64,000 bases of DNA. It comes from Archaeoglobaceae archaeon (lineage in GTDB: Archaea; Halobacteriota; Archaeoglobi; Archaeoglobales; Archaeoglobaceae). The stretch lies in assembly GCA_027028145.1 (NCBI GenBank), contig JALVJV010000011.1, positions 124,001-188,000 of the forward strand. Direction: 5' to 3'. A program made the position numbers and the translations under genes. How positions within the stretch are numbered: position 1 is the first letter of the stretch; each line of letters begins with the position of its first letter. The notes under the pieces are model-generated. The model had not been told where the DNA came from and ran no database searches. It was given only the letters and a program-made list of their open reading frames with translations. Positions 1-64,000 of this stretch are shown here, in pieces.

Positions 1-101
1 TAAACGAATCTTCTGTGAACTTTCAAGATGGTGAAGTTAGGCATCGTTATCGTAACATATATGAACATTTAATAATGACGGATGCCATCGGGGGTGGTTG
101 A

Positions 102-1829
102 TTGAAAGAGGTGTTCGAGGAGTTCATAGAGATCTCAAAGCTTGATGATAACGAGAAGGAAGGTAGGCTGAGGGAGTTCTTCGAAAAACTGAACAAAATC
201 AAATTTGGGACTTTCAACTGGGCGGACGAAGTTTTTGAAGGAATACACGTGAAGGAAAACGGAAGTAAGGTCGCGTTAAAGTGGATCGACTTAGAGAATG
301 GCGAGGAGAAGGAATTCACATACGAGAAATTCGCGAGAATTTCCAATGGTATCGTAAGATTTCTTAGGGATTCGGGTGTTGAGAAGGGTGAATTCTTCCA
401 CTTCATGTTGCCTCTAATTCCGGAAGTGTGGTTCTGCCATTACGTGGCCGTTAAGGGCGGATTCATAGGAGTGCCGAACGCAAACGTTCTTAGGGAGCTC
501 GACCTCAAATACAGATTTGAAGTCGCGAAACCGTCCGTAGTTGTGGCTGACGAGGAATCGGCGAAGATAATAGACAACGCTTTGGAGATGGCAAAAGTTG
601 AGCCTAAGGTGAAGATAATAGTCGGAGACAGAAACGGCTGGGAGCCCATAGACTCGATAGAGGCGAAGAATTGCGATGGAGCAAAGACCAAGTCGGAGGA
701 TCCGATATTCTGCTTCTTCACCTCCGGAACGACGGGGTTGCCAAAAGGAGTGCTACACACCGCAACTTCTTATCCGGTCGGGCATCTTTCAACCGCGAGC
801 TTGATCAACGTAAAACCCGAAGATATTCACAACAACCTTAGCGCCGCAGGATGGGCGAAATTTGCTTGGAGCTCTTTCTTCGCTCCTTTCATAGTCGGAG
901 CTACGGTGTTAGGAATCCACTTCGGAAGGTTCGATCCGAAGAGGTATCTCGAAGCAGTTGATGGTTACGGCGTTAATACCTTCTGCGCCCCACCGACGGC
1001 TTGGCGAATGTTCATGCTCGTGGATGTAAAGGATCTAAAATTCGATAATCTCAGAGAGGCGGTGAGTGCCGGTGAACCGCTGAATCCGGAAATAATAACG
1101 AAGTGGAAGGAGTGGACGGGTGTGGTTATAAGGGACTTCTACGGGCAAACCGAAAGCACCGCAATGATCGGAAATCCGCCGTGGTTGAAAGAGAAAATAA
1201 AGCTGGGGTCGTTCGGAATGCCGACGTTCATGTATGACATCGTTCTGCTCGACGATAACATGAACGAAATTAAGGAGCCCAAAGTCGTTGGACACATAGC
1301 CGTCAGGTTGAGCAGATGGAGACCGATAGGCCTGTTTAAGGGATACTTCGGAAACGCGAGAGAAGACGCCTTCATTGACGATTACTACTTGACGGGAGAC
1401 AAGGCATACTTCGATGAGGACGGATACTGGTGGTTCGTGGCGAGGGCCGATGACGTCATAAAAACTTCAGACTACAGGGTTGGGCCGTTTGAAGTTGAAA
1501 GCGTTCTACTCGAACATCCGGCGGTTGCCGAGGTTGCTGTCGTAGGTAGCCCGGATCCGATAAGGTGGCAGGTGGTAAAGGCGTTCGTAGTTCTAAAGCC
1601 CGAATACAAACCGTCCAGAGAGCTCGCATTGGATATCTTCAGACACTGTAAATCCGTCTTAGCAAAGTTTAAGATTCCGAGAATAATCGAGTTCGTGGAT
1701 TCCCTTCCGAAGACGATTAGCGGAAAGATAAAGAGAAAGGAGCTTAGAATGATGGAAGAAGAAAGGAAGAAGAGAGGAGAGATTGGGGAGCACGAATACT
1801 TCTACAAGGACTTTCCGGAGTTGAGGTGA
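102..1829 (+). CDS. Acyl-CoA synthetase (AMP-forming), medium-chain/aryl type
   Basis: A 575-residue ANL-superfamily adenylate-forming ligase that activates a carboxylic acid to its acyl-AMP and then its CoA thioester, in the cytoplasm. The phosphate-binding loop TSGTTGLPKG lies at 207-216, the YGQTE motif near 345, and the catalytic lysine of SGKIKR near 542. Length and overall pattern fit the medium-chain acyl-CoA or benzoate-CoA ligase branch; the substrate cannot be read from sequence. The start is TTG after a GGTGG ribosome site; ATTTAATA at about 64-71 is a possible TATA. The stop overlaps the ribosome site of the next ligase, so the two form an operon and probably feed beta-oxidation or aromatic-acid degradation. 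Confidence 0.9.
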   Translation: MKEVFEEFIEISKLDDNEKEGRLREFFEKLNKIKFGTFNWADEVFEGIHVKENGSKVALKWIDLENGEEKEFTYEKFARISNGIVRFLRDSGVEKGEFFHFMLPLIPEVWFCHYVAVKGGFIGVPNANVLRELDLKYRFEVAKPSVVVADEESAKIIDNALEMAKVEPKVKIIVGDRNGWEPIDSIEAKNCDGAKTKSEDPIFCFFTSGTTGLPKGVLHTATSYPVGHLSTASLINVKPEDIHNNLSAAGWAKFAWSSFFAPFIVGATVLGIHFGRFDPKRYLEAVDGYGVNTFCAPPTAWRMFMLVDVKDLKFDNLREAVSAGEPLNPEIITKWKEWTGVVIRDFYGQTESTAMIGNPPWLKEKIKLGSFGMPTFMYDIVLLDDNMNEIKEPKVVGHIAVRLSRWRPIGLFKGYFGNAREDAFIDDYYLTGDKAYFDEDGYWWFVARADDVIKTSDYRVGPFEVESVLLEHPAVAEVAVVGSPDPIRWQVVKAFVVLKPEYKPSRELALDIFRHCKSVLAKFKIPRIIEFVDSLPKTISGKIKRKELRMMEEERKKRGEIGEHEYFYKDFPELR

Positions 1830-1834
1830 TGGTT

Positions 1835-3469
1835 ATGCCGTATAGGAAGTTCGAGACGTTTTGGGATTTGTTAAATAGAATATCCTCGGAACACCCCGAC
1901 AATCCGGCGATACTCTTCGACGGCAGGGAGATAAGCTATAAGGAGCTTTTCGATATGGCTAACAGATTGGCATACGCCCTTTTCAAGCTTGGAATAAGAA
2001 AGGGTGACAAGGTAAGTCTGTGGATGCAGAACACGCCGGAGTGGGTTGTAACTTGGTGGGCAGTTCCGATGATCGGTGCGGTAATAGTTCCCGTCGACCA
2101 CTGGTATAAGGAGATAGAAGCCAAGCACATAATAGGGCACTCCGATTCGAGAATCGTTATAACTTACCGCTCGTTCGGAAAGTGGGATTTCATATCAATA
2201 CTCAAGAAGATCAGAAGCGAACTGCCGAAGCTCGAAACGGTAATATCAGTGGGAGACTCGGAAAGGATAGACGGATTGGAGTTCGAAGAAATTCTTGAGA
2301 TGGGCAAAGGTTGGAGGAATGATAAGGAGTATATGGAATACGTAAGGAGCGTTAATCCGGATGACGTCTGCTTAATACTTTATACTTCCGGAACTACTGG
2401 AGTTCCGAAGGGCGTTATGCTGTCTCAGTATCAGATAATAAAGAACGCATACGACCAAGGCGAAAACATGAGGGTTACGAGCGAAGATAAGTTGGTGGTT
2501 CCCGTTCCCTTCAGCCACTGCTTCGGATGCGTTATGTCGATAACTCTGATGGCATGTTTCGGAGGTGCCATAGCACCGCTTCTCGTGTTTAATGAGAAGG
2601 ACGCCCTCGAAACGATAGAGAGATACGGTTGCACGATGATACACGGAACGCCGACGATGTTCAACAGGGAGATCAAGCTATACAGGAAGAGCAACTACGA
2701 TACTTCAACCCTCAGAACGGGAATAATGGCTGGAGCACCGTGTCCAGAGGATCTGATGAGGGCTGTGATGGAGGAGATGGGCGCAAACCTATGTATCACC
2801 TATGGATTAACGGAAGCTTCGCCGGGAATTACGATGACGAGTCTTGAAGACAGCATAGAGGACAGGGTTAAAACGGTGGGTAAACCCCTGCCGGATATAG
2901 AGGTGAAGATAGTCGACGACAACGGAAGGGAACTACCGCCCGGGAAGGTTGGGGAGATAATATGCAGGGGATACAACGTGATGAAGGGTTACTATAAAGC
3001 TCCGGAACTCACAGCAAAAACGATAAGGAACGGGTGGCTATACACCGGAGATCTCGGAGTTATGGACGAAAGGGGATACATAACGTTCAAGGGTAGAAAG
3101 AAGGAGCTCGTGATCGTCGGAGGATACAACGTTTATCCGATAGAAATAGAAAGCTACATCAGACAGTTCGACAAGGTTCACGAGGTTGCTGTCGTCGGAG
3201 TTCCGGATGAAGACCTCGGAGAAGTGGTGGCATGTGCCGTAATACCGAAGGACGGCGTTGAACTGGATCCGCAGGAGATAGTCGACTTCTGCTACGGTAA
3301 AATAGCGAGTGCCAAGGTTCCGAGATACGTTTACGTTACGGATTCCCTTCCCGTCAGCGGAAGGGGTAAGGTGCAGAAGTATAAGCTCGTTGAGATACTG
3401 AAGGATCTGATAAGGAGGGGCGAACTTAAGAAGATAACTCCGACGGCTGTAAAGAAGCAATTGGCTTAG
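1835..3469 (+). CDS. Long-chain fatty acid-CoA ligase-like (AMP-forming)
   Basis: A second ANL ligase of 544 residues. It carries YTSGTTGVPKG, ITYGLTEASPG, the YTGDLG hinge region and the C-terminal PVSGRGKVQK lysine motif, so it should be active. It belongs to the fatty acid/AMP-binding group (COG0318 type) and is not a close copy of its upstream neighbour, so the two probably have different substrates. ATG 1835 is chosen because GAGGTGAT at 1823-1830 lies four bases before it; GTG 1826 and ATG 1829 are in frame but sit inside that site. It is translationally coupled to the first ligase. Confidence 0.9.
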   Translation: MPYRKFETFWDLLNRISSEHPDNPAILFDGREISYKELFDMANRLAYALFKLGIRKGDKVSLWMQNTPEWVVTWWAVPMIGAVIVPVDHWYKEIEAKHIIGHSDSRIVITYRSFGKWDFISILKKIRSELPKLETVISVGDSERIDGLEFEEILEMGKGWRNDKEYMEYVRSVNPDDVCLILYTSGTTGVPKGVMLSQYQIIKNAYDQGENMRVTSEDKLVVPVPFSHCFGCVMSITLMACFGGAIAPLLVFNEKDALETIERYGCTMIHGTPTMFNREIKLYRKSNYDTSTLRTGIMAGAPCPEDLMRAVMEEMGANLCITYGLTEASPGITMTSLEDSIEDRVKTVGKPLPDIEVKIVDDNGRELPPGKVGEIICRGYNVMKGYYKAPELTAKTIRNGWLYTGDLGVMDERGYITFKGRKKELVIVGGYNVYPIEIESYIRQFDKVHEVAVVGVPDEDLGEVVACAVIPKDGVELDPQEIVDFCYGKIASAKVPRYVYVTDSLPVSGRGKVQKYKLVEILKDLIRRGELKKITPTAVKKQLA

Positions 3470-3470
3470 A

Positions 3471-3477
3471 TTTTTTT
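3471..3477 (+). terminator. T-run terminator between convergent genes
   Basis: Seven consecutive T residues begin two bases after the ligase stop codon, which matches the U-tract terminators of archaeal RNA polymerase. The run overlaps the stop codon of the convergent radical SAM gene. Confidence 0.5.
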
Positions 3478-4474
3478 AATCCCAAACCCCGTATATTTCA
3501 TATCCGCAACTCGGGCATCTTCCATCCCTAATTTTATTTTCGATAACTCTGTAGGAGTATCTCTTTATCAGCAACTCACCGCATTCGGGACAGAAGGTGT
3601 TCTCATATCTGTGCCCGGGAACGTTTCCGATGTAAACGAACTCAGCTCCTTCCCTCTTAGCCATCTCTATGGCCTTCTCAAGCTTGGAAATCGGTGTCGG
3701 AGGGTTCTTGAATAGATACGCCGGAAAGTATCTCGTAAAGTGAAGCGGAACCCTGCTTCCGACATGCCTGAGATGGTTCTGAATTACCTCGGCGATGACA
3801 TCCTCGCTGTCGTTAACATCGGTTACGATCAGATTTACCATCTCGACATGGATTCCTAACTCGACAGCCTTCTTAGCTATCTTCCAGACGAATTTAGCCT
3901 TTCCGCCGCAGTATCGCTCGTAAACGTCGTCATTTCCTTTAATGTCGATGTTCATCGCATCCAGTCCGGCATCTCTCAGCATCTTTAAAGCCATCAAACT
4001 CATGAAGCCGTTCGAAACCATGGTGTTCACAAGTCCTTTCGACTTTGCGAGCTTGAAGGCATCTAAGAGGTATTCGAACAGCAATGTCGGCTCGTTGAAG
4101 CTTGCGCAAAGCCCTACGTCTCCGAAAAGCATAGCTTTTTCAACCAACTCCTCCGGGCTGACGTAGCTGAAGACCTTGGGTGGTTCAACCTTCGATATGT
4201 GCCAGTTCTGACACCACGGACAGTCCAAGTTGCATGAGTATGTGGAGAAGGTAAGCGTTGTTTTACCCGGTTTAAAATGGAAGAACGGCTTTATCTCCAT
4301 CGGTCTGCTCTCAACAGCGCTTAGATTCCCGTAAGTTAAAGTGTAAAGCTTTCCGTTCCGATTTACTCTCGTTCTGCAGAAACCCATTTCTCCTTCCTCG
4401 ATTTTGCAAAACCTCCAGCACAGCTGGCAGATTATGCCATCTTTAATCTTCCTGTATAGCTTCGCCTCCCTCAT
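3476..4474 (-). CDS. amrS: AmmeMemoRadiSam-type radical SAM enzyme
   Basis: A 332-residue radical SAM protein of the pyruvate formate-lyase activating-enzyme-like family that forms part of the AMMECR1-Memo-radical SAM trio. The cluster motif CNLDCPWCQNWH (CxxxCxxC) is near residues 81-92. An N-terminal cysteine pair (CQLCWRFC) and C-terminal zinc-ribbon pairs (CPECG, CPSCG) flank the barrel. AMMECR1 and Memo genes are not in this window. The reaction of this family is unsettled, so the name describes family, not function. It follows the small exporter gene by three bases and is probably co-transcribed with it and panE. Confidence 0.85.
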   Translation of the reverse strand: MREAKLYRKIKDGIICQLCWRFCKIEEGEMGFCRTRVNRNGKLYTLTYGNLSAVESRPMEIKPFFHFKPGKTTLTFSTYSCNLDCPWCQNWHISKVEPPKVFSYVSPEELVEKAMLFGDVGLCASFNEPTLLFEYLLDAFKLAKSKGLVNTMVSNGFMSLMALKMLRDAGLDAMNIDIKGNDDVYERYCGGKAKFVWKIAKKAVELGIHVEMVNLIVTDVNDSEDVIAEVIQNHLRHVGSRVPLHFTRYFPAYLFKNPPTPISKLEKAIEMAKREGAEFVYIGNVPGHRYENTFCPECGELLIKRYSYRVIENKIRDGRCPSCGYEIYGVWD

Positions 4475-4477
4475 GTT

Positions 4478-4942
4478 TTAACCTATACTCATAAATTTAA
4501 AAAGACCTAAACTTGCGGAAAGGACTAGGATTCCGGCCAATAAAACGCCCATGGCTATGAAAATGAACGATTTAGCCTTGTTCAGGCGGAGGAGAAAGGC
4601 TAAAAGCGTTCCCGACCAAGCTCCGGTCATCGGCAGTGGAATCGCTACGAACATCAACAAGCCGAGATAGCCATATCTTTCGATTACATCCTTCCTCTTC
4701 TCAACCCTCTCAACGATCTTAACGTATAATCTCGCCAACGTCTTTTGGCTTAAAGCGATCTTTTCCACCCTTTCGAGAAATAACAGCAGAAACGGGATCG
4801 GTAGAAGATTTCCGATAACTGCGAGCAGAAAAGCCTCTATAGGCGGTAATCCCAGATATATTCCGAGCGGAATCCCTCCCCTTAGCTCCGAGAAAGGCAT
4901 GGCTGAAACCAACAGCACTTCAACCCAGTTCAAGCCTCTCAA
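4478..4942 (-). CDS. Small multidrug-export family membrane protein (COG2426)
   Basis: A 154-residue integral membrane protein with about four hydrophobic segments. The signature near the N-terminus (SELRGGIPLGIYLGLP) and the GYLGLLMFVAIPLPMTGAWSG loop are typical of the COG2426 small multidrug export family. Actual export has little support for this family. The TTG start lies inside the 3' end of panE (23-base overlap); TTG a few codons later is an alternative. Middle gene of a panE-exporter-amrS operon. Confidence 0.75.
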   Translation of the reverse strand: MRGLNWVEVLLVSAMPFSELRGGIPLGIYLGLPPIEAFLLAVIGNLLPIPFLLLFLERVEKIALSQKTLARLYVKIVERVEKRKDVIERYGYLGLLMFVAIPLPMTGAWSGTLLAFLLRLNKAKSFIFIAMGVLLAGILVLSASLGLFKFMSIG

Positions 4943-5804
4943 CTCCCTTAACGAGCCAATACATCAGCCTGTTGAACGGAACATCTATTCCAAGCTCTTC
5001 CGCAGTCCTAACTATCGCTCCGTTTATAAAATCTATCTCAGTTCTCTTACCCCTCTCTATATCCTGAAGCATCGAAGATCTGTTGTTTCTCGTTCTCTCC
5101 GCCACATCCCTTACGATTTCGGCAACGTTCTCAACGTCGAAGCCCAGCATTCGCATCACCTCTTCCCCTTCGCTCGCGATCTTCTTAGCAATATTCCAGA
5201 ATTCCGGAATTTCCACTATCTTTCCGTTTCTAACCCTGCACACTGCGGTAATCGGGTTTATCGCGGAATTTACGACAGCTTTAAGCCATATCCTCTTCCT
5301 TATATCGGTCACGGCTTCAGCGTCTATCTTCGAGTTTTTAAGCAACTCTACTACCGTCAAAACGTCCTCGGTAATCTCACCGCTTAGATCGCCTATAAAC
5401 GTTTTCCCTTCGCCGGCGAACTCTATGTGTCCGTATTCGACTAAATTCGAAGCGTAGGTCGTGACACCTCCCAAAACCCTATCCAAATACATCGCTAATA
5501 TCTCCTCATTTCCTATCCCGTTTTGAAGACTGCAAACAATTCCGCAGTTCACATTTGCAAGCTTCTTAGCAGCAGCTTCCGTATCGTATGCTTTTACGGT
5601 TACGAAGGTAACGTCGGCATCCTCGGGCTTATCGCCAACTTTAACATCAACTTCGTCTTCGATAATTCCGGAAATCCTCAAACCGCGCTTTAAAGCTTTG
5701 AACTGCTCCCCTCTCGCCACGAAAATAACATCGTAACCAGCTTTTTGAATGAAATAGCCGAAGAGACACCCCAAAGCTCCGGCACCCATGATCTGCACCC
5801 TCAT
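4920..5804 (-). CDS. panE: 2-dehydropantoate 2-reductase
   Basis: A 294-residue ketopantoate reductase that makes pantoate with NADPH for CoA synthesis. The Rossmann motif GAGALGCLFGY is at residues 7-17, followed by FVTVKAYDT and SLQNGIGNEE. The conserved lysine and asparagine of the helical C-terminal domain are seen in WLKAVVNSAINPITA. ATG 5804 is preferred over the in-frame TTG 5807. First gene of a minus-strand operon. Archaea such as Thermococcus use this enzyme, often NADH-linked, in a pathway with pantoate kinase. Confidence 0.9.
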   Translation of the reverse strand: MRVQIMGAGALGCLFGYFIQKAGYDVIFVARGEQFKALKRGLRISGIIEDEVDVKVGDKPEDADVTFVTVKAYDTEAAAKKLANVNCGIVCSLQNGIGNEEILAMYLDRVLGGVTTYASNLVEYGHIEFAGEGKTFIGDLSGEITEDVLTVVELLKNSKIDAEAVTDIRKRIWLKAVVNSAINPITAVCRVRNGKIVEIPEFWNIAKKIASEGEEVMRMLGFDVENVAEIVRDVAERTRNNRSSMLQDIERGKRTEIDFINGAIVRTAEELGIDVPFNRLMYWLVKGVERLELG

Positions 5805-5865
5805 CAAGTTCGATTATCAACGAACGTAGAAGTAGCTTACGATAAGCTTAAATATCCATACACTT

Positions 5866-5898
5866 TGCCTATCAAACATAAATTTTGATAAATAGGCA
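5866..5898. repeat. Interrupted inverted repeat upstream of NDH-like gene
   Basis: TGCCTAT (5866-5872) and ATAGGCA (5892-5898) are exact inverted arms around a 19-base spacer. The inner ATCAAA/TTTGAT pair (5871-5876, 5884-5889) continues the symmetry out of register. It lies 14 bases upstream of ATG 5912 in the divergent panE/NDH region, where an operator or basal promoter would be expected. Confidence 0.35.
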
Positions 5899-5911
5899 AT
5901 AAGGTGCCGGC

Positions 5912-6964
5912 ATGAACGTAGCGGTGATAGGCGGCGGAATGGCGGGAATGGAATTCGTAAGGCACGCATACAAGTTACCCGTGGAAATCACGTTGATCGA
6001 GCCTAAGCCAGTTATGGTCTGCCAAGCGCTGTTGCCCGAGCTTTTGAGCGGTAAGGTGGATGAGGACTCTTTGTGCGCGGACATAGGGGAATTCTGCAAT
6101 AAGGTGGGAGTGGAATTCGTAAGAGATCGGGCAAAATGTATAGAGAACGGATTAGTAATAACGGAAAAGGGAAAGCAGGTAGAATATGATTTAGTAGTTC
6201 TGGCTGTGGGTGCCGAAACCAACTATTACGGAATAGAAGGTGTCGAAAGAACTTGCAATGTGAACACTCTCGAAGCAACTTTAAAAACCAAGAAAGCCTT
6301 GAATAAGGCTGAAAACGTAATAGTCGTCGGATCCGGAATTACGGGAGTTGAGGTTGCCCTTGAGCTTGCGGAGATGGGTTTCAACGTTTGCTTGGTTGAG
6401 TGCATGGATAGGATACTCCCCACTTTTAGTCCAAAAGTTTCAAATTTTGTATATAATATCATGAAAAAAGAGGGGATCGATGTAAGGACGTCCAGTGCAG
6501 TGTTTAAGGTTGAGAAAGATGGAGTGGTTACGAACAGAGGAAAGATTTTCGGAGATGTCGTTATTTGGTGCGCCGGCTTAAAACCTTCGAATTTCGTCGA
6601 AAATCTTGACGTTCCGAAGGAAAAAGGCTGGATCAAGGTGGACGAATTTCTGAGAGTCGGAAGTGGATTCGCGATAGGAGACTGCGCCTTCGTTAAGATC
6701 GACGGAAAAATAGCGACGAAAACGGCTTTGGAAGCAGAGATGCAGGCTAAACACGTTGCCGAAAATATTAAGAGAATTTTGAAGGGAGAAAGGCTTGCGA
6801 GATACCGAATCAGATCGAGCATCGACAAGCCGATAGCTATGATCATGTTGGCTAAAAACAGGGCTATACTCGTTTACAAAGGCGTAACAGTTTTCAGACC
6901 CATGAAGCTGATATACAAGATCAAGAAAGTTGCAATAGAGCGATTCCTAAGAAGTTTTACCTAA
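5912..6964 (+). CDS. NAD(P)/FAD-dependent oxidoreductase, type II NADH dehydrogenase-like
   Basis: A 350-residue two-dinucleotide-binding-domain flavoprotein. The FAD motif GGGMAGMEF is near residue 8, a second GSGITGVEVALEL is near 142-154 for NAD(P)H, and FAIGDCAF is the third FAD contact. The C-terminus is basic and amphipathic (KLIYKIKKVAIERFLRSF), suiting peripheral membrane attachment, so electron transfer from NADH to a quinone is plausible. Sulfide:quinone reductase-like roles cannot be excluded, although the paired active-site cysteines are not evident. It converges on the tRNA thiolase gene with an 18-base overlap. Confidence 0.8.
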   Translation: MNVAVIGGGMAGMEFVRHAYKLPVEITLIEPKPVMVCQALLPELLSGKVDEDSLCADIGEFCNKVGVEFVRDRAKCIENGLVITEKGKQVEYDLVVLAVGAETNYYGIEGVERTCNVNTLEATLKTKKALNKAENVIVVGSGITGVEVALELAEMGFNVCLVECMDRILPTFSPKVSNFVYNIMKKEGIDVRTSSAVFKVEKDGVVTNRGKIFGDVVIWCAGLKPSNFVENLDVPKEKGWIKVDEFLRVGSGFAIGDCAFVKIDGKIATKTALEAEMQAKHVAENIKRILKGERLARYRIRSSIDKPIAMIMLAKNRAILVYKGVTVFRPMKLIYKIKKVAIERFLRSFT

Positions 6965-7873
6965 CTTACTCCTTAGCTCTTCAAGGAGAACGCACGCTTG
7001 GCACACCTTCTTAGGCGTCGGTTCACCGCATCTCTCGCATTTATTGAGCTCTATCTGAGGAAACATCTGCTTTAGGCAGGGAATTAAGGCTTCGAAGCTT
7101 CGCATTATTGAGAACTTCCTTCCCGGATACTTCTCCTCGAAGTTGTAGATGAAATCCCTGACGACATCCCTAACCGGGAAGTGACTATACGGACATTCGT
7201 TCAGATCCATGGGAAGGCTGTGAAGCAATCCGTAAACTACCACCTCCTTCTCGTAAACCTCTCTGAAGGGTTTTATCCTCATAACGAGTTCCTCCTGAAC
7301 CCTCTGCGGTATGAGCCTTGCCAACCTCGCGATGTCTCCTTGCAGAAAGTTTAGAAGGATCGTCTGAACCTCATCATCCAAGTTGTGTCCCGTTGCAAGC
7401 TTCGTGCAACCCAACTCTCTGGCGGTCTTGTTCAGCAGATATTTCCTAAAAACCCCGCAATAAGTGCACGGCTTCTTCTCTCCAATCTTAACCATCTCAT
7501 CGAGCGTCATTCCGAAGTTATCCTTGAAAGAAACGACGTGATGCTCTATTCCAAGCTCCTTCGTAATTTTTTTCGCAATCTTAACGGTGGGCGGTCGGTA
7601 ACCTTCGATTCCCTCATCTATCGTAATGGCAACGAATTCCAAATCGTTTCTGTGCCCATAGAGTTTGTGAAGGACGTAAGTCAGCGTTACGCTGTCCTTT
7701 CCTCCGCTCAACGCTATTGCGATCTTATCGCCCTTCTCTATCATATTGAACTTCTTTATCGCATACTTCACCCTTCTCTCGAAGTGCTCTACGAAGTGTC
7801 TTTTACAGAGATGCCTGTTCGCGAATCTTTGGTGGATTACCGCTCTCCTTCCGCAGAGGTCGCACTTCAGCAC
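6947..7873 (-). CDS. tRNA 2-thiolation ATPase (TtuA/Ncs6 family)
   Basis: A 308-residue TIGR00269-type protein that adenylates and thiolates a tRNA uridine or ribothymidine. Domains in order: N-terminal zinc finger (CDLC...CKRHF), PP-loop SGGKDS near residue 55, catalytic and cluster cysteines in CTYCGVFRKYLL with the GHNLDDEVQT motif, and a C-terminal zinc finger (CERCGEP...CQAC). Full length. The start is GTG. Whether it thiolates U34 or T54 cannot be decided from sequence alone. Thiolated tRNA stabilises translation at high temperature. Confidence 0.88.
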   Translation of the reverse strand: MLKCDLCGRRAVIHQRFANRHLCKRHFVEHFERRVKYAIKKFNMIEKGDKIAIALSGGKDSVTLTYVLHKLYGHRNDLEFVAITIDEGIEGYRPPTVKIAKKITKELGIEHHVVSFKDNFGMTLDEMVKIGEKKPCTYCGVFRKYLLNKTARELGCTKLATGHNLDDEVQTILLNFLQGDIARLARLIPQRVQEELVMRIKPFREVYEKEVVVYGLLHSLPMDLNECPYSHFPVRDVVRDFIYNFEEKYPGRKFSIMRSFEALIPCLKQMFPQIELNKCERCGEPTPKKVCQACVLLEELRSKLGKTS

Positions 7874-7902
7874 ATCATCCAGTCTTTGGAGGGATATTTA
7901 AG

Positions 7903-8295
7903 TTAATCCATCACAGCCAAGACATCTCCGGCTTCGACCCTATCTCCTTCCTTAACGAGTATCTGCTTTATGACGCCGTCCTTCGGACTCTTAACTTCGT
8001 TCTCCATCTTCATTGCCTCTAAGATCATTATGGTCTCTCCCGCCTTAACGCTGTCACCTTCCTTCACGAGTATCTTAGTTACGACACCCGGCAACATCGC
8101 CTTTACGGCCTCTCCTTCCACAACTTCGGGCTTCTTCTCAGCTTCAACCTTCGGCTTAGCCACGGTTACCTTGTCCTCCCTAATTAGAACGTCCGTAACC
8201 TTATCTCCCAATCTGACCTTGTAGAGAGTTCTCGTAACCCTCCTCACAGCAACCTTATACTCCATCCCGTTGACCACAATCGTGAACTTTCTCAT
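7903..8295 (-). CDS. Biotin carboxyl carrier protein
   Basis: A 130-residue carrier with a C-terminal biotinyl/lipoyl domain. The biotin site is EAMKMENEV, lysine 96, between two KEGD.V.AG hairpins. An N-terminal beta region (1-45) and a Pro/Glu/Lys-rich linker (45-62) match gamma subunits of acyl-CoA carboxylase or decarboxylase and PycB/OadA tails. No carboxylase subunits are next to it, so the partner is encoded elsewhere. It lies 29 bases upstream of the thiolase gene on the same strand. Confidence 0.88.
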   Translation of the reverse strand: MRKFTIVVNGMEYKVAVRRVTRTLYKVRLGDKVTDVLIREDKVTVAKPKVEAEKKPEVVEGEAVKAMLPGVVTKILVKEGDSVKAGETIMILEAMKMENEVKSPKDGVIKQILVKEGDRVEAGDVLAVMD

Positions 8296-8368
8296 CCCCC
8301 TCCAGCACGATCAATCGATAATAAACCTTTTGAAAATCTATAAATATATCCGAGCGGAATCTCTTAAA

Positions 8369-9175
8369 GTGGCAAAATGCGACGTGTGTGGGAAGGAGGA
8401 GTATCTGCCTTATAAGTGCAAATACTGCGGCGGGACGTTTTGTGCCGAGCACAGACTGCCGGAGAAGCACAACTGTCCGGGAATAAAGAAGGACGAATAT
8501 TGGAACGTTCCGGTTAAGGTTAAGAGGAGGGACAGCATTGCAAAGCCCATCGAAGTTCCTGTTAAATCCGTGAGGAAATCAGTTCGTAAGATAGGCGTTT
8601 ACGGCTGGAACAACGTAATCATCGGAATCTGCACCGTTGTTTTCTTCATAAAACTGTTGTTCGGAAGTATAGTCGATTACTACCTCGCCCTAACTCCGGC
8701 TCTGATCCTTAAGATGCCTTGGCAGATCGTCACCGCAATCTTCGACCATGCCGGCTTCTGGCACTACTTCGTTAACATGTTCGTCCTCCTATTCTTCGGT
8801 TCGGAACTTGAGAGAAGGGTCGGAGGGAAAAACTACCTGAAGGTTTTCTTTCTATCCGGAATAGCCGGAAACTTAGCCTACATAGCTTACGCATACTACA
8901 CCAACCCGTTCATTCCGGCTTTGGGAGCTTCAGCGGCTATATTCGGTGTTATGGGAGCTTTAGCCATGGTTGCCCCATACATGAACGTCGTGATATTTCT
9001 CCCCATACCCATTCCGCTCAACATAAGGTGGGCTATACTCCTGTTCGCTCTGTATGACTTGGTTCTCCTTCCTTTCTCGATGCAGACGGGAGTAGCACAC
9101 ATGTCGCATTTAGCCGGATTGATGGTCGGGTTATACTTGGGCAAAATGCTTAGAATTAAGGGGAGATGGTATTGA
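8369..9175 (+). CDS. AN1 zinc-finger/rhomboid intramembrane protease fusion
   Basis: A 268-residue protein with an N-terminal AN1-type zinc finger (CDVC, CKYC, CAEHR, H of EKHNC; residues 3-38) and a rhomboid domain of six or more membrane helices. The serine motif GASAAIFG sits in the predicted helix 4, with HxxxN (HYFVNMF) earlier and the catalytic histidine in HMSHLAG. It should cleave membrane proteins within the bilayer. GTG 8369 is chosen: TATAAATATATCC at 8339-8351 lies about 25 bases before it, giving a leaderless transcript, and the reading frame before it would overlap the divergent biotin carrier. It overlaps the next gene by 10 bases. Confidence 0.82.
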   Translation: MAKCDVCGKEEYLPYKCKYCGGTFCAEHRLPEKHNCPGIKKDEYWNVPVKVKRRDSIAKPIEVPVKSVRKSVRKIGVYGWNNVIIGICTVVFFIKLLFGSIVDYYLALTPALILKMPWQIVTAIFDHAGFWHYFVNMFVLLFFGSELERRVGGKNYLKVFFLSGIAGNLAYIAYAYYTNPFIPALGASAAIFGVMGALAMVAPYMNVVIFLPIPIPLNIRWAILLFALYDLVLLPFSMQTGVAHMSHLAGLMVGLYLGKMLRIKGRWY

Positions 9176-10110
9176 AGCCCGTTGCAGTTTGGGTTGAGAA
9201 GGAGAGGTTGAATGGAGATATAGTCAGATGTCTAACGATCATACTCCGCTCGAGGGGTTGCTACTGGAACCGATGCCTGATGTGCGGCTACAAGAAGGAC
9301 ACATCTAAAGACGTAACGCTGAAAGATCTGATCGATCAATTCAATTTTGCTTTAAAGAGGGCAAATGGGGTAGATGTCGTTAAAATATTCACATCGGGAA
9401 GCTTTTTCGATTCGAAGGAGATTCCGAAAGAGTTCAGGAGCTTCGTTTACGATGCTTTGACCGGTAAGATTAAGAAGCTCATAGTGGAGAGTCGTCCGGA
9501 ATTCATAAACGAGGAGATTGCAGAAGAGCTTTCATCGCTTGAATTCGAAACGGAAGTTGGTATAGGGCTTGAAACCGCAGATGATTTCATAAGAGAGCAC
9601 TGCATAAACAAGGGCTTCAGCTTCGAAGATTTCAAAAGATCCGCCAAGATCTTGAAATCCCACGGCGTTAGGGTTAAGGCGTATCTATTGCTCAAGCCTC
9701 CGTTTCTGTCGGAAGGTGAAGCTATAAGGGATGCGATTAGATCCATTAAAGCTGTTAAGGGTTTAGCCGATGTCGTATCGATAAATCCGACTAACGTCCA
9801 ATCGGGAACTTACGTGGAAAAGCTCTGGTTCAGAGGCTTGTATCGTCCGCCTTGGCTCTGGAGCGCCGTTGAAGTCCTTAGAAACGCTGAGATCGATGCG
9901 ATATGCGATCCGGTTGCTTATGGAAAAGCGAGGGGTCCGCACAACTGCGGGAGATGCGACGGGGATGTTGCAAGGGCTATAAGGGAATATTCCTTAACCC
10001 AAGATGCATCGGTGTTCGACGGATTGAGCTGTTCTTGCCTCAAGTTGTGGGAGAGAGTCGTTGAGTTGGAGGATTATTCGAGAATTCCGTTAGCTTTAAT
10101 ACACGTCTGA
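9166..10110 (+). CDS. Archaeosine biosynthesis radical SAM protein RaSEA
   Basis: A 314-residue radical SAM protein of the TIGR01210 family. The cluster motif CYWNRCLMCGY is near residues 32-42, and the C-terminus holds CGRCDGD and LSCSCLKLW. RaSEA works with ArcS: ArcS attaches lysine to preQ0 at tRNA position 15, and RaSEA cleaves it to leave the formamidino group of archaeosine. Its start lies within the rhomboid gene. Second gene of a four-gene plus-strand operon. No arcS is in this window, but a QueF-like protein is encoded at 24665. Confidence 0.82.
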   Translation: MVLKPVAVWVEKERLNGDIVRCLTIILRSRGCYWNRCLMCGYKKDTSKDVTLKDLIDQFNFALKRANGVDVVKIFTSGSFFDSKEIPKEFRSFVYDALTGKIKKLIVESRPEFINEEIAEELSSLEFETEVGIGLETADDFIREHCINKGFSFEDFKRSAKILKSHGVRVKAYLLLKPPFLSEGEAIRDAIRSIKAVKGLADVVSINPTNVQSGTYVEKLWFRGLYRPPWLWSAVEVLRNAEIDAICDPVAYGKARGPHNCGRCDGDVARAIREYSLTQDASVFDGLSCSCLKLWERVVELEDYSRIPLALIHV

Positions 10111-10123
10111 TCAAAATTTGAGC

Positions 10124-10990
10124 ATGAGAATATCGCCGAAATGCCCGGCTTGCCTATTAAATAGGGCGTATATGGAGTGCAAGATGGTAACTGACGATTA
10201 TGAAACTATATTTAAAGCCGTTGGTGAAGCCCTCAGGATTTTAGCTGAGAGATACCCTAAGAGGGAGATAAACGCGCACATAGCCACTTACATGCACAGA
10301 AGGGTTTACGAGGTTTTGGGCGTGGAAGATCCGTATAAAAAGCTTAAGGAGAAGGCTAACGAAGTTGCGATGAGGTTTTTGCCAATCGTTAGGGATTTCG
10401 TTGAGAGGCAGGATGACAGGTTTAGAGCTTCCGCGATAGCCTCCATAATCGCGAATACCTTCGATTACGGCGTCATGGATCACAGGGTTGCGGATGACGA
10501 TTTCATGGAATACTTCAAGAAGCAATACGCTAAGGGACTTGCCGTAGACCATCTGGATGAGATCAGAGATCTGTGCAGAGGAAAAGTCGTTTATCTAACG
10601 GACAACTGCGGTGAAATAGTGATAGATACGCTGTTCATGAAGGAGATAAAGGGGATATGCGAGAGGCTAACTGTGGTGGTTAGGGGTAAACCGATAATAA
10701 GCGATGCCACGCTTGAGGATGCGATTAAAGCCGGAGTCGACAAGATAGCTGACGAGATACTGACGAACGGGCTCGGAGCCGTCGGGATAATAGAGGAGGA
10801 ACTGCCGGCTGAAACGCTTGAGAGGCTTGAGAGTTCGGATGTTATAATAGCGAAGGGAATGGCTAACTACGAGAGCCTTTCCGAAAGCAGATTCAAGCCG
10901 ATAGCTTTCCTGCTAACTGCGAAATGCGAGCCGATAGCTGAAGATATAGGGGTTAAAGTCGGGGATATGGTTGCCATGCTCGTAAGGTGA
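10124..10990 (+). CDS. DUF89 family (damage-control phosphatase-like)
   Basis: A 288-residue DUF89/ARMT1-like protein (COG1578). The family is metal-dependent, and some members dephosphorylate damaged or over-abundant phosphometabolites. Metal-site motifs are visible as TDNCGEIVIDT near 165-175 and AKGMANYESLSE near 245-256. N-terminal cysteines (CPACL) resemble those of other archaeal members. ATG 10124 is chosen over in-frame TTG 10118. The substrate is unknown. Third gene of the rhomboid-RaSEA operon. Confidence 0.78.
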   Translation: MRISPKCPACLLNRAYMECKMVTDDYETIFKAVGEALRILAERYPKREINAHIATYMHRRVYEVLGVEDPYKKLKEKANEVAMRFLPIVRDFVERQDDRFRASAIASIIANTFDYGVMDHRVADDDFMEYFKKQYAKGLAVDHLDEIRDLCRGKVVYLTDNCGEIVIDTLFMKEIKGICERLTVVVRGKPIISDATLEDAIKAGVDKIADEILTNGLGAVGIIEEELPAETLERLESSDVIIAKGMANYESLSESRFKPIAFLLTAKCEPIAEDIGVKVGDMVAMLVR

Positions 10991-10995
10991 TGGAT

Positions 10996-11583
10996 ATGAA
11001 CGAGCTTAGGGAAAGGACTCTTATAGATCTTTTCAAGGCTTTGGACGGAATTTACGGGGCTAACTACGAATGCAAATACTATCCGTGCCACTTTTCTGGG
11101 CAGGACTGCACATTCTGCTACTGCCCCTTTTACCCGTGCCTTCTCTACGATTTGGGCGGTGAACTCGTTTTGTCATCTCACGGCGAATACGTTTGGAGTT
11201 GCAAGGGTTGCAGATGGATTCACGAAAAGGAGAACGTCGAAAACGTAATATTCGTTCTCGGAAGATATCCCAAGCAGAGGCTCGTAGAGGAGGGTTGGTG
11301 GTTTTTTAACAGGATCTTGCAGGAGCTTTTTTACGGCGAAGTTTACGGAGAGGAGCTTGAGAACTGCTACAATTTGATGCCGGCGGTTCTGAGAAATAAG
11401 GAGTGCGAAGAGGTTGATAGCGTCGAATTTTTGGCCGTTAAGGTGTTCGATTTCGAGATATTGGACGTCAGAAGGATAAGATCGATAGATGAAGCGGAGG
11501 ATGAGGTTGTAATACCGCTTAAGGAGGGAAGGGAGATTTACGGAATAGATGCGAAGGGTAGAAGGGTTATGTGCAAGTTATAG
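10996..11583 (+). CDS. Cysteine-rich small domain protein (COG2158-like)
   Basis: A 195-residue protein whose first half holds a dense cysteine cluster: CKYYPCHFSGQDCTFCYCPFYPC, then CKGC and a histidine. This is the Cys_rich_small domain, likely a zinc or iron-sulfur site; in some archaea it is fused to or next to cobinamide amidohydrolase. The C-terminal 90 residues are not recognised. ATG 10996 is chosen because AAGGTGAT (10984-10991) ends four bases before it. Last gene of the operon, overlapping the convergent gene by six bases. Confidence 0.65.
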   Translation: MNELRERTLIDLFKALDGIYGANYECKYYPCHFSGQDCTFCYCPFYPCLLYDLGGELVLSSHGEYVWSCKGCRWIHEKENVENVIFVLGRYPKQRLVEEGWWFFNRILQELFYGEVYGEELENCYNLMPAVLRNKECEEVDSVEFLAVKVFDFEILDVRRIRSIDEAEDEVVIPLKEGREIYGIDAKGRRVMCKL

Positions 11584-12252
11584 CTTTGAAAGTCTTCCGT
11601 CGGGCAGTATCTTAAACCTCTCAAAACCGGGCTTTATCTCCCTCGTGATGCTCTCCTCAACACCTATGATGTAGATGTCTTCTCCGAAATCCAACGGCTC
11701 CTCCTCCTTCACAATCCTTATTACGACGTCGAATATCCTTTCTATGATTCTCGTTGTCGTGTAGTCGTATAGTCCGTAGGGACTGATGGAAACCAACGTG
11801 ATCTTTTCCGGCAACGTGTCCACGATCCTCATAAGGTTTTTCAGTATCCATCTACCGTGGATCGCATACATGAGGTAGAATCCGAAGATCAGAACGAGGT
11901 CGTCTTCTCTAAGCTTACTCACAGCGAGCTCTATCCTCTCGAACTCTTTTTTCACGATGTTTTCGGGAATGAAGTCGTAAAGCCTTCCGAAGGGGATCGT
12001 ATCCCTCCTTCCGATCTTTATGAAGTAAGCGTTGTCGAGAATATCCGCAATTTCCGGAGCGTGCTTCGATATGAACTTGTAGTGTTCCTTCAGTTTTCTG
12101 CACATCGTATCCGAATAGACACCGATGACCAACCTCTTGGATTTGAATTGTGGCAGGATGTGATAAAAAACCAAGCTAACCGCCGGATAAGTCTGATCGT
12201 AAACGATTCTGATCCTTCTGCCATCGAATTTCGGTATGATGTCAAGCACCAT
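11578..12252 (-). CDS. Hypothetical protein, possibly RecA/KaiC-like fold
   Basis: A 224-residue soluble protein I do not recognise with certainty. It alternates beta and alpha segments, with RIRIVYDQTYPAVSLVFYHILPQF at the front, LVIGVYSD and LREDDLVLIFGFYLMYAIHG in the middle, and KITLVSISPYGLYD later. The layout recalls DUF257/RecA-like ATPase relatives, but no Walker A lysine motif is present. It converges on the Cys-rich protein and is divergent from rtcA. Confidence 0.6.
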   Translation of the reverse strand: MVLDIIPKFDGRRIRIVYDQTYPAVSLVFYHILPQFKSKRLVIGVYSDTMCRKLKEHYKFISKHAPEIADILDNAYFIKIGRRDTIPFGRLYDFIPENIVKKEFERIELAVSKLREDDLVLIFGFYLMYAIHGRWILKNLMRIVDTLPEKITLVSISPYGLYDYTTTRIIERIFDVVIRIVKEEEPLDFGEDIYIIGVEESITREIKPGFERFKILPDGRLSKL

Positions 12253-12325
12253 TGGATAAAATAAATCTTACAAAGTAAATAAACTTTTGGTAAAGGTTAA
12301 TAGCCGCTCATCATCAGAACGAACG

Positions 12326-13330
12326 ATGATAAGGATAGACGGAAGCTACGGCGAAGGAGGAGGTCAGATTTTAAGAACGGCAGTAGCTTTAGCTTGTATA
12401 ACCGGAAAGGAGGTTGAAGTTTACAATATCAGAGCGAACAGACCCAAGCCGGGCTTGGCAATGCAACACCTCAAAGGGATCGAAGCGGCGAAGCTTATCT
12501 CCGAAGCCGAGGTCGAAGGACTGAAGTTAGGCTCTACAAGAATAGTTTTCAAGCCTAAAAGTCTTAAGGGCGGTAATTTTAGGATAGATATTGGAACCGC
12601 TGGTAGCGTTACCCTTATACTCCAAACCATTCTCCTTCCGCTTTTGGCTTCCGAAAGAGAGAGTGTAGTGGAGATTAGAGGCGGAACGGATGTTAAATGG
12701 TCTCCGCCGGTGGATTACGTCAAAAACGTTACGTTCAAAGCTTTACGCGAGCTTGGAGCGGATGTGGATATCGATCTCATTGCGAGAGGTTACTATCCGA
12801 AGGGCGGAGGCAAGGTTGTCGTCAAAATAAATCCTTCGAAGCTTAAGGGAGTTGAGTTTAAAGAAGGTCATTGCGATGTCGTTAGGGGTGTAAGCCACTG
12901 TCAGAATCTGCCGAGAAACGTTGCCGAAAGGCAGGCAAGGTCTGCAAAGAAGATACTCGAGCTTGAAGGCTATAAAGCTGAGATCGACATAGAGGTTCGC
13001 AAGGGTGCTTCGATCGGAAGCGGGATAACCCTGTGGTGCGGTTACAAGGGAGGAAGTGCGCTTGGGGAGAAGGGGAAGAGGGCGGAGAAGGTTGGAGAAG
13101 AATGCGCTTACGAAATTCTAAATGAACTGAAGTCCGATGCCGTATTCGATAGGCATTTGGCAGATCAGATAATGCCGTTCTCAGCGGTTGCGAGCGGTGA
13201 AACATCCTACACAACTTCCGAAATCACTCTGCATCAGAAGAGCAACGCTTACGTCATAAACACGTTTTTGGGCGATGTTGTAAGCTTCGACGGTAATATG
13301 GTTAGGATCAAGGGGGTCGGCATACTCTGA
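12326..13330 (+). CDS. rtcA: RNA 3'-terminal phosphate cyclase
   Basis: A 334-residue cyclase that converts RNA 3'-phosphate to a 2',3'-cyclic phosphate using ATP. It starts with the family signature MIRIDGSYGEGGGQILRTAVAL, has RANRPKPGLAMQHL and the GTAGSVTLILQ insert, and ends with the adenylated histidine region (FDRHLADQIMPF). ATG 12326 matches this universal N-terminus; 13 additional in-frame residues upstream are unlikely to be translated. Length is normal. No RtcB ligase is nearby. Confidence 0.93.
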   Translation: MIRIDGSYGEGGGQILRTAVALACITGKEVEVYNIRANRPKPGLAMQHLKGIEAAKLISEAEVEGLKLGSTRIVFKPKSLKGGNFRIDIGTAGSVTLILQTILLPLLASERESVVEIRGGTDVKWSPPVDYVKNVTFKALRELGADVDIDLIARGYYPKGGGKVVVKINPSKLKGVEFKEGHCDVVRGVSHCQNLPRNVAERQARSAKKILELEGYKAEIDIEVRKGASIGSGITLWCGYKGGSALGEKGKRAEKVGEECAYEILNELKSDAVFDRHLADQIMPFSAVASGETSYTTSEITLHQKSNAYVINTFLGDVVSFDGNMVRIKGVGIL

Positions 13331-13331
13331 A

Positions 13332-13358
13332 CGAACACGTGTTCGATAAAGATATATA
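13332..13358 (+). promoter_or_regulatory. Palindromic operator and TATA box of the nicotinamidase gene
   Basis: CGAACACGTGTTCG (13332-13345) is a perfect 14-base palindrome. It directly abuts ATAAAGATATATA, which holds the TATA box (13351-13358). ATG 13380 is about 25 bases from the box, so the transcript is probably leaderless. The palindrome begins two bases after the rtcA stop codon. Confidence 0.55.
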
Positions 13359-13379
13359 CATCCGCATCGATGTTCAGTC

Positions 13380-13922
13380 ATGGATGCTCTGGTAGTCGTT
13401 GATATGCAGAAGGACTTCTGCTACGAAAACGGAGCGCTGTTTATAGGAGAGCATGTCAAATCGATATTCGAACCCCTCAGAAGGGTTGTAGAACACGCGA
13501 GATCGAAGGGAATTCCTGTGATATTCACCCAAGACTGGCATAGAGAGGATGACGCGGAATTCAACATCTGGCCGAAACACTGCATAGCCGGAAGCGAGGG
13601 AGCGGAAATTATAGATGAACTGAATCCTCAGCCCAAAGACTACTACGTAAAGAAGAGGAGGTATTCAGCGTTCTTCGGAACGGACTTAGACCTAACGCTG
13701 AGGGAGCTCGGAGTTAAGAGGCTGTTCGTTGCCGGAGTCGTTACGAACATCTGCGTTCTACACACTGTCAGCGATGCGGTGCTCAGAGGTTACGAAGTTG
13801 CCGTGCTCAAGGACTGCACAACCGCTTTAAGCGATTACGATTACGAATATGCAATGAAACACATGGAGAACGTGTTTCGAGTGGAAATCATTTCATCAGA
13901 AGATTTTCTATCTTCGGTTTAA
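13380..13922 (+). CDS. pncA: Nicotinamidase (isochorismatase-like hydrolase)
   Basis: A 180-residue cysteine hydrolase that converts nicotinamide to nicotinate in NAD salvage. The expected triad is D8 (VVDMQ), K91 or K92 and C125 (VVTNICVLHT); metal ligands D52 and H54 are in QDWHRED. Size matches archaeal nicotinamidases. Other isochorismatase-like amidases share the fold, so substrate is a family inference. The 3' end overlaps a convergent small gene by 35 bases. Confidence 0.87.
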   Translation: MDALVVVDMQKDFCYENGALFIGEHVKSIFEPLRRVVEHARSKGIPVIFTQDWHREDDAEFNIWPKHCIAGSEGAEIIDELNPQPKDYYVKKRRYSAFFGTDLDLTLRELGVKRLFVAGVVTNICVLHTVSDAVLRGYEVAVLKDCTTALSDYDYEYAMKHMENVFRVEIISSEDFLSSV

Positions 13923-14100
13923 CCAGAATCAGCAAGGTTATAGCGAGTGCTAACCCGAACAGGGCTGAATAGACTAAATTGAAGCAGACGTAGTAGCTCG
14001 CGACGAAACCCAAAACGAAGGTGCTTAGAGCTATGGTTGGAAGGTAGATTCGAGATATAGTAAGTTTGAGATCACCTATACATTCTTCTCTGGATCTCAT
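13888..14100 (-). CDS. Small two-helix membrane protein, unknown function
   Basis: A 70-residue protein with two predicted membrane helices (about 20-38 and 40-60) and a basic tail (KPKIENLLMK). Not recognised. The start lies inside the preceding gene on the same strand (29-base overlap), which suggests translational coupling. Its 3' end overlaps the nicotinamidase gene by 35 bases. It may work with its upstream neighbour. Confidence 0.5.
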   Translation of the reverse strand: MRSREECIGDLKLTISRIYLPTIALSTFVLGFVASYYVCFNLVYSALFGLALAITLLILVKPKIENLLMK

Positions 14101-14392
14101 CCAACCTCTCCTCCAACTCCCTTATATACACGAACAGCTTTTCTTCGAATCTCCTTTCCAGATCATCAGCATTGGCCGCGATCATCCTTTTGGTGCTCTC
14201 AAGCTCCTCAACAGTTCTCCTCATCCTCAACATCATGCTCAGAAGGAGAGCACCGAGGGAGAACGTCAGTAGGAATGCGAAGAAGACCACTGCAAAATCG
14301 ACGTTATTGTGGACAAGGGACAACCATCGATATGTGAGCATGACCGCCGATATTATCATCAGAACGCTGAGGACGATCTCCCTTACATCCAT
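14072..14392 (-). CDS. Membrane protein with C-terminal coiled coil
   Basis: A 106-residue protein with two membrane helices (about 5-22 and 32-52) and then a charged heptad-like helix (RMRRTVEELESTKRMIAANADD...LEERLDEIQRRM) that should form a coiled coil in the cytoplasm. Not recognised. It forms a two-gene unit with the overlapping 70-residue membrane protein downstream. Confidence 0.6.
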   Translation of the reverse strand: MDVREIVLSVLMIISAVMLTYRWLSLVHNNVDFAVVFFAFLLTFSLGALLLSMMLRMRRTVEELESTKRMIAANADDLERRFEEKLFVYIRELEERLDEIQRRMYR

Positions 14393-14436
14393 CGAACTGA
14401 TGTTGAGACGATATTATATAACATTGTCGATATTCG

Positions 14437-15999
14437 TTAAACGAAGATCCTTACTATCTCTCCCATTCCCTTGCTCCTTCCCTCTCTGAATATGAACTTC
14501 TGCCCCTCGTAGACGAACTGCGGATGATACTTGAATCGGATTCGAACCCTCCCTCTGTCTCCTGCCTTCATGTATTCCTTATCCATGTCCTCGAACACAA
14601 CAGCTTCCGAAATCGTTTCTATGTGGATAACCGGCTCGTATCCCCTCTTGATTCGAGTCGGATGGCTGAAGACGTAAACGTCGGCTTCGAACTCCCACAC
14701 CGCATGGGGCTCCTTCTTGAGCAGAACCATTCCCCTCCGCAACTCATCGTATCTGACTCCCTTCAAGGCTATTCCGACGATATCTCCGGCTTCGGCTTTG
14801 CTAACTCTGTAATAGTGCATCTCCATGCTCTGAACCCTCACACGCCTAAAGTTACCATCTTGGAAGGGGCCAATGTAAACCTCCTCACCCTCGCCGATCT
14901 CTCCGGACTTCACGCTACCGCTCACAACCGTTCCAACTCCCGTGATCTTGTAGATGCGGTCGATATACATCAGAAAGTCGTTTCCCTTGCTTCCCCTCTT
15001 CGGCAATCTGTATAACAGTTCCTCAAGCAGATCGAAACCTTCGAGCGTTATCGCCGACGTTTTCAGAATCGGAACGACCAAACCCCTGTTTATCAGTTTC
15101 GAAGCCTTCTTAACGTCCTCGATATCCTTAACGACGAAAGGTATCCTGCCGACGGTCTTAAGCAAATTCGATATCTGCCCGATCACCTCTTCAACCCTCT
15201 CCGCAGAAACCATGTCTATCTTCGTGACAACGATTATAACGGGAAGATCCATCGCAAGAAGTATGCCCAAATGCTCCTTCGTAGTCCTCATGACTCCATC
15301 GTTCGCGGCGACGACTAAAAGCCCGTAATCTATCTTCTGCCCGAGCAAACCCCTTATGGTAGTTCTGAGCCAAGGTTCATGCCCCACGGTATCTACGAAC
15401 GAAATCAGCTTATCAGAGTTCTCAACGACCCAAGCCCTCTCGTTCTTGCTTAGGGGATTCTTAAGTTTTATCGGCTTTCCATCCTTAAATCCGAACACTG
15501 CGAAGCTTAAATCGGCACTAAGTCCTCTTTCTATCTCGTGCTTCAGAACGTCCAAATATATTCGCGTGGCTCCGTCTCCATCGTCCGGCTTTCCGGTAAT
15601 AAGGCATCCAACGAGCGTCGATTTGCCGTGATCTACATGCCCGGCAGTTCCGATCATTACGTGCTCCTTCGCCTTACTCTTAACTATCTCAACCAAGCCT
15701 ACGTAGCCTGAACCGACTTTATACTTCTCGACGGATCTTACTTCGGCTCCGATTTCCTTAGCAAGCTTTTTCAAAATCCGAACGGTTTCGTTAAACTTAT
15801 CGTCGCTAATTCCCTTAAGCTCGCCGGAATCGGAAACCCCTATGACGTATAGAGCCTTTCCCCTTCCCATAATGATCCTGTGATTCATCTGACAGGCAAG
15901 CTCCTGAAACCTGCTCTCTTTTAAATGGTATGTCGTGAGATACTCTTTAAATTCGATATTCTCCCTCTCACCCTCCTTAACTATGCTGAGGATATCCAT
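14437..15999 (-). CDS. GTPBP1-like translational GTPase (COG5258)
   Basis: A 520-residue elongation-factor-like GTPase of the GTPBP1/2 group, related to EF-1alpha and SelB. The N-terminal 110 residues are a family-specific domain (MDILSIVKEGERENIEFKEYL). G1 is GHVDHGKST near 119-127, G3 is DTVGHEPW, and G4 is TKID. Two beta-barrel domains follow (VGTVVSGSVKSGEIGEGEEVYIG...). Eukaryotic GTPBP1 acts in mRNA surveillance and ribosome rescue; the archaeal role is not established. Full length, monocistronic. Confidence 0.85.
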   Translation of the reverse strand: MDILSIVKEGERENIEFKEYLTTYHLKESRFQELACQMNHRIIMGRGKALYVIGVSDSGELKGISDDKFNETVRILKKLAKEIGAEVRSVEKYKVGSGYVGLVEIVKSKAKEHVMIGTAGHVDHGKSTLVGCLITGKPDDGDGATRIYLDVLKHEIERGLSADLSFAVFGFKDGKPIKLKNPLSKNERAWVVENSDKLISFVDTVGHEPWLRTTIRGLLGQKIDYGLLVVAANDGVMRTTKEHLGILLAMDLPVIIVVTKIDMVSAERVEEVIGQISNLLKTVGRIPFVVKDIEDVKKASKLINRGLVVPILKTSAITLEGFDLLEELLYRLPKRGSKGNDFLMYIDRIYKITGVGTVVSGSVKSGEIGEGEEVYIGPFQDGNFRRVRVQSMEMHYYRVSKAEAGDIVGIALKGVRYDELRRGMVLLKKEPHAVWEFEADVYVFSHPTRIKRGYEPVIHIETISEAVVFEDMDKEYMKAGDRGRVRIRFKYHPQFVYEGQKFIFREGRSKGMGEIVRIFV

Positions 16000-16032
16000 T
16001 TCTAAACGGAACTACCGCAACAAATATAACAG

Positions 16033-16608
16033 TTACGTCGAAGCCAGCAGGTATGTCGCAACGACGATCAAAGCGACGCCTATCAAGCCGAGGAACAGCA
16101 GAGGAAATCCGTAAGCTTGGAAGGATAAAACCGTAGGATAGAAGAGGTAGATGACAAGCGCAACGATTCCCAAAATCGCCAACGGATAGCCAATTTCGAG
16201 CTTGAGCTCCTCGAACTTGTCTTCGATAGTCCAAGATATCTGAGATATCGAGAATAGAATCACCAAGGCTGAAAGTGCCGAAATGTTCGGATTGGACTTG
16301 TATGCTACGAATATCGAATTCAGATACTCGGCAAGGCTTTTGAATCCCAAATAATATAGAGCATCGAGCAGTGAGTAGAATAACTCCGAATTCGACAGAA
16401 CTTTCACGGATGCGATTGCTATGAGGATTACGAACAGCGGGAAATCGAACGGATTCCTTCCGAGCAATAAAAAGACGGGAGGAAGGATCGCTATTAGATA
16501 TAGAAACTTGATCGGGATGAATATCGATAAAGGGGAAGCTTCGGCAATTTTTATAGTTATAAACACGGCGATCTCAGCGAGTATCAAGTTCAAAATTTTG
16601 ACCTTCAT
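16033..16608 (-). CDS. Multi-pass membrane protein next to DUF58 gene
   Basis: A 191-residue integral membrane protein with five or six predicted helices and no recognised domain. ATG 16608 overlaps the stop of the DUF58 gene as ATGA, so it is coupled to it; the longer in-frame version would start inside DUF58 without reason. Membrane proteins of this type often accompany DUF58 in MoxR-type clusters, but no MoxR ATPase is present here. Confidence 0.65.
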   Translation of the reverse strand: MKVKILNLILAEIAVFITIKIAEASPLSIFIPIKFLYLIAILPPVFLLLGRNPFDFPLFVILIAIASVKVLSNSELFYSLLDALYYLGFKSLAEYLNSIFVAYKSNPNISALSALVILFSISQISWTIEDKFEELKLEIGYPLAILGIVALVIYLFYPTVLSFQAYGFPLLFLGLIGVALIVVATYLLAST

Positions 16609-17810
16609 CCGACCACCCTCACCATAAGCTGTCTTATCGGCTTGTCTATATCCCATTCGATCATGTTAGCCCTTCTCAGGCTTTTCAGCGATGATCTTCT
16701 CAGGATTTCAAATAGGGTTAGAGCGAACTCATCCCCCTCAACCGCACCCTTCAAAGCGATGATCTGAATCGGAATCTTCGCTTTGATCGCTTCGGAAACG
16801 AATCTCGTCGGCTTGGAATACTCCGGACGGGTTATCAGAATAATAAGAGGTTTGTATATCGACAAAAGCTTTTTGCAGTTTTCGAAAGCCTGATCGACGC
16901 TTTCCTCGCCGGCTTCGATCCTCATCAATTCCTCGCTTATCCTCTTAAACTGCCTCTTGCCTACATCCGGATACAAGCAGATCCCGTGCCCGATGACGTA
17001 TAACCCAACCTTATGCCCCCTCGAAGTGAAATAGTAAGCCAAGGCGTTGGCTATCTCAATCGCGCATTCCAAGTAGTTTCTTACCGTCTTTCCGAACGTC
17101 ATGTAAGGATTCGAATCCACGAAAATCCATATCGCCTTCTTTCCCTCAACCTCATACTGATTAACCATGAGCTTACCCCTTCTTGCCGTAGCCTTCCAAT
17201 TCACGAACTTCATCGGATCTCCGGCAACGTAATCCCTTATCTCTCTGAAATCGGTTCCCGGAACGCCGATTCTCGAAACATCTATATCAGGCATCGGGGA
17301 TCTCGCAACTCCTCTGATCGTCTCAACCTTCGTGATCCTCCTTAGCCTCTGCCTTACTTCCAGTTCCAAATCGACTTTCAATTCCTTATCTCTCTTCCAA
17401 GCTAGGAAAGGATGCTCAATCTCGAGAACGATCTTATCCAGTTTATACTTTCCCCTCCTCATCGGTCTTGCCTTGTATCTTATGATAACGTCCGATCTCC
17501 CCAAAACGAACGTTGCAACGGCGTTCGCACCTTCTACGAGCTCGAAGTGATTCGGAAGTTCATGCATAGCTTTTAAAATCCCAAATCCGGTTGCAACAAG
17601 CTTTACTTCAGCTTCGAACTCCTCTCCGATGTGATTTCCACCCGACAACCTTGCGTAATTAATCTTTGCAGACACGTGATAAGGAACGGCTAAAAACAGC
17701 AGAGGTATTATAGAGACGGCAACCAACTCGTATGAGGTCGTAAGAATTCCCAATCCGAGCAGAAATAAAGCCGTGCTTGCAAGTGAATACGTAACCTTGC
17801 GAACTTTCAT
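16605..17810 (-). CDS. DUF58 domain protein
   Basis: A 401-residue protein. Two N-terminal membrane helices (about 8-45) are followed by a beta-rich region and the DUF58 core (GTDFREIRDYVAGDPMKFVNWKATARRGKLMVNQYE), then a von Willebrand A-like part (KKAIWIFVDSNPYM). The family usually works with MoxR AAA ATPases in assembly or maturation of surface or metal-containing complexes. Here it is paired only with a downstream membrane protein. Confidence 0.82.
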   Translation of the reverse strand: MKVRKVTYSLASTALFLLGLGILTTSYELVAVSIIPLLFLAVPYHVSAKINYARLSGGNHIGEEFEAEVKLVATGFGILKAMHELPNHFELVEGANAVATFVLGRSDVIIRYKARPMRRGKYKLDKIVLEIEHPFLAWKRDKELKVDLELEVRQRLRRITKVETIRGVARSPMPDIDVSRIGVPGTDFREIRDYVAGDPMKFVNWKATARRGKLMVNQYEVEGKKAIWIFVDSNPYMTFGKTVRNYLECAIEIANALAYYFTSRGHKVGLYVIGHGICLYPDVGKRQFKRISEELMRIEAGEESVDQAFENCKKLLSIYKPLIILITRPEYSKPTRFVSEAIKAKIPIQIIALKGAVEGDEFALTLFEILRRSSLKSLRRANMIEWDIDKPIRQLMVRVVG

Positions 17811-17850
17811 CTTAACGAAGAATCTGCTTTATTGTTTAAAATTTTTGTGC

Positions 17851-18816
17851 CTAATATTCCCTCGTAACCAGATAGTCCGCAATCGCAATCAAAAGCCTCT
17901 TCGCTTCAGAATCCGGCAAAATCTTGAGATGTTCCTTTCCCCTCTCAACGAACTCCTTAGCCTTCTTCGATGCGTAATCTATCGCTCCGCAATCCTTAAG
18001 CTTCTGAACCGCTTTGGCGATCTCTTCCTTCGTAGCCTTACCCTTCCCGAATATCTCTATTTCGACCCCCATCTCCATAGCCTTTATTACCACCAGCGTC
18101 TTCTTTCCCTCAACCAGATCGCTACCCCAGTCCTTTCCTATCCTTTCTCCCCCTATCAAATCCAAAACGTCATCGTGAATCTGGAAACCGATACCGCTAA
18201 GCAAGCCGAAGTTCCAGAGAGCTTCGACTATTTCCTCCTTTTCCCCAAACAAAACCGCCGGCATCGAGCAAGAGCACGCTATCAGCACTGCTGTCTTCTT
18301 CTCAACCATATCTATGTATTCCTCTTCGCTAACGAAATCTCTGCTCTCGAAGCTCATATCCAAAAATTGACCTTCGCAAATCTTTATACAAACGTCCGCA
18401 AGCATATCCACGGCTTTAACCAAATTCTCGGGCTTAACGTTACATTTCGTTAGGATCTTAAATGCCTCCGCAAAAAGCGTGTCTCCGGCTAAGATTGCGG
18501 TGGCTTCACCGAAGAGCTTGTGAACCGTCGGAACGCCCCTTCTCATCTCATCCCTGTCCATTATGTCGTCGTGAATAAGCGTGAAGTTGTGAATGGTTTC
18601 GATTGCTATCGCAGCTGGTAAAATATTTCTCCAATCTTTGCCAAGAGCTTCGGCTGATATCAAGCTTAAGACCGGTCTCAGCCTCTTGCCACCAGCCCTT
18701 ATGAGATGTCTGCAAGCTTTATACAATCCTTCCGGCTCTTTAATTGGCAGAAACTCTTCTATGGATCTGTTGATTATTTCAGCCCTCTTAGCTACTTCAT
18801 TCTTTATGTCCATCAT
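17851..18816 (-). CDS. Polyprenyl (geranylgeranyl/farnesyl) diphosphate synthase
   Basis: A 321-residue trans-prenyltransferase that condenses IPP with allylic diphosphates to build the C20 chains of archaeal lipids. The first aspartate-rich motif is DDIMD (in LIHDDIMDRDEMRRG) and the second is DDVLD (in GFQIHDDVLDLIG). Chain length is not fixed by what I can see. ATG 18816 overlaps the TGA of the isomerase gene (ATGA); ATG 18813 is an equal alternative. Last gene of the isoprenoid operon. Confidence 0.9.
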   Translation of the reverse strand: MMDIKNEVAKRAEIINRSIEEFLPIKEPEGLYKACRHLIRAGGKRLRPVLSLISAEALGKDWRNILPAAIAIETIHNFTLIHDDIMDRDEMRRGVPTVHKLFGEATAILAGDTLFAEAFKILTKCNVKPENLVKAVDMLADVCIKICEGQFLDMSFESRDFVSEEEYIDMVEKKTAVLIACSCSMPAVLFGEKEEIVEALWNFGLLSGIGFQIHDDVLDLIGGERIGKDWGSDLVEGKKTLVVIKAMEMGVEIEIFGKGKATKEEIAKAVQKLKDCGAIDYASKKAKEFVERGKEHLKILPDSEAKRLLIAIADYLVTREY

Positions 18817-19889
18817 CCCACCTCTCTGCTCCTGCAAAACTTAGCCAAATCGTAGCCCCTCAACTCAAGCCAATCTTTAAACATCCCGGTTATGAATATC
18901 GTCGTCCTCGTAAGTTCATATACCCTTCTACATCCGGTTAAAAACATTGCAGTTTTCAGGCCTCTTACGTAGTATTCGATCAGAACCTTTACGCCTTCGG
19001 CACCTTCTTCAGCAACGGCCTTCAGAAACGGAAGAGCGGAGCTTCCCAATTTGGCTCCCAAAGATATGGCTTTGGCTAAATCGAGACCGCTTCTTAAGCC
19101 TCCGGTGGCTATGACTGGAAGAACATCGTAACATTCCGCAACGCAGAAGGCTGTGGGAATCCCCCAGTCCCAAAAATCCAAACCGACATCCCTTGCAACG
19201 CCGTTTGTTCTGTAAACCTCAACCCCGCTCCAGCTCGTTCCTCCTTTTCCTCCGACGTCTATCGCATCAACGCCGGCAAGCTTGAGCTTCATCGCTATCT
19301 CCCTCGATATTCCGGCTCCGGTTTCCTTGACTATAACCGGAACTTTTATGGATGAACAGACCTCCTTAATGGCTTCCAACCCGCCCTTAGCGTTCAGATC
19401 ACCTTCCGGCTGAATTACCTCTTGCAGGAAGTTCAGATGGATTGCAACTGCATCGGCATCTATCATCTCCACAGCCTTCTCAACGAACTCCACGCCATAC
19501 TTAAGAACTTGCGGTAATCCTACGTTTGCGTAAATGAACGCTTTCGGTGCGAATTCCCTAACAACTGTAAAGCTATCCGCAACGCTTTCATCCTCTATAG
19601 CCGCTCTTTGGCTACCGACTCCCATCCCTATGCCCATCTCCTCAACGGCTATGGCAAGGTTTTTGTTTATCTCCTTGGTTTCTGGATGCCCGCCAGTCAT
19701 TGAAGCTATCAAAAGCGGAGCCGATAGCTTTTTGCCGAAGAATTCGACTTCGGTATCTATCTCGTTGAAATCGATCTCGGGTAATGCCTTATGTATTAGC
19801 ATGACGTCCTCGAATCCCGTGTATTCCGATTCTACCTCCTCCTCCAAGCATATCCTGATGTGCTCAAGTTTTCGGTTCGAGGTCTTCAA
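18813..19889 (-). CDS. fni: Isopentenyl-diphosphate delta-isomerase, type 2
   Basis: A 358-residue FMN-dependent isomerase that interconverts IPP and DMAPP. Signatures include RKLEHIRICLEEEVE at the N-terminus, APLLIASMTGGH, GVGSQRAAIED, VIVKETGAGIS, VGGKGGTSWSGVE and ATGGLRSGLDLAKAISLGA. The start is TTG, placed just after the kinase stop codon with a GGGGTTGAT ribosome site; no better start exists near the conserved N-terminus. Middle gene of the IPK-fni-prenyl synthase operon. Confidence 0.92.
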   Translation of the reverse strand: MKTSNRKLEHIRICLEEEVESEYTGFEDVMLIHKALPEIDFNEIDTEVEFFGKKLSAPLLIASMTGGHPETKEINKNLAIAVEEMGIGMGVGSQRAAIEDESVADSFTVVREFAPKAFIYANVGLPQVLKYGVEFVEKAVEMIDADAVAIHLNFLQEVIQPEGDLNAKGGLEAIKEVCSSIKVPVIVKETGAGISREIAMKLKLAGVDAIDVGGKGGTSWSGVEVYRTNGVARDVGLDFWDWGIPTAFCVAECYDVLPVIATGGLRSGLDLAKAISLGAKLGSSALPFLKAVAEEGAEGVKVLIEYYVRGLKTAMFLTGCRRVYELTRTTIFITGMFKDWLELRGYDLAKFCRSREVG

Positions 19890-19893
19890 GATA

Positions 19894-20631
19894 TCAACCC
19901 CTTATCAGCGTTCCAACTTTCTCGCCCTTCAAAAACTTATCCAAATCCTTCGCGTGAAAGATGTAAACATCCGTTTCGATTTCAAGTATCGATTTGATCT
20001 TTCCGAGCATGCCTCCGGTAACGTCCGACTTATCCTTTGCTGTTCCGATATCCTTAAGAATACTTTCTATATCCGATCGATCGAGCTCATCCAATACTTT
20101 TCCATCGATGATTATACCTTCAACATCCGTTGCGAACCCAACTCTCTTCGGCTTGAAAACCTTGGCAAGCTCGACCGCAATCCTATCTCCGGAAAGTATC
20201 TCGAACTTCCTTTCGTTCGGATTGTAAACCATATCTCCGTGTATCACCGGAACGAAACCTTCATCGAGCAAACCTTCGATTAAGTCCGCATCGAATACCA
20301 ACTTTCCATCGACCATCTTGAAGGATGAGAGCGGATGAATGGGAACTGGATTCAGACCGTATTGGTGAATGTATCCGCATACGATCATGTTTAGGCTTAC
20401 GCACGATAGATGAGTTACAGCTACACCGTCGACATTCTTAACCTCGTGCAACTTATACTTCACGACGTGCGGATGCCCGAACGAGCCGACGCCGTGTATA
20501 AGGATGAGCCTATCGCTTACGTTTTCCGCTATATCCTTCGCTATCCTTTCGATCTCCTCGAACTTTGCCTTGTTCACAGCCCCAACGCTCTTATCCGTTA
20601 TGACCGCTCCTCCGATTTTGAGTATCAGCAT
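19894..20631 (-). CDS. Isopentenyl phosphate kinase
   Basis: A 245-residue amino acid kinase family enzyme that phosphorylates isopentenyl phosphate to IPP, the last step of the archaeal alternative mevalonate route. Seen are LILKIGGAVITDK, LIHGVGSFGH (the catalytic histidine region), PVIHGDMVYN, ILSGDRIAVELA and DVTGGMLGK. ATG 20631 is preferred to in-frame TTG 20637. First gene of the operon, so IPP formation, isomerisation and chain growth are co-expressed. Confidence 0.9.
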   Translation of the reverse strand: MLILKIGGAVITDKSVGAVNKAKFEEIERIAKDIAENVSDRLILIHGVGSFGHPHVVKYKLHEVKNVDGVAVTHLSCVSLNMIVCGYIHQYGLNPVPIHPLSSFKMVDGKLVFDADLIEGLLDEGFVPVIHGDMVYNPNERKFEILSGDRIAVELAKVFKPKRVGFATDVEGIIIDGKVLDELDRSDIESILKDIGTAKDKSDVTGGMLGKIKSILEIETDVYIFHAKDLDKFLKGEKVGTLIRG

Positions 20632-20682
20632 CGACAAAAAGCTATGTAAAAATATAATAAGCGTTTTGCTATCATTTCCGCT

Positions 20683-21711
20683 ATGAACTGGCGATGTTTG
20701 AAGGGTGAGGGCGATAGATTCTTCGAACTGCTTAAAGGGGATGTCGTTTTCCTCTTTGCAATAGGAAATACAAAAACTGCTGAGATACCCGGCATAACAG
20801 TGGCTGGAGCGAACTCGGATCTCATAAAGTTTACACCTCCGGCAGATGTTGAGCTTCTATACTACGGTGAGTGCAAGGTTATCCCCTTTCCTCCAGCCAC
20901 TCCAGATGGCAAACCGACACCGGCTATAATAACATACACAGCCTTAAGGCTAACGGGCGTTCCGTTTTTCGTAATCGACAGCGGACTGATGGTTAAGCCG
21001 AACGTTCCTTACGTCAGCATAGATGCTCCCGTTGGGGAGAACATCGAAGTCAAGCCAGCCATGAGCATTGAGGATGCTGAAAGAGCTTTTAAAAACGCTG
21101 TTGAGTTTGGAAGGCAGATATCGAAGCTTGCGGATGTTTTGATGATAGGAGAAAGCATTCCAGCCGGAACTACTACAGCTTTAGCGATTCTGAGGGCTTT
21201 TGGGATAAGATCGATGGTTTCATCGAGTATGCCTTCGAATCCCGTTGAGATAAAGGAGAGGGTCGTTGCAAAGGCTTTGGAGAGGATAAATGGGAATGAA
21301 GAACCTCTTGAGTTGATAGCGAAGGTCGGAGATCCGGTTATGGTAGGTGTCTGCGGAATCGCCGTCGGCTCAAGCAAGCCGGTGATATTGGCCGGAGGAA
21401 CTCAGATGGTCGCCATGTCGCATCTTATAAAGAGGATTGACGAGAATGCGGATATAGCGATAGCTACGACGGTTTACGTTGCAAACGACAGCGATGCGTT
21501 AAGCCAAGCTCCTTGCCCGGTCATAATAGCAGATCCGGGATTGTCCGATTCTGCAAAGCCCGGACTGAGGGCTTACGCCGAGGGATTCGTTAAAGAGGGA
21601 GTCGGAGCAGGAGGAGCGACTCTGCTTGCTTATGCGAGAGGATTCGGTAAGGAGGAGTTTTTAAAAGAGATAGAGAGGAGTTACGAAACTGCAATAGAGA
21701 GCAAGCTCTGA
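20683..21711 (+). CDS. cobT: CobT-like nicotinate-nucleotide:dimethylbenzimidazole phosphoribosyltransferase (archaeal UPF0284)
   Basis: A 342-residue member of the archaeal CobT-like family (TIGR00303). It has GNTKTAEIPGITVAGANSD at the N-terminus, SIPAGTTTALAILRAFG in the middle and ILAGGTQMVAMSHL later. The likely role is activation of the lower-ligand base for cobamide assembly. No other cobamide gene is adjacent. It is divergent from the isoprenoid operon and overlaps the convergent glycosyltransferase by 31 bases. Confidence 0.85.
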   Translation: MNWRCLKGEGDRFFELLKGDVVFLFAIGNTKTAEIPGITVAGANSDLIKFTPPADVELLYYGECKVIPFPPATPDGKPTPAIITYTALRLTGVPFFVIDSGLMVKPNVPYVSIDAPVGENIEVKPAMSIEDAERAFKNAVEFGRQISKLADVLMIGESIPAGTTTALAILRAFGIRSMVSSSMPSNPVEIKERVVAKALERINGNEEPLELIAKVGDPVMVGVCGIAVGSSKPVILAGGTQMVAMSHLIKRIDENADIAIATTVYVANDSDALSQAPCPVIIADPGLSDSAKPGLRAYAEGFVKEGVGAGGATLLAYARGFGKEEFLKEIERSYETAIESKL

Positions 21712-22760
21712 GGGCTTTCAAACAACTCTATAAACTTCTTTGCGATCTTGTCACTCCTATTTTCTTCGACGAATCTCTCCGCAGACTCGACAACCTTTTT
21801 TCTGAACTCCTCATCTTCGATTATCCTGATAAGCTTGTTCTTGAGATCCTCTATGTCATCGTAAACAACAGCCGGCTTAACTCCGTCGTATTCCGGTAGG
21901 GTTTCGAAATTCCTCGTGTTCGGAACGATTGTGGGAATCAGCGCTCCCAAGCACTGGCAGAGCGTTGAAGAAACGACCACGTTCTTCGTTTGACCCTTCG
22001 GAATCAGATGGACGTCGGAAGAATGCAGGTATTCGAAGACCTCTTCGTTGCTGAGCCTCTTTCTCTCCTGCTTGAGCCAAGGCTTGTTGAAAGGTAGCAG
22101 TCCGTCGGATCTCACAACTCTGTATGTCAGATCGAACCTCTTCGATAGCCAGTCCAGAGCCTTTATGAAGTCCAGATACTCTCCAGCCGGTTGCCTTCCG
22201 AAACTGAAGAAAACCAATCCGTCTTCGGCGAACTTCCTATTGCCCTTAACGATCGGATGGCACGGATACGGAATTACGTGCGCTATGTCCCTGTATTCCG
22301 GAAGCATCTCGTTGATAAACCTCTCATCGAAAACAACGATCGCATCGAATATCCTCATGTCCGAATATTTAATGTGATCCCTGCGACCTTCGTGAATAAC
22401 TACAAATACCCTCGTCCCCCTCATCCTAAGCTTCTTAACGAGCTTTTCGACGTCGCTGTATGGAATGCTTGCATAAGATTCGACTATGAACAGGTCGAAG
22501 TTCTCCGAGAGGATCTTTTCCATTTCAATCCTTCCGCCGTTCATCGTTTGCGGATCGAGTTCGTCGTAGCATCTTATAACGAAATTCTCTTCGTTATCCC
22601 TTATTATCTTGTGATGCCACCACTTGTTTGCTGAATCAACGTGAGGAGCAAAAACCTTGACGTAATGACCCATCTTGATGAACTCGTGGGCTATCATTTC
22701 GGCATGCATGGAAATTCCACATGTAGCGTTCCATCTTGAGAGAATTCCTATCCCATACAT
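21681..22760 (-). CDS. Glycosyltransferase, GT4-like
   Basis: A 359-residue GT-B glycosyltransferase. The N-terminal acceptor domain starts with GIGILSRWNATCGISMHAEMIAHEF, and the C-terminal donor domain holds FFSFGRQPAGEYLDFIKAL and SSDVHLIPKGQTKNVVVSSTLCQCLGALIPTIVP. It resembles group 1 enzymes but lacks an obvious canonical E-x7-E pair, so activity is less certain than fold. Sugar and acceptor unknown; it is isolated from other glycan genes. Monocistronic. Confidence 0.72.
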   Translation of the reverse strand: MYGIGILSRWNATCGISMHAEMIAHEFIKMGHYVKVFAPHVDSANKWWHHKIIRDNEENFVIRCYDELDPQTMNGGRIEMEKILSENFDLFIVESYASIPYSDVEKLVKKLRMRGTRVFVVIHEGRRDHIKYSDMRIFDAIVVFDERFINEMLPEYRDIAHVIPYPCHPIVKGNRKFAEDGLVFFSFGRQPAGEYLDFIKALDWLSKRFDLTYRVVRSDGLLPFNKPWLKQERKRLSNEEVFEYLHSSDVHLIPKGQTKNVVVSSTLCQCLGALIPTIVPNTRNFETLPEYDGVKPAVVYDDIEDLKNKLIRIIEDEEFRKKVVESAERFVEENRSDKIAKKFIELFESPQSLLSIAVS

Positions 22761-22870
22761 AATTAATTATTTATTCTATCTGCAATAATTAAACCTTATG
22801 CCTGAAAAAGCTATGAGAACGGAGATTTCAATGAGATATTCCATTTCTAAAATTTCGATTCAAAAATGAG

Positions 22871-22955
22871 TGCGGGGGGTGGGATTTGAACCCACGAACC
22901 CCTACGGGACGGGACCCTCAATCCCGCGCCTTTGTCCTGACTCGGCAACCCCCGC
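22871..22955 (-). tRNA. tRNA-Leu (anticodon GAG)
   Basis: An 85-base class II tRNA. The acceptor 5' strand GCGGGGG pairs with CCCCCGC followed by discriminator A. The anticodon arm is CGGGA-TTGAGGG-TCCCG, giving anticodon GAG for CTC/CTT leucine codons. The variable arm is long, as expected for leucine, and the T loop is TTCAAAT. CCA is not encoded and no intron is seen. A minus-strand TATA (TATATCTTAA) lies about 25 bases upstream. Confidence 0.95.
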
Positions 22956-22996
22956 TCGATCCAATGTTACCTCTTAAGATATATGATACTTATGGT

Positions 22997-23509
22997 TTAC
23001 CTTAAACCCTTAGCATGGCTAACGGCATGTCTTAGCAGTGGTTTTATGAGTTTGATTCCCAGCTCAACCGCCTTTTTCGATCCGGGAAGACAGAATATAA
23101 TCTTGCCACGTGAAACTCCCGCGAAAGTTCTCGTAAGAATTGCGGATTCTCCTATTTCCTCGTAGCTCAGCATTCTAAATATCTCACCGAAACCTTCGAT
23201 CTCCTTTTCAACCAGCATCCTTACGGCTTCAATCGTTACGTCCTTCGGCGATATTCCCGTTCCCCCCGTGGTTATTATAACATCGATGTCTCTGTGAATA
23301 AGATCCATGATCGTAGAAATTATTTTTGACTTATCGTCTGGAATTAGTCTATACTCCACGCAGTTCAACTCTTTTGCAAGCAACCTACCTGATTCGTCAT
23401 CTTCGGGAATGTTCTCAACGCCGGTAACATATCCGAACTTGCTCCACCTCGAAGTTGAAACCGTCACAACTCCAACCCTAACCTCCACATCCGCCTCGTG
23501 CTCATGCAT
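22997..23509 (-). CDS. moaB: Molybdenum cofactor biosynthesis protein MoaB/MogA family
   Basis: A 170-residue molybdopterin adenylyltransferase-like protein for molybdenum or tungsten cofactor synthesis. Seen are GVVTVSTSR, DVIITTGGTGISPKDVTIEAV and IIFCLPGSKKAVELG. ATG 23509 is chosen since GAGGTGA lies just before it with 5-6 bases spacing; ATG 23515 is possible. A histidine/glutamate-rich N-terminus (MHEHEADVEV) precedes the fold. It follows fen1 closely on the same strand, so they are probably co-transcribed. Confidence 0.88.
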   Translation of the reverse strand: MHEHEADVEVRVGVVTVSTSRWSKFGYVTGVENIPEDDESGRLLAKELNCVEYRLIPDDKSKIISTIMDLIHRDIDVIITTGGTGISPKDVTIEAVRMLVEKEIEGFGEIFRMLSYEEIGESAILTRTFAGVSRGKIIFCLPGSKKAVELGIKLIKPLLRHAVSHAKGLR

Positions 23510-23519
23510 ACGCATCACC

Positions 23520-24545
23520 TCAACCGAACCACCTTTCCAAGGTCTGCTGACTTGCTTTAAGCCCCGATCTGAGCTTCTCGATTGCCTTCTCAACCCTATC
23601 CCTGCTGAAATCGTGCTCTTCGCAAAGAAACTCGATTATTCCTTCTTCATCCGGCTTTCCGAACCTTAGCTCGTAATCATCCGTCACCGGAGGATTTAGA
23701 AAGAACTCGCGGATTTCCTCTATCGGCTCCTTCGGCTGAACCTTAAGAACTCTCAGAACCTTAAATATGTCACCGTAGTTCTTTATATACTTATAGGCTT
23801 TCTTGATACCTATCCCCTCGACTCCTTCGTTGTAATCCGTTCCGATCAGAAGGGCTATATCGATAAGCTGTTCCCTCGTTATGCCCAACTTTCGAAGGTT
23901 TCTCTCAAGCTCTATGATCTCCGGCTTTATCTCGACGTAAACCTTCTTACCCGGTAACTTCCTCTTTCCGGTTATCGCCAAATTTCTCGCCAGCTTCGGG
24001 CTTCCGAAGAGGAGAGAATCGTAATCTTGGCTTCCCGTATAATCCACCTCGCCCTTCTTAGCCATGTATGCCGCCTGAGCCTCTCCCTCCGAAGGAGCCT
24101 GAACTATCGGAATCCCCATGAGCTTAAGAAGTGTTTTGGCGGATTCTATTATGTATTCGTCCACCCTCGCAGAAGCTTGGGCGTATTTCCTCGCCTCTTC
24201 AATCATTCCAAGCTCGAGCGCTCTCTTCCATTTTATTTCGGCCTCCTCCCTAATCTTTTTTCTCTCCTCTATCTCCGCTCTCTTAAATTCGGGCGGTTTT
24301 CCGTCGAAAACGAATATCGGCTTAATTCCGATCTCGACCATATTCGAAACTCTGTAGAGTATTCCGGATAGGTGAGAAGTGATCCTACCTTGAGAATCCT
24401 TAAGCGGAGTTCCATCTGGCTGTCTTATCGTTGCTATAAATTGGTAGAGGGTGTTGAGAGCATCCACCGCAATCTTCTTTCCGGAGAAGTATTCAACTTC
24501 AACAACATCTCTCTCGGTAAGCAACTCGCCTATATCTGCACCCAT
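23520..24545 (-). CDS. fen: Flap endonuclease 1
   Basis: A 341-residue structure-specific 5' nuclease that removes Okazaki flaps. It contains [14 protein letters not shown], the [13 protein letters not shown] region, [32 protein letters not shown] with its acidic metal ligands, and [16 protein letters not shown] (helix-hairpin-helix). The C-terminus QQTLERWF is a PIP box for binding the PCNA clamp. Size matches archaeal FEN1. Confidence 0.95.
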
Positions 24546-24664
24546 ATTTAATTGTTAGACGTGGTAACAAAAATACTTTATTCGAGTGCCGAAGGTCGAC
24601 GTTCGATAAGCTAATCGGTTCGCGGGATCGGGGAAGTTAAAGACTAAAATCGAACCAACCAACG

Positions 24665-25387
24665 ATGTCTATGAAGGTCGTAGTCTGCGGATCCGTCGGA
24701 TACGGCGGAATCGAGGAGATCAGAAGAATTCAGAGATTTCTTAAGGAGAAGGGTTACGATGTCTTGGATCAGTTAAAGCTGGATTACAGCGATATCGACG
24801 ATTTCAGGGATAAACCAGAACTTTGGAGCAAAATAGTTCGAAACGACCTCGAATTCTGCGAGAAAGCGGATGCGATAGTTCTAATAGCAACAAACCCGAG
24901 CTTCGGAGCGATGGCTGAAATCGTCATCTCTTCGCTTAAAGGTAAGCCCGTCGTAGCTTACTGCCCGAAAGCGGTGAAATCTCCTTGGCCACTCTACTTC
25001 GCAACATCGATAGCCAAGAACGATGAAGAGTTGATAAGAGCGCTTGAATCGATGAAACCGAAGAGGATAAGGACGATTCCGAACATCTACGGAAAGCACG
25101 AGGCTGAATTCGTTTACGAAAACTTCACGTGCATATGTCCGGTTACCGGAAGGAGAGATTATGCGGTGATCAGGATTAGATACAAGCCGAGAGACAGGCT
25201 AATAGAATACGAATCCCTCGACGAATATTTCAAGGATTTCGAAGATAAGGCGATGCACCACGAAGCGGTAGTCGAAAAGGTATTCAACGATCTCCTAAGC
25301 GAACTCAAGCCCGAGAAGTTGGAGGTCATCGCAGAGTTTGAAGAGAGGAGCGGTGTTAGGGCAATAGTCAGACGCTCGACAGATTGA
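24665..25387 (+). CDS. Nucleoside 2-deoxyribosyltransferase-like/QueF-like fusion protein
   Basis: A 240-residue two-domain protein. Residues 1-125 form a Rossmann-like domain with VVVCGSVGYGG, then NDLEFCEKADAIVLIATNPSFGAMAEIVISSLKGKPVVAY, matching nucleoside 2-deoxyribosyltransferase-like proteins. Residues 150-236 match QueF: FTCICPVTGRRDYAVIRIRY carries the QueF catalytic Cys and Asp, and HHE carries the Glu. The QueF motif that normally reads ESKSLK is EYESLD here, losing the lysines. QueF reduces preQ0; QueF-like proteins lacking reductase features make archaeosine from preQ0-tRNA. The latter role is an inference. Start 24665 or 24671. Confidence 0.72.
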   Translation: MSMKVVVCGSVGYGGIEEIRRIQRFLKEKGYDVLDQLKLDYSDIDDFRDKPELWSKIVRNDLEFCEKADAIVLIATNPSFGAMAEIVISSLKGKPVVAYCPKAVKSPWPLYFATSIAKNDEELIRALESMKPKRIRTIPNIYGKHEAEFVYENFTCICPVTGRRDYAVIRIRYKPRDRLIEYESLDEYFKDFEDKAMHHEAVVEKVFNDLLSELKPEKLEVIAEFEERSGVRAIVRRSTD

Positions 25388-25412
25388 AATTCCCGATGAA
25401 TTATTTTGTTCG

Positions 25413-25925
25413 ATGACATCGCACGACGACGGACACGTCGAAAGGGTGGTGAGGTGGGCCGTCTATCTTGCAAAAAGGGAAGGAGCGGATGTAGAAGTCG
25501 TGAAGAAGGCGGCTGAGCTTCACGATATAGCGAGGGATAAGCCGAATCACGCGATTGAAGGAGCGAAGATGGCGAGGGAGATTTTGAGATCGGAGGGATA
25601 CGATGAGGAATTCATAGCCAAAGTGGTTCACTGCATCGAAGCCCACTCTTTCAGCTCTGGAATCGAGCCGAAAACGATTGAGGCAAAAGTCTTGAGCGAC
25701 GCGGACAAGTTGGACGCAATGGGAGCGATAGGAATCGCAAGAGCTTTCATCTTCAGCGGAGAACACGGGAGGAGCATAGAAGATACTCTTAAGCACTTTG
25801 ATGAGAAGCTTCTGAAGCTGAAGGACACGCTTTACACGAAAACGGCTAAGCGAATGGCTGAGGATAGGCACAGGTTCATGTTAGAATTTTACGAAAGGCT
25901 CAGGAAGGAGCTTGAGGAGCCGTGA
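25413..25925 (+). CDS. HD-domain phosphohydrolase
   Basis: A 170-residue HD-superfamily protein. Metal ligands are H (SHDDGHVERV), HD (AAELHDIAR), a later H in the VVHCIEAHSFSS stretch, and D (LSDADKLDAMG). It resembles YedJ-like and archaeal HD hydrolases acting on nucleotides or cyclic nucleotides; the substrate is unknown. It starts 25 bases after the QueF-like fusion and overlaps the following MFS gene (GTGA), so the three genes may be one transcript. Confidence 0.82.
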   Translation: MTSHDDGHVERVVRWAVYLAKREGADVEVVKKAAELHDIARDKPNHAIEGAKMAREILRSEGYDEEFIAKVVHCIEAHSFSSGIEPKTIEAKVLSDADKLDAMGAIGIARAFIFSGEHGRSIEDTLKHFDEKLLKLKDTLYTKTAKRMAEDRHRFMLEFYERLRKELEEP

Positions 25926-26467
25926 ACAGAAAGGTTGTAGCCTTCTGCTTATCCCTGCTTCCGCTCATGATTTCATCGGGCATGGTATATTCGGTTCTGC
26001 CGATCTACATTTCGGACGAGCTTAAGGCGAGCGATTTTGCAGTGGGATTGCTATTCACGATCGGCGCTTTGACGGGAGTTTTTACATCCATCCTTATCGG
26101 CAGGATATCGGACAGGCTCGGAAGAAAGCCCCTTATACTCCTTTCCCAGATAGCCTTTGCGATGGTTATGCTCACATACTCCTTCATAAGCTACTACATC
26201 TACGCTATCCCGATTCACATCCTTGAAGGTTTCGCTTGGGCGACCATAGGCACGGTTGCTCCGGCTTACATAGCAGATTTAGCCGGCAGAGAAGAAAGGG
26301 GAGAGTCTATGGGCATATACAACACGGTTTGGAGCTTGGGTTGGGTTGTAGGCCCGATCTTAGGCGGTTTCCTTGCAGAATTCTTCGGTTTTAGGTTGAT
26401 GCTCAGATTTGCGTTTCTGATGATAATCTTGGGTCTTATACTCACTGCTCTTGCTAATTCGAAGTGA
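25922..26467 (+). CDS. MFS transporter, half-size (N-terminal six helices only)
   Basis: A 181-residue protein with about six membrane helices, equal to the N-terminal half of a major facilitator protein. The family loop 2-3 signature is intact (GRISDRLGRKPLILLSQ), as is the helix 5 region (VWSLGWVVGPILGGFLAEFFGFR). Normal members have 12 helices and about 400 residues. Translation ends cleanly after helix 6, and the 38 bases to the next convergent gene encode no second half. It starts with GTG overlapping the HD gene. Either a truncated remnant or a homodimeric half-transporter. Confidence 0.65.
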   Translation: MNRKVVAFCLSLLPLMISSGMVYSVLPIYISDELKASDFAVGLLFTIGALTGVFTSILIGRISDRLGRKPLILLSQIAFAMVMLTYSFISYYIYAIPIHILEGFAWATIGTVAPAYIADLAGREERGESMGIYNTVWSLGWVVGPILGGFLAEFFGFRLMLRFAFLMIILGLILTALANSK

Positions 26468-26505
26468 GCCGGATGCTACCGGTTTCGGTCAGTTTGGGAT
26501 GTATT

Positions 26506-27474
26506 TTAAAAATCAAAAATTTCTATTTCCAAGCCGACGTCCATCTCTCTCGCCTTTCTAAACACCAAATCCGCCACCGCTATATCCTGAATAGCCAAAC
26601 CTGTGGAATCGAATATCGTTATTTCTTCTTCGCTCTCGCGTCCTTTTTTCATTCCAGCTACGATTTCGCCGAGCGTCGCGTATATGTTCTCCTTCCCGAT
26701 TTTTCCTTTAGACACCGCCACGTTTATCTCCCCGCCGTGCATAGCCTGATCTAAATCGTCCACGACGATCTTAGCTTTAAGTAGAATTTCTTCCTCAAGC
26801 TCCTGCTTACCGGGAGCGTCCGCACCTATGGCGTTTATATGAGTCCCCTCCTTAACCCATTCCGATTTAACGACGGGTTTTCTAGAAGGCGTTGTGGTCG
26901 TAAGAACATCGCAATCGCAGGCATCTTCGATACTGCAGACCATCGCGGAAACTCCGAAGCTCTCACAGAACTTTGCAAACTTATCGGCGTTTTGCTTAAC
27001 GATATCGTAAGCCTTGACGAGCTCGATGTCAAATACTTCTCTTAGTGCCAGAAATTGAGTGTATGCTTGTCTCCCGCACCCGATAAAGCCGAAAACTTTG
27101 CTGTTCTTTCTCGCAAGGTATTTCGAGGCTATTCCGCCAGCGGCGCCGGTTCTAAAATTCGTTATATGCGTTCCGTCCATTATCGCAAGTGGAAAGCCCG
27201 TTTCTGGATCGTTGTATATAAGAACAGCCATTACGGTCGGCAAACCCTTCTTGGGATTCTCAGGATGCGAATTAACCCATTTAATGCCGGCTTTTCCGTC
27301 CAAATATGCTGGCATAGCCCTAAGATCACCTTTTTCGAACGTCAAGTAGACTTTCGGCGGCATCTGAGTCTTTCCCTTTGCATGCAACTCGAACGCTTTC
27401 TCAACGACTTCGATCGTTTCTTTCATCGTCAGAACTCTCTTAACATCACCTTCGGTAAGTATGAGGGTTTTCAT
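26506..27474 (-). CDS. ala: Alanine dehydrogenase (ornithine cyclodeaminase/mu-crystallin family)
   Basis: A 322-residue NAD-dependent enzyme interconverting alanine with pyruvate and ammonia. It has the same length as, and strong similarity to, the characterised A. fulgidus archaeal alanine dehydrogenase: QMPPKVYLTFEKGDLRAMPA, KWVNSHPENP.KGLPTVMA, FRTGAAGGIASKYLARKNS, FGFIGCGRQAY, TTTPSRKPVVKSEWV and VVDDLDQAMHGGEINVA. This family is unrelated to bacterial alanine dehydrogenase. Ornithine cyclodeaminase is the alternative. Single gene on the minus strand. Confidence 0.9.
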   Translation of the reverse strand: MKTLILTEGDVKRVLTMKETIEVVEKAFELHAKGKTQMPPKVYLTFEKGDLRAMPAYLDGKAGIKWVNSHPENPKKGLPTVMAVLIYNDPETGFPLAIMDGTHITNFRTGAAGGIASKYLARKNSKVFGFIGCGRQAYTQFLALREVFDIELVKAYDIVKQNADKFAKFCESFGVSAMVCSIEDACDCDVLTTTTPSRKPVVKSEWVKEGTHINAIGADAPGKQELEEEILLKAKIVVDDLDQAMHGGEINVAVSKGKIGKENIYATLGEIVAGMKKGRESEEEITIFDSTGLAIQDIAVADLVFRKAREMDVGLEIEIFDF

Positions 27475-27531
27475 GGAACGACCACCATCCCAAGTTTTTA
27501 AAAAATATCGTAAATCCGATTTGGTGTGATT

Positions 27532-28068
27532 CTACCTGCCGTATAAACCAACCAATTCGCCGTATTGAATTATGTGTCCTCGCATAGCTTTCAGAAGCTG
27601 GTCTTTATTGGCGTCCTTTAAGTTGAGAACGGTATCGAGGACGTAGACCTTAAATACGTATCTGTGAGGTTTTCCTTTCGGCGGGCAGGGACCTCCGTAG
27701 CCGTAATATCCGAAGTCGTTCCTTCCTTGGTATGCCTTAAAGGGTTTGGTTATCTCCTTGCCCCTCGGAATTCCTTCCGGAATCTTGTGTGTTGGAGGGA
27801 TGTCCCAGATTATCCAATGCGTGAATGTTCCCATCGGTGCATCCGGATCTTCCATAATGATGGCGATGCTCTTAGCTTTTGGAGATAGATTTACGAGTTC
27901 GAGAGGGGGTGAGATGTCTTCCCCATCGCACGTATACTTTTTCGGTATGAACCCTCCATTTTTAAATACGGACTTTACTTCCAAGTTCTTCTTCAATTTT
28001 GGCGCCTCACTCTGTGCGCAACCCAACAGCAAAATCGCTAAAAACAACACAGCGAGCAATCTCATCAT
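27532..28068 (-). CDS. PEBP/YbhB family lipoprotein
   Basis: A 178-residue phosphatidylethanolamine-binding-protein-like protein. The N-terminus is a signal peptide with a lipobox (LAILLLGC), so the mature protein should be lipid-anchored outside the membrane. The conserved PEBP core is seen in YTCDGEDISPPLEL, IIMEDPDAPMGTFTHWIIWDIP, FGYYGYGGPCPPKGKPHRY and KVYVLD. Family members bind small anionic ligands; function in archaea is unknown. It is divergent from pscS. Confidence 0.88.
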   Translation of the reverse strand: MMRLLAVLFLAILLLGCAQSEAPKLKKNLEVKSVFKNGGFIPKKYTCDGEDISPPLELVNLSPKAKSIAIIMEDPDAPMGTFTHWIIWDIPPTHKIPEGIPRGKEITKPFKAYQGRNDFGYYGYGGPCPPKGKPHRYVFKVYVLDTVLNLKDANKDQLLKAMRGHIIQYGELVGLYGR

Positions 28069-28096
28069 CGTGCAGTTTAACTAATGTAAAGATTAA

Positions 28097-29242
<1,146 letters not shown>

Positions 29243-29250
29243 CAGTTTAC

Positions 29251-29275
29251 TTTTTTATTTTGCTCAAATAAAAAA
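29251..29275. terminator. Bidirectional T-run terminator
   Basis: TTTTTTATTT (29251-29260) and AAATAAAAAA (29266-29275) are perfect 10-base inverted arms around TGCTC. They lie between the convergent pscS and permease genes, so each strand presents a T-rich tract just after its stop codon. Confidence 0.6.
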
Positions 29276-29282
29276 AGAAATT

Positions 29283-30614
29283 TTACAATTTGAGGAGTCT
29301 GCCCAAGTATAGGAAGTAAACAACGAAGACACCGGCTAAGATCCATAGCAACGGATGGACATCCCTTGGCTTTCCTGCTACGAGCTTCAGAATGCAGTAG
29401 CTGATGAATCCGACACCGATACCGTCCGCGATGCTGAACGTGAACGGAATCGTTGCTAAGACGAAGAACGCCGGTAGGGCTTCCGTGGGATCGTCGAACG
29501 TTATGTTTCTTATAACGTTCATCATCAGGAATCCTACCAAAATCAGCGCTGGGGCGGTTGCGCATGCCGGAATTATCTGCGCTATGGGTGAGATGAACAG
29601 ACCGATGACTATGAATAGCAAACCAACCACGAGCGCGACCATTCCCGTTCTACCGCCCTCTTCAATTCCAGCCGCGGACTCTATGTAGGTCGTTACCGTC
29701 GAAGTTCCAAGAATTGCTCCCAACGTCGTTCCTATAGCATCCGTAAGCAGTATCTTTTCAGAATCTGGGATACTCCCGTCCTCTCTCAGAAATCCAGCTT
29801 TAGCGCTTAAGCCGGTGACCGTTCCGATTGTATCGAAGAAGTCGACCATGAAGAACGCGAAGACCACTCCGAACGCTCCGACGTTAAGCAATCCCTGAAA
29901 ATCAAGCTTCATGAACGTGTAGCTGAGCGTCGGAAGAGAGAACAGGCTTTCTGGCTTGGGTGTAACGCCTATAGCTATTGCCAAGACTGTAGTCGTTAGA
30001 ATCGAAATCAGTAGAGCTCCGGGAATTTTTCTAACCATCAAAGCACATGCGAAGAAGATTCCGAATATCGCAAGCCAGAACTCCGGCTTCGCAAAATTTT
30101 GTGTCCCCAACGTTACGAGTGTAGCCTTACTGCCGACGATTATTCCCGCGTCCTTTAGACCTATAAGCGTCAGGAACAGTCCGATTCCGGCACCGATTGC
30201 ATACTTCTGCGAGATAGGTATGGCATCGATTACGGCAGTTCTGAACTTCGTAACCGATAGAATTATGAAGATCACACCTTCCACGAACACCGCGGCAAGC
30301 GCAACCTGCCATGGGTAGCCCATGTTAAGGCAGACGCTGTATGCGAAGTATGCGTTCAGCCCCATTCCCGGAGCCAATGCGAACGGCTTTTTTGCGTAAA
30401 GTCCCATTATTATCGTTGCAATTCCCGCTGAAAGGGCCGTGGCTGTGACCAAGGAGGGTATAGCCTCCTTACCCATCGCATTGCTCAGTATCGCCGGATT
30501 TACGAAGAGTATGTAAGCCATCGTCATGAACGTCGTTATTCCCGCGAGTATCTCCGTTCTCATGTCGGTGTTGAACCTTCTAAATTCGAAGTATTCCTCA
30601 AACCAGTTTGGCAT
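29283..30614 (-). CDS. NCS2 family purine/pyrimidine permease (AzgA-like)
   Basis: A 443-residue transporter with 12-14 membrane helices for nucleobases, probably adenine, guanine or hypoxanthine. It shows the AzgA-branch features EILAGITTFMTMAYILFVNP, GMGLNAYFAYSVC, GLFLTLIGLKDAGII, FFDTIGTVTGLS and ESAAGIEEGGRTG. ATG 30614 is preferred to ATG 30635: AAATTTTAAATAT (30634-30646 on this strand) would be the TATA and lies about 27 bases before 30614, so the upstream ATG would not be transcribed. A palindrome sits just upstream of the TATA. Confidence 0.88.
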   Translation of the reverse strand: MPNWFEEYFEFRRFNTDMRTEILAGITTFMTMAYILFVNPAILSNAMGKEAIPSLVTATALSAGIATIIMGLYAKKPFALAPGMGLNAYFAYSVCLNMGYPWQVALAAVFVEGVIFIILSVTKFRTAVIDAIPISQKYAIGAGIGLFLTLIGLKDAGIIVGSKATLVTLGTQNFAKPEFWLAIFGIFFACALMVRKIPGALLISILTTTVLAIAIGVTPKPESLFSLPTLSYTFMKLDFQGLLNVGAFGVVFAFFMVDFFDTIGTVTGLSAKAGFLREDGSIPDSEKILLTDAIGTTLGAILGTSTVTTYIESAAGIEEGGRTGMVALVVGLLFIVIGLFISPIAQIIPACATAPALILVGFLMMNVIRNITFDDPTEALPAFFVLATIPFTFSIADGIGVGFISYCILKLVAGKPRDVHPLLWILAGVFVVYFLYLGRLLKL

Positions 30615-30633
30615 GCCGATTGAACTCCTTGGC

Positions 30634-30672
30634 ATATTTAAAATTTGACCGTTTTAATTTAATCATGATTAA
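30634..30672 (-). promoter_or_regulatory. TATA box and palindromic operator of the permease gene
   Basis: On the minus strand AAATTTTAAATAT (30634-30646) forms the TATA box. TTAATCATGATTAA (30659-30672) is a perfect 14-base palindrome lying about a dozen bases upstream of it, a position where archaeal activators or repressors bind. Confidence 0.5.
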
Positions 30673-30734
30673 TAATTTGATAAATCATCTAATAACGGAA
30701 AAGCTTATTACGTGAGATAACCCACTCCCTTTGA

Positions 30735-30807
30735 AGCCCCGTAGGGTAGCGGTCAATCCTGCCGGCCTTTGGAGCCGGCGACCGGGGTTCGAATCCCCGC
30801 GGGGCTA
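30735..30807 (+). tRNA. tRNA-Gln (anticodon TTG)
   Basis: A 73-base tRNA. The acceptor is AGCCCCG paired with CGGGGCT, with discriminator A. The anticodon arm is CCGGC-CTTTGGA-GCCGG, giving TTG for CAA/CAG. The T arm is CGGGG-TTCGAAT-CCCCG. The A-U first pair is typical of archaeal tRNA-Gln, whose Glu charge is amidated by GatDE. CCA is not encoded and there is no intron. CTTATTA about 30 bases upstream is a likely TATA. Confidence 0.95.
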
Positions 30808-30882
30808 CTAACCAACATACGATTTGCACCAAAATTTCAAAACCGCCAAACTGTTATATATTTTCCCGAATAGTCGTGTATC

Positions 30883-31200
30883 ATGAAGGAAATCGACGGA
30901 AACGAGCTTGATAGGATAGTTGACAACGGATTAGTAGTTGTGGATTTCTATGCGGATTGGTGTGCCCCGTGCAGATTCCTAAAGCCTATACTCGAAAAGG
31001 TTGAAAGAGAGTTCGAAGGAATAACGTTTGTAAAGGTGAATATCGAGGAACATCCGGAGATCGCGTTCAAATACGGGATAACGAGCATTCCAACCGTTCT
31101 AATCTTCCGCAACGGTAAAGTCGTTGGAGGCTTTGTCGGAGTTTTGCCTGAGGACGCGATTAAAGCCGAAATTCTAAAAGCCCAAGCGACGATCCGCTAA
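30883..31200 (+). CDS. trxA: Thioredoxin
   Basis: A 105-residue thioredoxin with a WCAPC active site (Cys27, Cys30), the preceding DFYADW, the cis-proline in GITSIPTV and the terminal glycine-rich FRNGKVVGGFVG. A cytosolic disulfide reductant. GTTATATATTTT around 30853 is a TATA about 25 bases before ATG 30883, so the transcript is probably leaderless. The 3' end overlaps the convergent regulator by four bases. Confidence 0.93.
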   Translation: MKEIDGNELDRIVDNGLVVVDFYADWCAPCRFLKPILEKVEREFEGITFVKVNIEEHPEIAFKYGITSIPTVLIFRNGKVVGGFVGVLPEDAIKAEILKAQATIR

Positions 31201-31520
31201 ATCTTGCTATTTTTTATATCGTCGAGCCATCTCTTGAGCATTCTGACTGTAATCTCTTTAAACTTGTCGAAATCCACCGCCTTATAAACGTATTTGTATC
31301 CCCCGCCCTTCAAAATCCTGTATTCTCTTTTCACAAGTCCCCTATCCATCAAATTTTTCAGAGCTTTATAAACTGAGCTGTTGTCCTTTCCGAGTTTTTC
31401 GGCGATCGTGCTTACATCCAATCCGGGACTTTTAAGCAGTGTAAGGTAAACCTCCATCTCCAAGCACGATATACCGAAAGCACACTTCAGAATGCATTTG
31501 AGGTTTCGATCGCACTTCAT
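31197..31520 (-). CDS. Winged-helix transcriptional regulator (TrmB-like)
   Basis: A 107-residue protein. Cysteines at the N-terminus (CDRNLKCILKCAFGISCLE) are followed by a winged helix (VYLTLLKSPGLDVSTIAEKLGKDNSSVYKALKNLMDRGLVKRE). The cysteine pattern could bind a metal or sense redox state. ATG 31520 overlaps the stop of the upstream gene as ATGA; the longer version extends needlessly into that gene. Target genes unknown; it sits next to thioredoxin. Confidence 0.75.
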   Translation of the reverse strand: MKCDRNLKCILKCAFGISCLEMEVYLTLLKSPGLDVSTIAEKLGKDNSSVYKALKNLMDRGLVKREYRILKGGGYKYVYKAVDFDKFKEITVRMLKRWLDDIKNSKI

Positions 31521-31801
31521 ACCTTTACGAACACCATTTTGATGTTCTCCTTCATCGGCATGAACTTGTAACCGCATCTACACTCGACTTCATCCGGAAT
31601 GTCCATTACATTTTCAAATTCGGCGCAGACTTCTCTGCACCTTGGACAGATAACCTTAAACTTCAGCCTGAGCTTTCCCTTCTCGACGAGCTTTAAGCAG
31701 AGGTTCGTAGCATGACAAATACTCGTATTAAGTTTTTCCGCAATAAATTCGGGCTCCGTTTCTCCCGAAATAAGTTCGAGAATGCGATCCAACTCCGACA
31801 T
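31517..31801 (-). CDS. Small helix-turn-helix/zinc-ribbon protein
   Basis: A 94-residue protein of unknown function. Residues 1-45 are helical and resemble a winged-helix half (ILELISGETEPEFIAEKLNTSICHATNLCLKLVEKGKL). Residues 50-80 carry a zinc ribbon (CPRCREVC...CRCG). It is coupled by ATGA to the TrmB-like regulator, so the pair may act together. It lies 20 bases downstream of prefoldin beta on the same strand. Confidence 0.65.
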   Translation of the reverse strand: MSELDRILELISGETEPEFIAEKLNTSICHATNLCLKLVEKGKLRLKFKVICPRCREVCAEFENVMDIPDEVECRCGYKFMPMKENIKMVFVKV

Positions 31802-31821
31802 ACGAACAAATAAAAAATTGA

Positions 31822-32175
31822 TTAGCCGGCTTGGACTCCGCCGAGTAGGGATTTAATTTTCTTCTGTAAGTCCTGCAGTCGCTCCTTCAGCTTCTCTTCT
31901 TGCCTCTCCAAAGTCCTAATTCTGATCTCGAACGTGTCCTTCTTCTCCTTCAACTCCTTTAGAATATCCTCCTTCGAAGTTTTGACGAGTATCGTTCCGA
32001 CCGTCTTGAAGATCGGAGTGTCATCGCTGACCTTCTCTACCTCCTGAATCGCATTCTCAGTTTCCTTCAAAGAGTTTTCGAGTTGAACCTTCTGCGTTAC
32101 CACCATCTGAAGCTGTTGCTGGAGTTGCTGAAGCTGGGCAATCATATTCTGAACCTGAGGCGGAAGCTCACCCAT
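31822..32175 (-). CDS. pfdB: Prefoldin subunit beta
   Basis: A 117-residue prefoldin beta subunit, part of the hexameric jellyfish-shaped chaperone that hands unfolded proteins to the thermosome. Two long coiled coils (about 5-40 and 75-112) flank the beta-hairpin region VSDDTPIFKTVGTILVKTSKED. ATG 32175 overlaps the Pcc1 stop (TAATG), fixing the start; six further in-frame residues upstream are inside Pcc1. It belongs to the conserved archaeal Brix-Pcc1-prefoldin cluster. Confidence 0.92.
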   Translation of the reverse strand: MGELPPQVQNMIAQLQQLQQQLQMVVTQKVQLENSLKETENAIQEVEKVSDDTPIFKTVGTILVKTSKEDILKELKEKKDTFEIRIRTLERQEEKLKERLQDLQKKIKSLLGGVQAG

Positions 32176-32390
32176 TACAACACCTCCAAACACGCTTTAA
32201 TCAACCTGAGCCAAGCGTTTACCGCTGCCCTCAGATCGGCTAACTCATCGGATTCGAGCCTTAGCATTAGCCTACCTCCATCTAAATAAACCTTTGCCTT
32301 GCTTATCGCATCCCTTTCCTCTACCTTTAAAGCACGGTATAGAATTTCGGCTTTCTCCTCGTCAAGCTCGAATACGAACTCAGCCTCCAA
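32175..32390 (-). CDS. pcc1: KEOPS complex subunit Pcc1
   Basis: A 71-residue Pcc1, the dimerisation subunit of KEOPS that makes t6A37 in tRNA. Typical features are EAEFVFELDEEKAEILYRALKVEE at the front and LESDELADLRAAVNAWLRLIKACLEVL at the end. It overlaps the Brix gene by 11 bases and prefoldin beta by one base. Confidence 0.88.
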   Translation of the reverse strand: MEAEFVFELDEEKAEILYRALKVEERDAISKAKVYLDGGRLMLRLESDELADLRAAVNAWLRLIKACLEVL

Positions 32391-32868
32391 TTTTGATTCC
32401 CCCCTTTCTCTTTATCTTCATCTTGAAAACCGTAACGTCCTCGTATCTGAATTCCAACGTTATCCACTCCTCGTCACGTTTAACGTAGACCTTCTTCTTC
32501 GGATCCATCTTCCTCGCAAGCTTCAAGCCCGCCTCGTTTTGGGGAAGGGCTCCGAGTAAAAGGGGATCGAAAGGAGCTTTGCCGATGAAAACAACCGGAC
32601 TGTCGTCCATCTTAACCTTCACTACGTTGCTGACGTTGAACCTTATTTTGAGAATCTCACCCCTTTCGGGATGGATTATTTTGAGAATTGCCGGATTTCC
32701 CTTGACTTCCTCGATGATGGCGAGACTTTCGTTCCTACCGAGCATGGAATATAGTTCATCTAAGCTGAGCTTACCTCTCTGGACGTATCTCCAGTTCATG
32801 AATCTCGCCAAAGCCTTTGCCAAGCTTCTCGTTCTCCTGCTCGGCTTTCTTGAAGTCGTTAGTATCAC
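32380..32868 (-). CDS. Brix domain ribosome-biogenesis protein
   Basis: A 162-residue archaeal Brix/Imp4-like protein for large-subunit or rRNA maturation. It starts with the family signature ILTTSRKPSRRTRSLAKALARFMNW and has KGNPAILKIIHPERGEILKIRFNV and the C-terminal RDEEWITLEFRYEDVTVFKMK. The start is GTG. In many archaea this gene follows rpl37Ae and rpoP; here those are absent and the divergent trm5 lies upstream. Confidence 0.88.
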   Translation of the reverse strand: MILTTSRKPSRRTRSLAKALARFMNWRYVQRGKLSLDELYSMLGRNESLAIIEEVKGNPAILKIIHPERGEILKIRFNVSNVVKVKMDDSPVVFIGKAPFDPLLLGALPQNEAGLKLARKMDPKKKVYVKRDEEWITLEFRYEDVTVFKMKIKRKGGIKIGG

Positions 32869-32960
32869 GGACTCTAATTTGACGGATGTGTGTATATAAA
32901 GTTGCTTTGCTGACGGACAACCGGAGAAGATTTTTATTCAGCTTCGCTCGATTTCTTCAG

Positions 32961-33794
32961 GTGAGCATCAAAGAGGCTTTGAAGGGGAAGGTGAGCGAGG
33001 AGGAGTTGAAAAAGGTGACGAGGAGCTTCGAGATAATAGGAGATGTCGTTCTGATCAACCTGCCGGATGAAGTTCTTCATCTGAAAGATCTGATAGTTCA
33101 AGCAATTTTGAGCAAACACAAGCATGTAAAGACCATTTTGAGGAAGGTCGGAGAAGTCGAGGGTGTGTATAGGGTTGCGAGATACGAGCCGATCTATGGC
33201 AAAGAAACTGAAACCGTAGTCAAGGAGCACGGATGCAGGTTTTTGGTTGATCCGACTAAAGTATACTACTCCGTAAAGCTTTCCGGGGAGAGGGAGAGGA
33301 TTGCGAAACTCGTAAAGCCGGGGGAAAGGGTTTTGGTTATGTTTGCCGGCGTCGGCCCTTATGCGATCGTAATCGCAAAGCTCGCGAAGCCTAAGGAGGT
33401 TATAGGCGTTGAGATCAATCCGAAAGCCGTGGAATACTTCCGTAAGAATGTGGAACTGAATAAAGTGCAGGATGTAGTTAAGGTTTACGAGGGGGATGTG
33501 AGGGATGTAGTTCCAAAGCTCGAAGGCAAATTCGACAGAATTCTGATGCCCGCTCCTTATTCGGCGGAGGATTTCGTTTACTTGCTTAGAGATAAGGTCA
33601 AAGTAGGAAGTTATGTTCACTATTACACCTTCGCCGGGAAAGAGGAGGAAGACGATGTTCTGCCGAGAAGGGTGAAGGATCTCTTCAGAAGACACGGAAT
33701 GTTGGCTGAAATTGAGAAGATAAAGACCTGCGGTAGCTTCGCGCCGCGCGTTTACAGATACGTTCTGGATCTGAGAATCGTTGATCTGATCTAA
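32961..33794 (+). CDS. trm5: tRNA (guanine-37-N1)-methyltransferase Trm5 family
   Basis: A 277-residue class I SAM methyltransferase. The D1-D2 region ends with CRFLVDPTKVYYSVKLSGERERIAKLV, then the SAM motif VLVMFAGVGPYAIVIAK, GVEINPKAVEYF and the catalytic MPAPYS in place of NPPY-like motifs. Trm5 makes m1G37; wyosine-pathway Taw2/Taw22 enzymes are close relatives. GTG 32961 is chosen: SIKEALKGK is the usual start of the family, and TTTTTATT about 28 bases upstream suits a leaderless message. The frame is open back to 32886, but that stretch would leave almost no promoter. Confidence 0.85.
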   Translation: MSIKEALKGKVSEEELKKVTRSFEIIGDVVLINLPDEVLHLKDLIVQAILSKHKHVKTILRKVGEVEGVYRVARYEPIYGKETETVVKEHGCRFLVDPTKVYYSVKLSGERERIAKLVKPGERVLVMFAGVGPYAIVIAKLAKPKEVIGVEINPKAVEYFRKNVELNKVQDVVKVYEGDVRDVVPKLEGKFDRILMPAPYSAEDFVYLLRDKVKVGSYVHYYTFAGKEEEDDVLPRRVKDLFRRHGMLAEIEKIKTCGSFAPRVYRYVLDLRIVDLI

Positions 33795-34066
33795 CCGATT
33801 TCTATCTCCAAGTAGTCCTTCTCAGCCTTTATACATTTAATCCTTTTACCTATCTCAAATCTGACTTTATCAGTTATCCTCTCCGAAGGCAGTCCGAGGG
33901 ATGAGAATACGTAACCCATCAGAAGTGCGCTGTTGACGAAGAAGAGTCCGGCTAAGCCCATGTCCAAGAAAGTCCTGAAGTTCTGCTCTCCCATGCGTTT
34001 GTCGTATCCCCTATCCCTCAGCCACCTTTCGAACTCCCGAATCGTGAGGGTTACCTTTTTAGGCAT
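33791..34066 (-). CDS. Conserved hypothetical protein
   Basis: A 91-residue protein I do not recognise. It begins basic (MPKKVTLTIREFERWLRDRGYDKRMG), has a mildly hydrophobic centre (MGLAGLFFVNSALLMGYVFSSLGLP), and ends in a beta-like stretch (KRIKCIKAEKDYLEIEIG). The first 30 residues resemble those of small archaeal DNA- or RNA-associated proteins, without a firm match. It converges on trm5 with a four-base overlap and is divergent from the amidohydrolase. Confidence 0.6.
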   Translation of the reverse strand: MPKKVTLTIREFERWLRDRGYDKRMGEQNFRTFLDMGLAGLFFVNSALLMGYVFSSLGLPSERITDKVRFEIGKRIKCIKAEKDYLEIEIG

Positions 34067-34109
34067 AATCGCAGATCTGCCGCGGTAAATATAAGCTTAG
34101 GGGGTTCGC

Positions 34110-35108
34110 ATGAGGGGGGAACTGATAACTCCGGATGGCGAAATCTTGAAGGGAGAACTGGTGATTGAAGGGGGAAAGGCTAAATTTGAAGAGCGCGAGT
34201 GCGAACCGGAATACGTGTTTGTTCCGACTTTCTTCAATGCCCATGCGCACTTAGGGGATTCGGTTGCGAAAGATCCCCCGTTCAAAAGCTTGGAAGAGCT
34301 TGTGGCACCCGGAGGATTTAAGTTTAAGGTTTTGTCGGAATCGAGCGAAGAAGAATTGGTGGAGGGGATCAGAAATTCGTTGAGGATTGCCTTCGAAAGC
34401 GGAACCACCACTCTGTTGGATTTCAGGGAAGGAGGGATTGCGGGTTTAAGCATTTTGAAGAAAGCCGACGAAATGGGATTGTGTTTGCCCCTTACGAGAC
34501 CCTCAAGCTTGGAAGAAGCCGAAAAACTTGTAGAGATATCTTTGGGATTCGGAATGAGTTCTGCGAGAGATCACGATTACGCATTCTTAGAAGAGCTAAG
34601 AGAGATCGCTAAAAAGCACAGTAAGATATTTGCGATCCATGCCGGAGAGAAGGACAACGAAGACGTTGAATCCGCACTTACGCTCGAACCCGATCTGCTC
34701 ATACACATGAATTTTGCCGACGTAGGTCTGTTGAAGAAAGCTATGGACGAAGGAATACCCATAGTCTCGTGCATCCGCTCGAACGCTTTTTTCGGACTTC
34801 TCAACTTGAAAAATTACGAAATTTTAGCGGAATACGACGGATGGTTGCTCGGAACTGATAACGCAATGGTAGCAAAGCCTTCGATGCTTGAGGAGATGCA
34901 CTTCGCCACTCTTCTGATAAAAAACGATTTGGCCGTTTTTAAGGCGAGCGTTAGGGGTTTCGAATTGTTTGGAGGTAAGTCGGGAGTGGTGGTGTTTCAT
35001 AGAAGAAAGAACTTCAAAAATTCGAAGAACGTTCTCGCCACCCTTGTTAGAAGAGCGGGAGTTGAGGACATCGACTCGGTATTGCTCGTTACGCTTGTCT
35101 ACGATTAA
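34110..35108 (+). CDS. Amidohydrolase-superfamily protein (cytosine deaminase/TRZ-like)
   Basis: A 332-residue metal-dependent hydrolase. The ligand motifs are NAHAHLGD near 44-51, FAIHAGEKD (His), LLIHMNFAD (His) and GTDNAM (Asp), all in order on the TIM-barrel. The N-terminal beta-strands (ITPDGEILKGELVIEGGKA) form the usual composite sandwich. It is shorter than most deaminases of this type (over 400 residues). Substrate unknown; aminohydrolysis of a purine, pyrimidine or adenosyl compound is the general family reaction. Confidence 0.8.
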   Translation: MRGELITPDGEILKGELVIEGGKAKFEERECEPEYVFVPTFFNAHAHLGDSVAKDPPFKSLEELVAPGGFKFKVLSESSEEELVEGIRNSLRIAFESGTTTLLDFREGGIAGLSILKKADEMGLCLPLTRPSSLEEAEKLVEISLGFGMSSARDHDYAFLEELREIAKKHSKIFAIHAGEKDNEDVESALTLEPDLLIHMNFADVGLLKKAMDEGIPIVSCIRSNAFFGLLNLKNYEILAEYDGWLLGTDNAMVAKPSMLEEMHFATLLIKNDLAVFKASVRGFELFGGKSGVVVFHRRKNFKNSKNVLATLVRRAGVEDIDSVLLVTLVYD

Positions 35109-35162
35109 ATAAAAAGGAAATCCGACGACAATATTTTATAGCATCCGATCGAAGTTTGATCG

Positions 35163-36650
35163 ATGCCGGAACTTTGGGTGGAGAAATACAGACCCAAGAC
35201 CATTAAGGAGGTTGTAGCTCCTCGCGATATTATTGAGAAAGTCGTCATGTGGGCTAAAAAGTGGGAGGAAGGCATTCCTCAAAAACCTCTGCTTTTAGCC
35301 GGTCCTCCGGGTGTTGGTAAGACATCCCTCGCCTTAGCTTTAGCCAATACATTCGGCTGGGAGGTCGTTGAGCTCAACGCGAGCGATCAACGAAATTGGC
35401 AGGTTATTAGGAAGATAGTCGGTGAGGCCGCTTTCACCGAAACGATAAGTGAGGAAGGAGAGTTCTTCTCATCTAAATCTGGCAGGCTTAAGCTCATAAT
35501 TTTGGATGAAGTCGATAACATTCACAAGAAGGAGGATTTTGGCGGAGAAGGAGCCTTAATCCGATTGCTCAAGAGACAGCCAAGGCAACCGCTCATTTTA
35601 ACGGCAAACGACCCATACAACCTCTCTCCTGAACTCAGAAACCTCTGCGAGATGATAACGTTCAAAAGACTGGATGTTAGGCAGATCGTAAAGGTTTTGG
35701 AGAGGATATGTGCGGCTGAAGGCATCAAAGCCGACAAAAGAGCTCTCGAAGCTATAGCAAGAAATGCAGGAGGTGACTTAAGAGCGGCTATAAACGATTT
35801 GCAGGCGATTGCGGAAGGTAAAACTGAAATCAAACTCGAAGACGTAATAGTGGCGAAGAGAACGCAGGAGACGGACGTATTCAAGGTTATGCAGAAGATC
35901 TTCAAAACTTACAATCCGTCGGTTTACGGAGAAGCCATGCTTTTGGACGAATCGCCGGAAGATCTCGTAATCTGGATAGACGAAAACCTCCCGCTCGAAT
36001 ACGAAGGTGAGGATCTGCTAAAAGCCTATCTCGTTCTCTCAAGGGCTGACATGTTTTTGGGAAGGGTAAGAAGGAGGCAGTTCTACAGACTTTGGAGATA
36101 CGCGAGCTATCTGATGACGGTCGGAGTTCAGCAGGTTAAGAGTAAGGCGAAAGGAGGCTGGACGAGGTATCAGAAACCGAACGTCTGGCAACTTCTCATC
36201 CAGTTCAAAGACAGAAGGGAGAAGTTCAGGAAGATTCTGGAGAAAATCGCGAAGTATTCGCACATGTCCAAGAGGAAAGCTTCTGCGGAGATGTTCGGTT
36301 ACATCAAAGTGCTTCTCAGTAAGGCGGACATAAAAACTGCCGCGAGCGTTGCCGCATTTTACGATTTCACCGAAGAAGAGTTGACGCTTATCATAGGTAA
36401 CGAGAGGAGAGCTAAGGAGATAAAGGAGTTCATACGAAAGCACAAACTGCATAGGGTTGAAGAAGAGGCAGTAGAAGAGGAAATTTCGGCTGAAAAGATT
36501 GAGAAGGAAATCGAAGAGAGATTGAAGAGGGCTGAGGAAGAGAAACCAAAAGAAAAGAAGGCAGAGAAGAAGAAAAAGAGGACTGCGAAAAAGAAGAAGA
36601 AAGAGGAAAAGCCGAGCGGAGTTACTACGCTTGAGGATTTCTTCGGATAA
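35163..36650 (+). CDS. rfcL: Replication factor C large subunit
   Basis: A 495-residue clamp-loader large subunit. It has WVEKYRPKTIKEVV, Walker A GPPGVGKTS (47-55), Walker B LIILDEVDNI, sensor 1 LTANDPY and a C-terminal collar. The last 60 residues are a lysine/glutamate-rich tail ending in VTTLEDFFG, a PIP-like PCNA-binding motif. ATATTTTATAG about 30 bases upstream is the TATA. RfcS is not in this window. Confidence 0.95.
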   Translation: MPELWVEKYRPKTIKEVVAPRDIIEKVVMWAKKWEEGIPQKPLLLAGPPGVGKTSLALALANTFGWEVVELNASDQRNWQVIRKIVGEAAFTETISEEGEFFSSKSGRLKLIILDEVDNIHKKEDFGGEGALIRLLKRQPRQPLILTANDPYNLSPELRNLCEMITFKRLDVRQIVKVLERICAAEGIKADKRALEAIARNAGGDLRAAINDLQAIAEGKTEIKLEDVIVAKRTQETDVFKVMQKIFKTYNPSVYGEAMLLDESPEDLVIWIDENLPLEYEGEDLLKAYLVLSRADMFLGRVRRRQFYRLWRYASYLMTVGVQQVKSKAKGGWTRYQKPNVWQLLIQFKDRREKFRKILEKIAKYSHMSKRKASAEMFGYIKVLLSKADIKTAASVAAFYDFTEEELTLIIGNERRAKEIKEFIRKHKLHRVEEEAVEEEISAEKIEKEIEERLKRAEEEKPKEKKAEKKKKRTAKKKKKEEKPSGVTTLEDFFG

Positions 36651-36708
36651 TTCCGTGAATTTACCCTTTAAAACTTGCAGTGCTCACACGTGCAGACGGT
36701 GGAGGAAC

Positions 36709-36720
36709 ATTTAAATATCC
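36709..36720 (+). promoter_or_regulatory. TATA box of the ribosomal protein operon
   Basis: ATTTAAATATCC lies about 27 bases upstream of ATG 36742 after a purine-rich GGAGGAAC stretch that could act as BRE. No ribosome-binding site follows, so the first gene is probably read from a leaderless transcript. Confidence 0.6.
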
Positions 36721-36741
36721 ATCCTACAGCGATTCTCTGCT

Positions 36742-37119
36742 ATGAGTAAGATAAGAAAGATGGTTAAGAGAAAGTCCAATCCGAACCTCGTTAGGCTGAT
36801 CGATGAACTGCTTAAGGCTTCAGCGATGAACGATGCTCCGATATGGAAGGACATAGCCGAAAGGTTGGCTAAGCCAAAAAGACTATATGCAGAGGTTAAC
36901 GTAGCTAGGATACAGAGATACGCTAATGATGGCGAAACGGTGGTAGTTCCGGGCAAGGTGTTGGGCGGTGGCAGGATCTCGAAAGCCGTAACAGTAGCCG
37001 CATTGAGCTTCTCCGAAACCGCTAAGAGGAAGATCACTGAAGCTGGTGGCAAGTGTATAACGATCAAAGAGTTGGTCGAGTCGAATCCTTCCGGTTCGGG
37101 AGTTAGGATAATGGCGTAA
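36742..37119 (+). CDS. rpl18e: Ribosomal protein L18e (eL18)
   Basis: A 125-residue large-subunit protein. It has KSNPNLVRLIDELLKASAMNDAPIWKDIAERLAKPKR, VVVPGKVLGGGRISKAVTVAALSFSETAKRKI and the GSGVRIMA end, all standard. First gene of the conserved archaeal operon rpl18e-rpl13-rps9-rpoN-(tRNA-Pro)-rpoK. Confidence 0.95.
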   Translation: MSKIRKMVKRKSNPNLVRLIDELLKASAMNDAPIWKDIAERLAKPKRLYAEVNVARIQRYANDGETVVVPGKVLGGGRISKAVTVAALSFSETAKRKITEAGGKCITIKELVESNPSGSGVRIMA

Positions 37120-37129
37120 GGTGGTCGCG

Positions 37130-37600
37130 ATGACCGTAAACGTTAAGAGGGTTCTAAAGCAGTTGGGTGATGACTACAAGGTGATAAACGCGGAGGGTCA
37201 CATACTCGGAAGGCTCAGCAGTGTAATTGCTAAGAGATTGCTCAACGGCGAGAAGATAGTCGTGGTTAACGCGGAGAAAGCTATAATAACCGGAGACAGG
37301 GACATGGTGTTTCAGAGGTATAAGGAGAAATACGATAGGGGTAGCAAGGAGAAGGGACCATACTTCCCGAGGCATCCGGAGAGGATATTCAAGAGGACTG
37401 TGAGGGGGATGTTGCCTTGGAAGAGCAGGAGGGGAAGGGAAGCATACAGAAGGCTTAGAGTCTTCATGGGCGTTCCGGATGAGCTTAAGGATAGGGAGTT
37501 CGAAGTCGTTGAGTGCGCTTTGTATGAGAAGGTGTGCAAGACCGATAAGTTCGTAACCCTTGCTGATGTTAGCAGGTATTTGGGATTTAGGGGTGTTTGA
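37130..37600 (+). CDS. rpl13: Ribosomal protein L13 (uL13)
   Basis: A 156-residue large-subunit protein with [42 protein letters not shown] and [31 protein letters not shown] 37130 is chosen since AGGTGG ends six bases before it; GTG 37121 is part of that site. It overlaps the ribosome site of rps9. Confidence 0.95.
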
Positions 37601-37602
37601 TC

Positions 37603-38001
37603 ATGAAGATCGTGATAACGAGCGGTAAGAGAAAGACCGCTATTGCGAAAGCCGTCGTTAGACCCGGAGTGGGTAGGGTAAGGATAAACAAGATCCCGCT
37701 TGAGATCTACCAGCCCGAATTGGCGAGGATGACCATAATGGAGCCCCTAATCATAGCGAAGGATCTCGCCAAGCAGGTGGACATCGACGTAACCGTAAAC
37801 GGTGGCGGAGTAATGGGACAGGCTGAAGCCGCAAGGACAGCGATTGCGAGAGGTCTTGTGGAATGGAGCGGTGATGAGGAGTTGAGAAAAGCTTATCTAC
37901 AGTATGACAGATATCTGCTCGTCAACGACGTGAGAAGGAAGGAGCCGAAGAAGCAGGGCGGAAGAGGAGCGAGAAAGAGGAGACAGACGTCCTACAGGTG
38001 A
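37603..38001 (+). CDS. rps9: Ribosomal protein S9 (uS9)
   Basis: A 132-residue small-subunit protein. It contains [54 protein letters not shown] and the basic C-terminal tail ending KRRQTSYR, which reaches the P-site tRNA. ATG 37603 is preferred over in-frame TTG 37597; GGGGTG precedes it. Confidence 0.95.
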
Positions 38002-38008
38002 TCCATTT

Positions 38009-38212
38009 ATGTTTCCCGTTCGGTGCTTCAGCTGTGGGGCTGTAATAGGGCACCTCTACGAGGAATACAGAAGGAAGGTAGAGGAGGAAGGCAAAACTCC
38101 GAAAGAAGCTCTGGACGAGCTTGGCATAGAGAGATACTGTTGCAGGAGGATGTTCCTAACGTATAAGTCCGTGATTAAGGAGTTCGCCCGATTCCATGGG
38201 GCCGTAGGGTAG
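38009..38212 (+). CDS. rpoN: DNA-directed RNA polymerase subunit N
   Basis: A 67-residue RNA polymerase subunit (Rpb10 homologue). Zinc ligands are CFSCG near the start and the CC pair of ERYCCRRMFLTY. The last five codons and stop (38198-38212) lie within the 5' end of the tRNA-Pro gene, so one stretch of DNA encodes both the RpoN tail (GAVG) and the tRNA acceptor stem. Confidence 0.94.
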   Translation: MFPVRCFSCGAVIGHLYEEYRRKVEEEGKTPKEALDELGIERYCCRRMFLTYKSVIKEFARFHGAVG

Positions 38213-38271
38213 CCTGGTTATCCTCCCGGCTTCGGGAGCCGGTGACCCGAGTTCAAATCTCGGCGGCCCCA
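38198..38271 (+). tRNA. tRNA-Pro (anticodon CGG)
   Basis: A 74-base tRNA. The acceptor is GGGGCCG paired with CGGCCCC, with discriminator A. The anticodon arm is CCGGC-TTCGGGA-GCCGG, giving CGG. The T arm is CCGAG-TTCAAAT-CTCGG. CCA is not encoded and no intron is seen. It sits on the coding strand between rpoN (15-base overlap) and rpoK (6-9 bases), so it is probably cut from the operon transcript by RNase P and tRNase Z. Confidence 0.95.
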
Positions 38272-38280
38272 TAAGGGGTG

Positions 38281-38508
38281 ATGCCTATCAAAACCACATT
38301 TCCTTTTAAATATACTCGGTTCGAGAAGGCGAGGATTATCGGAGCGAGAGCTTTGCAGATAGCGATGGGTGCTCCCGTTTTGATCGAAACCGACAAGACG
38401 GATCCTTTGGAGATAGCAAAAGAGGAGTTCGAAAGAGGAGTAATCCCGATCACGGTTAAGAGAAGAAGAGAAAGCTTCGTTTGGCTTGAGAGATACGACC
38501 TCTTCTAA
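38281..38508 (+). CDS. rpoK: DNA-directed RNA polymerase subunit K
   Basis: A 75-residue RNA polymerase subunit (Rpb6/omega homologue). Typical sequence is [26 protein letters not shown], then [24 protein letters not shown] 38281 or the adjoining GTG 38278 starts it; AAGGGGTG overlaps both. It follows the tRNA-Pro directly, so tRNA maturation would free its 5' end nearly leaderless. Confidence 0.93.
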
Positions 38509-38570
38509 TTTTTATTTTTGCAACGCCCAATCTAAAAAGCTTTTATGAGATGCATGCGTAATCCGCTAAG

Positions 38571-39848
38571 ATGAGACTGTGGGTCGGAATCGACGATACT
38601 GATTCCCCGAAGGGTATGTGCACGACCTACTTAGCTACATTGGCGATCGAAAGGCTTGAGAAAGAAGGATTTAAGCTAATCGGATTTCCCCGCCTCATAA
38701 GGCTGAATCCCACGATTCCTTTCAAAACGAGGGGAAACGGAGCGGTGTCGTTTCTGATCGAACTTGAGGATTCGAGAAAAGATGAGGTTATCGATATCGT
38801 TCGAGAGGTAGTTGAAGATCATGCGGAGCTTGAAGATGAAAGGACTAATCCGGGAGTGGTGTTCGTAGATGCCGAAAGGGATGACGTCATGAATTTCCTC
38901 TCAAAATTCGCGCTGAAAGCCGTTAGGGATGTGGTCCTTTTGGATGAGGCTCTTTTCATCATCGGCAAGTTCATGCTCCCCCATCTGAAGTTCAAGAAGG
39001 GTTTGGGTTTGATCGGCGCGCTTGCATCGATCGGCTTGGAACTTACGGATTACACCATAGAGGTTTTGGCTTACAGAAAGCCCGAAAGATTTGGAACGAA
39101 AAGAGAGATCGACGAGGAGTCGTTTTTCGATGCCGACTGGGAGACTTATCCGGGAACTTGGGACACCGTGGATTGGTGCAACGAAACCGTTGTAGCGGTT
39201 CCGAACTCACCGGATCCGGTTCTCTTCGGCATAAGGGGAGATGACTTCCATGCGGTCATGAAAGCCTTCGAGCTCGTAAGGACGGAGCCAATAGACAGAT
39301 ACATGGTATTCATAACGAATCAAGGAACGGACATGCATCTGATTCACGAAGATGAAGTTAGGGAAATCGAAAACTACCACTCATACATTCTGAGGGGAAT
39401 GGTTATAGAAGAACCGCACGACATAACCGGAGGGCACGTGTTCTTTACGATAGAAACTAAGTTTGGAGAGATCAAGTGTGCGGCATTCGAGCCGACCAAG
39501 CAGTTCAGACATGTAATTAGAAAGCTGAGGAAGGGGGATTTGGTCGAGGTTTACGGCTCGATGAAGAAGGATACCATAAATCTTGAGAAGATCAACATAA
39601 TCGAGCTTGCCGAGATATGGGTTGAGGAGAATCCGGTATGTCCGAAGTGCGGTAAAAGGATGGAATCCGCTGGCAAGGGCAAGGGTTTCAGGTGTAAGAG
39701 GTGCAAGACGAAGGCGTTTGAAAAGATTAGAAGAAAAATTGAGAGGGATTTGGATACGGGATTTTACGAAGTCCCGCCTTGCGCGAGGAGACACCTTTCA
39801 AAGCCCTTAATCCGGATGAAGGGCGTTAAGAGGCACATATTCAGATAG
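38571..39848 (+). CDS. tiaS: tRNA(Ile2) 2-agmatinylcytidine synthetase
   Basis: A 425-residue TiaS, which modifies C34 of tRNA(Ile2) with agmatine so that it reads AUA. The N-terminal kinase-like part begins LWVGIDDTDSPKGMCTTYLA; the central part holds FPRLIRLNPTIPFKTRGNGAV. An OB domain (EIKCAAFEPTKQFRHVIRKLRKGDLVEVYG) and a zinc ribbon (CPKCGKR...CKRCKTK) follow near 350-380. Full length. Confidence 0.94.
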   Translation: MRLWVGIDDTDSPKGMCTTYLATLAIERLEKEGFKLIGFPRLIRLNPTIPFKTRGNGAVSFLIELEDSRKDEVIDIVREVVEDHAELEDERTNPGVVFVDAERDDVMNFLSKFALKAVRDVVLLDEALFIIGKFMLPHLKFKKGLGLIGALASIGLELTDYTIEVLAYRKPERFGTKREIDEESFFDADWETYPGTWDTVDWCNETVVAVPNSPDPVLFGIRGDDFHAVMKAFELVRTEPIDRYMVFITNQGTDMHLIHEDEVREIENYHSYILRGMVIEEPHDITGGHVFFTIETKFGEIKCAAFEPTKQFRHVIRKLRKGDLVEVYGSMKKDTINLEKINIIELAEIWVEENPVCPKCGKRMESAGKGKGFRCKRCKTKAFEKIRRKIERDLDTGFYEVPPCARRHLSKPLIRMKGVKRHIFR

Positions 39849-40565
39849 CTAAATACCGTGGTGCAGAATCCTTGTTACCTCTTCCGGCAGATTCTCCTCC
39901 CTTATCTTCCTCTCGACTTCACCCCTATCGAATTCGAAGTCGTAGATGGATACGTCCAAGCTCCTCGTGTCTATCAGAGCGAAGGTCGGGTTGTTGCCCT
40001 TCATGTAAAATCCACATACTCCGGGGCATACCACTTTTCCGTAAGAAGTCTCCGCAATGAACGGCTCGTATCCTCCGACTATGAGCATCTCATACTTCTT
40101 CAGAGGTGCGAGCAATTGCTCGTAATAAGTGGAAGGCTGGTTTGGAAGGACTTCACCGTTTATCGGATCGAACGGACTGCCAAACGTGAACAGGAACTCG
40201 TTGTCTCCGAATCTCTCTGCTAAGAATCCCGGAACCTCGTTCCTAATCCAGCTTCTGCCTTCCTTCCCCAACTTCTCCCTGTTCCATTCTACCATGAATC
40301 TGTCGAACTCCGGAATCTCCTCCTTCTCATCCTCGCTCAGATCCTTCCATCTCGCAATGAGGTGGTCTATTCTTCCCCTCGTAGCTATTATGCCTCTCTC
40401 GATCATTAACTCGTAAACCTCTCTGGGATACGGCATGTAACCGAAAACGCCCAGAATGTAGATTCCCTTTATGTCCTTCCCTTCGTCTTTCAGCTTTTCT
40501 ACTTCCTCAAGCAATCTGTTCAGCGCAATCAAATTTCCGTGCAAGTTTGAGGCTACTACGATCAT
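39849..40565 (-). CDS. Degenerate metallophosphoesterase-like protein
   Basis: A 238-residue protein with the calcineurin-like (MJ0936/YfcE) layout but without its metal ligands. The usual SD-x-HGN is ASNLHGN (Asp to Asn at 7), GD is GV (39-40) and GNHD is GRID (64-67); GHTH near the end is GGYEP. It is therefore probably inactive and may bind a ligand instead. ATG 40565 is chosen after GGAGGTGAT. The gene follows TATA ATATTTATAAGC and is divergent from a membrane protein gene. Confidence 0.68.
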   Translation of the reverse strand: MIVVASNLHGNLIALNRLLEEVEKLKDEGKDIKGIYILGVFGYMPYPREVYELMIERGIIATRGRIDHLIARWKDLSEDEKEEIPEFDRFMVEWNREKLGKEGRSWIRNEVPGFLAERFGDNEFLFTFGSPFDPINGEVLPNQPSTYYEQLLAPLKKYEMLIVGGYEPFIAETSYGKVVCPGVCGFYMKGNNPTFALIDTRSLDVSIYDFEFDRGEVERKIREENLPEEVTRILHHGI

Positions 40566-40594
40566 TCTATCACCTCCGCTCAAACAATGAGCTT

Positions 40595-40632
40595 AGCTTA
40601 TAAATATTTTAGGACAAAGCTTTAAATATTTA
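40595..40632. promoter_or_regulatory. Divergent promoter pair
   Basis: Two TATA-like boxes lie between the divergent genes: CTTATAAATATTTT (about 40597-40610, suited to the minus-strand gene) and CTTTAAATATTTAATA (about 40620-40635, about 26 bases before ATG 40652). Both are preceded by AG in a short repeated block (AGCTTATAAATATTT and AGCTTTAAATATTT). Confidence 0.5.
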
Positions 40633-40651
40633 ATAATCGAACCTTATAGAG

Positions 40652-41119
40652 ATGATAGCCCTTCTATTAGCCCTGATATTTGCAATCATGCTGATATCTC
40701 TACTTAGCCTCTTCATGTGGCTCAGTCTTAAGGGTGTGGGGAGAGACAGAAAGTTTTTGGACGTTCTATTGGTCAACATAATTGCCGTGGTGTTCTGCGG
40801 TATAATCTACTGGATTATGAGTTTGGTTCCCACGTATGCCATGTTCGCTTCGATTGCAACCGGATTGATCTACGTGATCCTGATCAGATCCGTTTTGAGC
40901 ATTCGACTGTGGGAAGCTTTGCTCGTAATATTTTTCTCGGCTTTCGCATCCTCACTCGTGCTGTTCGGAATCGCACACATCACAAAGATCGGATTATTCG
41001 AAGACTGGGCTTATCAGCTTCTGAAGCTTGAAATAGCCGCGGATCTCATCAAATATCTGATAAAGAACTATCACTTAATCGTCGAGCAGTTCGAAAAGCT
41101 TATAAAAATCAGTAGATGA
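40652..41119 (+). CDS. Hypothetical membrane protein
   Basis: A 155-residue integral membrane protein with four predicted helices (about 2-25, 35-55, 58-75, 85-110) and a soluble C-terminal helix (LLKLEIAADLIKYLIKNYHLIVEQFEKLIKI). No family recognised. It converges on hisG with an 11-base overlap. Confidence 0.65.
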   Translation: MIALLLALIFAIMLISLLSLFMWLSLKGVGRDRKFLDVLLVNIIAVVFCGIIYWIMSLVPTYAMFASIATGLIYVILIRSVLSIRLWEALLVIFFSAFASSLVLFGIAHITKIGLFEDWAYQLLKLEIAADLIKYLIKNYHLIVEQFEKLIKISR

Positions 41120-41954
41120 GTCTCTGAACAGGAATTATCAGAATATCCCTCGCTCCAACCTTTTTGAGTTGTTCCAGAACTTCGAAAAGCTTATCCTCGT
41201 GAACGACAACGTGAACGGCTAACATGTTCTCGTCTGATTCAACCTTCATGACCGTTGGCCCTTTCAAGCCCGGAACTATCCTCTTAACGTCCTCCAACGC
41301 ACATTCCGGCACGTTCATCATCAGATACATCATACCCCTTGCATTCAAAACGCCCCGAATTGACGTTACCAAGGCTTTAACCTCGAAGCTTTCCCTCCAC
41401 TCCTTGTTCACGATCAGAACGGCTTCGGTCTCAAGAACCTCCTCGATCACTCTCAGGTTGTTGATCTTGAGAGTCGTGCCGGTTGATGTTAAATCCAAAA
41501 TAGCATCCGCAACTCCGATCTGCGGAGCGTTCTCGCATGCCCCCGAAACTTCAACTATCTCGACTTCTATCCCCTTTTCATCAAAAAATCTCTTGGCGAT
41601 GTTTCTGAATTCCGTAGCAACTCTCATACCTTCGAGATCTTCAATGGATCTTACTCTCGATTCCGCCGGAACAGCGATAACCAATTTGGCTTTTCCGAAT
41701 CCCAATTTGAGCAGAACGTCCACATCCACACCAGATTCGACTACCATGTCGTAGCCCGTAATTCCAGCCTGAGCGGCGTTCATGTAAACGTATTCCGGAA
41801 TGTCCTTAGCTCTCGCAAAGAGAACGTTTATGTTTGGATTGTTCGTCGAAACTATCAGTTTCCTCTCCTCGATTTCCGGCTTAATTCCGGCCTGCTTGAG
41901 CAGTTCTAAGGCTGGCTGGCTCAACCTTCCCTTATTCGGAACGGCTATGATCAT
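41109..41954 (-). CDS. hisG: ATP phosphoribosyltransferase, long form
   Basis: A 281-residue HisG that commits PRPP and ATP to histidine synthesis. The catalytic domains begin MIIAVPNKGRLSQPALELLKQAG and hold GITGYDMVVESG, ATEFRNIAKRFF and DAILDLTSTGTTLKINNL. The last 75 residues (LKGPTVMKVESDENMLAVHVVVHEDKLFEVLEQLKKVGARDILIIPV) form the ACT-like regulatory domain of long-form enzymes, so it should not need HisZ and should be inhibited by histidine. It overlaps livM as ATGA, an unusual pairing. Confidence 0.93.
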   Translation of the reverse strand: MIIAVPNKGRLSQPALELLKQAGIKPEIEERKLIVSTNNPNINVLFARAKDIPEYVYMNAAQAGITGYDMVVESGVDVDVLLKLGFGKAKLVIAVPAESRVRSIEDLEGMRVATEFRNIAKRFFDEKGIEVEIVEVSGACENAPQIGVADAILDLTSTGTTLKINNLRVIEEVLETEAVLIVNKEWRESFEVKALVTSIRGVLNARGMMYLMMNVPECALEDVKRIVPGLKGPTVMKVESDENMLAVHVVVHEDKLFEVLEQLKKVGARDILIIPVQRLIY

Positions 41955-42892
41955 GAGAACATCCTCCTGACCTTCTCAAATATACCCTCAGGACTCTTTA
42001 AGATTATTATTATCAGCAGAATGTATAGAAATATCTCATCCGAAACGTTCAGCGATAGTTTTTGGACTATCCAGACGAAAACGTAGTTCTTGGCGAGGTA
42101 AATCAGAAACGCTCCGACTATGGGTCCGTATATCGTTCCCAATCCACCTATAACAGCCGCCAGAATTATCATCAGCATCAGAGGGATGTCGAAGAGATCC
42201 GGCCCGACTGTGATCCTGTAGTGAACCATCACAGCCCCAGCCAATCCGGCGAAGAATGCGCTGAGGCAGAATGCAATCAGCTTATACTTGACCACATCAA
42301 CTCCGACGGCTTCAGCAAGCTCCTCATCCTCTCTGATCGCCTTGAGCTTAATCCCCAACGGACTTCTCACTACGTAAACGATCGCGACGATGCATATCAG
42401 CATGAAGATCAGGGAGATGTAATATTCCGCCATTAAGCTTGAAGCCAAAGAGTTCTCAAATCCGATCGAAAAACCCTCGTATCCGCCGAAAACATCCGAA
42501 TACACGTTCAAAAGCTGTATGCATATTAAGGGAAGTATTGCGGTAACCAAGGCTAAGTAGTATCCCTTGAGTCTCAAGCATATAGCTCCGATCGCGAAGC
42601 CGAAGGCAACAGCCATCAGACCTCCGAGGATTATCGTAACAAAGATCGGCAGATGCGGAATCGCTATACCCAACCTCTCTGGATTTTGAAGTAAAGCCGT
42701 CGTGTAAGCTCCGATCCCTATGAAAACTGTGTGCCCCAAGTTGATCTGTCCGGCGTAACCGGCTATGAGATCCCAGCTTACCACGTAGACGACGAATATG
42801 AACGTCAATCCTAATAGGTATACTACCGACTGCGGGGCGAAGAAGGGAAGTATTGCCAGTATAATTAGGGATATCAGCGCCAGCCACTTCAT
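41951..42892 (-). CDS. livM: Branched-chain amino acid ABC transporter permease LivM
   Basis: A 313-residue LivM-type permease with 8-10 helices. Signatures are WDLIAGYAGQINLGHTVFIGIGAYTTALL near 45-75 and the cytoplasmic coupling loop SPLGIKLKAIREDEELAEAVGVDVVKYKLIAFCLSAFFAGLAGA. It works with LivH, LivG, LivF and LivK, all encoded here. It starts right after the livH stop. Substrate may be amino acids, amides or short organic acids. Confidence 0.9.
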   Translation of the reverse strand: MKWLALISLIILAILPFFAPQSVVYLLGLTFIFVVYVVSWDLIAGYAGQINLGHTVFIGIGAYTTALLQNPERLGIAIPHLPIFVTIILGGLMAVAFGFAIGAICLRLKGYYLALVTAILPLICIQLLNVYSDVFGGYEGFSIGFENSLASSLMAEYYISLIFMLICIVAIVYVVRSPLGIKLKAIREDEELAEAVGVDVVKYKLIAFCLSAFFAGLAGAVMVHYRITVGPDLFDIPLMLMIILAAVIGGLGTIYGPIVGAFLIYLAKNYVFVWIVQKLSLNVSDEIFLYILLIIIILKSPEGIFEKVRRMFS

Positions 42893-43729
42893 TCACTCCA
42901 CCCCGAACAAGCCCTTCGGTCTAACTATGAGTATGAATATTATCGTCGCCAACGCGGCAATTTCAGCCCATCTCGGCTCGTAAAACATCGAAATCGCGAC
43001 CTGTATGAATCCGATTATGAAAGACGCAATTATGCTACCACGAACGCTACCCAGACCGCCGAGTATGACGATGGCGAAGGCGTATATCAGAACCCTGAAG
43101 GCCGTAGCGGGATTCACCGCATATATTTGAGCGTATAGGATTCCGGCCAAGCTCGCCAAGATCGCCGAGATCATCATCGTAACCGAGTAAACCCACTCGA
43201 CGTCTATTCCCACGAGCATCGAAGCCTCCATGTCCTGTGAGGTTGCCATTATGAACTTACCGACCTTCGTTCTCCTTATGAAGAGATCCAAACAAATTAT
43301 TACTACGATCGCGATTCCCAGTATCATCAGTCTGTTCGTCGGAACCGGCACACCTGCAACGGTAACCAATCCCGAAACGAGCGATGGGTAAGATTGGGAT
43401 ATGTCCTTGAATATCGCCAACAGTATTTCTTTAACGAGCAAAGCCAATGCGAGCGTTATCAGAATGACCATAACTTCGTATTGCTTTATCGGACTTATCA
43501 AAAAACGGTAAACGATCCAGCCGAATGCACCGACCAATAAAACGGCCGGAATTATCGAGAAGAATCCCAGATAGGGATAAAGGAGAATCGCAAAGTAAGC
43601 TCCTAAAACGAAAAAAATTCCGTGTGCGAAGTTAAGGATCCTCGCGACTCCGAATACCAAGCTGAAGCCCGAAGATACCAAAGCCCAGATCGAACCGATG
43701 ATGATGCCGTAGATCAGGACTTCCAGCAT
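42893..43729 (-). CDS. livH: Branched-chain amino acid ABC transporter permease LivH
   Basis: A 278-residue LivH-type permease with about eight helices. It has GSIWALVSSGFSLVFGVARILNFAHGIFFVLGAYFAI at the front and the coupling loop TKVGKFIMATSQDMEASMLVGIDVEWVYSVTMMISAILASLAG. ATG 43729 is preferred to the in-frame TTG 43738. About 80 bases separate it from livK, which may let livK be expressed more strongly than the permeases. Confidence 0.88.
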   Translation of the reverse strand: MLEVLIYGIIIGSIWALVSSGFSLVFGVARILNFAHGIFFVLGAYFAILLYPYLGFFSIIPAVLLVGAFGWIVYRFLISPIKQYEVMVILITLALALLVKEILLAIFKDISQSYPSLVSGLVTVAGVPVPTNRLMILGIAIVVIICLDLFIRRTKVGKFIMATSQDMEASMLVGIDVEWVYSVTMMISAILASLAGILYAQIYAVNPATAFRVLIYAFAIVILGGLGSVRGSIIASFIIGFIQVAISMFYEPRWAEIAALATIIFILIVRPKGLFGVE

Positions 43730-43808
43730 CCACCGCAAGGAAATTAAAAAAATTTAAGAAGTTTACGATGTTAAAGCAAGGCAAACGTTAAACCAGAGTT
43801 TTCAGATA

Positions 43809-45161
43809 TTAATTTCGTTTTCTTCTAATTGCGTAGGCTAAAGCCAATCCCGTAAGTCCGACTGCAACCTCGAAGCCCGGTGTTCCCTTTTCTTCCTTCT
43901 TTACCGTCTCCTTAGCTCCACTCGGCTTTATCCAGTCTGGAAGGACGAGCTTTCCCGTAGCCATGTATTTCGGATAGAGCACGACCTGCTTTCCTTTCTG
44001 CCACTGGCATATCCAGTTTCTTACGAATCCGTCGCCCCAAACCAAATCGTGGTTTTTGGTGAACGCTATCTTACCCCTGACACCTTCGAACGGATGCGTC
44101 CTGTTGAACTTCTCGAGGTATTTAACCAGAACATCCGGATCGAACGGATTCTTCTCGCCAGCCTTCGCCGCCATCTCAACGGCTTCCTTGTATAGATAAA
44201 CCGCGTCGTAGCATCCGTAAGCGCTGTAAGCTTCCGGTAGGTGTCCATACTTAGCCTTGTATGCATCCAAGAAGTGCTTCATCTTATCGTTTATCGGTAT
44301 CGGAACTCCCCCACCGTCGGCTGTGTATATCTCTCCGAAGCACTTTCCATCCGTCGCCTTCCAGTAATCTGGATCTATCGCCGATAGATCGTGCCCGGCT
44401 ATGGGTATCCTTATCTTCATATCAGCCCACTGCTTTACTAGCGAATCACCCCTAACGTGGGCTAATATCGGAACGATGACATCAGCCTTCTCCTGAGCCT
44501 TGAGCAGGAATGAAGAGAAGTCAGTCTGCCCTCTCTCGGCTTTTTCGTCCATCGCTATCTCGTAGCCGTGTTTCTCAAGCAGAGGCTTGAAAACCTTCAT
44601 TACGTCGTCAGTCCATAGGGCGTTGTCTCTTATTATCGCGACCTTCTTTATGTTCAGACCTTGGGATCTCAAAAAGTCGAGCATCGCAACCATGTCGAGC
44701 GGAAACGTAGAAGCGTTGAGACCGAGGGGCCTGAAGAAGTATTTGTAATGTTCGTAATCCTGAGCGACCTTATCCGTCAGCCTCGGCGATGAAGCGTCTC
44801 CGAGCCAGATCACCTTGTGACCTTCCCTCGCCAGATCAGCCATCGTATCAAGCATCGAAAGAGCGACTCCGCTCGAAAATCCGCCTATTATCACCTTGCA
44901 ACCCTCATCGACGACTAATCTTCTGAATTCCGATGTGGCTGTGTTCTGATCGAGCTTCGTATCTGCAACGACCACTTCGATCTTTTTGCCCAAAATTCCT
45001 CCATGCTCGTTTATCTCATCAGCGGCAAGTTTCACGGCATGCTCCATTGCTGTTCCGTATTTGGTCTCCATCGGTCCGATAACTCCTATTTTGATTACGT
45101 TTTCGGCACTCGCTATCGGCATGATCATTGCTATCAAGAGCATAGCTACGAGCAACCTCAT
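43809..45161 (-). CDS. livK: Branched-chain amino acid ABC transporter substrate-binding protein with PGF-CTERM anchor
   Basis: A 450-residue extracellular type 1 periplasmic-binding protein. A Sec signal (MRLLVAMLLIAMIMPIASA) is followed by IKIGVIGPMETKYGTAMEHAVKLAADEINEHGGILGKKIEVVVADT. The C-terminus holds a charged spacer (KKEEKGTPGFE), a hydrophobic stretch and RRKRN, which is the PGF-CTERM signal processed by archaeosortase for lipid attachment. ATG 45161 is chosen because the palindromic TATA at 45179-45196 lies about 27 bases upstream; the longer frame starts inside that box. Confidence 0.88.
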   Translation of the reverse strand: MRLLVAMLLIAMIMPIASAENVIKIGVIGPMETKYGTAMEHAVKLAADEINEHGGILGKKIEVVVADTKLDQNTATSEFRRLVVDEGCKVIIGGFSSGVALSMLDTMADLAREGHKVIWLGDASSPRLTDKVAQDYEHYKYFFRPLGLNASTFPLDMVAMLDFLRSQGLNIKKVAIIRDNALWTDDVMKVFKPLLEKHGYEIAMDEKAERGQTDFSSFLLKAQEKADVIVPILAHVRGDSLVKQWADMKIRIPIAGHDLSAIDPDYWKATDGKCFGEIYTADGGGVPIPINDKMKHFLDAYKAKYGHLPEAYSAYGCYDAVYLYKEAVEMAAKAGEKNPFDPDVLVKYLEKFNRTHPFEGVRGKIAFTKNHDLVWGDGFVRNWICQWQKGKQVVLYPKYMATGKLVLPDWIKPSGAKETVKKEEKGTPGFEVAVGLTGLALAYAIRRKRN

Positions 45162-45178
45162 GTCCGAGCGTTGGGATG

Positions 45179-45196
45179 ACAATATTTAAATATTGT
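45179..45196. promoter_or_regulatory. Palindromic shared TATA element of divergent liv transcripts
   Basis: ACAATATTTAAATATTGT is a perfect 18-base palindrome in the 56-base gap between the divergent livK and livG starts. Its centre is about 27 bases from ATG 45161 and about 30 from ATG 45218, the normal TATA-to-start distance for leaderless archaeal genes in both directions. Neither gene has a ribosome-binding site. Confidence 0.65.
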
Positions 45197-45217
45197 GTAA
45201 ATGAGTAACAAATTAGC

Positions 45218-45907
45218 ATGCTTAAAGTTGAAAACGTCACCAAGAGGTTCGGTGAAATAAGGGCCTTAAACGGGGTTAGCTTCAAGGTAGGCGATGGGGA
45301 GATACTCGGTATAATAGGCCCCAACGGGGCTGGAAAGACTACGTTGTTCAGCATTATATCGGGATTCATAAAGCCCGATTCAGGGGATGTGAAGCTGAAC
45401 GGGAGAAGCATAGTCGGTAAGAAACCGAACCAGCTTGTAAAAATGGGTTTGGTTAGGACTTTCCAGATAATCAAAGTTTTCAAGCACATGACGGTTGAAG
45501 AAAACGTGGAGGTCGCGAACTTCAACGGAAAAACGTCCGAAATACTTAAATCGGTCGGTCTGTGGAACAAGAGGAGCATGCTCGCGAAGAACCTATCCCA
45601 AGGAGAACTCAGAAGGCTCAGCATTGGAATGGCTCTCGCCACCGATCCGAAGATACTGCTTTTGGATGAGCCGTTCTCGGGCTTAAGTCCGAAGGAAGCT
45701 GAAGATTTGGACGGAATCATCAGAACACTCAACGAAAACGGAATTACGCAAGTGATCATCGAGCACAAGCTCAAGGAACTGTTCAACTTAGCCGAAAGGG
45801 TTCTTGTTCTGAACTTCGGGAAGGTGATATTCGAAGGTTTGCCGGATGAAGCGGTTAAAAACGAAGATGTGATAAGGGCATACTTGGGCAGTGTCAGGCA
45901 TGCTTAG
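45218..45907 (+). CDS. livG: Branched-chain amino acid ABC transporter ATP-binding protein LivG
   Basis: A 229-residue ATPase. Walker A is GPNGAGKTT, the signature is LSQGELRRLSIGMAL and Walker B is ILLLDEPFSG. It is shorter than bacterial LivG (about 255), missing part of the insert after the Walker A region. Leaderless start at ATG 45218. It overlaps livF by eight bases. Confidence 0.92.
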   Translation: MLKVENVTKRFGEIRALNGVSFKVGDGEILGIIGPNGAGKTTLFSIISGFIKPDSGDVKLNGRSIVGKKPNQLVKMGLVRTFQIIKVFKHMTVEENVEVANFNGKTSEILKSVGLWNKRSMLAKNLSQGELRRLSIGMALATDPKILLLDEPFSGLSPKEAEDLDGIIRTLNENGITQVIIEHKLKELFNLAERVLVLNFGKVIFEGLPDEAVKNEDVIRAYLGSVRHA

Positions 45908-46583
45908 GGTTGAGAATTTGAACGCGTTCTACGATAAGGCGCAGATACTCAGGAACGTAAACCTTGAAGTCGATAGAGGGGAGGTAGTGGCTGTTTTAGG
46001 TCCAAATGGGGCTGGAAAAACCACTCTGCTTAAATCGATCTGCGGGCTCGTTAAAACGAAGGGCAGAGTAATATTCGCCGGAAGGGACATAACAAAGCTA
46101 AAGCCTCACGAGAGGATAAGGCTGGGAATCTCGATCTGTCCAGAGGGAAGAAGACTTTTTCCTAACATGACGGTCGAAGACAACCTCAAGCTTGGGGCAC
46201 TGCTTGAAGAATGCAACGATAGGTTGAGATACGTCTATAACCTTTTTCCGAGGCTAAAGGAGAGGAGAAATCAGCTCGTAAAGACCATGAGCGGTGGAGA
46301 GCAACAGATGGTTGCTATAGGCAGAGCTCTAATGTCGAATCCGAAGTTGATGCTTTTAGATGAACCTTCGATGGGATTGGCTCCGATAGTCGTCGAAAAT
46401 ATCGCCAAGGCTCTGAAGAGGATAAAGGAGGAATTAGGAATTTCGATTTTAATCGTGGAGCAAAACATAAGCTTGGCTTTCGAGGTTGCGGATAGAGCTT
46501 ACGTTTTGGTTAAGGGTGAAATCGTTAAAGAGGGCTCAATTGAGGAAATGCAAAGTTTAGAGAGGGAGTATTTTGAAGTTTAA
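45900..46583 (+). CDS. livF: Branched-chain amino acid ABC transporter ATP-binding protein LivF
   Basis: A 227-residue ATPase. It has LRVENLNAFYDKAQILRNVNLEV, Walker A GPNGAGKTT, FPNMTVEDNLKLGA, signature MSGGEQQMVAIGRALM and Walker B LMLLDEPSMGLAP. ATG 45900 lies inside livG; GTG 45891 is an in-frame alternative. With LivG it powers the LivHM permease transcribed from the opposite strand. Confidence 0.92.
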   Translation: MLRVENLNAFYDKAQILRNVNLEVDRGEVVAVLGPNGAGKTTLLKSICGLVKTKGRVIFAGRDITKLKPHERIRLGISICPEGRRLFPNMTVEDNLKLGALLEECNDRLRYVYNLFPRLKERRNQLVKTMSGGEQQMVAIGRALMSNPKLMLLDEPSMGLAPIVVENIAKALKRIKEELGISILIVEQNISLAFEVADRAYVLVKGEIVKEGSIEEMQSLEREYFEV

Positions 46584-46656
46584 TCGGTTTCGAGTTTGCA
46601 CTCTTAACTTGAGAGTTTGTATAGGTTATTTTTACACCATCATCTAAAGTTAAATT

Positions 46657-47262
46657 ATGGAGGACGCCGCTAAACTTGGAGATTTGGCTTTGAAATTGGA
46701 GAGATACAGGTGCTTGATAACTCTGGCTTTAAGCTGGGTCATATTCGGAATGATCTTCGGCTCCATGCTAACGCTGGCGAACAGTCTAATGCTTTTGGGT
46801 TTCGGATTTCGGATATTTTGGATTCTGTTTATAGTAGCCGGAGTTCTCTCCGGATACACTTACGGCAGATTTCTGAAGTATGCTCCACCCGAAAGCGATA
46901 TCCGATCGAAGAGAAGGATTGTCGGTCTGATACTAATGTTCATACCATTCGTGATTGCGTATTCGGTGATTCCGAGGATTTCCCACGTGAACTCCCTATA
47001 CTTCAGCACCGCGTGGTATCCGTCGCTCGGCATCGGATTACTTTTATGCGGTCTCGTTGCGGAGAAAACGGGCGGGGCTATGAAACATACCGGAGCAATG
47101 ATATCCGTAACGTCGCTGATACTCATACCCATCTCAAAAATGCCACCAAACTTTGACACCGTGATAGGAGCGGAGCTACTGTGCCTCTCGATGATGATGC
47201 TAATATACTTCGTAACCGCGGTCTACATATTTTTCAGAGCTCAGAGGGTTGTTTACTCCTGA
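46657..47262 (+). CDS. Hypothetical membrane protein upstream of a winged-helix regulator
   Basis: A 201-residue integral membrane protein with six predicted helices in two groups of three. Not recognised as a named family. Archaeal genomes often pair such a protein with a small winged-helix regulator, as here (gene at 47283). GGTTATTTTTA near 46624 is a likely TATA about 28 bases before ATG. Confidence 0.65.
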
Positions 47263-47282
47263 CGGCACCGTCAGTGGTCGGT

Positions 47283-47570
47283 ATGCTCAACGACGACATA
47301 ATCCATTCGAAGAGATTTCTCATAATGACCGTTCTATTCGTTTTTAGGGAAATGACGGAAGGAGATTTGGCAAAGGCGACCGGAATAGACTGGGGTAGTT
47401 TGAGCACACATCTCTCAAGACTCGAAAAGAAAGGATACGTAAAAAGAAAGAAAGCTATAACGAAACAGGGAATTAGGACGGTCGTAAGCATTACCAAATA
47501 AGGTTACGAGAAATACAAGGAAGAGATCGAAAAGCTCAAAAGTATTTTGAGTAATATCGATTATAAATAA
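47283..47570 (+). pseudogene. Winged-helix transcriptional regulator with in-frame stop
   Basis: Reading from ATG 47283 gives a 72-residue winged-helix domain (RFLIMTVLFVFREMTEGDLAKATGIDWGSLSTHLSRLEKKGYVKRKKAITKQGIRTVVSITK) that stops at TAA 47499-47501. The same frame then continues for 22 codons (GYEKYKEEIEKLKSILSNIDYK) to TAA 47568. That tail matches the C-terminal helix that normally follows the wing in this COG1846-like family (T..G...Y...I..L..IL). So the stop probably truncates a once longer protein, or is a sequence error. The DNA-binding part is intact. Confidence 0.6.
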
Positions 47571-47577
47571 GGCTATA

Positions 47578-48039
47578 TTATATATGATTTTCAGCTAATA
47601 CATATTCATTTCGATAAAGTTCTTTATTATCACAGTTAAATTCAGGCTTCATACTCAGCTTAACCTTGTATAGATCCACGAGTTTCCATGCAATCGTTTT
47701 GAAGTTATTAGGACTGCCTTCAACTACAAAACCAAGAACGCAATGCTTACCATTTTGAGTTACCTTTTTTCGTGTTTGCTTTAGTGGTGTAATGTAAAAA
47801 TCCCTTGGCGAACTTTTGTCAGGTCTTTGAGTTGCTTTAATATCGATATAGACATGCCTGCCGAACTCATCAATAACGAGCAAATCTGGATAACCTGAAC
47901 CACCCAAATGTCTAACATTCCGTATGACTTTAAACTGAGATCTGTTATTTTCAAACATACGTGGAACTTGTTCCTCCAAGAAATTACTAACCTCATTGAT
48001 TCTCTTAACATGAATAGGATTGTTATAAAAATAATTCAT
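47578..48039 (-). CDS. Putative type II restriction endonuclease (PD-(D/E)XK fold)
   Basis: A 153-residue protein with a PD-(D/E)XK nuclease core: PD at 51-52, then DIK at 66-68 in FGRHVYIDIKATQRPDKSSPRDFY. The remaining sequence is not recognised. It lies in the same operon as a DNA methyltransferase, and its composition is clearly more AT-rich than its neighbours, which supports a horizontally acquired restriction-modification system. Start ATG 48039 is two bases after the stop of a 59-residue gene. Confidence 0.68.
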   Translation of the reverse strand: MNYFYNNPIHVKRINEVSNFLEEQVPRMFENNRSQFKVIRNVRHLGGSGYPDLLVIDEFGRHVYIDIKATQRPDKSSPRDFYITPLKQTRKKVTQNGKHCVLGFVVEGSPNNFKTIAWKLVDLYKVKLSMKPEFNCDNKELYRNEYVLAENHI

Positions 48040-48041
48040 TG

Positions 48042-48221
48042 TTATGTCAGCAAGATTTTTAACTCGTTAATAAGGAGTTTGTCATTGTCGTTGTTTAAAT
48101 CAAAAGTCTCAACTTTCTTATCCGTTGCAACTTCTATAATAACGTAAAAAGGCACGTTCTGAAATGCCTCCAAAATTCCCTTAATAATTCTTCTATATTC
48201 TTCTACCTTTTCATCGCTCAT
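48042..48221 (-). CDS. 59-residue protein between methyltransferase and endonuclease
   Basis: A short reading frame of 59 residues beginning [20 protein letters not shown] and ending NELKILLT. It overlaps the methyltransferase stop by 11 bases (48211-48221) and ends two bases before the endonuclease start, which indicates a genuine coupled gene. It is acidic and predicted helical at the N-terminus with a beta segment ([11 protein letters not shown]). No helix-turn-helix is evident, so it does not look like a classic C protein. It may be an accessory or specificity subunit of the nuclease. Confidence 0.6.
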
Positions 48222-49095
48222 AATAACTCAAATTTATGATCCCTTTTATGTTTTTCTCTTCTATAATTCTTTTTTTCTCTTCTTCAATTCTCCTTTCGGC
48301 AATTCTAACGTATTCTTCATCAATTTCAAAACCTATAAAGTTGACACCTAACCTTATACAAGCTATTGCCGTGTTTCCGATTCCCATGAAGGGATCCAAC
48401 ACCAGTTTAGTTTTCTTAAGTCCATGCAACTTTATGCACATCATAGGTAGCTTGACGGGAAATGCAGAAGGGTGGGGTCTCTCCTTCTCTCTCGATTGGA
48501 TTGTCTCGTAGGGTATAAACCATGTATTGCCACGATCCCTTAAATCTTGTTTAGCGCTTTTCCATCGCCCTATATTGCTCTTATCCTGATAAGGAACGCC
48601 AATCGCAAGTTTATCTAATTCTACGTTTCCGTTTTTGGTAAAGTGAAATATGTATTCATGACAGATCGCAAGAAATCTCTTTGAATTGATCGGTTTATAA
48701 TGCCCAACTGCTATATCTCCTCTAATATTGGGATAATTTCCAACATCTTCTTTTTGAATTGCAATAGACTTAATCCAATGGATAACATTCTGCAATACAA
48801 AATGCCTTCTCAACCTAAATGCAACCTCCCAAGCTACCCAAGGATCAGTGGCGGTGTAACCCATGTTTAAGAAAAATGAACCATCATCCTTCAGAACCCT
48901 CTTAATTTCTAAAGCTACTTTCTCAATCCAGTTTAGATATTGTTCTCTTGGCATCTTATCGTTGAATTTTCTGTAAGGAACTCCAACGTTGTAGGGAGGA
49001 GAGGTTACAACGACATCCGCTTCCTTGTCATCCAAATACTTCCTCATTCCCTCAAGACAATCCATTACATAGATTTTATCTGGTTCGCACTTCAT
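48211..49095 (-). CDS. Site-specific DNA methyltransferase (probable N4-cytosine)
   Basis: A 294-residue beta-class amino-methyltransferase. Catalytic motif IV TSPPYNV is at 31-37, and the SAM-binding motif [14 protein letters not shown] is at 234-246, followed by [21 protein letters not shown] favours N4-methylcytosine over N6-adenine. The middle region (100-210) should hold target recognition. It resembles archaeal enzymes such as MjaI/MthZI types, but the recognition site cannot be read. First gene of the restriction-modification operon. Confidence 0.85.
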
Positions 49096-49157
49096 AATTA
49101 CATCACTGAAATCATTTATAAATACGTTCCCAACGGTTCGGCATTAGAATGTAAAGT

Positions 49158-50372
49158 TCATTGAGGCTTGAACCTCAATATTGCCGCGATGCCTCCGAAC
49201 GCATTAAGTAGCATCGCTCCTTCTTCCGATTCCGTCGATAAGATTTCCACCTTCGCTCCGCTCTGCTCAGCAAGCTCAGATAGTTCGAGCACTACATCCC
49301 TCCTATCGATTTCTTCCATCTCTACTCCGTCCTTCTCGCAGACGACCTTCTTCTTAGTTTCGTCCCTCACCGTGATCTCCTTCTCAACTCCGCACATCGG
49401 ACACCTGTATCGAACTCGCTCGAGCCTCAAATCTTCGCTTAGTAAAAGGATATCCACTGCTCCGAGGGTTAGATACCTTCTGACTTCCTCTTCACCGTAA
49501 GCCGCCAATCCGTCCTTAACTACTTCCTTGAGAAATCTGTTCATAAGCTTCTTCTCCCTTATTAGATCGAGCTCCTGCAAAGCGTCTTCGGCCTTCTCAA
49601 CCAATTCGTAAAGTCCGCTCTCATCGGTGTAACCGACGTCGAACAATCCTATAACCTTTTTCTGCAGTTCGTGGTGCAAGTATTCGCCTTTGTAAAACTC
49701 CTCCTTCGTTGGAGAAGGACCTCCGATCAATATGCCGAGAAGTTCGTCCTTATACTGCAAAAAAGCCTCGCTTGCCTTTTCTCCGACTTTCTTGTAGAAC
49801 TCGTGAATCGCGATCTGCCTCAACCTCTCGAATCTAACGCTACTCTGCCCACCCTGCCTGTGCTTTCCGGGAACCATCGATGTCGTGTATGCTAAAACCT
49901 CGATCCTCTTCCCTCTCAGCAAGCCAATTGTAGCTTCCCTCCTGTCGAGCACTATCAGCCCGTAAAGCTTCTTATCTTTGAGCATCTCCTTAAGGGGATC
50001 GAGGTAAAACTTCGAGTCGCAGTGGTATTTGTATAACGGAACGGGCTCTGGTGGAACTATTATCTCCGTAATGTGCTTCTCCTTTCCGTTTATCTCAACA
50101 ACTCCGCTCACTATGACCATTCCGTGCTCGGGAGGTTTCTTGAACATCTTCAACCTCTGCAGTATAGCCTCCAAGCCGGCGATTACGTGAGTTCGAGTCT
50201 GCTTGGATTTTATGTTTTCAGCCTGACTTAGCTCACTTCTCAGCTGATTTGCAACATCCGCTATGTTCTTTCCGGGAGGAATGTAAAGCGTGATGAGTTC
50301 GGTTCCTCTACCCTTATACTTCTCCAACTCTTCAAGCTTCCTCTTGAATTCATACATCACCTTCGACGTCAT
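49158..50372 (-). CDS. prf1: Peptide chain release factor aRF1
   Basis: A 404-residue archaeal/eukaryotic class I release factor. Stop-codon recognition motif NIKS is at 53-56, peptidyl-tRNA hydrolysis motif GGQ at 174-176, and a C-terminal zinc-binding insert (CPMCGVEKEI...VVCEKDG) near 323-345. AAGGTGTGA precedes ATG 50372. It is 21 bases downstream of uppS, in the same operon. Confidence 0.95.
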   Translation of the reverse strand: MTSKVMYEFKRKLEELEKYKGRGTELITLYIPPGKNIADVANQLRSELSQAENIKSKQTRTHVIAGLEAILQRLKMFKKPPEHGMVIVSGVVEINGKEKHITEIIVPPEPVPLYKYHCDSKFYLDPLKEMLKDKKLYGLIVLDRREATIGLLRGKRIEVLAYTTSMVPGKHRQGGQSSVRFERLRQIAIHEFYKKVGEKASEAFLQYKDELLGILIGGPSPTKEEFYKGEYLHHELQKKVIGLFDVGYTDESGLYELVEKAEDALQELDLIREKKLMNRFLKEVVKDGLAAYGEEEVRRYLTLGAVDILLLSEDLRLERVRYRCPMCGVEKEITVRDETKKKVVCEKDGVEMEEIDRRDVVLELSELAEQSGAKVEILSTESEEGAMLLNAFGGIAAILRFKPQ

Positions 50373-50393
50373 AGAATCACACCTTCCAGCTCG

Positions 50394-51167
50394 CTATTTA
50401 TATTTTTGACTGCTATATCTTCTCATCTGCCACGTCCTTATAGCCCTCAACAGATCTATCTTCCGAAATTCTGGCCAATAGATGTCGCAGAAGTAGGCTA
50501 TACAGTTCGCGGATTGCCAAGGAAGGAAATTCGAAAGCCTCTGCTCCCCTCCAGTCCTTATAAGCAGATCCACACTTGCGTAGCCTCCATCAGGCGAATA
50601 CAGATGCTCCTCAATTGTCTTATGAGTTATGTCTTCGATCTTTAATATACCTTGCTTGATCTTCCGCAGGATCTCTCTGATTGCGTCCATAAGCTCCTGC
50701 CTTCCGCCGTAAGCTATCGCTATGTTCAGCCGATAGTTTTTGTAATGTTTGGTAGCTTCCTCGACCTCATCCACCGCCTTAAGCACGTTTTCCGGCAAAA
50801 GCTCCTTCTTTCCGACGATCTTAACTCTAACGCGATTTTTGTGAATCCTCACATCCCTCGCAAGCTTCCTGAGTCTGTCCTCCATTAATCCAAACAGATG
50901 ACGTCGCTCCTCCTCGCTCCTTCCGAAGTTTTCGGTTGAGAAGGCGTAGGTTGTCAGATTTCTTACGCCCAACTCCAAACACCACTCCAAAACCTGCTCG
51001 GCTTTTTTCGAACCGAACACATGCCCAATGTAAGGAGGCAAACCTCTCCGCTTAGCGTATCTCCTGTTTCCGTCCATTATGATCGCTATGTGGTTCGGAA
51101 TAGGTTTCGACTTTACCTCCTTCAAAAGTTTAATTTCGTAAATTTTATAAATTATTTTGCTCAACAT
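50394..51167 (-). CDS. uppS: cis-Prenyltransferase (UppS family)
   Basis: A 257-residue polyprenyl diphosphate synthase of the cis type. Key elements are HIAIIMDGNRRYAKRRGLPPYIGHVFG, YAFSTENFGRSEEE, NIAIAYGGRQEL and DLLIRTGGEQRLSNFLPWQSA with WPEF. In archaea it makes the dolichol-type chains that carry N-glycans. It overlaps the DUF2551 gene by seven bases. Confidence 0.94.
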   Translation of the reverse strand: MLSKIIYKIYEIKLLKEVKSKPIPNHIAIIMDGNRRYAKRRGLPPYIGHVFGSKKAEQVLEWCLELGVRNLTTYAFSTENFGRSEEERRHLFGLMEDRLRKLARDVRIHKNRVRVKIVGKKELLPENVLKAVDEVEEATKHYKNYRLNIAIAYGGRQELMDAIREILRKIKQGILKIEDITHKTIEEHLYSPDGGYASVDLLIRTGGEQRLSNFLPWQSANCIAYFCDIYWPEFRKIDLLRAIRTWQMRRYSSQKYK

Positions 51168-51466
51168 ACACGATCAAATTCTTCAAGAATTGATCTCACG
51201 AGATCGACATATTCGGGCTTTATGAAGTATCTGTTCTTCTCTCCCAACTCCATCTTAAGTATTCCCAAGCGGGCGCTCATCAATCCGACCATCGCGGAAA
51301 CTCCCCTTGCGTTCAGATCGAATCCCTTTTCTCTGAGCTTTTCGTAAATCTCAGTCGTCGTGTATTTCCTGCCATCCAAGAGTAACCTGAGTAACTCCTT
51401 CCTAACTCCTTTTCTATCCCTCTCCAGATACTTCCTCAGTCTGGTCTCGATTTCCTCTCTTTTCAC
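51161..51466 (-). CDS. DUF2551 winged-helix protein
   Basis: A 101-residue predicted DNA-binding protein. The N-terminal half is basic (ETRLRKYLERDRKGVRKELLRLLLDG), followed by a winged-helix-like part (KYTTTEIYEKLREKGFDLNARGVSAMVGLMSARLGILKME). Matches the DUF2551 family of methanogens and Archaeoglobi, of unknown role. Located between a radical SAM gene and uppS. Confidence 0.75.
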   Translation of the reverse strand: MKREEIETRLRKYLERDRKGVRKELLRLLLDGRKYTTTEIYEKLREKGFDLNARGVSAMVGLMSARLGILKMELGEKNRYFIKPEYVDLVRSILEEFDRVC

Positions 51467-51475
51467 ATGAACACC

Positions 51476-52492
51476 TCACAGCGGAATGACCTCGACGATT
51501 ATCCTCTTTGAAGTTGGATATCTTTCTATAATACTCACTTTTAAACTCTCGGCTTTTAAAGTTTGACCCCACCTCTCGACGAACTCCGCGGAGGTTTCTA
51601 TTCCCCCGTCGACCTCAACAAAATCCTGCCCCTTTGATATCAGAAACAGTTTCGCTTTTTCAATTTTTTCTTTATCGCCTTCTATAAATCCACATATAAG
51701 AGTTCCATCCCTCGTGATCTCGTAGAACTCTGGATGGTTCATAGCCATTCTAATGAATCTCCTCCGCATCTGAGCCTTATCTTTAAATCTTGCGGTGCAG
51801 TAATGGAACTTCTCAACTACTTCGGCATATCTCTTTGCTATCTCATCGCTTCCCTTCGCGCCGTAATGCTCGTTCGGCTCGTAACCCCTCTTAGTTAGTT
51901 CATCGTAGTTGGTCGATGAAAACTCAAGTTCGTTGACGTTCAAAAAGATATCATGCTCGTTTACGAACTCCGCCAACTCTTCGCTGAACCTTAGGGCTGG
52001 GATCTCGATCCCGACATCTAAACCCAAGGATTTTGAAAATCTGATGGGTTTATCGAAGGATTTAACGTTTTTCAGATCGATCGGATGAAATCTGATCTCA
52101 TCTAATCCCGCTCTGGCAAGTTTATCCAGAACCGTCTTACCGGCTGGAACGCTCGTGTAGAGATGAGTATGAAGATCAAGCTTCTTAAACAGCTTGAGGA
52201 ATTCGATGACCCTGTCCAACCTAACCAAAGGCTCTCCTCCGGTTATAGCCACACCCAAAGCATCCATCAGCTCTATTTCAGCCTCTACATCTTCGATCGA
52301 TTTAACCTCCCGCTCGTTTGCAAATACGACATCCTTACCCCTTTTCTCTTCGGAAATCGGGCAGTAATAGCATCTGTTAGGGCATAAGCCGGTAACGAAT
52401 AAAACAAGCTTGGCCCCCCTTCTGCAAAGCCTACATCCCTCACTTAGATAGCTGTAATAGCTTCCGGCTTCTATTCTCTTGAATTTGCGCAT
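51476..52492 (-). CDS. Radical SAM protein (COG2108 family)
   Basis: A 338-residue radical SAM enzyme with cluster motif CPNRCYYCPIS near 37-47, preceded by another cysteine pair (GCRLCRRGAK), and AITGGEPLVRLDR as the glycine-rich SAM motif. COG2108 members are uncharacterised, so the reaction is unknown. ATG 52492 is preferred to TTG 52495. First gene of a radical SAM-DUF2551-uppS-prf1 operon. Confidence 0.82.
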   Translation of the reverse strand: MRKFKRIEAGSYYSYLSEGCRLCRRGAKLVLFVTGLCPNRCYYCPISEEKRGKDVVFANEREVKSIEDVEAEIELMDALGVAITGGEPLVRLDRVIEFLKLFKKLDLHTHLYTSVPAGKTVLDKLARAGLDEIRFHPIDLKNVKSFDKPIRFSKSLGLDVGIEIPALRFSEELAEFVNEHDIFLNVNELEFSSTNYDELTKRGYEPNEHYGAKGSDEIAKRYAEVVEKFHYCTARFKDKAQMRRRFIRMAMNHPEFYEITRDGTLICGFIEGDKEKIEKAKLFLISKGQDFVEVDGGIETSAEFVERWGQTLKAESLKVSIIERYPTSKRIIVEVIPL

Positions 52493-52629
52493 CAATCTGA
52501 ATTTGAATGAATGTTATTTATCTTTCTGTTGTCTGCAAGTTTGTCTCCTTTCATGTAAAAATTCATCGAAATTAAAGAGGTTAGGATGAAAGATAGGAAA
52601 CGCCCTCCGGCAGATAATTAAAAAATTAA

Positions 52630-53892
52630 TCACTGTCCGAGCTTGTGCTTTGCTACAACGTAGATGGTTACCAAAACTCTCAGATTCGTTAGGACTGCAA
52701 GCAAGACGAACAGCTGGAATATCCAGCCGAACAGACAGAATATCATGGCGATGAATATCCTCTCGTCCCTCTTTCCCGGAAACTTAAACTTGAAATCCTT
52801 ATAGAAGTCGCTGAAGAAAGCTCCCTTGTATCTTTCCGTGCTGTAGCTCACCATGAACGAGCCGAACATGGCTAAACATGCAACTATCCAGCCGATCAGG
52901 CTTAGATCACTCACGATGGCTAAGCACAGCAAGAAAAGGAAGTCCACGTATCTGTCCAAAACGGAATCGAACCAACCGCCGAACTTGCTCGTTCTCATGG
53001 ATGCCCTTGCAATTTCGCCGTCGATTCCGTCGAGAATCGAGCTTATCTGGTAAATTATCCCGGCTAAGGGAACGCTGAGAAATGTTGTGAGGGCTGACAG
53101 AATTCCGACGATGAAACTCATAACTGTAGCCTGATTCGGAGTCATACGATTCACCAATATTTCCGACAGCCTTAGCGAGATCTTTCTGTTCAAGTGCCTC
53201 GAAATAAAGCCATCTCCAGTTCCCTTAACGCTCATCCTGACGATAAGCCTGTTCGCTTTTTTCAGCTCCTCCGGCGTATCTACATCCATCCAAAAGTAAC
53301 CGGAAACTTCCGTAACCGGAACTTTAGCCTTCTCTATGATTTCGGAAAGCGATACTTCGTGCTTTATTTTAACCAACTCTTCGGCATACTTGAAGACATC
53401 CGGTGTGAGAACGAAGAAGCCTGTGTCTATGTAATCGAACCTCTCAAGTTTTTTGCCGATCCTTTCCACCCTTCCGTTCCTGCATATAACTTTCGTTGCT
53501 TCTTCAATGTCAACGAATTTTGCTATTCTGTCCCCTATCAGCCCCTCTCCCCTAATAGCCTTCTCTATGAACTCCCTCTCGTAAACGTGATCGCCCATTA
53601 TGAGAACGAACTTGCCGTCAACGTAATCCTTGGCAAGGTAAAAGGAGTATCCGTTTCCCCTTTCCGGATATTCGTTTCTGACTATTTTGTATTTGAATCC
53701 GTGCCTTTTGAGAAATTCCTCGATTAACTCCCCCTTTTTGCCTACAACAACCACGAACTCCTCAATCCCAAGCTCTGAGAGAACCTTGAGGCTTCTGTAA
53801 AGTATCTCCCTACCGGCTACCTTGACTAAGGGTTTTGGAATCTTAGCCCTCAGCCTCGTGCCTAAGCCAGCCGCTAAAACCACTGCTTTCAT
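52630..53892 (-). CDS. Bifunctional inositol-1-phosphate cytidylyltransferase/DIPP synthase
   Basis: A 420-residue fusion. The N-terminal nucleotidyltransferase (KAVVLAAGLGTRLRAKIPKPLVKVAGREI) makes CDP-inositol. The C-terminal CDP-alcohol phosphotransferase with DGIDGEIARASMRTSKFGGWFD (the DGxxAR...G...D...D motif) and several membrane helices joins it to inositol phosphate. The product, di-myo-inositol phosphate phosphate, is the precursor of a heat-induced compatible solute. The same fused form is known from Archaeoglobus. ATG 53892 is chosen after GAGGTGAT. Confidence 0.9.
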   Translation of the reverse strand: MKAVVLAAGLGTRLRAKIPKPLVKVAGREILYRSLKVLSELGIEEFVVVVGKKGELIEEFLKRHGFKYKIVRNEYPERGNGYSFYLAKDYVDGKFVLIMGDHVYEREFIEKAIRGEGLIGDRIAKFVDIEEATKVICRNGRVERIGKKLERFDYIDTGFFVLTPDVFKYAEELVKIKHEVSLSEIIEKAKVPVTEVSGYFWMDVDTPEELKKANRLIVRMSVKGTGDGFISRHLNRKISLRLSEILVNRMTPNQATVMSFIVGILSALTTFLSVPLAGIIYQISSILDGIDGEIARASMRTSKFGGWFDSVLDRYVDFLFLLCLAIVSDLSLIGWIVACLAMFGSFMVSYSTERYKGAFFSDFYKDFKFKFPGKRDERIFIAMIFCLFGWIFQLFVLLAVLTNLRVLVTIYVVAKHKLGQ

Positions 53893-53983
53893 AATCATCA
53901 CCTCAAAAGAGCTTGCTTAATTTAGCATGCTGGATTAATATAGATTTCTGAGAGAATAAAAATTTGAATCGCCCGCCAGATTA

Positions 53984-54520
53984 ATGCATATGGAGGTTTA
54001 CGTTCTGAGGCTCGGACATCGTCCCGAAAGGGATAAAAGGATTTCGACTCACGTCGCTTTAACTGCGAGGGCTTTCGGAGCTAAGGGAATTTACTTCGAC
54101 ACCTACGACGAATCCGTTTTCAACAGCGTTAGGGATGTGGTTAAGAGATGGGGTGGAGACTTTTTCATAGAACACACGAGCTGGAGGAAGTTGCTGAAGG
54201 AATTCGACGGGCTGAAGGTTCACCTTACTATGTATGGTGTTCCTTTACCGGAAAAAATCGATGAGATTAAGAAGGCAGATAAGGTGCTCGTAATCGTCGG
54301 GGCTGAGAAGGTTCCGAGAGAGGTTTACGATCTAAGCGATTTGAACATCTCCATCGGCAATCAACCGCACAGCGAGGTTGCCGCTCTGGCTGTTTTTCTG
54401 GATAGGGTTTTGGATGGGCTCGTATTCAAGCTGGAGTTTCCGGATGCAAGGATAAGGGTGATTCCGTGCGAGAGAGGAAAGAAGGTTGTGACGAAGGAAG
54501 AGGACAAAAAAGTATTTTAA
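53984..54520 (+). CDS. tRNA (cytidine-56-2'-O)-methyltransferase aTrm56
   Basis: A 178-residue SPOUT methyltransferase that methylates the ribose of C56 in the T loop, an archaea-only modification. Family features are [30 protein letters not shown] at the front and [41 protein letters not shown], which forms the SPOUT knot. Start 53984 or ATG 53990. Confidence 0.92.
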
Positions 54521-54757
54521 TCGATTCGCGGATATACGCCCTATTCAGAGGTTTACTAAATTACTAAATTATAAATTAAAAAACCTCGTAGATATGGAAA
54601 TATCGGACGTAGTTCATAGTTCAATATATACATAGAAATGAAATTAATAAAAATTAACTAAATAAGAAGTTTTTTCATAAAACCTTCCGGTGGCAAAAAG
54701 TTTAAATATCATGATTGTGATGATTATAATTAGAGGTTGTTAGATGGGGGTGATGGT
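54521..54757. promoter_or_regulatory. AT-rich control region of the pilin genes
   Basis: The longest gap of the window. It holds GAGGTTT (54548-54554) and AAACCTC (54581-54587) as inverted arms, with a tandem TTACTAAA repeat (54553-54568) in the loop. The TATA box TTTAAATATC is at 54701-54710. The transcript should start near 54730, leaving about 28 leader bases with the ribosome site GGGGGTGAT (54746-54754). Confidence 0.55.
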
Positions 54758-55288
54758 ATGAAACTGTTTAGAAAAGATAAGAAAGGAGTAAGCCCAGTGA
54801 TCGGAGTTATACTGATGGTAGCAATAACCGTCATACTCGCAGCGGTAATAGCGAGCTTCGTCTTCGGAATGGGTTCAAAGGTGAAGAGCGCTCCACAGGC
54901 GCAGTTTATGCTAGAGGATGCGCCACAGTCTGTCAATAGTAGTGGTAGTAGTATATTATTCTATGCAACATTATACGGTGGTGAGGATCTGAAATGCAAC
55001 GATCTTAAACTCCAGGTTGTAGACACATCAAACGGAAAATCATATTTGCTAACTTGGAATAGCAGTATAGACTGCTTTGTGTATAACTGGAATAAAACTT
55101 TAGGAAAGTATGAAATGTATGCATACGGTGACGGCAATGTACTTAAGGATGGAATAATTAATGTTGGTGATATGATAAAAATTAACCAGACTAGACCATT
55201 AATATCATCTGGAACTACAATAGAGTTCAGAGTAATTCATATACCAACAGGCACAGTGATCTACGATGGAAGAGTATTGGTGAACTAA
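54758..55288 (+). CDS. Archaeal type IV pilin 1
   Basis: A 176-residue secreted pilin. A short basic leader (MKLFRKDKKG) precedes VSPVIGVILMVAITVILAAVIASFVFGMG, the conserved archaeal pilin N-terminus (PF07790 type) cut by prepilin peptidase and packed in the filament core. The remaining 130 residues are beta-rich with several N-glycosylation sequons (for example NSS, NKT, NQT) and one cysteine pair (C near 85 and 105). It is a tandem paralogue of the next gene; composition is more AT-rich than its neighbours. Confidence 0.85.
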   Translation: MKLFRKDKKGVSPVIGVILMVAITVILAAVIASFVFGMGSKVKSAPQAQFMLEDAPQSVNSSGSSILFYATLYGGEDLKCNDLKLQVVDTSNGKSYLLTWNSSIDCFVYNWNKTLGKYEMYAYGDGNVLKDGIINVGDMIKINQTRPLISSGTTIEFRVIHIPTGTVIYDGRVLVN

Positions 55289-55355
55289 CTCAATATTTAT
55301 TCTTTGAATTTATTATTTCTTTGCTATTCTAATTTTTAGAATTCGAGGTGTTCTC

Positions 55356-55862
55356 ATGAACAGAAAAGCGGTCTCACCAGTAATAGGAACGATGCTGATG
55401 GTTGCAGTAGTAGTTATTCTTTCGGCTGTTGTAGCTGGTTTAGTTTTCGGAGTTGTTCACAAAATAAAAAGCACACCTTACGCAAAGTTTGTCCTTAGCG
55501 ACGCTCCATCGAATATCAATTCGAGCGGTGGAGATTTGTTCGTGGCGTCTATGTATGGAGGAGACACACTTACCTGCAAAGACATGAAGTTCCAAATCGT
55601 TAATGTATCTACCAACACTGTATACGAGCTTGTTTGGAATGATACTTTAAAATGCTTCATCTACAACTGGAATTCAACATCAGGAAAATATGAAATGTAT
55701 GCATACGGAAACGACATTAAAGACGGATTTATCTCCGTTGGAGATGAGATAACATTCAACGAAACTACACCTCTGATAAAATCGGGAACGATAGTTGAGC
55801 TTAGGGTGATTCATGTTCCGTCGAATTCCGTAATATACGTGGGAAGCGTCATCGTGGAATAA
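55356..55862 (+). CDS. Archaeal type IV pilin 2
   Basis: A 168-residue pilin paralogous to the gene before it. It begins MNRKAVSPVIGTMLMVAVVVILSAVVAG. The shared mature pattern includes a paired SSG stretch, YGG..L.C.D.K.Q.V, W....CF.YNWN...GKYEMYAYG, and RVIH.P...VIY at the end. GAGGTG precedes the start. The leader peptide is very short (four or five residues). Pilus assembly ATPase and membrane genes are not in the window. Confidence 0.85.
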   Translation: MNRKAVSPVIGTMLMVAVVVILSAVVAGLVFGVVHKIKSTPYAKFVLSDAPSNINSSGGDLFVASMYGGDTLTCKDMKFQIVNVSTNTVYELVWNDTLKCFIYNWNSTSGKYEMYAYGNDIKDGFISVGDEITFNETTPLIKSGTIVELRVIHVPSNSVIYVGSVIVE

Positions 55863-55892
55863 TATTTAAAGTAAAGTAAACCTTGGAAATAC

Positions 55893-57038
55893 ATGGACTG
55901 GTTTGAAAGAGAATCTAAGGTTTTGATCCCTTTCTACAAGCGACAGCCTGTCGTGTTCGTTAAGGGCGAAGGATGCTGGCTGTTCGATGTTAACGGTAGG
56001 AAATACCTCGACCTCGTCGCCGGAATAGCTACCGTCTCGATCGGTCACTGCCATCCGACGTTTATATCCAAAATCAAGGAGCAACTCCAAAAACTTGTTC
56101 ACGTCTCAAACCTCTACTACACGATCCCCCAAATCGAACTCGCTGAGAAGCTTCGGGAAATCACGGGCTTAGATAAATTCTTCTTCTGCAACAGCGGTGC
56201 CGAAGCCGTTGAGGCATCTCTAAAAATTGCGAGAAAGGTAACCGGGAGAAAAAAGTTCGTGGCTTTTACCGGATCGTTTCACGGCAGAACCATGGGAGCC
56301 CTTTCCGTAACTTGGAAGGAGAAGTTCAGAAAGCCCTTCGAACCCCTCATACAACCGGTAGAGTTCGCCAAATTCAACGACATTCACGACCTTGAAAAGA
56401 AGGTAGACGACGATACAGCTTGCGTAATAGTAGAACCTATTCAGGGTGAAGCCGGAGTTCATCCTGCCAGTGAGGAATTCATTAAAGCCGTATTTGATGA
56501 AAGGGATGAGCACGGATTTATCGTGATATTCGACGAAGTTCAGACGGGATTCGGAAGAACCGGAAAGTGGTTTGCAAAGGAGCATTTCGGTGTTCAGCCC
56601 GATGTGATGACGATGGCTAAAGCCATGGGCTCTGGTTTTCCGATAGGCGGAGTTGGAGTTAGGGAAGAAGTTGCAGAGAAACTCGAGGCAACTGAACATG
56701 CTTCAACTTTCGGTGGAAATCCTTTGGCATGCACCGCTTCGCTCGCAACGATCGAGGTAATGGAGAAGGAGAAGCTCGTGGAGAATTCGGAGAAGATGGG
56801 CGAATACTTCAGAAGTAGGCTTGAGGAGATAGGATTAAGGACGAGAGGACTCGGCCTTATGATCGGTGTCGAAGTTAAAAACGCATTCGGCTTGGTTTCA
56901 AAGGCTTTAGAAAGGGGATTGGTTGTAAACGCCACATCCGAAGACACTCTAAGGCTTGTCCCGCCCCTGATAATAAATAGGGACGAGATCGATTTCGCGG
57001 TAGAGATTTTGGCTCATTTAACCAAAACTACAGGCTGA
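55893..57038 (+). CDS. argD: Acetylornithine/class III aminotransferase
   Basis: A 381-residue PLP aminotransferase of the acetylornithine/LysJ/GABA group. Motifs are CWLFDVNGRKYLDLVAGIATVSIGHCHP, FFCNSGAEAVEASLKIARK, SFHGRTMGALS, VIFDEVQTGFGRTGKWFA and the PLP lysine in MTMAKAMGSGFPIGG. Arginine biosynthesis is most likely; lysine or 4-aminobutyrate use is possible. Overlaps the convergent stress protein by 25 bases. Confidence 0.88.
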   Translation: MDWFERESKVLIPFYKRQPVVFVKGEGCWLFDVNGRKYLDLVAGIATVSIGHCHPTFISKIKEQLQKLVHVSNLYYTIPQIELAEKLREITGLDKFFFCNSGAEAVEASLKIARKVTGRKKFVAFTGSFHGRTMGALSVTWKEKFRKPFEPLIQPVEFAKFNDIHDLEKKVDDDTACVIVEPIQGEAGVHPASEEFIKAVFDERDEHGFIVIFDEVQTGFGRTGKWFAKEHFGVQPDVMTMAKAMGSGFPIGGVGVREEVAEKLEATEHASTFGGNPLACTASLATIEVMEKEKLVENSEKMGEYFRSRLEEIGLRTRGLGLMIGVEVKNAFGLVSKALERGLVVNATSEDTLRLVPPLIINRDEIDFAVEILAHLTKTTG

Positions 57039-57406
57039 TTCGCGTGATTTACAACATACCTCGCGGCACTACCCAATATCATCTCCTCTATCGATCTTCT
57101 CCTTTTCATTCCCAAAACTATTATTTCCGCTCCTATCTCTTCTGCAAACTCTAAGATATCCTCCCCCGGACTCTTACCCCTAACGAGCAAATGCGTTTCT
57201 ATATCAACGCCGTATTCCTTCGCGATCTCCTCAGCCCTTCTTAGAATCTCCTCTCCTCTTTGAATGTCCTCCTCATCCGTCTTCGTTCCTCCATATAGGG
57301 AGTGTATAGCCACGACTTTCTTGTTCCTAAGCTTTCCCTCTTCGAGTGCGAACTCTAACGCCCTAAAACTCTGGCTCGAACCGTCTAAGCCAACGAGTAT
57401 GCACAT
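57014..57406 (-). CDS. Universal stress protein
   Basis: A 130-residue UspA-fold protein. It starts CILVGLDGSSQSFRALEFALEEG and ends with the ATP-binding motif GMKRRRSIEEMILGSAARYVVNHANQPVVLV (G-x2-x9-G-S-type). Soluble, probably dimeric; it may bind ATP. Divergent from EF-1alpha. Confidence 0.88.
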   Translation of the reverse strand: MCILVGLDGSSQSFRALEFALEEGKLRNKKVVAIHSLYGGTKTDEEDIQRGEEILRRAEEIAKEYGVDIETHLLVRGKSPGEDILEFAEEIGAEIIVLGMKRRRSIEEMILGSAARYVVNHANQPVVLVK

Positions 57407-57454
57407 GTTCTTAATTTTTAACCAAAATATATCTATCTTGCGTTAACGAGCGGT

Positions 57455-57505
57455 GAAAGTTTTATATACCCTTCAATTTTAGCAACTGAAAAACCTTTGA
57501 GGTGG
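57455..57505 (+). promoter_or_regulatory. EF-1alpha promoter and ribosome-binding site
   Basis: GAAAG directly before TTTATATAC (57461-57469) gives a strong BRE/TATA pair. Transcription should start near 57490, leaving a short leader with the ribosome site GAGGTGG (57499-57505) about five bases before ATG 57511. Confidence 0.6.
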
Positions 57506-57510
57506 TGTAA

Positions 57511-58782
57511 ATGCCGAAGGAGAAGGAGCACATTAACGTTGCGGTTATAGGGCATGTAGACCACGGAAAGAGCACACTGATCGGAAGGATGCTGTATGAG
57601 GCCGGACAGATCCCAGAGCATATCATCGAGCAATACAAGAAGGAGGCTCAGGAGAAAGGTAAAGCCACCTTCGAGTTCGCTTGGGTAATGGACAGGCTTA
57701 AGGAAGAAAGAGAGAGAGGAGTTACGATCGACGTAGCTCACAGGAAGATCGAGACGAACAAATACATCATCACGATCGTGGACTGCCCCGGACACAGGGA
57801 CTTCATCAAGAACATGATCACGGGAGCGAGCCAAGCGGATGCCGCGATTCTCGTAGTTGACGTTGCTGAGGGTGTTCAGCCGCAGACGAAGGAGCACGTC
57901 TTCCTTGCGAGAACGCTGGGTATCAACCAGATGATCGTAGTAATCAACAAGATGGACAGGGTAAACTACGACCAGAAGAAGTATGAGGAAGTTAAGAATC
58001 AGGTAGCCAAGTTGCTCAAGGCTGTAGGTTACAAGGTCGACGAGATCCCATTCATTCCTGCATCGGCTTACTACGGTGACAACGTGCTCAAGAGGAGCGA
58101 TAAGACTCCGTGGTATAACGGTCCAACGGTCTTCGAAGCTTTCGACTTGCTCAAGCCACCTGAGAAGCTCGTAGACAAGCCGCTCAGAATCCCGATTCAG
58201 GATGTCTACTCGATCAAGGGTGTCGGAACTGTTCCGGTTGGCAGAGTTGAGAGCGGTGTGCTTAAGGTCGGTGACAAGGTAATATTCGAGCCGCCGGGAG
58301 TGGTCGGTGAGGTAAAGAGCATTGAGATGCACCACGAGCCACTTAAGGAGGCCTATCCGGGAGACAACATCGGTTTCAACGTCAGAGGTGTCAGCAAGAA
58401 GGACATCAGGAGAGGAGACGTTGCCGGACATCCGGACAACCCGCCGACGGTTGCGAAGGACTTCACGGCTCAGATCATCGTCTTGCAACACCCCACTGCC
58501 ATCACGGTCGGTTACACGCCGGTAGTTCACGCCCACACCGCACAGGTTGCTTGCAGATTCGTTGAGCTCATCAAGAAGATCGACCCGAGAACTGGACAGG
58601 TGAAGGAGGAGAACCCGCAGTATCTCAAGACCGGTGACTCGGCGATCGTCAAGCTTGAGCCGACGAGACCGATGGTCATCGAGAAGGTCAAGGACATCCC
58701 ACCGCTCGGCAGATTCGCCGTCAGAGACATGGGTATGACGATCGCCGCTGGAATGGTCATCGACGTAACACCGAGGAAGTAA
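57511..58782 (+). CDS. tuf: Translation elongation factor EF-1alpha
   Basis: A 423-residue GTPase that brings aminoacyl-tRNA to the ribosome. G1 is GHVDHGKST (14-22), G3 is DCPGHRDF and G4 is NKMD. Domains 2 and 3 follow ([24 protein letters not shown]...). Length matches archaeal EF-1alpha. Codon use looks strongly biased, as expected for a highly expressed gene. Confidence 0.97.
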
Positions 58783-58813
58783 TTTTCCCATTTTTTATTT
58801 TGGGTGGTTTGTT

Positions 58814-59134
58814 ATGGCAATTAAAGGTCCGAAGGCGAGGATTAGGCTTTCCGGATTGAATCCGAAGGATTTGGATAGGATCTGCAACCAGATCAAGGAG
58901 ATCGCATTGAAGACGGGTGTCGAGATCAGTGGGCCAATTCCACTTCCGACGAGGCGACTCGTGGTTCCCGTTAGGAAGGCTCCGGATGGAGAGGGAAGCG
59001 AAACCTACGACCACTGGGAGCTCAGAATTCACAAGAGACTAATAGACATCGCAGCTGACGAAAGGGCTTTGAGGCAGATCATGAGGATTCAGGTGCCGAA
59101 GGACGTGAACATCGAGATCGTTTTGGAGAGTTAA
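58814..59134 (+). CDS. rps10: Ribosomal protein S10 (uS10)
   Basis: A 106-residue small-subunit protein with [73 protein letters not shown]. It follows EF-1alpha by 31 bases, the conserved archaeal arrangement. A T-run (58794-58799) between them is part of the leader. Confidence 0.96.
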
Positions 59135-59146
59135 TTTTGCTTTCTA

Positions 59147-60304
59147 TTATTCGCTTTTGATTTGGTTTATCACGTCATCTAAGCTGTCTAATTTATCTAC
59201 GAGCTTTATTGTAATCCCCTTGCTTTTCAGGTGGTTCTTCGCCCCCACACCGATCTTTCTAACTACGATCGCATCGACCTTATTCTTGCTCAGCAGTTCG
59301 GCTATCAGATAGCCTTTCATCTTCTGAGCGTTCCAGAAATCGTTCCGAATTTTCCAAGACCTTCCGCTTTTCACATCTACGATCTTAAAGAACCTTGCAT
59401 TTAGATCTCCCACATAGTTATCGTTTTCATCCACTGGAACGGCTATTCTCCTTATCTCCTTTGAAATCTTGACGACCGGAATTATTTTAACGATTTCGGG
59501 AAAACTATCCTTCAATCTCTCGATTCTACCGATTATCTCGTTTATCTGATCCGCTTCAACTTCGGAGCTTACGGTGAAGTGGACTTCGACTATCTTGCTC
59601 CTCCAAGTTCCTCTAACCGCGACGAAATCGACCGACTTGATGCCCTCTATACTTTCAACCAGCCTTTTTATTCTTACGGAGAGCTCCTCATCCACCTTGT
59701 CCATCAGGACATCTATAGCATTTTTCAGGATCTCGCTACCCGTCTGAAGAATCAGAATCGATATGGCAATAGCAACGACGGCGTCGGCCCACCAGTATCC
59801 GAAGTAAACTAACACGAATCCCAAGACAACCGACAGGCTTGAGATGACGTCCGTTCTCGAATGCTTACCTTCGGCTATGAGAGATGATGATTTCGTCCTT
59901 ATTCCGACCGATATCTTATACCTCGCGAGGGCTTCGTTCACAACCGCAGACGCCAACGCAACCGCTAAGGCGTATAGTTCGAAGCTCGGTTTGACGCCCG
60001 CTATCAGGTTGTTCACGGCTTCAACCAAAATTGAGAGGGACGTAAAGACGATTATCAAACCAACTCCAAGTTCTGCAAGGCTTTCCGCTTTGAAGTGACC
60101 GTATGGATGGGACTCATCTGGCGGTTTTTGTGCGATCTTAATTCCGATCCAAACCAGAGCGGAGCCGAGAACGTCAACGAGAGAATGAAGAGCATCCGCT
60201 ATAAGAGCGGTGCTACCTGATAGGATCCCGGCGATTCCCTTGGCTATCGTTAGAATGACGTTTGCGATTACGGATATCTTTCCGGCTTTTATCGCTTCAT
60301 CCAT
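59147..60304 (-). CDS. Cation diffusion facilitator with C-terminal NifX-like domain
   Basis: A 385-residue fusion. Residues 1-200 form the CDF transporter with six helices (IADALHSLVDVLGS and HSRTDVISSL hold the metal-site residues). Residues 205-285 are the cytoplasmic CDF domain. Residues 285-385 match the dinitrogenase iron-molybdenum cofactor/NifX fold (RRIAVPVDENDNYVGDLNARFFKIVDV...LLSKNKVDAIVVRKIGVGAKNHLKSKGI). It probably exports Zn, Fe or Mn; the extra domain might bind metal or a metallocofactor. Confidence 0.85.
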   Translation of the reverse strand: MDEAIKAGKISVIANVILTIAKGIAGILSGSTALIADALHSLVDVLGSALVWIGIKIAQKPPDESHPYGHFKAESLAELGVGLIIVFTSLSILVEAVNNLIAGVKPSFELYALAVALASAVVNEALARYKISVGIRTKSSSLIAEGKHSRTDVISSLSVVLGFVLVYFGYWWADAVVAIAISILILQTGSEILKNAIDVLMDKVDEELSVRIKRLVESIEGIKSVDFVAVRGTWRSKIVEVHFTVSSEVEADQINEIIGRIERLKDSFPEIVKIIPVVKISKEIRRIAVPVDENDNYVGDLNARFFKIVDVKSGRSWKIRNDFWNAQKMKGYLIAELLSKNKVDAIVVRKIGVGAKNHLKSKGITIKLVDKLDSLDDVINQIKSE

Positions 60305-60403
60305 TAACTACGATTTCGTCACAAAAAATTAAAGTTTATTGAGCGACGGGAGAACATTCAACTTTGGCTTGAGATTGGTGGAACTGAATAGCAATTAGAC
60401 AAA

Positions 60404-60420
60404 ACAAAATCAAATTTTGT
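60404..60420. repeat. Short hairpin between TPR and CDF genes
   Basis: ACAAAAT-CAA-ATTTTGT, arms of seven bases around three, about 100 bases upstream of the CDF start and just after the end of the TPR gene on the same strand. It may be a terminator or an operator. Confidence 0.3.
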
Positions 60421-60443
60421 AAGTTTTTATAGTTATGCTAACA

Positions 60444-61442
60444 TTACGCTTCGGTTTTCATCTCCCTCGATTTTCTGTATTCTTCATACCTTTTCTTAGC
60501 CTCTTCAGCCTTCTGCTTATCGCCCAATTTCTCGTAAGCTTCTGCTACGTGCTTCCACCAAGCCGGATCCTTCTCAGCCTCTCTCTCGCAGTATTCGGCG
60601 TATTTCATCCAAGCCTCCTTAGCCTTCTCCTTTTCTCCCAGTATCTCGTAGATCTTCGCGACGTCCTCCCAGAATACTCCTTCCTCTTCGGCTTCCTTTA
60701 AATAATACTCCAAAGCCTTCTTCCAAGCCTCCTCGGCTTCTTCCTTCTTTCCAGCCTCCTCGTAAAGCTTTGCAACATCCTCCCAGAACCATGGCTCCTC
60801 CTTCGCATATTCCTCCAAACACTTAGCCGCTCTAACCTTATCTCCGGCTTTCTTCCAAAATTCGTATGCTTCCTTCCAATAGTATGATTCTCCCTTTTCC
60901 TTAGCTATCTTTTCGTAGAGCTCAGCAGCCTTTGCATAATTTTCTGCTTTTTCATAGCACCATGCTGCAGATTCGAGCATCCCAGCTTTCAAATAGCACT
61001 CCGCAGCTTTAACGTAATCACCCTTTTTCTCGAACTTCCTTGCAGCCGCTCTGTAATTCCCGGATCTCTCAAGTGAGTTAGCACTCTTTAGCCTCTCGAT
61101 TACGCTCAGATCAGGCTCCGAAATCCACCAGATTCCGAAGATCAGCGCAATCACGTATGCTATTATTATATACAAAACATGTAGGGGGTTTTTCCATACG
61201 TAGCACTGATATACCGCATACGCCGATGAAATTAATCCCACTGCTGAAAGCAATGCGTATTTGAATGATTTTGCATAAACAAGAATCCCCAGCATCACCG
61301 CAAAGATCACTGCGAGTCCCAAGAAGCCCAAACCTAAGATCAACCTGATCAAGAACCATAACCCGAAGAAATGGACTATTGCGACAGCCACTCCAAAGAT
61401 TCCAACCAAAAACGCTATCAGTATCGCTGTTAACCTATCCAT
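60444..61442 (-). CDS. Membrane protein with cytoplasmic TPR repeats
   Basis: A 332-residue protein. Four to five helices occupy about residues 5-110. The rest is a helical-repeat domain of TPR/Sel1-like units, with consensus W..VA..YE..G.K.KAEEAW; the last three units carry aromatic starts (WFWEDVAKLYEEAG, FWEDVAKIYEILG, WWKHVAEAYEKLG). It should form a scaffold on one membrane face. It follows the EMC6-like gene by 34 bases and shares its strand with thrS. Confidence 0.8.
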   Translation of the reverse strand: MDRLTAILIAFLVGIFGVAVAIVHFFGLWFLIRLILGLGFLGLAVIFAVMLGILVYAKSFKYALLSAVGLISSAYAVYQCYVWKNPLHVLYIIIAYVIALIFGIWWISEPDLSVIERLKSANSLERSGNYRAAARKFEKKGDYVKAAECYLKAGMLESAAWCYEKAENYAKAAELYEKIAKEKGESYYWKEAYEFWKKAGDKVRAAKCLEEYAKEEPWFWEDVAKLYEEAGKKEEAEEAWKKALEYYLKEAEEEGVFWEDVAKIYEILGEKEKAKEAWMKYAEYCEREAEKDPAWWKHVAEAYEKLGDKQKAEEAKKRYEEYRKSREMKTEA

Positions 61443-61476
61443 AAAGGGGAATATAATATTCGGAATAAAATTTTTT

Positions 61477-61740
61477 TCAAATGTTAAGCAAAAACGTCCA
61501 AACTATATACCAACTCGCGAAGGCCATAAAGGTTATTCCGGCCCAATCTTTTCCCTCCAAACTCACGCCGAGCTTAGGTAACAGAAACTTGTTTACGTAT
61601 ATCGAGAACACCAAGACGATTATTCCGAGGGGATCCCTCGATCTGATTCCGTCCGTGATGATGTATGAGATCACTCCCGCTATGCAACCCAACACTATCG
61701 GAACGAACGTCTTTATCAAACTCTCCCTGTATTCGTCCAT
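61477..61740 (-). CDS. Small membrane protein resembling archaeal EMC6
   Basis: An 87-residue protein with three predicted helices (about 11-29, 38-55, 66-85). The pattern, including LLPKLGV in the middle and a C-terminal WAGITFMAFASWYIVWTFLLN, resembles the archaeal EMC6-like family. In eukaryotes EMC6 is a core of a membrane-protein insertase; the archaeal role is unknown. The assignment rests on recall of the family pattern. It starts 9 bases after the thrS stop and lies upstream of the TPR gene. Confidence 0.6.
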   Translation of the reverse strand: MDEYRESLIKTFVPIVLGCIAGVISYIITDGIRSRDPLGIIVLVFSIYVNKFLLPKLGVSLEGKDWAGITFMAFASWYIVWTFLLNI

Positions 61741-61749
61741 CCTACCACC

Positions 61750-63630
61750 TCATCTGAACGAAGGTCTTTGAGATAGCAACATAGGCAAGGGCAGGGGTTT
61801 AAACGGCTTACCTTCACACTCCCTTCTTATCCTCTCCGCCAGTTCGTCGACGCTCATCCTAACCTTCTTCTGATCTTTAAGCGTAGATTCCGCTCGGATC
61901 GTGACGGTCAAAAACCCTCCCCTGACTTCTTCTTCTCCTATAACAGCCACATACGGAATCCATTCCCTCCCGGCTTCTCTTATCTTCTTAGCCAAAGTTT
62001 CGTCCCTGTCATCGACATCAACCCTAATCTTACGTCTTCTCAGTTCTTCAGCAATTTCGATAGCCTTATCCAGATACCTCTCAGAAACCGGAATAACCCT
62101 AACCTGAGTCGGGGAAAGCCACACCGGAAGCATCGGTAGAACTCCCTTCTCAGCCCGCATGTGAGCCTTCTCAAGCAAAGCGTATATGCATCTCTCTATA
62201 GCCCCGCTCGCAGAACAGTGCAGAATCAAGGGTCTCTTCTTTTCTCCCTTTTCATCCACATAGCTGATGTCGTATCTTTCGGCATTTTCAACATCTATCT
62301 GAACGGTCGAAAGCGCTGAAGCCTTATCCAAAGCGTCGACGAAGTTGAACTCGAACTTCAGCACGAAGTAGAAGAACCTCTGATCCCACATCTCAACGAG
62401 TATCGGTTTCTTGAGGATGTCGACGAGCGAGTGAACGAATTCCTTGTTCTCCTCGTAGAAATCCCTCGTAACCCTAATAGCCACCTCGTAGTCTTCGGGT
62501 TCGAGACCAATCTCCCTTAGAACTTCTACGGCCAACTTGTATTGCCTGAAGAATTCCTCCTTAGCCTGCTCCATATCTTTAACTATCGTATGCATATCGG
62601 GCATCGTGAAAGCTCTGAGCCTTCTCAAACCGACCAATTCACCCCTCTGCTCCTTTCTGAAGGAGTATCTCGTTAATTCGTATAGTCTGACCGGAAGGTT
62701 CTTGTATGTGATAACGGAATCGTGGGCTATCAAGAACTGCCCGAAGCATGCCGCAAATCTAAGGAAGAACTCCCTTTTATCACCCTTAAGTATGTATTGC
62801 CTTGCCGGGAATCTTTCCAAATATCTCCTAAGCGTTGGATGACTTCTGTCAAACATTATAGGAGTCTCAACTTCCATTGCTCCGTATTCGATGCACTTAA
62901 GAGTAACGAACTCTTCAAGAAGGCTCTTAATCAGCCTCCCCTTCGGATAGTATCTTAAATGTCCCGAATCGGATGCCGGCTCGTAATCTGCGATCTGCAA
63001 CCTTCGCATTAATTCCACGTGCGGCGGAATCTTATCCACAGCCCTCCTCTTCGCTATTTCATAGTTCGCAAACTTTCTGAGGTTTTCGTAGCCGGTAAAG
63101 TCGAACTTTTCTATCTCTATTAGCTCCTTCTCCGGCGTAAGAATATACCAGTAGCTTTTAACCTTCTCCTCAGCCCTCAAAGCCTCTGTTATCTCTTTCT
63201 CTTCCTCGACTTCCGCTTTAACCTCTTCAGCCCTTATCTCCCTCGAAAGCTCGCTTAAGGGATGTCCTTTGCAAGATATCTTGAAAGACTTATACCAGCC
63301 AAACGGGGCTCTGTGAACTTCAAAATCCTTCGAAAGCTTCTCAGCCAAAAGCTTGAGAATCCTAATTCCGGTATCCGGATCGGCTAAATCCGATGAGAGG
63401 TGAGCGTAAGGATAAACGACAATCCTCTCAGCCCCAACCTTCTTTGCTATATCCGAAATTTCCTTAACGGCTTTATCTACAACAGCCTCGTTGTCTCCTT
63501 TCTCAACAGCAGTAAACACGACCAAAGCCTCATCAATGCGTTCTCCTTTTTCCTCAAAAGGTTCGGCGATCTTGGTCTTCTTTTTCGGCTCGTATTCGAT
63601 GTAATCGGCATGGATGAGCAGAAGTTTCAT
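61750..63630 (-). CDS. thrS: Threonyl-tRNA synthetase, archaeal type
   Basis: A 626-residue synthetase. The N-terminal domain (about 1-140, [29 protein letters not shown]...) is the archaeal editing domain related to D-Tyr-tRNA deacylase, which removes serine. The catalytic core has [63 protein letters not shown] and zinc ligands in LHCSASGA. The anticodon domain ends the protein. ATG 63630 is chosen: TTTTAAAG lies about 25 bases upstream, so the message is leaderless. Confidence 0.95.
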
Positions 63631-63712
63631 GAACGTAGGCAAATCGAAAGGACTTTAAAATTTTCCGTTCCACTTTTGAAAACTATTTAATCGCGAAGAG
63701 CAAGCTTAACCC

Positions 63713-64000
63713 ATGCCATACGAGGAATGCCTCGAAGCAATATTTACGAGGGTGTCCATAAGGAGATTCAAGCCGAAGCAGATTCCGGATGAGATTATTA
63801 AAAGGATTCTTGAAGCCGGAAACGCCGCACCTTCAGCCGGCAATTTGCAGGCGAGGGATTTCATAGTAGTTAAGAACCCCGTTACAAAGCTCAAGCTCGC
63901 CAAGGCATCTTTAAATCAGATGTTTATAGCCGAAGCTCCGGTGGTTGTCGTTGTCTGCGCAAACTATCCCCGCTCAATGAGGGTTTACGGCGACAGAGGA
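63713..64000 (+). CDS. Nitroreductase family protein (truncated by window end)
   Basis: The first 96 residues of a nitroreductase-like FMN oxidoreductase. They start [21 protein letters not shown], with the FMN motif RxSxRxF, then [21 protein letters not shown] and an [16 protein letters not shown] strand. The frame is open at the window edge. AACTATTTAATC about 26 bases before the ATG is a TATA, so the transcript is leaderless. Substrate unknown. Confidence 0.85.

Follow-up and report, generated by a model that had tools for sequence, protein, structure and literature searches.

Archaeosine occurs in nearly all archaeal tRNA. Among the enzymes that act on preQ0, the unimodular nitrile reductase QueF (4f8b, TIGR03139) adopts a T-fold with a thioimide-forming Cys, an Asp and a His-Glu pair, and is defined by the motif E(S/L)K(S/A)hK(L/Y)(Y/F/W), which holds the NADPH-binding residues (PMC5372742). 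Pyrobaculum QueF-L (5jyx) has the same fold and catalytic residues and has lost the NADPH motif. The NDT fold, for its part, is shared by the 2'-deoxynucleoside 5'-phosphate N-hydrolase DNPH1/Rcl, the CMP N-glycosidases MilB/BcmB, and the nucleoside 2'-deoxyribosyltransferases together with AvNRT of Archaeoglobus veneficus. In the salvage of queuine, the base is freed by the hydrolases QueK and Qng1, acting on Q and Q-5'MP, and Q precursors are carried by a member of the MFS family. No deoxyribosyltransferase or AvNRT fused to QueF is known in the literature searched, and no description of an NDT-QueF fusion was found there, subscription papers being outside its scope.

An NDT-superfamily domain fused to a QueF-like domain

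The window, the whole stretch of 64,000 nucleotides analysed here from an Archaeoglobaceae contig, contains an open reading frame (24665..25387) encoding a protein of 240 residues plus stop; this and all other features located below lie on the forward strand. The protein consists of an NDT-fold domain (residues ~3-130) followed by a unimodular QueF T-fold domain (~135-238). The former carries PSFGAMAEI (78-86) and GKPV (93-96), the latter FTCICPVTG (154-162), RRDYA (163-167), EYESLD (181-186) and HHE (198-200). Pfam matches QueF with 66 bits (E 3.6e-18) and Nuc_deoxyrib_tr (PF05014) with 25.1 bits (E 2e-5), slightly below the cut-off of 28.8, which the relative in locus L031 clears at 29.3. 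The window protein scores 89.2 bits with the NCBIfam model QueF-II (TIGR03139), whose cut-off is 86.9, and its relatives score 84.1-101.2; the full-length AlphaFold2 model has a pLDDT of 86.9. The two-domain composition that an earlier note had read from the sequence is thereby confirmed.

The 14 intact homologues, which come from separate assemblies, all have this domain order, and the intact gene is under purifying selection, with dN/dS ~0.05-0.08 wherever dS can be estimated. For both reasons, an assembly artefact or a chance joining is ruled out and the fusion is genuine. Each half is of a known kind; we know of no other protein that joins the two and has a cofactor site altered throughout the family.

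Distribution and phylogeny

The fusion is present in 15 of 59 genomes of the heat-loving Archaeoglobi, spread over 7 of 16 genera, Candidatus Mnemosynella among them. The fifteenth copy, in G021 (L016/L090), has been disrupted by frameshifts close to the active site of the QueF part. Within Mnemosynella, the fusion gene is overlapped at its end by a radical SAM protein (L028:6725-7651 and L030:6714-7646). Outside its Archaeoglobi clade the fusion was not found, either in a genome-wide scan with two short family motifs, which fusions in distant phyla could escape, or in profile searches of the genomes of this phylum. Across the wider phylum, 22 genomes have a Pfam QueF match, 8 of them outside Archaeoglobi; among these 8, at least three (G186, G278 and one G378 match) are GTP-cyclohydrolase-like, and the NDT domain is absent from the QueF-like proteins inspected outside the class. 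Among phages and plasmids, matches are confined to the QueF part, and a motif scan of IMG/VR returned zero relatives of the fusion; a viral origin was rejected on these grounds. A role in anti-phage defence was likewise rejected, as PADLOC gave no match for the fusion.

In the QueF-domain tree, the fusions make up a single clade (100/99) to which none of the bacterial, phage, haloarchaeal or Pyrobaculum sequences belongs. The Pyrobaculum QueF-L branch is very long and badly placed in this tree, in which the fusion is, weakly, not grouped with QueF-L. The fusion of G048 clusters with Mnemosynella and not with its own family, a placement that hints at transfer. This genome is the sole fusion carrier of its genus and the sole member without both QueC and QueD, a single case. 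Two further QueF-family observations concern haloarchaea. One genome (G255; L034, L054) has two different QueF-family genes ~1 kb apart, the first with the NADPH motif and His-Glu, the second with the motif and an altered His-Glu (ITGEE). Another haloarchaeal QueF-like protein (L049:1456-1896) is without the NADPH lysines (ELMSYR) and has QueF-L 5jyx as its best PDB match, making it, from its sequence, a possible QueF-L outside Crenarchaea.

The N-terminal domain resembles nucleotide N-glycosidases

Predicted alone, the N-terminal domain (residues 3-130, 24671..25054) adopts the NDT fold with a pLDDT of 93.3. Foldseek ranks the deoxyribosyltransferase 7o62 first (TM 0.83) and Rcl/DNPH1 after it, while Rcl/DNPH1 is the best match in a profile search; identity to the DNPH1/Rcl and MilB/BcmB enzymes is about 20%. 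Standalone NDT relatives within Archaeoglobi yield weak matches only (E >= 5e-5). Residues D61, D69, S79, E85 and S106 are invariant in all 14 intact sequences. In the HMM alignment to Rcl, D61, S79 and E85 fall on DNPH1 D80, S98 and E104, which act as acid, phosphate ligand and nucleophile, respectively (PMC10603095), and together with D69 they form the predicted glycosidase active site (24845..24919). S106, which begins a Ser106-Pro-Trp stretch of the fusion's own, is matched less surely, with a small gap, to the second phosphate serine, S128'.

The position of DNPH1 Tyr24 and MilB Phe17 selects deoxyribose or ribose, and Phe at this place gives a ribose preference in MilB (F17) and AvNRT (F7) (PMC10603095, PMC7308715, PMC4081090). 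In the window protein it is residue 6 (24680..24682), a Val; across the fusion family V, I, L, M and F occur there, and Tyr never does. The place equivalent to S79 is held in AvNRT, an NDT, by an Asp that binds the 5'-OH (PMC7308715). Whereas deoxyribosyltransferases and AvNRT bind nucleosides via Asp and Asn, the fusion family has Ser, and Ser in place of Asp, six positions ahead of the catalytic Glu, suggests that the substrate carries a 5'-phosphate.

Of the features of a deoxyribosyltransferase, the domain thus has the NDT fold and the catalytic Glu and is without the deoxyribose-selecting Tyr and the 5'-OH-binding Asp; of those of the DNPH1/MilB type, the Asp acid, the Glu nucleophile and the phosphate Ser at E-6 are all present. 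With S79, D61 and E85 kept, the selecting Tyr absent and Ser rather than Asp at 79, the domain looks like a ribonucleoside 5'-monophosphate N-glycosidase of the DNPH1/MilB kind rather than a deoxyribosyltransferase. The label NDT-like, applied in the earlier note, holds at the level of the superfamily and fails at that of the deoxyribosyltransferase; the same residues speak against its suggestion of an enzyme acting on a deoxynucleoside.

The C-terminal QueF-like domain has lost the NADPH motif

The C-terminal domain (residues 135-238, 25067..25378) is modelled as a QueF/QueF-L T-fold. Foldseek matches it to the thioimide complexes 4f8b (B. subtilis QueF) and 5jyx (QueF-L) with TM values, normalised to target length, of up to 0.9, and its sequence identity is about 29% to QueF and 14% to Pyrobaculum QueF-L. 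By alignment, Cys158 (25136..25138) is the thioimide-forming Cys (B. subtilis QueF Cys55), Asp165 (25157..25159) is the general acid/base (Asp62), and HHE 198-200 (25256..25264) provides the substrate-anchoring His-Glu (Glu97). Cys158, Asp165, His199 and Glu200 are invariant in the 14 intact copies, which extends to the whole family the retention of catalytic Cys, Asp and Glu noticed earlier in the single protein. The fusion is without the Cys99 partner of QueF and has an additional invariant Cys156, two residues ahead of Cys158.

At the place of the NADPH motif, the window protein reads EYESLD (25205..25222), a change also pointed out before; every intact homologue has E-Y-E-S-L, then D, E or K, instead of E(S/L)K(S/A)hK. 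The first motif Lys is Glu in 14/14, and both Lys positions are altered in most members. Pyrobaculum QueF-L (LAIEEFKK) has I-E-E-F at this place, its third motif position likewise being Glu, and the fusion shares with it a QueF active site without the NADPH motif. Because the motif reads E-Y-E-S-L, with Lys lost to Glu, NADPH-dependent reduction by the fusion appears unlikely. NCBIfam naming would make it a preQ1 synthase although the motif is missing, and for this reason that annotation is probably wrong.

The Lys-to-Glu change may also be read as a switch of cofactor and not a loss, in which case the protein would be a nitrile reductase making preQ1 or a preQ1 nucleotide with NADH or another hydride donor. 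We regard this as unlikely. The score above the curated preQ1-synthase cut-off fits a reductase, as do a tree position nearer to bacterial-type QueFs than to QueF-L and the retained Arg of the R-G-G stretch (R228), and phage and halovirus QueFs formerly taken for QueF-L make dPreQ1 (PMC6884629). However, the motif Lys positions that are altered here, the first to Glu throughout, are retained in reductase-type QueFs, namely the B. subtilis type and those of Dp-1, R26L and HVTV-1. To our knowledge, preQ1 has no use in archaea making archaeosine only, which also counts against a reductase.

Coexistence with the canonical archaeosine genes

The archaeosine radical SAM protein RaSEA is encoded within the window (9166..10110; TIGR01210, 399 bits), as the earlier note had it. 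In the same genome, arcTGT and full-length ArcS (550 bits) lie side by side (L085), ~3 kb past the window end. ArcS was found in all 15 fusion carriers; five Archaeoglobi genomes, mostly incomplete assemblies, have no full ArcS match, and the fusion is in none of them. The QueF-L trait of ArcS absence is thus not found in any carrier, and replacement of ArcS by the fusion was rejected on this co-occurrence.

Since arcTGT, ArcS and RaSEA are present in this genome and ArcS in all carriers, a preQ0-tRNA amidinotransferase, the reading placed first in the earlier note, would be redundant. In its fuller form, this reading makes the fusion a second archaeosine synthase, in which preQ0 in tRNA is amidinated by the QueF-like domain, as by QueF-L, and the NDT domain binds RNA or plays an accessory part; in its favour are the catalytic residues common with QueF-L and the absent NADPH motif. 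The reading is nevertheless very improbable: crenarchaeal QueF-L has a distribution inverse to that of ArcS (PMC5485725), whereas the two-domain fusion occurs in no genome without ArcS and coexists with it instead of replacing it, and the reading would hardly account for an invariant glycosidase site. With the canonical archaeosine genes in place, another job is needed for the fusion, so that of the first reading it is the idea of a different target that survives.

Compensation for lost preQ0 synthesis is not supported as that job, QueC being absent from 5 of 14 carriers versus 9 of 44 non-carriers (Fisher p = 0.29). The assembly under study is without queC, queE and most of queD (G000:C9:1-4056, C11 end; L086, L087); the absence is due to a contig gap, C9 breaking off within queD, and the near relative G035 has queC-queE-queD. 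Vut_1 (YhhQ-type) transporter genes are common in these genomes, often two where QueC is missing: G004, G013, G021, G022, G048, G057 and G058 are without QueC and QueD and have two such genes each. The paired transporters are likely to be preQ0 importers.

Neighbouring HD and MFS genes

The next gene after the fusion (25413..25925) encodes an HD-domain phosphohydrolase of the YpgQ/YedJ type. The solved structures closest to it include YpgQ 5dqv, which splits (d)NTPs to monophosphates with a preference for dGTP (PMC8177086). The HD gene directly follows the fusion in seven genomes (G000, G035, G037, G038, G015, G041 and G042), with the fusion stop overlapping the HD start (ATGA) in G015, and in G036 (L024:6001-7218) a single open frame of 406 aa encodes an NDT-QueF-HD three-domain chain. 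The HD gene is near-universal in Archaeoglobi (52/59 genomes), which weakens the HD protein as a specific partner of the fusion, and in G019 (L082:508-2019) it follows the GTP cyclohydrolase MptA. Given both findings, the HD family may serve the pterin pathway (MptB role) or be a general phosphohydrolase.

The HD stop overlaps (GTGA) the start of a half-size MFS membrane protein of 181 aa (25922..26467). The MFS gene follows in seven carriers (G000, G035, G037, G036, G015 and G017, and one gene further in G038). Its length is 174-191 aa (window 25922-26467; L025:6711-7232), and since half size is conserved in two genera, the protein is probably a true half-transporter and not a fragment. No such MFS gene lies beside the HD gene in the five non-carrier genomes examined; the HD-MFS pairing was seen only in fusion carriers.

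Two other readings draw on these neighbours. As a cleaner of the nucleotide pool, the HD protein and the glycosidase would remove non-canonical (7-deaza)guanine nucleotides before their entry into RNA or DNA, while the QueF-like domain would bind or detoxify the base. This fits DNPH1, a nucleotide-pool sanitiser (PMC10603095), YpgQ, an NTP pyrophosphohydrolase (PMC8177086), and the operon shared with the HD protein, fused in one genome. No DpdA-type DNA-modification gene was seen near the fusion, however, and we consider such cleaning quite unlikely. We also know of no source of (7-deaza)guanine triphosphates in these cells. An anabolic enzyme, in turn, would build a 7-deazaguanine nucleotide or secondary metabolite by glycosylation and amidine or amide formation, and the MFS protein would export the product. 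The NDT family catalyses reversible transglycosylations, the MFS gene is in the operon and the distribution is patchy, but the conserved neighbourhood holds no further biosynthetic genes, and little likelihood is given to this reading.

A possible role in nucleotide recycling

Conversion of NTP to NMP, of NMP to base, and base chemistry could follow one another in three proteins; with a membrane protein beside them, this suggests nucleotide recycling, and preQ0-type bases are indicated by the nitrile specificity of the QueF site. From these features we tentatively propose, as a possibility, that the fusion recycles archaeosine and preQ0 nucleotides from tRNA turnover without NADPH. It would be a two-domain enzyme handling 7-deazaguanine nucleotides outside tRNA. 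As substrate of the N-terminal domain we hypothesize a ribonucleoside 5'-monophosphate left by tRNA breakdown, either archaeosine-5'-P or preQ0-5'-P. Its N-glycosidic bond would be hydrolysed by way of a covalent Glu85-ribosyl intermediate, Asp61 serving as acid, and ribose-5-phosphate and the free base would be released. The base would be handed to the C-terminal domain, where Cys158 may bind the carbon of the nitrile or amidine as a thioimide, with Asp165 moving protons; as NADPH binding is absent, ammonia or water would resolve the thioimide. Overall, the reaction would probably run from archaeosine base to preQ0 and NH3, opposite to that of QueF-L, since preQ0 is accepted by canonical arcTGT and archaeosine base is not. 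The HD protein would strip triphosphates of pyrophosphate and so supply the nucleoside monophosphates, and transport of the base across the membrane would fall to the MFS protein. It is rather doubtful, as a claim in full, that this would be the first archaeosine/preQ0 recycling enzyme, in which one chain (with HD fused in one genome) frees the base and an NADPH-free QueF domain runs backwards to give preQ0 for arcTGT.

Recycling is favoured because archaeosine is in tRNA, arcTGT is unable to use its base, and bacteria and eukaryotes recycle queuine. Archaeosine base, which is no substrate of arcTGT, reverts to preQ0 (PMC5485725), and this ammonia loss without an enzyme may make an enzyme for the step needless at high temperature. 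Also against recycling, isolated QueF-L with ammonia resolved only the preQ0-tRNA thioimide and not that of the free base (PMC5485725). The presence of the fusion does not track the loss of preQ0 synthesis (QueC), and the patchy occurrence of the family marks its task as dispensable. NDT-type enzymes usually protonate N7 of purines, which 7-deazaguanines lack, so that the glycosidase may act on another nucleotide.

The whole would be an archaeal counterpart, from a different protein family, of the Q-5'-monophosphate salvage of bacteria and eukaryotes. Like Qng1 and QueK, the fusion is proposed to release a 7-deazaguanine base from the nucleotides that tRNA breakdown leaves; unlike the fusion, those hydrolases have unrelated folds, act on queuine and not on archaeosine or preQ0, and perform no nitrile chemistry. 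The literature searched yielded no described archaeal route for recovering archaeosine from degraded tRNA. Queuine recovery exists in bacteria and eukaryotes, and the domain pairing makes archaeosine recovery in archaea testable with one protein. Recycling by the fusion, if true, would give the QueF active site a third outcome alongside reduction and amidination.
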